Both the position numbers and the translations under genes were made by a program. Below are positions 1-26,732 of a DNA stretch of 26,732 nucleotides, one piece after another (within the stretch, counting starts at the first letter, position 1; every line of letters starts with the position of its first letter). The stretch is from Oehlia diaphana (lineage: Eukaryota; Glomeromycota; Glomeromycetes; Glomerales; Glomeraceae), in the NCBI GenBank assembly GCA_003833135.1, contig QZLH01000657.1, positions 19,253 to 45,984 of the forward strand, read 5' to 3'. The notes under the pieces were generated by a model that saw only the letters and a list, made by a program, of their open reading frames with translations, did no database searches and was not told the DNA's origin.

Positions 1-2
1 GC

Positions 3-305
3 ATGAGAGAAAACAAAGATATGAATAATAAAAAGAAGAAATCTTTAACATTAGCTCAAAAGAAAGAACTTTGCAAAAAATGTAGAGATCAAAAACTTAG
101 TGGTGTTCAATTAGCAGTACAATATGGAATTTCCACTAGCACAGTTTTCGATATTTTAAAAAGATCAGAACATTGGCTTTCCATTGATACCACATTACCA
201 AATGCAAATAATTTTTGTGAAAAATCTAGTGTTTATCCACAACTAGAAGAAGTAATGAGCATTTGGGGTATGACAGATAGTTCTTTTATAAGAATAAAAT
301 TATGA
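3..305 (+). pseudogene. Pogo/CENP-B-type transposase N-terminal HTH, truncated
   Basis: This 100-residue open frame begins with a basic stretch and a psq/CENP-B-N-like helix-turn-helix: the run LTLAQKKELCKKC, then SGVQLAVQYGISTSTV, then FDILKRSEHWL. After it comes YPQLEEVMSIW, which resembles the start of the second (CENP-B-type) HTH of Tigger/pogo transposases and their domesticated relatives. Such proteins normally continue for several hundred residues with a DDE catalytic domain; here the frame stops right after the first residues of the second HTH, and I see no DDE region downstream. I read it as a truncated transposon remnant, or a first exon whose remainder was lost. The second ATG (position 21) is an equally good start. 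The window begins immediately upstream, so a promoter cannot be judged. Confidence 0.6.
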
Positions 306-322
306 AAAATCACGTGATTTTT
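305..322. repeat. 18-base perfect palindrome centred on CACGTG
   Basis: Five A, TCACGTGA, five T form an uninterrupted self-complementary stretch overlapping the end of the transposase-HTH frame. It carries an E-box/G-box core. It may be a bHLH-type site, a cruciform, or a mobile-element end; the sequence alone does not decide. Confidence 0.5.
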
Positions 323-640
323 TGGTATTTCAGATTTTTCATATATTTTTATATAAATCCAGTTTGGCGAGATTTTTTTGATATATCAGATGTCTTGATA
401 TATCAGATATTTTTACTGGAACAAACTGATCCAATTTATCAAGATTGCCTGTGTATTACAAAGCAATATTGTATATTACTGCAAAAACACTTGATAAAGT
501 AATAATTGGGTGTCAGAGAATTATTACTCTACCTTATATGGAAGGTTGGAGGGTCAAATTCTAAATATAGATTTAAACTGAAAATGTTGGGTTGCTTAAT
601 GAAATAAGTAATTTAATATTATTATAAATTTGAATTTATT
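323..640. other. Gene-free AT-rich spacer with a short direct repeat
   Basis: No gene is visible. The unit TTGATATATCAGAT occurs at 378-391 and again at 395-408, a 17-base period; the core TGATATATCA is itself palindromic. The end of this stretch may include the lost 5' exon of the Mpv17-like relic, but I cannot define it. Confidence 0.4.
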
Positions 641-1220
641 CCGTCAGGAACATTATTTGTTACGGGAGATATTATAGTATAATAATTTGTTAAACAAAGA
701 GGGTTAAAATCTCATAATTTTTATAGAACTTTAAGGCTTGAAGGATTTGGTTTATTTTCAGCTGTAAGCATTATTATTTAAAAGATGAAATTTTTTACTT
801 CTAAAATTTTTTATTTCTAATTTATTTATTTATTTTGTTTTCATTTTCTATAAAGATACTAGTATTAATGCGTGTCACTTTAGATCAGGCTATATTCGCA
901 CCATGTTTTATTACAACATTTTTCGTAGGTCAGGCATTATTAGAAGGTCAAGAAAAAATCTCAAATTTTAGAAAAGATTGGAGATGTCAATGTAAATTCC
1001 TCCCGGAATATTTATCTTAAAAATATTGTTTACTTGAGTTAATATTAATATTTTTTTACCTTCTTAACATACACAGGCTTTTGTACCTACTTTAATTAAT
1101 AATTATAAATTGTGGTCGGCTATACAATTGCTCAATTTTCATTTTACTCCATTGAATTATAGGCCTTTAGTTGGAATACTTATTTATCTGTTAACAATAA
1201 GAAAAGTTCCGACAAAGTAA
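641..1220 (+). pseudogene. Mpv17/PMP22-family membrane protein, decayed
   Basis: Three segments on one strand match the family in order. Segment 1 (641-763) reads SGTLFVTGDII, two stops, FVKQRGLKSHNFYRTLR, then LEGFGLFSA, like the GD-x-x-x-QQ region of Mpv17 proteins; it ends at a GTAAGC donor. Segment 2 (856-991) begins after a TAAAG acceptor and reads MRVTLDQAIFAPCF, then FFVGQALLEGQ, matching the 'DQ..faP...f...LEG' core. Segment 3 (1077-1220), after an ACACAG acceptor, reads NNYKLWSAIQLLNFHFTPLNYRP, split here as NNYKLWSAIQ and LLNFHFTPLNYRP, the family signature. The family are small four-helix proteins of mitochondrial or peroxisomal membranes. Breaks: adjacent TAA TAA (674-679) where Gln-Gln is usual, loss of the GP...WY segment between segments 1 and 2, and a junction between segments 2 and 3 that does not keep frame with the GT at 992. 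I call it a pseudogene. Confidence 0.75.
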
Positions 1221-1882
1221 GTATTAAATAGAAAATGAAAATAAATAGAATTGACTATTAGCGATAAAAATTTTGTTATAAATAAAATTATTAAACTTTC
1301 GTTGATGGCTTAGTAAAATGATGAGATTTCCTTCGAACGTATTTATTCCCATCAATTTCTCCTTTTTTACTGAAATTGGAATTATTATAAATACCAGAAA
1401 GTCAATGGAATGTAATGATACAAACAATTAAGATAAAGATACGGAAAATGATATTAAAGAAGTATTCTCTATGATAATGATTTAAATAATTTAATTAAAA
1501 TCTAGAAATAATATAATAAGTTCTAAAATGAGTATTTTGAATTTTTTATCTTTGAAATAAAAACGTAAGTGTAATTACTTGGAATCTAGTAATTGTAAAA
1601 GGATGAAAATTGGTCGAGTTATATTACAGTTATTTTAATGTCTTTGGCATTGCCTTTTTGAAAACAGCCTACAATTCTGATTTGACTGACACTATTTTGT
1701 CAAATGTCGATTTCTATTTTGCTGACATGAAAAATTACCTAACTTCGTTTTACTGAAATTACATAAAAATTACTGACTTTTCATCTACTGAAAATTTATA
1801 ATTTATCAACTACTCCATACTGCGCCTTAATTTCATCTTTAAAAGAATGATTATCGCGTAATTTTTTATAGTTAATAAACTA
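1221..1882. other. Gene-free AT-rich stretch
   Basis: Both strands are full of stops and nothing resembles a known protein. A GTAAGT just after the Mpv17-like segment (1216-1221) could be an old donor, leaving a final lost exon here, but no match to the family C-terminus was found. Confidence 0.4.
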
Positions 1883-1935
1883 GCAATCACCCATTGGGAC
1901 CAATGAGTTTGTTTAAATAGAAAATTTAGTATTAT
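1883..1935 (+). repeat. Terminal fragment of a dispersed repeat family
   Basis: The stretch starting ACTAGCAATCACCC and continuing through ACCAATGAGTTTGTTTAAA and TAGAAAATTTAGTA matches, with few changes, the reverse complement of 21185-21237 and, more loosely, 26184-26242. It is the outer end of the repeat whose body is at 4100-5120, 20285-21237 and 26184-26732. The family is not one I can name. Confidence 0.6.
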
Positions 1936-2372
1936 AACTAGTATATTTATATTTATTATTTACTTATTTATTAATTTTAATCATTTTTTTCAAATCTTAT
2001 ATTTTATTTGTTCAATTACAAACTAACTTTTTTTACTTATGTAAAAAAAAAAAATTACATATACTCCATAATTAGTGTTAAACAAAATACAATGATGATA
2101 TCAATAAAAGAAAAATAATAATATTAGACTTAAATTTGTTGCATCTTATCTAACATAAGGAGTTTAGTATAATTAAAATATGAGTTTTCACAATTGTATT
2201 ACACCTTTATATTTTATATTCATCACTTTTTTTTTAGATGAACTTTTATAAAATGTGTTTTATATTTGGTGCAGATGCATGTTCTAATTGACTTATTTTT
2301 CGTTTTTGTTTGATAACCTACCAATAAAATGATTTATAATTTAATAAATTTTCAATAAAAATAAACAATAAT
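1936..2372. other. Gene-free AT-rich stretch
   Basis: Only low-complexity A/T sequence is visible, including an A run at about 2043-2053. It separates the repeat end from the kinase relic and may belong to the 3' flank of that relic. Confidence 0.4.
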
Positions 2373-2960
2373 TTAAGTAAATGTTACATACTCTGTAAAA
2401 TCAATAACTTCAGCCGAAATATTGTAAGTATCACCATGTTTTGGAAGTTCATTTGTAAATTGATTGAGTATTTGAGAAGTATAACAAGCTTGTGGATGAA
2501 TTGATTGACTATTTCCAGTAGATAAAAAATTTTTTTTTCTATATTCTTCTGCTTCTTCAATTTGTTTTTTAATTTCGACCATTTTGCTATTTCAATAGCA
2601 CTTGTCTCTTATCTGGATCTGGATCCCAACAATTTTTCATTAAATCAATATAAAATTTTGGTGCTTCTTTTTCATTTATTTCAGGTCTAATTCCATTACA
2701 TATATTTAATGCTAAAATACTATCATGAGCACAATTGGCAAAAGGTTGTCTTCCAGTTGCAATATGATACATAATCATACGAAAACTATATACATTTGCT
2801 GCTTGATTATATGGCTTTCCTCTTAATACTTCAGGAGCTACAAATGCATAACTCCATAAAATTTTGTTTTGTCTATATTACTAACCTCTCCATATCTGAA
2901 ATATATATATCACTAAAAGAATTTCCAGAGCCATCATAAGCATCATTACGAAATGATACC
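2373..2960 (-). pseudogene. Protein kinase C-lobe relic
   Basis: Read on the minus strand this is the 3' part of the same kinase family as the gene at 22580-25615. From the 5' side it holds SDIYISDME (the DxG region, decayed), then FVAPEVLRGKPYNQAANVYS (APE motif and subdomain IX, with the usual Asp of 'ADIYSFG' as Asn and its Gly as Arg), MIMYHIATGRQPF, GIRPEINEKEAPKFY and LMKNCWDPDPDKR, then the family tail EEAEEYRKKNFLS. Compared with the intact relative there is a frame change between the DxG region and APE, one base missing after DPDKR, and a deletion of roughly 20 codons before the EAEEYRK tail. No N-lobe or HRD loop is found upstream; the pyrimidine tract begins nearby. It is a dead copy. 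Confidence 0.8.
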
Positions 2961-3114
2961 AATGATGGAGTGATGGAGCTTTCCTGGAGCTATAAATATT
3001 AGATTTTAAATTACATTTACAATTCTATTAATTATTAACAGAAAAAATAAGGATTATATAATAATGTACTTATTACCTAAATGAAGATTAGCCACATGAT
3101 CGTGTCATGTTTGT

Positions 3115-3870
3115 TTATCGAATCTCATTTTCAGTATTTTTCTTTTTTTCTTTTATTTTATTTCTAACTTATATTCTAAACTTTGTTTCTTACTAACTCT
3201 ATCTCATTATTTTTAGTTCCTTTAGTCCTTCCGGTTCTGCAATTAAGGTTTCGTTTCTTATTTTATTCTTTTTATTTTGTTTTTGTTTCATATTTCGTTT
3301 TTCACTAATTTTATTTCATTTTTTTTTTTAGATCTTTTAGTTCTTTGGTTCTACAAATATTAAAGGTATGTTTTTTATCTTTTATTTATTTTTTTCTATC
3401 TTATATTTCGTTTCTTACTAACTTCAATTTTTTTACTTTATGGTTTTATTTTTACCTGGTTTCCTATCATTATCTTTTGCTATCCAATTTCCCTATCATG
3501 ATCTTTTTTTATTTTTTGTCTCTCATCATTTTTCACCTCCTATTATTTCTCATTATTCCATTCCATTATTTTCTATTACATCTTTTCATTTTCCATTATT
3601 TCTCTCCTGTTTACTTCCTATCATTTCTTTTTGTCTCTCATCACTCCTTTTCGTCTCCTATCACTCCTCTTCATCTTCCTATCACTCCTCTTCATCCTAT
3701 TTCTCCTTTTTGCTTCCTATCACTTCTCATTACTCTTTTTTACTCCTTTTCATCTTCTATTACTTTTCATTACTCCATTGTTATTCATCTTTTTATTAGC
3801 ACCTTTATTCTTGATCATTGTAATTTACTTATCATTTCTTTTATTTGTATCACTCATTAAAATAAATACA
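3115..3870. repeat. Long pyrimidine-rich tract with tandem repeats
   Basis: The plus strand is mostly T and C for about 750 bases. In the first part, two related blocks of about 117 bases can be lined up, ending TTCCGGTTCTGCAATTAAGG (about 3231-3250) and TTGGTTCTACAAATATTAAA (about 3346-3365), with a partial third starting near 3400. The second part (about 3480-3800) is a degenerate minisatellite built on units such as CCTATCACTCCTCTTCATCT. The overlapping open frames across it encode only Phe/Ser/Leu/Ile-rich low-complexity sequence in several frames and are by-products of the composition. Confidence 0.7.
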
Positions 3871-4104
3871 GCGATTTTTTTCTTTAAAATCGTAAATGTA
3901 TGATTTAAATTTTAATATTTGCAAATAAAATTTCATTAGATAAGATTATTTTGAATAATTATGTTTGCAAAAAAATTTATTTTTAAAAAAATAACTTTTG
4001 CGATAAAATTTTTAAGTTTAGCCGATCAAAAATTAAGCTAAGATGAAAAAATCAGTTGTCAGCCGATTAATCTTTATATATTTTATATCACGTGACATCC
4101 AAGC

Positions 4105-5120
4105 AATTCCAAATTATATTTACAATAATGTAGCCATTTATATTAATGATTTGACGTTTGAGTGTAGAGGATTAATTAAGGAATTGTAAAAAATAATTAT
4201 CAATAAAAATTGATTAATTTTTTACAAAAAACTTTAATATTATGAAAATATTACAAATATTTTTATTAATTAATTATAAATTTTATAATTATTACTTATT
4301 ATTTATTTTACGTCAATCTTAAACTTATAACCAACCTAGAAAAAAAAATATTTGAACAATTAAATGTATTAGGATCTATTCATTTCATTTATTATTATTC
4401 TTTTGATATTTATTTTACTCGATAAATTATTAATTTAACTAAACAACTTGAATTAAAATCTTTATTCAAAAATCCTGGTGATTATTTAGAGAATTTCGGC
4501 GGATATGGATTTGGATATAATAATCTATTATTAATCAACATTTTCTTCAATTAATTAATTATAAATATTGTAAAAATATCAATTTTTTTTTGATTTTTAT
4601 GAATTTGAAAATCAAACTATTTATCCAGCGTTCAATTTAATTGAAAAAACCTTAATCATCTTTCTATCAACGTCGGTCAATTTACCTATATCTGATATGT
4701 TATATTGATTTTTTTTTTTAAAAAAAATAATAATTTTGTAAATATATTTAATATAATATTAATAATAAAAAAATTGAAGAAAAATTTTAAAAAAATTTGG
4801 GGAAGAAAAGGATAAAAAAAGAAACCAGTTTAAAAAAAAGGGAAATTTCCGAAAAAAAGGAATCCGAAAAAAAAAAATAAGTACGAAAAAAATTCTGAAA
4901 AAAAGGACAATAATCCAATCCAAAAAGACAATACATTCTAAAAAAAAAAAGATCGAAAAAAAATAATATAAAAAAGATTGGTCTTAAAAGACCGAAACAA
5001 TGGGGATTATTTAATAAAAAAAAAAACTTCAGTTTGGGAAAAAAAATTAAACCTAGACGGGGAAAGATGAGAAAAAACAAATTTTTCGGTTCGAAAATTT
5101 TTTTTTAAAAAAAAAATTTC
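4105..5120 (+). repeat. Dispersed repeat copy with purine-rich tract
   Basis: This block matches the reverse complement of 20285-21120 along most of its length; shared landmarks are ATTAATGATTTGACGTTTGA (4140-4159), TTAATCATCTTTCTATCAAC (about 4652-4671) and AAATATATTTAATATAATAT (about 4739-4758). From about 4787 the plus strand becomes almost pure A and G, with reiterated short units like GGAATCCGAAAAAA and GATCGAAAAAA. A small hairpin, GGTCTT-AA-AAGACC (4980-4993), precedes a final A/T-rich end that contains a further fold-back near 5086-5120. It lacks the outer ACTAGCA end present in other copies. There is no credible coding sequence; the long minus-strand frame over the purine tract is compositional. 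Confidence 0.7.
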
Positions 5121-6500
5121 GATTAAGGTAAAATATTATTAACTTATTATGATTGGAATGCACACGGATCGGATAATTATTGATCATAAATAGATCAATT
5201 ATATATGGCATGGGATTTCAAGGTACACAATTCAAATTATTTATATGGAAACTAATCCAAACGTCAGACAAATTTTTTTAGTTATATACTTTAGATAAAA
5301 CTAAATTTATTCAATAAATAACATCCTATTTTGTTTGTTACAAACAATAAATTCAGTTTTTTTTTCAAAAAACTTTACAGCTGATTTCATAAACCACAGG
5401 ACATTTGACAAATTTTTATGCGAGAGTTTCCTGCTTGTCGGGTTGTCGGCAAATTGAAAAATAACGAACACATGATTAGCTGATATCACGTGACAAAATA
5501 TGAGCTGATTGGCTACCGACAATCCATTATGAAATATCATGATTGTAAAATGTCATTGAAATAATAGTGGTCAGTAACTTTTAAGTAGGTGTTGGTATAA
5601 TGGATTAATACGATTTAAACATATATATTTTATGTTTATTAAATTTAGATTTTTAAAAAATAGGAAAGGGTAGGCACCAACTACGTTTGGATAGTGAAAT
5701 CGAAACATAAAAATGAAAAATATCAAAATAGATTAGTAGAGATTCAATGCAAGTTAGTCTGCAGTTACGGATGAACGATTATCTGAGTGGGATTTACAGG
5801 AAAAGAATAGGAAGAAGCGATTTATTAGTGAAAAGAGTTGAAGAATACTACGCTCTGAACGCGGTTTATAATCAAGACTTTATAAAGATCAAGAAATTAA
5901 TAAAGATATTAAGAAGCGTTGGTGTTAACAGCGGTGGGGTCAGAGAAGATAGAAAATATTTTAGAGAATACTGTAGTTAAATGTATATGGATAATTTAGA
6001 TGCATTCGTATTTACAATTAAAATCGTCTGTATTAAATTTGTTCGGTATGGGATGATGTTTAATGTTAAATGTCATGCAAAAAAATAGAGGTGGGAGTAC
6101 ATTTAAACAATTAAGTTGGAATGCTTAACTGTGCGAATATAAAATCTCGTTAATTTGAGAATTTTATACTGTATGGTCATGAGTTTAATCAATCCCGTTC
6201 CCAATTTTACACTTGTATACTAGGACTCGAGCGATATACTGTATACTGTAAATTGGTAACAACTCGTTTACTGTTAGCTCTAGGCGTCTCTTCAGAGCCA
6301 GAACTACATAATGCCCCTATTATTATCCAAAAAGGACATTATTTTGGTTCAATTTCTTGTTAATCATTACGAAGAAACAAATTATTCGTTTTTTATTTAA
6401 ATTGCTGCTTATTCATTTATATATGTTTATATTTGTACTACTTAAGTAAATAAAAATTCATGTTAAAACAAACTTTGTTAAATAATATCCGAGTGTTAAA
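5121..6500. other. Largely empty region
   Basis: I see no gene I can support. The stretch 5640-6000 is less AT-rich than its surroundings and contains one 77-codon open frame (5747-5980, plus) with a basic, helical-looking product including RKRIGRSDLLVKRVEEYY; it matches nothing I know and could be a transposon remnant or chance. The minus frame at 5307-5540 also matches nothing. A CACGTG-type site lies near 5489. Confidence 0.35.
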
Positions 6501-6511
6501 ATTATCACAAG

Positions 6512-6560
6512 TTACGGAACTATGGAATTATTCAAATAATGTTTTTAATTGTAAAAAAAA
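6512..6560. repeat. Conserved 3' flank block of BTB-TLDc copies
   Basis: ACGGAACTATGGAATTATTC followed by AATAATG and an A run recurs about 100 bases beyond the stop codon of each BTB-TLDc copy (here, 10288-10335 and 12280-12330). It shows that the duplicated unit includes the 3' flank. Its role is unknown; on the gene strand the A run is a T run. Confidence 0.6.
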
Positions 6561-6659
6561 AAAAAAAAAAATTAAAATAAAAATACGATTACGTTCCATC
6601 CAATTAAATCCTTATATTGTTTGTTATGATAAAAAGAAATTATTTTTATTCAAATTAAA

Positions 6660-8164
6660 TTAGCGCTTTATGATTTGAAATACTTCGTAATCTTCTATAG
6701 CAAAATAATCTTCAGAATCCCTTATCTTTTTTTTATAAATGTTCTTTTTACAGCGAATTATTTTATAATCCGTAAATTGATTTTCATTCCATATAACAAT
6801 ATCCTGACCAAAATATGGACCATGTTTAGGGTGATAGTTCAATGCATGATCTATATTTTCTACTTTGCTTATAATTGCATCTTTAATATTCTTATTTATA
6901 AAAGAAAAGATAAAACTTTCATTGGTTTCACCCCAAGTATTAGAAGATTCCCATTTTAAAGGACTATATCCACCAAAAATTTCATCTATCCCTTTTGTTT
7001 TAATGAATGTAACAGTATTATATTTATCATCACATAATTCATGAAACTTTTTAGGAGTAAATCCATCTCGACTTCCCCTTAATAATAATAAAAATTTGTA
7101 TGGTAAATATAATTCTCTAAGATGAGAAAATTTGTTAATTTCTACTTTATCAATACACTTTGAAATAAATGAAACAATATTTAAATTAACTAATTTTGAA
7201 TCAATAATTTTATCCATACTAAAATTTCTGGGAAGTAAAAAATTATCAGTGGATACCCTATCAGGATCCAAATAGGAATTTAATAGGCCTTCATATAATT
7301 GATGACTTAAAAGTTTTTTATACGGCCGAATTTTTCGTGAGAATTCAATAGATGATAAACAACAAAATCTAATTAAAGGTAAACAATGTTGTAGAGAATT
7401 TTTCATTGTTTTGAAATCGTCATCTGACCAGGTTTCAAGATCTGGAATGAGATTTGGATTTTGCGCAAGACCCCATTTTAATACATGTTCCCACACTTCA
7501 ATTTCTTTCATTTGTAAATCATCCCTTCTGAGAAATGAAATTAAAGATTTCTCAGGAAGAGAAGTAAAATCAAACGATTGAAATATTTTTTCAGGAGATT
7601 CAGCCATTAAATTTGTACAAAATTCTTGAAGTCCTGATAATGATTTGGATTGAAAACTTGTTTGATGAATAAGTTCAAAATGTTGTTCTAACCATTCAGA
7701 ATTATTTTCAATTAAATATTTTTGTAAATAATTAACTAGTTCTTGAAGACGAAGCTCATCTGCAGCTACCAATACATTTAGAATATCTGAAGTTTCTTGT
7801 CCATTCAATGAAAGAATGCCACCGTAAATATACCTATATGAAGAAATTTTAAATTTTGTAGTTACAAGTATATTAAGGTTCAATTATATAATATTTAATA
7901 AATTTACCCCAAAACAATTTGAAAGATTTCTGGAGATATATTTGGTAATTTGATATGTGATAAAACACCATTATCATTCTTTTTATTAGAAGACAAAGTT
8001 CGTCGTAAGTACGAAGAACGGTAACATAAAATATTCATATGAGCGCGAAAGATTTTTACATTGGGATCTTCCCCAACTTCAATTGTAATATCATAATACT
8101 CATTATCCTCTAATAGTTCAATAAAATTTTGGCTTAATAATCTAGAAAACAGTTCAATAGACAT
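6660..8164 (-). CDS. BTB-BACK-TLDc protein, copy 1 (intact)
   Basis: Two exons, 7908-8164 and 6660-7833, are joined over a 74-base GT-AG intron whose removal restores the conserved IVLGYIYGG of the BTB fold; the product is 476 residues. Residues about 1-118 form a BTB/POZ domain (DNEYYDITIEVG, IFRAHMNILCYRS, LPNISPEIFQ). Residues about 130-270 form a BACK region (WLEQHFELIH, EVWEHVLKWGLAQNP, CLPLIRF). Residues about 293-476 form a TLDc domain (RGSRDGFTPKKFHELCD, FGGYSPLKW, SFIFSF, and the terminal EDYEVFQI). BTB-BACK proteins commonly serve as substrate adaptors for Cullin-3 ligases, and TLDc proteins are linked to V-ATPase and oxidative stress; the target here is unknown. The family is strongly expanded in Rhizophagus. 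This is the only one of the three neighbouring copies with all domains complete. The ATG at 8164 is the family start. Confidence 0.88.
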
Positions 8165-8231
8165 TATTTTACGTATTTCAAATAAAAAAATGAGAAAGGG
8201 AAAAAGACATTTTTTATTGTTCAGATTTGAT

Positions 8232-8253
8232 ATTGATATACAATTACATGATT
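8232..8253 (-). promoter_or_regulatory. Conserved upstream box, copy 1
   Basis: On the gene strand it reads approximately AATCATGTAATTGTATATCA. The same box lies upstream of copies 2 and 3, while the sequence between it and the start codon differs more. It is either a shared promoter element or simply duplicated flank. Confidence 0.4.
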
Positions 8254-8516
8254 GGTGATTAAAAATGTAAGTATAACAAGACTACAAGAGGTAATTTTCT
8301 ATGGGAAAGCTTGATAGTAATTACAAAAAAGGATTAGCACTTAAAATTACTATGACCTTGATTCATGATTCCCATAATGAATTTACAATTCCAGTAAGAA
8401 TTAACAATCGTTAGCATAAAATCATCAACCATAAGAGAATTTTTTTAGTCCATTGAGAGAAGATAAAGATTTACAAATATGACGTAAAAAATAAGTTCCC
8501 CAAAAAATTCTGCGTA

Positions 8517-8546
8517 AATCATGTGATCATCACAAATCACATGATT
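8517..8546. repeat. Perfect inverted repeat with 11-base arms
   Basis: AATCATGTGAT (8517-8527) and ATCACATGATT (8536-8546) are perfect reverse complements around an 8-base spacer. Each arm carries a CATGTG/CACATG E-box-like core. It lies about 70 bases upstream of the ATG of the zinc-ribbon relic, so it may have been a regulatory site of that gene. Confidence 0.6.
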
Positions 8547-8613
8547 GTGATTAAAGACGTAATTTACATAAAATAATAAACTTTTATTTAAGTTTCACTT
8601 TTTCACTTTCAAT

Positions 8614-8986
8614 ATGGATATTGTAACTATTGATAATTTACAAAAATGTGAAAAATGTCGAAAAAATTTATCTCTAGAAGCTTTCATTCTCGGCAATTTA
8701 AACTTATAATATATGTCGGCATAAAGTTACTTTGCAATATGAACAATCAGAGGTAGAACTTTTAATTCTAGAAGAAATGTCAAAACAACTATTTGAAAAA
8801 ATTTTAGAAATCAACACTAGTGAATATTTAGAAACTAGTACTATAGATTTTAATTGCAATGTTTCAAAAATTTTTTCGACCACGTCTTGATTTAGTAATT
8901 TATATTCTTCTTATTCCACATCATCAACAACAATTAATAAATATTTATGTGGCCATGAAACCTTCATGGTGGTAAGATTAAATTAA
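8614..8986 (+). pseudogene. Zinc-ribbon-type small protein relic
   Basis: The ATG at 8614 opens a frame reading MDIVTIDNLQKCEKCRKNLS, with CEKC followed by a hydrophobic/Phe segment, and then breaks by a frame change near 8700; the next frame continues QFKTYNICRHKVTL. Together they resemble a CxxC...F...FKTCxxCRxK zinc-binding head common in Rhizophagus proteins, with the third Cys changed to Tyr. An acidic helical segment follows (SEVELLILEEMSKQLFEKIL), then a stop near 8890, and a second possible frame shift. Fragments with splice-like borders continue to about 9190 and perhaps 9470, but I cannot build a convincing exon chain. Called a pseudogene with moderate confidence. Confidence 0.5.
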
Positions 8987-10437
8987 TAATGAATATTTTA
9001 CTGATATTGAAAAGTGGATATGTTCTTGTTTGGGCTTTTTAAAAATTGATTTTTTCTTTGTAAACATTTAATTAATGTTTCTCAATTTACAATTATCCTT
9101 CTTTTTTTTTACAAAGTTCAACGTCAAGAGATATATCCTTACCAGGTGAAGAATCAACGCAAAATCCACCTTCTAATTCAAATAGAGGTAAATATATTTA
9201 TATTATCATATTGACAATAACAAAAATAAACCTTTTTTTGTTCTTTTTTTAGATAATGCATTAACAATATAACAAATGCAACTTTTTTAAGATTACAAAT
9301 TAATACTATGTCAAGCATTGAAAATTGTAGAAGAATCAGGCAAGTTTCAAGGGAATTAAAAGTTTAATAACTGATATTAATAAGTATGAAAGACAGATTA
9401 TAAATCCACGTACTTGGAAAGATCATAATGAACATACGATGTTTTTAGAGAAGCGATTTATTTTGTACTAGATAGGCAAGTAAATTAATAAATTTCTTTT
9501 TTAAAATAATAAATTAATAAAGTTTTCTTTAAATTTCATTATAAAATACTTTTAATTTTTTTGAATATCCGAATTCACATGGTTTGACACGTGATATTTT
9601 GCCAGTTCATTACGTGAAATATCTGAAATATCTAAATATAAACAAAAAGGCGACAATAAAAAATAGCAAAAATTAAGAATGCAAAATTTATTTTTCTTTT
9701 TAAAAAAAAGTGTTTTTTTTTTTTTTTTTTTTTTTTGATTAAAGTGATTTGATCATGTAACGAGTAACGACTTTATTGTATTAAGTCACACAAAAATTAA
9801 AAATCAAATAAAAAAAATTATTTTATAATACTGTAATTGATTTTTTTAATAAATATATTTATGTGAAAATTGTAAAAATTTAAAAAATTGTTGAAATGAA
9901 ATAAAGCTTAATATAAAGAAGTTAATAATTAAATATTTTTTATGGAATTTTTAGGATTTTATCCTACATTATTGTAAACCAACATCTCTCCCGGTCACTA
10001 ATAATCTCATTAAGGCGAAATTCCAAGAGACCTTTTAGATCTTCTAGTTCATGTTGTAACAATTTCAATATTTTTTTTTATAGTGATTCAACAAAGATTT
10101 ATTAGGATAACAAGCAATTTGAAAAGTTTTGTGAATATAAAATGTTTGTTAATCTGCAATCAACAAAATACTCGAATCAAATTGTTTTGTTTATGAGTTG
10201 AATTAATTATTACAAAGAAATAATTCAAAAAAAAAAAAAAGATTTGTTATTTATTTATTCGTATTTGATTTAAATACGTACTAGAAGCTACGGAACTATG
10301 GAATTATTCCAATAATGCTTAATTGGAAAAAAAAAGAAAAAAATTTTAAAATAGAATACGTTTCCTCTAGTTAAATCCTCATAGTTTACATTATCTATTT
10401 CTTATGTGATAAAAGGAATTATTTTGTCTCAGTAAAA
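8987..10437. other. Mostly gene-free, with possible old exons and a T24 run
   Basis: 9110-9190 and 9250-9470 contain splice-like borders and short coding-like pieces (for example SRDISLPGEESTQNPPSNSN) that may be the remainder of the zinc-ribbon relic. An uninterrupted run of 24 T lies at 9713-9736. The last part (10288-10437) is the 3' flank shared with the other BTB-TLDc copies. No intact gene is visible. Confidence 0.4.
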
Positions 10438-11957
10438 CTAGCGCTTTACGATCTGAAATACTTCGTAATCTTCTATAGAAAACTTATCTTCAATATCTCT
10501 AATCTTTTTTTCGTAATGATCCATTTTACAGTAAATTACATTATAATCTGTGTCTTGACCTCTTGAACTCCCCAAAATAATATCATTGCCGAAACATGGA
10601 CCATGTCTAGGGTGATAGTTCAATGCACGATCTATATTTTCTACTTTGCTTATAATTGCATCTTTAATATTCTTATTTATAAAAGAAAAGATAAAACTAT
10701 CATTAGTTTCACCCCAAGAACTAGAAGTTTTCCATTTTGAAGGATTATATCCACCAATAATTTCTTCCGTCCCCTTTATTTTAATAAACGTAATAGTATT
10801 ATATTTATCATCACATAATTCATGAAACTTTTTAGGAGTAAACCCATCTTTACTTCCTCTTAATAGCAATATAAGCTCGCGCGGTAAATAATATTCTCTG
10901 ATATGAGCAAATTTGCTATCATTATTGTCAATCCATCTTAAAATAGTTGAAAAAATATCAAAATCAACAATTTTTGAATCAATAATTCTATCACTTTTAA
11001 TATTTCTAGGAAGTAAAATATTATCAATTGATACATTATCAGAATTCATATAGGAGTCTATTAAATCTTCATAAAGTTGTTTACTTAAGAGTTTTTGATA
11101 CGGACGAACTCTTAGTGTCAATTCTTTAGACGTTAAACTAAACAATCTAATTAAAGGTAAACAATGTTGTAGTGATTTTTTCATTGTTTTGAAATCATCA
11201 TCTGACCAAGTATCTGGATCTTGAGTGAGAGTTGGATTTTGTGCAAGGCCCCATTTTAACACGTACTCCCACACCTTAATTTCCCGCATTTGTAAATCAT
11301 CATTTTTAATGAGTGAAATTAGAGATTTTTCAGAAAGAGAAGTAAAATCAAACGATTTAAATATTTTTTCGGGAAATTCGGCCATTAAATTTGTGCAAAA
11401 ATTTTGAAGTTCTGATAAAGAATTGGATTGGAAACTCGTTCGATGAATTAGTTCAAAATGTTGTTCCAACCATTCAGAATTATTTTCAATTAAATATTTT
11501 TGTAAATAATTAACTAATTCTTGGAGATGAAGCTCATCTGCAGCTATCAACGTATTTAAAATTTCCGAAGTTTCTTGTCCATTCAATGAAATAATACCAC
11601 CATAAATATACCTATATTCAAAAATATAGTATTTAAATTAAGTAATTGCATTTAAATTTAAATTCGATACAGTAGTAAAATAAACAAAAAAAAAAAAATT
11701 ACCTTAAAATAATTCGAAAATTTTCTGGTGAAATATTTGATAATTTAATATGCGACAAAACACCATTGTCATTCTTTTTATTAGAATCCAAAGTTCGTCG
11801 TAAATATGGAGCGGTGACACAAAATATTCATATGTGCACGAAAAATTTTTACATTAGGATCTTCACCAACTTCAATTGTAATATCATAATATTCATTATC
11901 TTCTAATAGTTCAATATAGTTTTGACTTAACAATTTAGAAAATAGTTTAGTAGACAT
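10438..11957 (-). pseudogene. BTB-BACK-TLDc protein, copy 2 (frameshifted BTB exon)
   Basis: Exon 1 (11703-11957) and exon 2 (10438-11611) have the same organisation as the neighbours, and exon 2 has exactly the length of copy 1 exon 2 (1174 bases). Exon 2 is fully open through BACK (HFELIHRTSFQS, EVWEYVL-like KVWEYVLKWGLAQNP) and TLDc (RGSKDGFTPKKFHELCD, IGGYNPSKW, SFIFSF, EDYEVFQIVKR). Exon 1 is 255 bases instead of 257: two bases are missing at about 11811-11813, just after the residues MNILCHR, so the frame reaches TAA at 11781-11783 after 58 codons. The intron is 91 bases with GT-AG borders. Either the copy is recently dead, an internal Met (MNGQETSEIL, codon at 11584-11586) starts a BTB-less protein, or the deletion is a sequencing error. 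Confidence 0.8.
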
Positions 11958-11967
11958 AATTTTACGA

Positions 11968-11988
11968 TTTTTTTTTTTTAAAAAAAAA
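11968..11988 (-). promoter_or_regulatory. T-run/A-run junction before copy 2
   Basis: Twelve T followed directly by nine A lie ten bases beyond the start codon of copy 2. On the gene strand this is T9 then A12. A similar junction precedes copy 3 and the kinase gene, suggesting a shared core-promoter or nucleosome-excluding element. Confidence 0.4.
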
Positions 11989-12041
11989 GAGAAACTTTTT
12001 TTTTAAATTTAGTAAGTTATATAATATTTACATATACTGTA

Positions 12042-12063
12042 TTTGATGTACAATTATATAATT
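12042..12063 (-). promoter_or_regulatory. Conserved upstream box, copy 2
   Basis: On the gene strand it contains TAATTGTACATCAAA, matching the boxes at 8232-8253 and 13877-13899. It lies about 85 bases upstream of the start codon, nearly the same distance as in copy 3. The remaining 200 bases to the next copy are AT-rich without a gene. Confidence 0.4.
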
Positions 12064-12263
12064 TGTGGCTAGACATATATGTATAAATTTCGTTTCACAA
12101 TGCAAGATACGCCGTTATAAATAAAGTTAATAAACATAAATACGAATTATCATACATTTCATTATTTTTGGATTTAAAAAAAGAAATTGATGATTTATTT
12201 AAATTTAAAAAAATAAGTTTACTTTACTAAATTATCATGTTAAAATTTTCATTGGAGAAAGAT

Positions 12264-13791
12264 TCATATATTAAACGTACTACAAATTATGGAATTAAGA
12301 ATTATTCCAATAATGTTCCAATTGTAAAAAAAAAAAGAAAAAAAATTTGTTATTTTTTTTTTATAATATAGCCTTCTACAGCGAATTCTTTCATAATCTA
12401 ATTGATCTGCAGAACTGTATATAATAATATCACTGCCAAAATATGGACCTTGTGTAATGTAATTATTAAATGCATAATTTGCATTTTCTACATTACTCAT
12501 AATTGCGTCTTTAATATTCTTATTTATAAAAGAAAAAATAAAGCTATCTTTAGTTGTAACCCAACCACCATTAGATTCCCATTTTAAAGGGTTGTATCCA
12601 CCAATAATTTCTTCTGTTCCTTTTATTTTAATGAACGTAATAGTATTAGATTTGCCATCACATAATTCATGAAATTTTTTAGGTGTAAATCCATCTCTAC
12701 TTCCTCTTAATAATAGTTTAAATTTGTATGGTAAATATAGCTTTCTAATATTAGCGAATTTGCTACTGTAATTCATGTCTATTTTATCAACCCATCTTGA
12801 AATAGCCGAAACAATATCTAAATTAACTATTTTCGAATCAATAATTTTATCAAATTTAATATTTCTAGGAGGTAAAATATTATCAATTGATATATTATCA
12901 GGATCCATATAAGAGTCTATCAAGTCTTCATAAAGTTGTTGATTTAAGAGTTTTTGATATGGTCGGACTTTCTGTCTTAATTCTTTGGATGATAAACAGA
13001 AAAATCTAATTAAGGGTAAACAATTTTGTAAAGTATTTTTCATCGTTTTGAAATCATCACCTGTCCAAGCTTTTGGTTCTGAAACAAGAGTTGGATTTTG
13101 TGCAAGACCCCATTTTAACACGTGCTCCCATACTTCAATTTCTCTCATTTGTAAATCATCCTTTTTAATGAGTGAAACTAGCGATTTTTCAGGAAGTGAA
13201 GTAAAATCAAATGATTTAAATATTTTTTCAGGAGATTCTGCCATTAAATTTGTGCAAAATTGTTGAAGTTCCGATAAATATTTGGATTGAATGCTCTTCC
13301 GATGAACAAGTTCAAAATGTTGTTCCAACCACTCAGAATTATTTTCAATTAAGTAATTTTGTAAATAATTAATTAGTTCTTGAAGATTAAGCTCATCTGC
13401 AGCTACCAATGTATTTAGAATATTTGAGGCTTCTAGTCCATTCAATGAAAGAATGCCACCGTAAATATATCTATAAAAAAATTAAAATTAGATGGTTACA
13501 AAGTATATTAAGTAATATTAAATAAAAAATTTACCTTAATATGATTTGAAAAACTTCTGGTGATATATTTGGTAATTTAATATGTGATAAAACGCTATTA
13601 TCATTCTTTTTATTAGAAACTAAAGTTCGTCGCAAATATGGAGAACGGTAACACAAAATATTCATATGTGCACGAAAAATTTTTACATTAGGATCTTCAC
13701 CAACTTCAATTGTAATATCATAATATTCATTATCTTCTAATAATTCAATATAATTTTGACTTAATAATTTGGAAAACAATTCAGTAGACAT
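12264..13791 (-). CDS. BTB-BACK-TLDc protein, copy 3 (altered C-terminus)
   Basis: Exon 1 (13535-13791) and exon 2 (12264-13470) join over a 64-base GT-AG intron to give 487 residues. The BTB (DNEYYDITIEVG, MNILCYRSPYLRRTL) and BACK (FELVHRKSIQSK, EVWEHVLKWGLAQNP) regions are complete. The TLDc domain is normal through RGSRDGFTPKKFHELCDG, GGYNPLKW, SFIFSF and YFGSDIIIYSS, but after YYKKK the usual end (IRD..., then EDYEVFQI) is missing. Instead the frame runs through an A/T homopolymer zone into the 3' flank, adding about 30 unrelated residues (TNFFSFFFYNW onward). The shared 3' block normally 100 bases past the stop now lies inside the coding frame, so a deletion between the last coding bases and the flank is the simplest cause. 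The last TLDc strands are lost; folding may be impaired. Confidence 0.75.
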
Positions 13792-13800
13792 TATTTACGA

Positions 13801-13823
13801 TTTTTTTTTTTTTAAAAAAAAAA
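13801..13823 (-). promoter_or_regulatory. T-run/A-run junction before copy 3
   Basis: Thirteen T followed directly by ten A sit ten bases from the start codon of copy 3. On the gene strand the order is T10 then A13, as upstream of copy 2 and the kinase gene. Confidence 0.4.
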
Positions 13824-13876
13824 TCAAGAAATGAAAAAAAATTTTATTTTATATTTGGGTTAGTTAAATAATTATT

Positions 13877-13899
13877 ATTGATGTACAATTACATAATCT
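13877..13899 (-). promoter_or_regulatory. Conserved upstream box, copy 3
   Basis: The gene-strand core TAATTGTACATCAAT recurs from copies 1 and 2. Beyond it, 13900-14210 shows no gene; a stretch near 14130-14150 (TAGTATAAAATCATCA) resembles 8412-8428 upstream of copy 1, hinting that the duplicated unit extends further 5'. Confidence 0.4.
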
Positions 13900-14213
13900 G
13901 TAGTACATTAAGCTGTTACACAATGGTTAGCCGATTAACAAATATTATATCCTACATTTATATTGCAAGACACTTATTTTGCTTTATAATTTTATTAGAA
14001 TAAAACGAAACTTTCAAGGGACCCTTCAATTCCTCTGGTGCAATTATGACCCGTAGTTGCAATATATTTCAGCTTTATCCAGTTATTCAAAGTTCACAGT
14101 TTCATTAACAATTCTCAAACAATTCAACGAAGGCTTAGTATAAAATCATCATTTCAGAAATAGCCTTTAAAACATAACTATATACAAAGTTAATATTTTA
14201 AAAAAAATGTCAG

Positions 14214-14431
14214 GCAAATGTAGTAAATAATATAAATCAATGAATTTTTTTCATAATATTATGTATATTGAGTTTGGTTAAATGCTAACTAATTGTTTGT
14301 TTAGCAAATGTAAATAATAAAAATCAATAATTTATTGGGTTCATATCCTAAGGAGTTGGTTAAATGCTAACTAATTGTTTGTATAGCATATAATTAGGAG
14401 TTGAGGTAAATATTAATTAATTGTTTGTTTC
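14214..14431. repeat. Degenerate tandem repeat, about 82-90 bases, 2.5 units
   Basis: Units begin GCAAATGTAGTAAATAATA (14214), GCAAATGTAAATAATAAAA (14304) and GCATATAATTAGGAG (14386). The best-kept part is GGTTAAATGCTAACTAATTG plus TTTGT (near 14277 and 14358); the third unit has GGTAAATATTAATTAATTG plus TTTGT. The third unit carries the stop codon and last codons of the neighbouring minus-strand gene. Confidence 0.65.
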
Positions 14432-15652
14432 TCCTTGTTTTTAAACAAGGAGAAAATTTTTCTTCAAGACGTTTCATGACTTCATCCATACCACCACCAC
14501 TATAGAGGCTAATCAAATTTTCATTATAAGCTTCTGTTGTGCCACTGACTCTATTCACTTTTTTTATTGTCAATTCTCTTACAACACCATCTAATCTACC
14601 AGGAGTTGCCTCAGGATTATGTTTTATAGCAAGGCTTGCAATGGCTAGTTCCTGCATAGCATTTGCCATAATTTTATTATATAACCTTTTTTCTTCTAGA
14701 TTATTTTTAGTCATCTGCTTCCTTTTAGTTATCTCTTTATAATCTATATTTTGTGAACTAATTAACTGCAAGTTGATTAATACATTTGAGTTAGTGAGTT
14801 TGTATCACATTATACATAATCAATACAAATATATACAGTATATTTACCTTCTCATGTTCTATAATAAATTTTTTCCAGTATAACACTAACCATATTTCTG
14901 AATGCTCCAATTTTGTCTATTAAAAAAAATATTAGTTAGCAGTGTAAATTTTTTATTTAGAACAAAGGAAGGCACAGGTCTGGATTTTTTATTTAGGATA
15001 AATGAGGGTACATGGCTGGTCTAACCAACAGTTCATATACTAATGATAAACTTAGGACACTTAATTGAAGAACTGTGGAGTGGTTACACACAGAGCACAA
15101 CAAAAAATTAATTCTTCCAATCAGATGCACCCTCATAGGAGTTACTCTCCCTGTAAAAAAAAGTTAATCCATTATTTATATCCCATCTTTTTAAAACCTC
15201 ATACTTTCAGAATTAATAACCTTATATCACAGAATTTATAAATAATTATCATTTTCTGTGAATGGACCCATAAAAGGCTCATTTTTTACAGAAATAATGG
15301 ATAAAATTTTTATAGTTCCTAAGCTTGCAAAATATAAAATAAAAAATACACTGTACCTTTTCTTTTAAGTCCATCCCCAGTTTCTCACCTTCTTTTAAAA
15401 ATTTAAATGACCAGAATTCATCCAAACTTTTCCAGTTTGAAAATGATGAAGAAGCAATGATGACATCAAGGTGTAGATCCATAAATTCATGATATGATGA
15501 TCTATAATTTTTCTCTCTTAAATAAGAGATGAGGACTGTATTTAAAATGAAGATAAGAATTCAAATTAAATAAAAGAAGGGAAAAGATTATAAGTCCTCA
15601 AGTCACAAAACTTACTATCTTGGCCAAGGTATTTAGATGTACCCTCCTCCAT
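14394..15652 (-). CDS. Unrecognised four-exon protein, 218 residues
   Basis: Exons at 15616-15652, 15357-15535, 14848-14916 and 14394-14765 join through three GT-AG introns of 80, 440 and 82 bases into one open frame. I do not recognise the family. The product is hydrophilic and mostly helical-looking: MEEGTSKYLGQDILISYLRE at the start, then YHEFMDLHLDVIIASSSFS, an aromatic segment (WKSLDEFWSFKFLKEGEKLG), TKLEHSEIWLVLYWKKF, a basic stretch KEITKRKQMTK, and a glycine-containing segment (SLYSGGGMDEVMKRLEEKFS). No signal peptide or membrane helix is evident. The last dozen codons come from the third unit of a tandem repeat, and a perfect fold-back lies in codons near the end, so the C-terminus is probably recent. 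Coding status rests on clean splicing and frame, not homology; the large second intron could hide another exon. Confidence 0.55.
14429..14454. repeat. Perfect palindrome, 12-base arms
   Basis: TTCTCCTTGTTT and AAACAAGGAGAA flank a 2-base centre. It lies inside the final exon of the unrecognised gene near its stop. A transcript would form a strong hairpin from either strand, so it could act in 3' processing. Confidence 0.7.
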
Positions 15653-16514
15653 GATTATTTTTAGCCAAAGTCACAAAAAGTTAAAAATGGTAAAAAAAAA
15701 AAAAATATTTGGCAATTGCAGGTCTTTAAATAAAAAAAAAATTTTGTTCTTACAACATTTTTAATAATACTGAAATAACATTGCATCATCTTTATTGAAA
15801 TAAGAAGATAACTTGATTTAGAAATAATAGCAAATTATGATTTTTTACTCAGTGTGTCAATTTTTTTTTTATTTAAAAAAGAACTACAAAAAGATTAATA
15901 AATATGACACATATTGATATTAATATTATTAGAATATTTAAAAATGACCATTCAAAATTTATAAAGTTATTGATATGATGTGATAGCTTGTACTGTAATT
16001 ATGAGTATCAGTTTATAGAAGACGCGTAGACGTCGTGTGTTTGTTTTTAAAAATTAGTATATCTAGAAGATATATCAATGTTTATCACCTTAATGTGTTT
16101 TATAATATCAACAGTTCAATACAATGTTACCATACAGAAGCTTGTAAATAGATGCACCGAAATTGAGACTCGGAGATATCAGGTGATCTGCTGCGTTGAA
16201 TAGTGCCGACCGAGACTAAGTTAATTCCGGCTTGAATTAGGACGGTATCAGTATGACTGATTTACGATTAACTTTGTTATACGTAATTTATAATGAAGTC
16301 GGTATATAGTGAAAAAATTAATTATAGATGGAAGAAAAAAGTTCGTTATGGGCCAAAATCAGTTTATCCCGAATCGTTATATCGAGTTATGACTGTATTC
16401 TTTTTTTTTAAAAAAAAATGTCATGCTCTTCGCGTTTTATTTGTTTATATTTATAGAATTAATAATCTTTTTTATTTCATAACAATGAAATTAACTAGAA
16501 GAAAGGTATTTTTC
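15653..16514. other. Gene-free stretch upstream of the TLDc relic
   Basis: 15653-16000 is AT-rich and probably holds the promoter of the minus-strand gene. 16010-16300 is less AT-rich (for example GACGCGTAGACGTCGTGTG) and may be transposon debris. An open frame of 78 codons (16293-16529, plus) interrupted by a T9/A9 junction near 16400-16418 encodes nothing recognisable. Confidence 0.35.
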
Positions 16515-16925
16515 ATTAAGAGGAAGTAAAGATGGGTTTACTCCTAAAAAAATTTCATGGGTCATATGTGTTGGTAAATATAATACAGTTCCTTTATTAA
16601 AGTAAAAGGGACAAAAAAGAAATTATTTGTGGGTATAATCCATTAGAATGGGAGTCTTCTAGTTCCTGGGGTAAAACTAAAGATAGCTTTATTTTTTCTT
16701 TTAAGAATGGGAATATTAAAGATGCAATTATCAGTAACGTGAAAATACAAATTGTGCTGTAACATATTCATTGGAAGATACAAGAAAAATATTAGAACCA
16801 ATTTTGGACCACATCTAGGAGTAAATATACAGATTACAATTCAAAAGAATTTTTATGAAAAAAAAGATAATTGGGATTGAACATTTTTCTTTAGAAAATT
16901 ATAAAGTATTTCTAGATAGATGAAT
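16515..16925 (+). pseudogene. TLDc-domain relic
   Basis: Piecewise translation gives DGFTPKK, then (shifted) KKFHGS, then GTKEIICGYNPLEWESSSSW, GKTKDSFIFSFKNGNIKDA and IISNV, followed by decayed pieces of the C-terminus ending NYKVF. Each piece has its counterpart in the same order in the TLDc domains at 6660-7300 and 10438-11000, though on the opposite strand. At least three frame changes and several stops break it, and no BTB or BACK sequence precedes it. It marks a further, inverted, dead copy. Confidence 0.8.
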
Positions 16926-17886
16926 AATATCCCTACATATTGGCATTTGTCTCCTTTTGCGATAGAATTGATTTTAAAATATTTTAAATAAAATCTAAGT
17001 TTATAAAACTCAACTTATTAAACGTAAGAATAGAGTAAAAAAATTCACATAGTTCACATATAATTTTTGATTTATGTTATTAGAAAGTAAGTATGTCTTA
17101 ATAATATGAAACTTTGATCATAATCGCTTTAATTAAATTTATTGTTTTATAAATATTTAAGAAATTTGTATCATCTTTTCTGGAGGAATTTAGGCGAGCC
17201 ATAATTATGAATGGGTGTTAAGCAACTCGGTTTTTGTTATAAGAAGTATAAGGCGGAGGGTATGCAACAATTATGCGCGATTTGAGAGAAGTATTATATA
17301 TATCTTTCACAAATTTCTAAAATAGAATTTGAATTCTAAATTTAGGGTTGAAGCCGGCTAAGAAAATTTAACTGATTAAAAATCAGGCCTTAATCAGATT
17401 ACATAATTAATCGATCAATATTTTTAATTTTTTTTTGGTTGCAACTTTTTTACTCATATATTTAGTTGTGTGAAAGTCACATTTTTAAAACAATAGTACG
17501 GAATCATCCCTAATTTAATTACACAATATAGGAACTATTTATGTTGTGATTAAATGTAATAATTTTTAGTTTTTAACCTATACAAGCAAAATATTGTGTT
17601 GCTTAATAAAATATGTCTCATAAAGTAAAGATTCAAAATAAAGGTAAAAAACACTAATACATATAAGAAATATAAAAATTCTACAAAAATGTAAACTGAA
17701 AAGATACGAAGCAATAAGAATCGATTTAATTTCTTTCCGTGGGTAGTGTGTATTTTTGTCGCCTTTACGGCTTTACCTTTCGTTTTTCCCTTTCCCTTTC
17801 ATTTCCCTTTTTCTTTCGCCTTTCATTGATTCTTTAACGTGATATCGATCAATCCGCAAAATTAAAATAGAGATCATTAATATTAC
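16926..17886. other. Gene-free AT-rich stretch
   Basis: No gene is visible. 17750-17830 is a pyrimidine-rich patch on the plus strand (TTCCCTTTCCCTTTC). Around 17350-17410 short words containing GCCGG/GGCCT and TTAATCAG fold loosely on themselves and recall 4015-4070, possibly old mobile-element ends. Confidence 0.3.
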
Positions 17887-18053
17887 CGTTTCACTAGTTT
17901 TGTAAATGTTAAAAGCAACATCTGATGCTTGAATCTTCTGTAAATTAGTAACATTAAAATTGAAACCACCTTTAGAAGTGGTTACAACTCCAAGTCTATT
18001 CTTGTTAGTTTCAACATTCCAATTACTTAGCTCTTGTACCATTTCACAGGTCC
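17887..18053 (-). other. Candidate coding exon, unrecognised
   Basis: Between an acceptor-like TTTATAG and a donor-like CG|GTAATA the minus strand is open and reads TCEMVQELSNWNVETNKNR, then LGVVTTSKGGFNFNVTNLQ, then KIQASDVAFNIYKTSE. Its amino-acid mix looks more like real protein than the Phe/Lys/Ile-rich chance frames around it. I find no flanking exons, and I do not recognise it; it may be a stranded exon of a lost gene. Confidence 0.3.
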
Positions 18054-18102
18054 CTATAAATTAACATTGAAAGCTTATGTTAGTTCTAGCTCATTCACTT
18101 CA

Positions 18103-18418
18103 GGCCATAATAGTGAATACTAAAATGGTATTGTAAACAGTGACCATTTTGACAAGTGGTTGTACACCATAACCCAACTACCTTAGGGATAAGCATACAC
18201 TTCAGGAGTGACTATATATATAGTATCCTTCACTACTATCTATGTCCTCCATTATGACGGGTCATAATATTGGACACCAAAATGGTATTGTAAACAGTGA
18301 CCATTTTGACAAGTAGCCATACACCATAACCCAATTACCTTAGGGATAAGCATACACTTCAGGAGTGACTATATATATCATAGTATCCTTCACCACCATC
18401 TATATTCTCTATTATGGC
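18103..18418. repeat. Two-copy direct tandem repeat, about 157 bases
   Basis: Copy A runs from 18103 and copy B from 18260. Both contain TGGTATTGTAAACAGTGACC, ACACCATAACCCAA, CCTTAGGGATAAGCATACAC and CAGGAGTGACTATATATAT. The difference in length is a short indel in the TATA run (ATATAG against ATATCATAG). Similarity is high, so the duplication is much younger than most repeats in this window. Confidence 0.85.
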
Positions 18419-18479
18419 CATCTGATCCTTTGCAAGAGTGACTCCAGAGCACTTGACAGACCAACTACTATATCTTTAA

Positions 18480-18540
18480 GACGGTGAATTTGAACCTGAT
18501 GACTTATATTCAGGTACCTTAACCAAGGCTCCACTTTCAA
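18480..18540 (-). mobile_element. Possible tRNA-derived (SINE-like) head with A and B boxes
   Basis: On the minus strand GGTTCAAATTC (18486-18496) matches the RNA polymerase III B-box consensus, and TGGAGCCTTGGTTAAGG (ending near 18517) resembles the A-box and D-loop of a Leu/Ser-type tRNA. The stems needed for a functional tRNA are not convincing. The two tandem repeat units lie directly downstream, where a SINE body would be. This is a suggestion only; a chance B box is possible. Confidence 0.3.
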
Positions 18541-20284
18541 AGATATAACCTTGGGGTGGGTTCTCGTATGATGGGCCCCAGTCATCTATTTGCAACCCTT
18601 TAAAGTCGTCCGGTCAGCCCTCATAAACCTTCGCACGTTGCTTTCGCGGTGTGCAGTCAAGGATTATGGCCAGTGGGTGACAGAATAATTTTTACCCACC
18701 TCTTTAAAAATTCCGGTGCCATTCGCCACTTGAAATTTGCAACAGGTAAAGGTTTCATTTCTTTATTGATGGTGGGATGAAAAACTGAATTCTAATTGTT
18801 ACTTTTATAAAAAATAATAAAATTGCTATATAATACGGGCTTTACAAATGTGCGTATATCCCATATGACGAGTGACCTACGAGATGTTTGGTTGTATCTT
18901 GGTTGTGAAATACGTGTGTGATTATCTCTTGTTATCAACCTGTTAATAAGTTTGAACGTTAAACCATATATAAAAGAAAAGAAAAAAAATGAACGGGCAA
19001 GGAAGAAAGATAAAGGGCACTTTATCTTCCGGGTCCTTCAGTGCTGTGGCTCTCTATTGTATATAATGGCTTAGAAGGTAACCTTTGGTATCTAATGATT
19101 TCACAACAGAAATATATTGTTCAAAAAAGTATGTTAATATGTTAAATGTACGAAAAAAAAAAAATATGTTAAATGTACAAAAAAAAATTGAGACAAAAGG
19201 AAAAATATAAGATATATATACTTTTTTTTCTGAAAATTGACACAAGCTTTTACTCATATTAACACGTCGTGTTCTACGCGTTTGAGGCCTGAGTGTGAGA
19301 AGATCAGACACAATTATTACGTAATGTCATATTATGAATAGTCGATATTTGCTAAATTTGGCCTTAACTGGCTCATAATAATAATAATATTGTATAGGTC
19401 AATATGAGTCATATTTATAGAGTAACTTTCTTGTACGTACTTTAATATTTACAGCATATAAAACAAAGCTAACAAATCGTGGTTGCAGACAGGAACTCAT
19501 GCGTAGGTAATTCACTTTATTTATTTTATTTTATTTATTTTTTTATTTTTATGATAAAAGAAATTAACTGTAAATATTAATAAAATTTGATTAAAGGTTT
19601 CAATTATATATACTTTAATATTTTTATTTGAAAGTTTTATATATTTATCCGGCTGTTTGTCGATATTAATACACAAGATCATGGAATAAGCTTTTTTGTA
19701 TTTGCAAAGAAAAAACTTTGAATGGAAAAGAAATACTAACCGTTTCATATGAATTATAATTATCTGCACAAACTGAAATATCACGAATCCGTATTTATAT
19801 ATAATCTATGACAAAGATTATATCCACAACCTAAATAGGATTATATCAATAAAGGTACATTTAAATTTTCCGAACATTTAACTATAGTAAAGAATGTAAA
19901 ATTTTTATTTGTGAAATATATGAACTTGGTTTGTTATTGACAATTATTATAACGTGATAAATATATGATAAATTAAAGACTTGAATATTATGTTGAATGT
20001 TACAAAGTATTAAATCGCAATAATATTAAATATTAGAAAGTTAATATTTGAAAAGATATAATACATTATTTACAGACTATATACTTTTAAATTTAAAGAA
20101 CTAAAGATAGGTATTAGAAATAGCAGGATTCATCTGACAACAGATCGGATTCAGTGAAGCTTGTTCGGCGATAAATTTTACCAACCCCAATTTTCCTAAC
20201 TACATGTCCAGTTTATACTCACAGGAGTTGAAAAATAACAAATACACTTAAAACACTTAAACTAAATATATAACTACGCCTCAT
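18541..20284. other. Gene-free stretch; first part less AT-rich
   Basis: 18541-18760 is the most GC-rich part of the window (GGGTTCTCGTATGATGGGCC, TTCGCACGTTGCTTTCGCGG) and is probably part of a repeat. A hairpin lies at 19007-19028 (AAGATAAAG-GGCA-CTTTATCTT). ATATGTTAAATGTAC followed by an A run is tandemly doubled at about 19137-19185. The minus-strand frame at 19230-19311 opens with MSDLLTLRPQTRRTRRV but goes nowhere recognisable. 19390-20284 is low-complexity. Confidence 0.35.
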
Positions 20285-21237
20285 AACTACATTATTAACT
20301 TTTTTTGTCCGATTTTATATATTATTTTTTTTCGATCTTTTTTTGACCGTATTGTTATTTTTTTTAAATTTTTTTTTTTTTTCACTCTTTTTGGACCAGA
20401 ATATTTTACGGTACTTATTTTTTTTTTTTTCGGATTCCTTTTTTTTTCGGAAATTTCTCTTTTTTTAACCGATTTCTTTCTTTATCCTTTATTTCTTTTT
20501 CTTTCGATTTTTTTTATTACTAAATAAAGAAATAAAACATTATATTAAATATATTTACAAAATTAATTTTTTTTAAAAAAAATCAATATAACGTGTAGGA
20601 AAATTGACGTTGATAGAAAGATGATTAAGATTATTAAGATTATTTTAATTAAATTGAACACTGGATAAATAGTTTGATTTGATTTTCAAATTCATAATAA
20701 TCAAAAAAAAAAATTGATATTTTTACAATATTTTATAATTAATTAATTGATTTAATAATAGGTTATTATAATCAAATCCATATCCGAAATTCTCTAAATA
20801 ATCACCAGATTTTTTGAATAAAGATTTTAATTCAAATTGTTTAGTTAAATTAATAATTTATCATGTGAAATGAGTATCAAAAGAATAATAATAAATAAAA
20901 TGAACAAATTTTCTAATACATTTAATTGTTCAAATATTTTTCTTAAGTTGGTTATAAGTTTAAGATTGACGCAATATACAGTAAATAATTAGAAATAATA
21001 TACGGTAAATTTATAATTAATCAATTTTATTGATAATTATTTTTTCACAATTCCTTAATTAATCCGAATTTCATTCTACACTCAAACGTCAAATCATTAA
21101 TAATTTATATCATTATAATATTATAAATATAATTAATACATATTATTTTATTCTTTTGTTAACTAATTATTACCATATACTAAATTTTTCTATTTAAACA
21201 AACTCATTGGTCCGATGAGAAGCAAAGGGGGACTGCT
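20285..21237 (-). repeat. Inverted copy of the dispersed repeat
   Basis: Read on the minus strand this is the fullest copy: it starts at ACTAGCAGTCCCCC (21237 downwards), passes CCAATGAGTTTGTTTAAATA, ATTTGACGTTTGAGTGTAG and TTATAACCAACTTAAG, and ends in the purine-rich tract (20285-20520 is its pyrimidine complement, with TTTTCGGATTCC and CCGATTTC). Relative to 4105-5120 it has the outer end but stops before the GGTCTT-AA-AAGACC hairpin. No coding sequence is recognisable. Confidence 0.75.
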
Positions 21238-21515
21238 AGTATTATCTTAAATTTTTGATAACCGTACTCGTAGTTATAATCCAGATGTGAGAAAATTAAT
21301 TATTATAAATATTAGAATACATTCTATTTATTAGACTATTAAGATACAAGTAAAAAACAATAATTGTGATGACTACCACAATAATTTAAAACGTAAAAAT
21401 TCACATATAACTGTGGTTTTCTCAAGGCATCTCAAGAACTAATGATTAAGCCATAAAACTATATCAGAACTTTATTGTTATTTTTTTTTTTTTTTTTTTT
21501 TGGTCTCTTAAAAAA

Positions 21516-22240
21516 ATGACTACCTAAAATTGAGTCAAAATTATATTGAATTATTAAAAGATGGAAATATTATGATATTACAATTGAGGTTGGTGAAACC
21601 TAACTTAAAAATATTTCGTGTTCATATGAATACTTTGTGTTACCATTCTTCATATCTACAACGAACTTTAGCGAAAAATAATAATAATATTAGGTTACCG
21701 AATATATCACCGAAAATTTTTCAAATTATTTTATAGTAAATTAAACAAAGTTTAATATACTAGAGAATAAAATTTCTAATTTTTATTAAATTCTTATAAT
21801 ATAGGTATATTTATGGTGGTATCCATTCGCTGAATGGGTTAGACACATATGGTTTTCTTAAAATTTTAGCATCTGCAAATGAACTTTGTCTCCAGGAACT
21901 AGTTGATTACTTACAAAAGTTCTTAATTGAAAATAGGTCCGAGTGGATAAAACAACTTTTTGAATTTACTCAAAAATTTCTTCACGGTCAAGATAATTTG
22001 TTAAAACTTCAAGAATTTTGTACAAATTTAATGGCTCAATCTCCTAAAAAAATATTCAAATCATTTGATTTCAATTCATTTTTCTGAAAAATCTTTGATT
22101 TCACTTATTAAAAAGAGATGATTTACAAATGAAAGAAGTTGAAGTGTGAGAATATGTATTAAAATGAGGTCTTGGACAAAATCTAACACTCGTTCCAGAT
22201 ACTAAGAAATGATAAAAAGAATTGATAATAAAATCAACTT
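21516..22240 (+). pseudogene. BTB-BACK relic of the BTB-TLDc family
   Basis: From the ATG at 21516 a stop follows after three codons, then the BTB region continues as SQNYIELLKDG, (shifted) and KIFRVHMNTLCYHSSYLQRT, LPNISPKIFQII. A GTAAAT donor (near 21737) and a TATAG acceptor (near 21804) bound the intron at the family position, and exon 2 reads YIYGGIHSLNGLDTYGFLKI, LCLQELVDYLQKFLIENRSE and LQEFCTNLMAQSPKKIFKSF. After that a +1 shift, a second one, and TGA in place of conserved Trp codons (in the EVW and LKW motifs) destroy the BACK region. No TLDc sequence follows. A run of about 22 T precedes the start. Confidence 0.85.
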
Positions 22241-22579
22241 GAAAAAAAAATAAATGTCAATATTTTCCTTTTGTGAAAAAATAAAAACTTTAATAATTGC
22301 CAATTCCTCATTTATTATCATATGCTGACAAGTCAAATAATCCTAAGTACATATTAAATATCATATTAAATTAGAAAATTCCATATTAGTATATCCGGAA
22401 TTTTTAACGATTTGTCAGTAAAATAGATTCATTTACATTTTTAAATACAAAAAAAAAATACTATAATTCTATATAATAATATTGGCAACTTGGCATAAAT
22501 ATCCAATTATATAATGTTTTATCTTATAAAATAATGTTTAATTTAATTTACAGAATAAAATATAAATCTTCTTTTTAGT
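22241..22579. other. Gene-free AT-rich spacer
   Basis: No gene is visible. It lies between the BTB-BACK relic and the convergent kinase gene and presumably holds the kinase 3' untranslated region. Confidence 0.4.
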
Positions 22580-25500
22580 TCAATCATCAATTGAACAGTC
22601 TAAACAATCTAAACATTCAGTAAGAACTCTTGTAAATTGATTGAGTAATCGAGAAGTATAATGAGCTTGTGAATGAATAGTTAATTGATTATTATTAATA
22701 GATAAAAAAATTGCTTTTCTATATTCTTCTGCTTCTTTAAATTGCTTTATAATTTCTTCATTTTCATAGATTCTAGGATTCATAAAAGAATTAATTAACT
22801 TTTCTATTTCAATAGCACTTGGTCTGTTATCTGGATCTGAATCCCAACATCTTTTCATTAATTCAATATAACATTTTGGTGCTTTTTGTTCATTTATTTC
22901 AGGTCTAATTCCATCACATATATTTAGTACTAAAAATTCATCATGAGCACAGTTAAAGAAAGGTTGCATACCAGTTGCTACGAAATACATAATCATACCA
23001 AAACTATATATATCTGCCGCTTTAGTATATGGATTTCCTCTCAATACTTCAGGTGACATAAAAGGCATAACCCCATAAATTTTTGTTTCATCTACATTAC
23101 TAACATCTCCACATAATCCCATATCTGATATATAAAATGTACTATCAAGATTTTCATCACCACCTTGTACATTAATAAATGATAATATGTTTCCTGTATG
23201 AAAATCACGATGAACCATATCATTTTCATGAATTATTTTAAGACCATTAATTACATTTTCTAATGCATCTAATCTTTCAAACCAAGACCAATTTACAGCA
23301 TAATTTTTAATATAATTATTAAAATTTCCACCATTTGCGTATTCAAAAACCATAATATAGTCTTTTGTATCTGGATTTTGAGATATTCCATATATTTGAA
23401 GAATATAATCATTATATTTGATGGAATATTTTTTAATCTAATAAAAAAATATAAAGTCAATTAAATTTTTTAACATGATAATAATTTTTAATAAATTATA
23501 AGTAATTCATACCTCATTTAAAAATTCATTAGCAATATTTTGTGAATTATATAAATTTTTTAAAGCAACTGACCTATTGGGACTTCTTTTATAATTTTCA
23601 TTAACACTATTACCACTACTATTACTATAATGATATATAAATGGACCATCCTTCCATATTGCTGAATATACTATAGCAAAACCACCTTTTCCTACTTCTT
23701 TAATATTATCAAACTGATTATATGGTATCCATTCAACTACTATATCATCAAAACCATTAATTCTCATTTGCATTTCTTGAATAAATTCATCAATTTTATC
23801 ATTTCCACTTGTCCAATTTGCAAAATTTTTTTTTAAATCATTTACTAAACATGATTTGCAACATTTACGAGTTGTATCAGTATATATTTTACCACAAATT
23901 TTACAATAATCATCTCCAAATACAATAATATAATCATTTGTATTTGGATTTTGAGATATTCCATACTTAAATAAATCATTATTTGTATTATTATCAAAAT
24001 ATGATCTAGCCTGTAAAACAAATATACGAAAAAGTTATAATTTGAATTATATAGGAAGGAATAGTTGATTATCAAGAAATTGAGAAGTACCTCACTTAAA
24101 AATTCATCAGTGATATTTTGAGAGTTATATGATAAACATTTCAAAACAACTTTTTTATTAGGCATGCTTCTTATGCATTTATATATACCAAAATTTAATG
24201 GACCATCTATCCATGTTGCTGAATATAGCGTAGTAAAATCATCTTTGATTATTATTTTGATGTTACTAAACTGATTGTATGGTATCCATTCAACTATTTT
24301 ACTATGATATTTTTCAATTTTTAATTGCATTTCCTGAATAAAATTATCAATTTTTTCATTTCCACTGGTCAAGTTTTGGTTTAAATTATTTATCTGACAT
24401 GGTTTGCACCATTGAAATTTTTCATTTGTGTATATTTCGCCTATTTTGCCACAATTTTTGCAATATCTATCATCAAGTACAATAATATAATCTTTTGTAT
24501 TCGCATTTTGAGTTATTCCAAATATATGAGGAATATCATAATCGTATTCATCAATTGAATATCCTTTAGCCTATTAAAAGTATATAAATGAAAATATTAT
24601 AATAGAAAGTATTTGAATTACTAAGAAATTATTTCATACCTCATCTATAAATTTTTGTGAATTATAAACACATCTCAAAGCAACTCTTTTGTTAGGTAAC
24701 CGTTCGTATTTCCATTTATTAGCTTCAACTTCTAAATATTTCAATGGACCATCTATCCATATTGCTGAATATAGTGCAGCAGTATCATCCTTACTTGTTT
24801 CTTTGATATCATTAAACCGATTATATGGTATCCATTCAACTACTTTATCCGTAAAAACGTTAATTTTCATTTGCATTTCCTGAATAAATTCATCAATTTT
24901 TTCATTTCCGCTGGTCCAATTTGTGAAATTTTGTTTTAAATTATTTATTTTACATGGCTTGCACCAACGCCGTAAATCTCTGCATATTTTGCCACAGGTT
25001 CCGCAATATCTTTCTTGAAATACTATAATGTAATCTCTTGTTTCTGGATTTTGAGATATTCCATATATTTTAGGAATATCATAATCAAATCTATAAATTG
25101 AAAATGATTTAACCTATTAAAGATACAAAAAGTTATTATTAATATAATAGGCACTTTAAAAATTGAATTACAAAAATAATTGAATTTATCAAGAAAGAAA
25201 TATAAGAAATGCATACCTCATTTAAAAATTCATTTGTGATATTTTGTGAATTATATATACATTTCAAAGCAACTTTTTCATTAGGTACCCTTTTCTTTTC
25301 CACTTTATAATTTTCATATTTCAATTGACCATCCATCCATATCGCTGAATATAGTGTAGCAGTATCATCTTTATCTATTTCTTTGATATTATTAAACCGG
25401 TTATATGGTATCCATTCAACTATTATATCATCATGACGATTAATTTTCAATTGAAATTCTTGAATTAATTCGTCAATTTTTTCATTTCCACTGGACCAAT

Positions 25501-25615
25501 TTGTAAAATTTTGTTTTAACTTATTTACTTGACATGGTTTACACCATTTATAACCATGAATTGTATATGGGTTGCCACAACATTCACAAATAACAGCTTC
25601 ATCTTGAGACGACAT
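22580..25615 (-). CDS. Multi-module zinc-ribbon/protein kinase, 902 residues
   Basis: Five exons (25217-25615, 24640-25113, 24091-24570, 23513-24010, 22580-23437) are joined by phase-0 GT-AG introns of 69-103 bases into one open frame. Exon 1 encodes a four-Cys motif (CECC...WCKPC), a helix (SGNEKIDELIQEFQ), and a kinase N-lobe (VEWIPYNRF, LYSAIW, VALK, ending FLNE). Exons 2, 3 and 4 each repeat hinge segment (YGISQNP...DYIIV), Cys motif, helix and N-lobe. Exon 5 carries YGISQNPDTKDYIMVFEYA and a full C-lobe: HRDFHTGN (about 693-700), DMG in place of DFG (about 722), SPE, and ADIYSFGMIMYFVATG. Only exon 4 keeps a glycine loop (GKGGFA, about 558); its Lys (about 602) and the Glu ending the exon complete the ATP site. 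The catalytic Asp, Asn and metal Asp are present, so the final kinase is probably active. Substrate unknown. The family is expanded in Rhizophagus. Confidence 0.85.
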
Positions 25616-25630
25616 GGTTTTGTAGTATTC

Positions 25631-25657
25631 TTTTTTTTTTTTTTTTATAAAAAAAAA
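25631..25657 (-). promoter_or_regulatory. T-run/TATA/A-run before the kinase gene
   Basis: Sixteen T, then ATA, then nine A; on the gene strand T9-TAT-A16, ending 16 bases before the ATG at 25615. TTTTATAAAA-like sequence at this place could act as a TATA element. The same architecture occurs before two BTB-TLDc copies. Confidence 0.45.
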
Positions 25658-25751
25658 GTTATTTTAAAATGTGATAAGCACAATAAAGAAGGTCATATGA
25701 TGCAGGTAAATTTGTTTGCATGAAGGTTGAATTTGGCATTTGTGTTTATGC

Positions 25752-25942
25752 AGGACCCCGAACAATACATGAAAAGGTAACAATACGGAGTTTGCGTAGA
25801 ATGAGCCCAAAAGAGTGTAGATCATTTCCTTTTTTGGATAATTCCGACCAGCATTACATAGTGCCGGCCCTGAAGAGATGCGTAGAGCTATTAGTAAATT
25901 TGTGCCGATCTCGTTACCTATTGATATATTGCTCGGGGTCCT
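25752..25942. mobile_element. 191-base MITE with inverted ends and 8-base target duplication
   Basis: The left end AGGACCCCGAACAATACAT and the right end, read in reverse complement, AGGACCCCGAGCAATATAT differ at two positions over 19 bases. Both flanks are GTTTATGC (25744-25751 and 25943-25950). This is the structure of a short non-autonomous DNA transposon; an 8-base duplication is typical of the hAT superfamily. If the adjoining C/G pair is counted in the ends, they begin CAGGACCCC (hAT-like) and the duplication is TTTATG, 6 bases. The interior has no credible gene; the overlapping open frames on both strands are by-products of its higher GC content. Confidence 0.85.
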
Positions 25943-25950
25943 GTTTATGC

Positions 25951-26183
25951 AAATCATTAATAATCGCTTTATAATAATATTATTAAAATAAAGAATTAAT
26001 TTTAGTTAGATTAAATTATATAAATATAATATAAAATAGGTAATAATAGAATTAAATAAATAACTTATGAACTAATTATAAATAATTTTCAATTTAATTA
26101 GTTTAAATTATAAGTAAATATTATAAAAATAAGTAATTATTACTTACGATCTATTAAATAAAGAATTTAATCAGTTTAAACTA
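25951..26183. other. Gene-free AT-rich spacer
   Basis: Almost pure A/T, no gene. Words such as TTTAATTAG and ATAAGTAA recur, but without a clear period. Confidence 0.4.
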
Positions 26184-26732
26184 GCAGTCATCCATTTCTT
26201 TGCTCCGGGACTAATAAATAGAAAAATTTAGTAAATTGAAAAAATCTTAATCATCTTTCTATTATTAACGTCGGTCAATTTTCCTACATGTTATATTGAT
26301 CTTTTTTTAAAAAAACATAATAATTTTGTAAATATATTTAATATAATATTTCTGATTTTATTTCATTATTTAATAATAAAAAAAATTGAAATAAAAAGAA
26401 AAAAAAAATTGGGGAAAGAAAAAGGATAAGAAATCGGTTTAAAAAAGGGAAATTTCCAGAAAAAAAAGGAATCCGAAAAAAAAAAAATAAGTACCGAAAA
26501 AAATTCTGAAAAAAAAGGACAATAATTCGATCTAAAAAGAGTGAAAAAAATTTTCTTTAAAAAAAATAACAGTACGGTCTAAAAAAAGATCGAAAAAAAT
26601 AATATAAAAAAAATCGGTCTTAAAAGACCGAAACAATAGGATTATTTCATTATTTAATAAAAAAAAAAAAAAAAATTTTTAGTATGGGAAAAAAAATCCA
26701 AACCTAAACGGGAAAAGAATGAGAAAAAACAA
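26184..26732 (+). repeat. Internally deleted copy of the dispersed repeat, runs off the window
   Basis: The outer end ACTAGCAGTCATCC, then TAGAAAAATTTAGTAAATTG, joins directly to AAAAAATCTTAATCATC, skipping roughly 500-700 bases found in the other two long copies. The rest follows 4660-5080 closely, with the purine-rich tract and the hairpin CGGTCTT-AA-AAGACCG (26615-26630). The copy continues past the window end. Confidence 0.75.

What the first reader, a model, noticed from the sequence alone, without database searches (positions are those of the whole stretch)
22580..25615. Kinase gene built from tandem zinc-ribbon plus N-lobe modules
Four successive copies of a four-Cys motif, helix and kinase N-lobe precede a single catalytic C-lobe, and each copy after the first begins with the hinge segment YGISQNP of the preceding kinase. 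The break between units falls at the kinase hinge, so each module is cut from a kinase with the C-lobe left out. Known multi-domain kinases usually repeat whole domains; repeated half-domains fused through zinc ribbons are unusual. The modules could serve as multivalent sensors, scaffolds, or decoys for partners of the real kinase.
Basis: partly seen in the sequence, partly recalled or inferred. Interest (0 to 1): 0.9.

Follow-up and report, generated by a model that had tools for sequence, protein, structure and literature searches.

The report
Kinases with arrays of half-kinase modules
A gene, likely from a root-symbiotic (Rhizophagus-type) fungus, repeats the front half of a protein kinase four times, each copy with a predicted zinc-binding knot, before a single catalytic back half, and because only the front half next to that back half keeps the ATP-gripping glycines, here and in nearly all of the 32 such genes read in this genome, the spare halves are likely docking or sensing parts rather than enzymes.

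Summary
On the minus strand (25615-22580) five open exons joined by four GT-AG, phase-0 introns give a predicted 902-aa protein: four [C4 motif - helices - kinase N-lobe] modules and one catalytic C-lobe. It is not a one-off: 32 arrays of 2-9 modules, each ending in one C-lobe, were read in this genome, and public proteomes of Rhizophagus/Glomus list the same design, one protein 91% identical over its whole length with the same four modules.

The new point: Gly-Gly of the ATP loop is present in 31 of 32 modules next to the C-lobe but in 2 of 137 upstream modules, while the four Cys are kept in 132 of 134 upstream modules. Upstream modules evolve under constraint (omega 0.25 and 0.39 in two gene triples).

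So these are predicted kinases carrying arrays of N-lobes with a dead nucleotide loop. I infer that the dead modules are ATP-independent binding parts that control or target the single kinase. One correction: the exon break is in helix alphaC, not at the hinge, so after splicing every N-lobe is complete. Transcript, zinc, activity and function are untested.

The parts
25217..25615 (-). Exon 1 (133 aa): start codon, C4 motif (25532-25588), helices, N-lobe 1 to alphaC; Gly loop degenerate DKDDTA (25358-25375), VALK kept (25262-25273)
25114..25216 (-). Intron 1, 103 nt, GT-AG, phase 0
24640..25113 (-). Exon 2 (158 aa): end of N-lobe 1 (beta4-beta5), C4 motif (24952-25005), N-lobe 2 to alphaC; Gly loop SKDDTA (24778-24795), VALR
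24571..24639 (-). Intron 2, 69 nt, GT-AG, phase 0
24091..24570 (-). Exon 3 (160 aa): end of N-lobe 2, C4 motif (24397-24462), N-lobe 3 to alphaC; Gly loop IKDDFT (24232-24249), VVLK
24011..24090 (-). Intron 3, 80 nt, GT-AG, phase 0
23513..24010 (-). Exon 4 (166 aa): end of N-lobe 3, C4 motif (23849-23905), N-lobe 4 to alphaC; intact Gly loop GKGGFA (23675-23692), VALK (23558-23569)
   Evidence: weak NOB1 zinc-ribbon hit
23438..23512 (-). Intron 4, 75 nt, GT-AG, phase 0
22580..23437 (-). Exon 5 (285 aa and stop): end of N-lobe 4, hinge (23327-23350), catalytic C-lobe with HRDFHTGN (23189-23212), SDMG (23117-23128), SPE (23048-23056)
   Evidence: Pfam PF07714 E 2.6e-30

Best explanation
This is a predicted protein kinase whose front half, a predicted zinc ribbon plus kinase N-lobe, was likely copied in tandem as a phase-0 exon; only the copy beside the single catalytic C-lobe keeps the ATP loop and likely makes the working kinase with it, while the upstream copies would act as ATP-independent binding modules that control or target that kinase. 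Shown by sequence: the order of parts, the open exons, conserved in-frame GT-AG phase-0 junctions, recurrence in dozens of genes, the position rule for the Gly loop, and constraint on the upstream modules. Predicted: one transcript, zinc binding, complete N-lobe folds. Inferred: (1) the array arose when a deletion joined the end of beta5 of one kinase copy to the start of the zinc ribbon of the next, removing the C-lobe between, and then grew by exchange between introns; (2) an N-lobe without a C-lobe of its own is no longer held to bind ATP, so its Gly loop decays while ribbon, helices and core are kept because they bind something; (3) that binding is regulatory or targeting, for example docking of partners, or of other copies, onto the terminal kinase.
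Against: No transcript, protein or metal evidence. Modules are related, so the Fisher p of 2.2e-30 overstates independence. The AU rejection is modest and the module tree weak. Loss of the Gly loop alone would also follow from plain relaxed constraint and does not show what the modules do. NG86 gave omega above 1 in some pairs (C-lobe up to 1.97, upstream up to 1.35), with pairs ranked by low C-lobe dS; the codon model gave 0.69 for the C-lobe of one triple, higher than its modules. The intron finder favoured GAG|GTAT donors. alphaC Glu could be scored only where the local alignment reached it (84 of 84 upstream).
Confidence: 0.62

Rival explanations
1. Recognition reservoir: the dead N-lobes are decoys or sensors, as in plant tandem kinase proteins. 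Each imitates a kinase N-lobe that a foreign or partner protein would bind, and binding would release or trigger the terminal kinase.
For: Many paralogues, variable array length 2-9, variable loops between the Cys pairs and in the beta2-beta3 hairpin (2.30 and 2.45 bits), kinases of this genus expanded and proposed to act in perception of the environment (PMC8647823, passages).
Against: The same loops are as variable in last modules (2.27 and 2.67 bits); the codon model gives no omega above 1; no binding partner is known.
Confidence: 0.2
2. By-product: the arrays are copying by-products of a repeat-rich genome; the upstream modules are tolerated passengers without a function of their own.
For: Fresh copies with similar introns exist (C380 module 4 against 6: exon 94%, introns 97% and 89%); loss of the Gly loop alone fits relaxed constraint.
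Against: Four Cys kept in 132 of 134 upstream modules; helix 2 and ribbon as conserved as in last modules; omega close to the control in one triple (0.25 against 0.24); 27 of 32 genes keep every junction.
Confidence: 0.1
3. Splicing switch: every module is a phase-0 cassette, so exon choice would decide how many modules, and whether an intact or a dead N-lobe, are joined to the C-lobe; isoforms with E4 skipped would be dead kinases.
For: 171 of 172 junctions found are phase 0, so skipping keeps the frame; only the last N-lobe has the intact loop.
Against: No isoform evidence. The one public model with missing parts (P0062) lacks blocks inside exons, not whole exons.
Confidence: 0.08

Closest known systems
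Expanded PF07714 / tyrosine-kinase-like kinases of Rhizophagus irregularis
   Same: Same C-lobe family and genus; kinase expansion reported (2,533 kinase genes, PMC10234402, passage; most frequent motif among expanded genes PF07714, PMC6123716, passages; PMC4219462, passages).
   Different: The passages and listings that I saw speak of domain counts and copy number, not of repeated N-lobes or of a position rule for the Gly loop. Single-module kinases with the same C4 motif exist here (C758, C629, C934).
Plant tandem kinase proteins (Yr15/WTK1, Lr9/WTK6-vWA)
   Same: Kinase plus non-catalytic kinase part in one chain (PMC10260399, passages; PMC6170490, listing).
   Different: Described there as kinase and pseudokinase domains; here the extra parts are N-lobes without C-lobe, two to nine modules in all, with C4 motifs.
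JAK-type kinases with pseudokinase next to kinase
   Different: Those hold a complete pseudokinase domain (recalled); low TM-scores (TMq 0.21-0.25) show no match of the whole chain.
NOB1-type zinc ribbon (PF08772)
   Same: CxxC-n-CxxC spacing; P0001 reaches 25.5 bits against a cut-off of 24.9.
   Different: The window's own E4 scores 16.4 bits, below the cut-off, and E1-E3 give no NOB1 hit.

Membership tests
Eukaryotic protein kinase (E4 N-lobe plus E5 C-lobe) | Gly-rich loop, VAIK Lys, alphaC Glu, HRD, D-x-G and APE motifs (set recalled) | tested here: met
   GKGGFA, VALK, NE at the end of E4; HRDFHTGN, SDMG, SPE in E5; Pfam PF07714 on E5 and on 555-827 of P0001
Eukaryotic protein kinase (E4 N-lobe plus E5 C-lobe) | Phosphotransfer activity | not testable with these tools
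   needs an assay
Pseudokinase (each upstream module) | Complete bilobal kinase fold with lost catalytic motifs (recalled) | tested here: not met
   Gly loop lost, but no C-lobe belongs to upstream modules; so at most a pseudo-N-lobe
Tandem kinase protein | Two or more kinase or pseudokinase domains in one chain | tested here: not met
   One C-lobe per array; Pfam finds one PF07714 stretch in five of six proteins scanned and none in P0029
Zinc ribbon (NOB1-like) | Two CxxC pairs of a profile-recognised ribbon that bind zinc | tested here: inconclusive
   Both CxxC pairs in all four modules; profile under cut-off in E4, over it in P0001; metal not tested

The most novel reading that the evidence does not exclude
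Arbuscular mycorrhizal fungi run a repertoire of array receptors: strings of nucleotide-dead N-lobes with zinc knots form a modular, expandable recognition surface that gates one kinase, a fungal counterpart of plant tandem-kinase immunity or of self/non-self recognition, grown by phase-0 exon duplication so that any number of modules fits in frame.
Probability: 0.2. Interest if true: 0.92.

Novelty: new variant of a known kind. Interest (0 to 1): 0.74.

Why it matters
Half of a kinase domain used as a repeat unit, with the nucleotide loop kept only in the copy that still has a catalytic partner, is a natural experiment on what an N-lobe is good for without ATP. It also gives a handle on the huge, unexplained kinase set of arbuscular mycorrhizal fungi: Pfam marked one kinase domain in five of six such proteins scanned, and none in the sixth, leaving the other N-lobes unseen, and one public gene model lacks blocks of the repeated modules.

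Tried and rejected
Misassembly: rejected as main cause, since P0001 (another assembly) has four modules in the same order and P0062 (5.8-Mb contig) keeps parts of all five exons. Separate adjacent genes: in the 32 arrays no C-lobe of the catalytic kind was called between modules, and the junctions are alike; not excluded without cDNA. First modules start at profile columns 19-45 in 27 of 32 arrays; the other five start elsewhere (C306 and C1429- lie at the edge of the fetched stretch; C21, C72, C580 may be incomplete or broken).

Pseudogene decay: rejected for the family by Cys retention and codon-model omega under 1; single arrays such as C597 may be decaying. NG86 values above 1 were set aside because pairs had been ranked by low C-lobe dS and the method ignores AT-rich codon use. 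The first codon-model call printed no omega; it was read from the log files.

Last modules as one old clade: rejected at AU p 0.0205, modestly; 18 changes against a mean of 28.7 (minimum 25) in 200 shuffles, so lasts do cluster in part. FastTree without those columns also scattered them.

A cruder pattern count of the Gly loop gave last-only GG in 28 of 32 genes; two of the misses came from an earlier 'EW' in the ribbon, so I use the profile alignment, by which it is 30 of 32.

P0062 lacks five internal blocks. I suspect masking of the family's own repeats during annotation; not tested.

A sign for the fusion point was sought in shared 'QD' letters: 91 of 377 internal linkers and 27 of 64 protein starts hold QD; too weak to use.

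Paper searches listed nothing that I recognised from title and abstract start as a description of this design; most subscription papers are not held, and Kwon et al. 2019 on pseudokinases, which I recall as relevant, could not be read. Solved-structure search by sequence with E4 gave only weak rows (best E 0.14). The fold comparison covered mainly 522-848 of the model, so nothing is said about novelty of the ribbon-helix part. How far arrays reach beyond Rhizophagus/Glomus was not tested: only the best 120 of 750 relatives are listed.

Full report
What is there. The minus strand of 22580-25615 holds five open exons. GT-AG introns of 103, 69, 80 and 75 nt join them, each after a GAG codon and each phase 0. 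The predicted protein has 902 aa. E1 = C4 motif, helices, N-lobe to alphaC; E2-E4 = remainder of the previous N-lobe (alphaC end, beta4, beta5), then C4 motif, helices and a new N-lobe to alphaC; E5 = remainder of N-lobe 4, hinge, C-lobe. Pfam assigns E5 to PF07714 (E 2.6e-30) and gives no kinase hit for E1-E4 taken singly; in P0001 the hit spans 555-827, that is the last N-lobe plus the C-lobe. The upstream modules are N-lobes by likeness to that one (E2 and E4 are 61% identical). The window lies at C653:19253-45984 of a 108.8-Mb, 1672-contig assembly. Its nearest relatives are Rhizophagus irregularis proteins, so I take the source to be a Rhizophagus-type fungus (inference).

A family, not a freak. 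Searching the window's genome with E2 and E4 listed 150 places each, the cap. Collated by hand they make 181 distinct places in 72 same-strand clusters, 44 with two or more modules. A search with E5 listed 139 C-lobe places; 41 of the 44 multi-module clusters have one within 1500 nt downstream, and the C1211 pair among the three misses belongs to a longer array that does end in a C-lobe. 77 of the 139 C-lobe places adjoin no listed module, which the cap cannot tell from having none. In the stretches I could fetch (41 merged stretches, 264 kb), 32 arrays of 2-9 modules end in a C-lobe (2 modules: 2 genes, 4: 11, 5: 4, 6: 5, 7: 5, 8: 1, 9: 4). Of 177 junctions, 172 take an in-frame GT-AG intron, 171 phase 0; all junctions were found in 27 of 32 genes (the finder favours GAG|GTAT donors).

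In public proteomes. The protein search found 750 relatives and listed 120. 97 of the 120 have 2-10 modules followed by one C-lobe; 23 show no C-lobe by my criterion. Names given in the list include R. irregularis, R. clarus, R. diaphanus and Glomus cerebriforme. P0001 (DAOM 197198w, 896 aa) is 88-93% identical exon by exon. P0062, on a 5.8-Mb contig, carries parts of all five exons in order, with five internal blocks absent from the model. Contig size and locus prefix suggest the near-complete DAOM197198 assembly whose genes were refined with Nanopore RNA reads (PMC10234402, passages); that link is recalled, as the prefix is not in the paper's text.

The position rule. Gly-Gly at the Gly-loop columns: last module 31 of 32, upstream 2 of 137 (8 of 145 upstream set aside for gaps). 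Full GxGG: 29 of 32 against 2 of 137. Four Cys: 28 of 30 against 132 of 134. VAIK Lys: 32 of 32 against 125 of 144. alphaC Glu: 29 of 29 and 84 of 84, but only where the local alignment reached that column. In the 97 public proteins GG is in 91 of 97 last modules (5 without, 1 not scored) and 4 of 447 upstream modules (51 set aside). The usual upstream replacements are Asp and Asn. Exceptions: C597 (last module NKGDF, with DMK for DMG; its module 2 has GRGGF) and C1455 (module 4 GKGGI). Variability is raised upstream in Gly loop, beta3 and alphaC, and to a lesser degree in a loop and beta2, and not in ribbon or helix 2 (the value for columns 1-13 is unreliable and not used).

Constraint and history. 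Codon-model omega: triple C619/C746/C148 upstream 0.39, last 0.50, C-lobe 0.69; triple of three C6 genes 0.25, 0.21, 0.20; BTB-TLDc control of this window 0.24. NG86 pairs gave higher values, some above 1. In a tree of 174 modules without the Gly-loop and VAIK columns, last modules do not form one group: 18 changes of state against a shuffled mean of 28.7, one clade rejected at AU p 0.0205. Module 4 of the C1455 gene is 94% identical to its own last module and still has GG: a fresh copy before or at the start of decay. C380 modules 4 and 6 match at 94% with flanking introns at 97% and 89%, as expected if units are exchanged through introns; the median exon identity of 285 within-gene pairs is 74%.

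How it likely works. Shown: arrangement, recurrence, position rule, constraint. Inferred: only the terminal N-lobe has a C-lobe to close an ATP site, so only it is held to the nucleotide loop; the other N-lobes are kept as folded bodies carrying the ribbon and helices, the parts that stay as conserved as in the last module. The simplest use is binding: docking partners, other copies or the terminal kinase, and so targeting or gating it. I rate this general reading 0.62, sensors or decoys 0.2, by-product 0.1, splicing switch 0.08.

Novelty. Tandem kinases and pseudokinases are known; repeated N-lobes without C-lobes, two to nine modules per chain, were not found described in ten paper searches (titles and abstract starts, and passages of five papers), in a library that lacks most subscription papers. 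I file it as a new variant of a known kind.

Noticed in passing
window 2501-2877, strand -: Piece of a related kinase C-lobe, with stretches 81-83% identical in DNA to the matching parts of E5; no N-lobe module was called beside it.
   Followed up: partly
window 6660-13796, strand -: Three related genes of BTB-BACK-TLD type (BACK and TLD hits in all three long exons; BTB scanned in one); used as the omega control.
   Followed up: partly
window 21800-22200 and 16484-16745, strand +: Broken inverted pieces of the same BTB/BACK/TLD family, 73-90% complementary to the intact copies.
   Followed up: no
window 3-305, strand +: Open frame with a CENP-B N-terminal DNA-binding domain, possibly the start of a Tigger/pogo-type transposase; runs in from the window edge.
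   Followed up: no
window 4852-5026, 20313-20582 and 26428-26662: A-rich element with copies in both orientations, 60-93% alike; unidentified.
   Followed up: no
window 14394-14804, strand -: Open frame of 136 aa without a Pfam hit at E 0.01.
   Followed up: no
G000:C42, 129573-169613, strand +: Six C-lobes of this family on one strand within 40 kb, a gene cluster that was not fetched.
   Followed up: no
protein P0062: Public gene model of the near-identical gene lacks five blocks inside exons, among them parts of the ribbon-helix regions; annotation artefact or real splicing unknown.
   Followed up: partly
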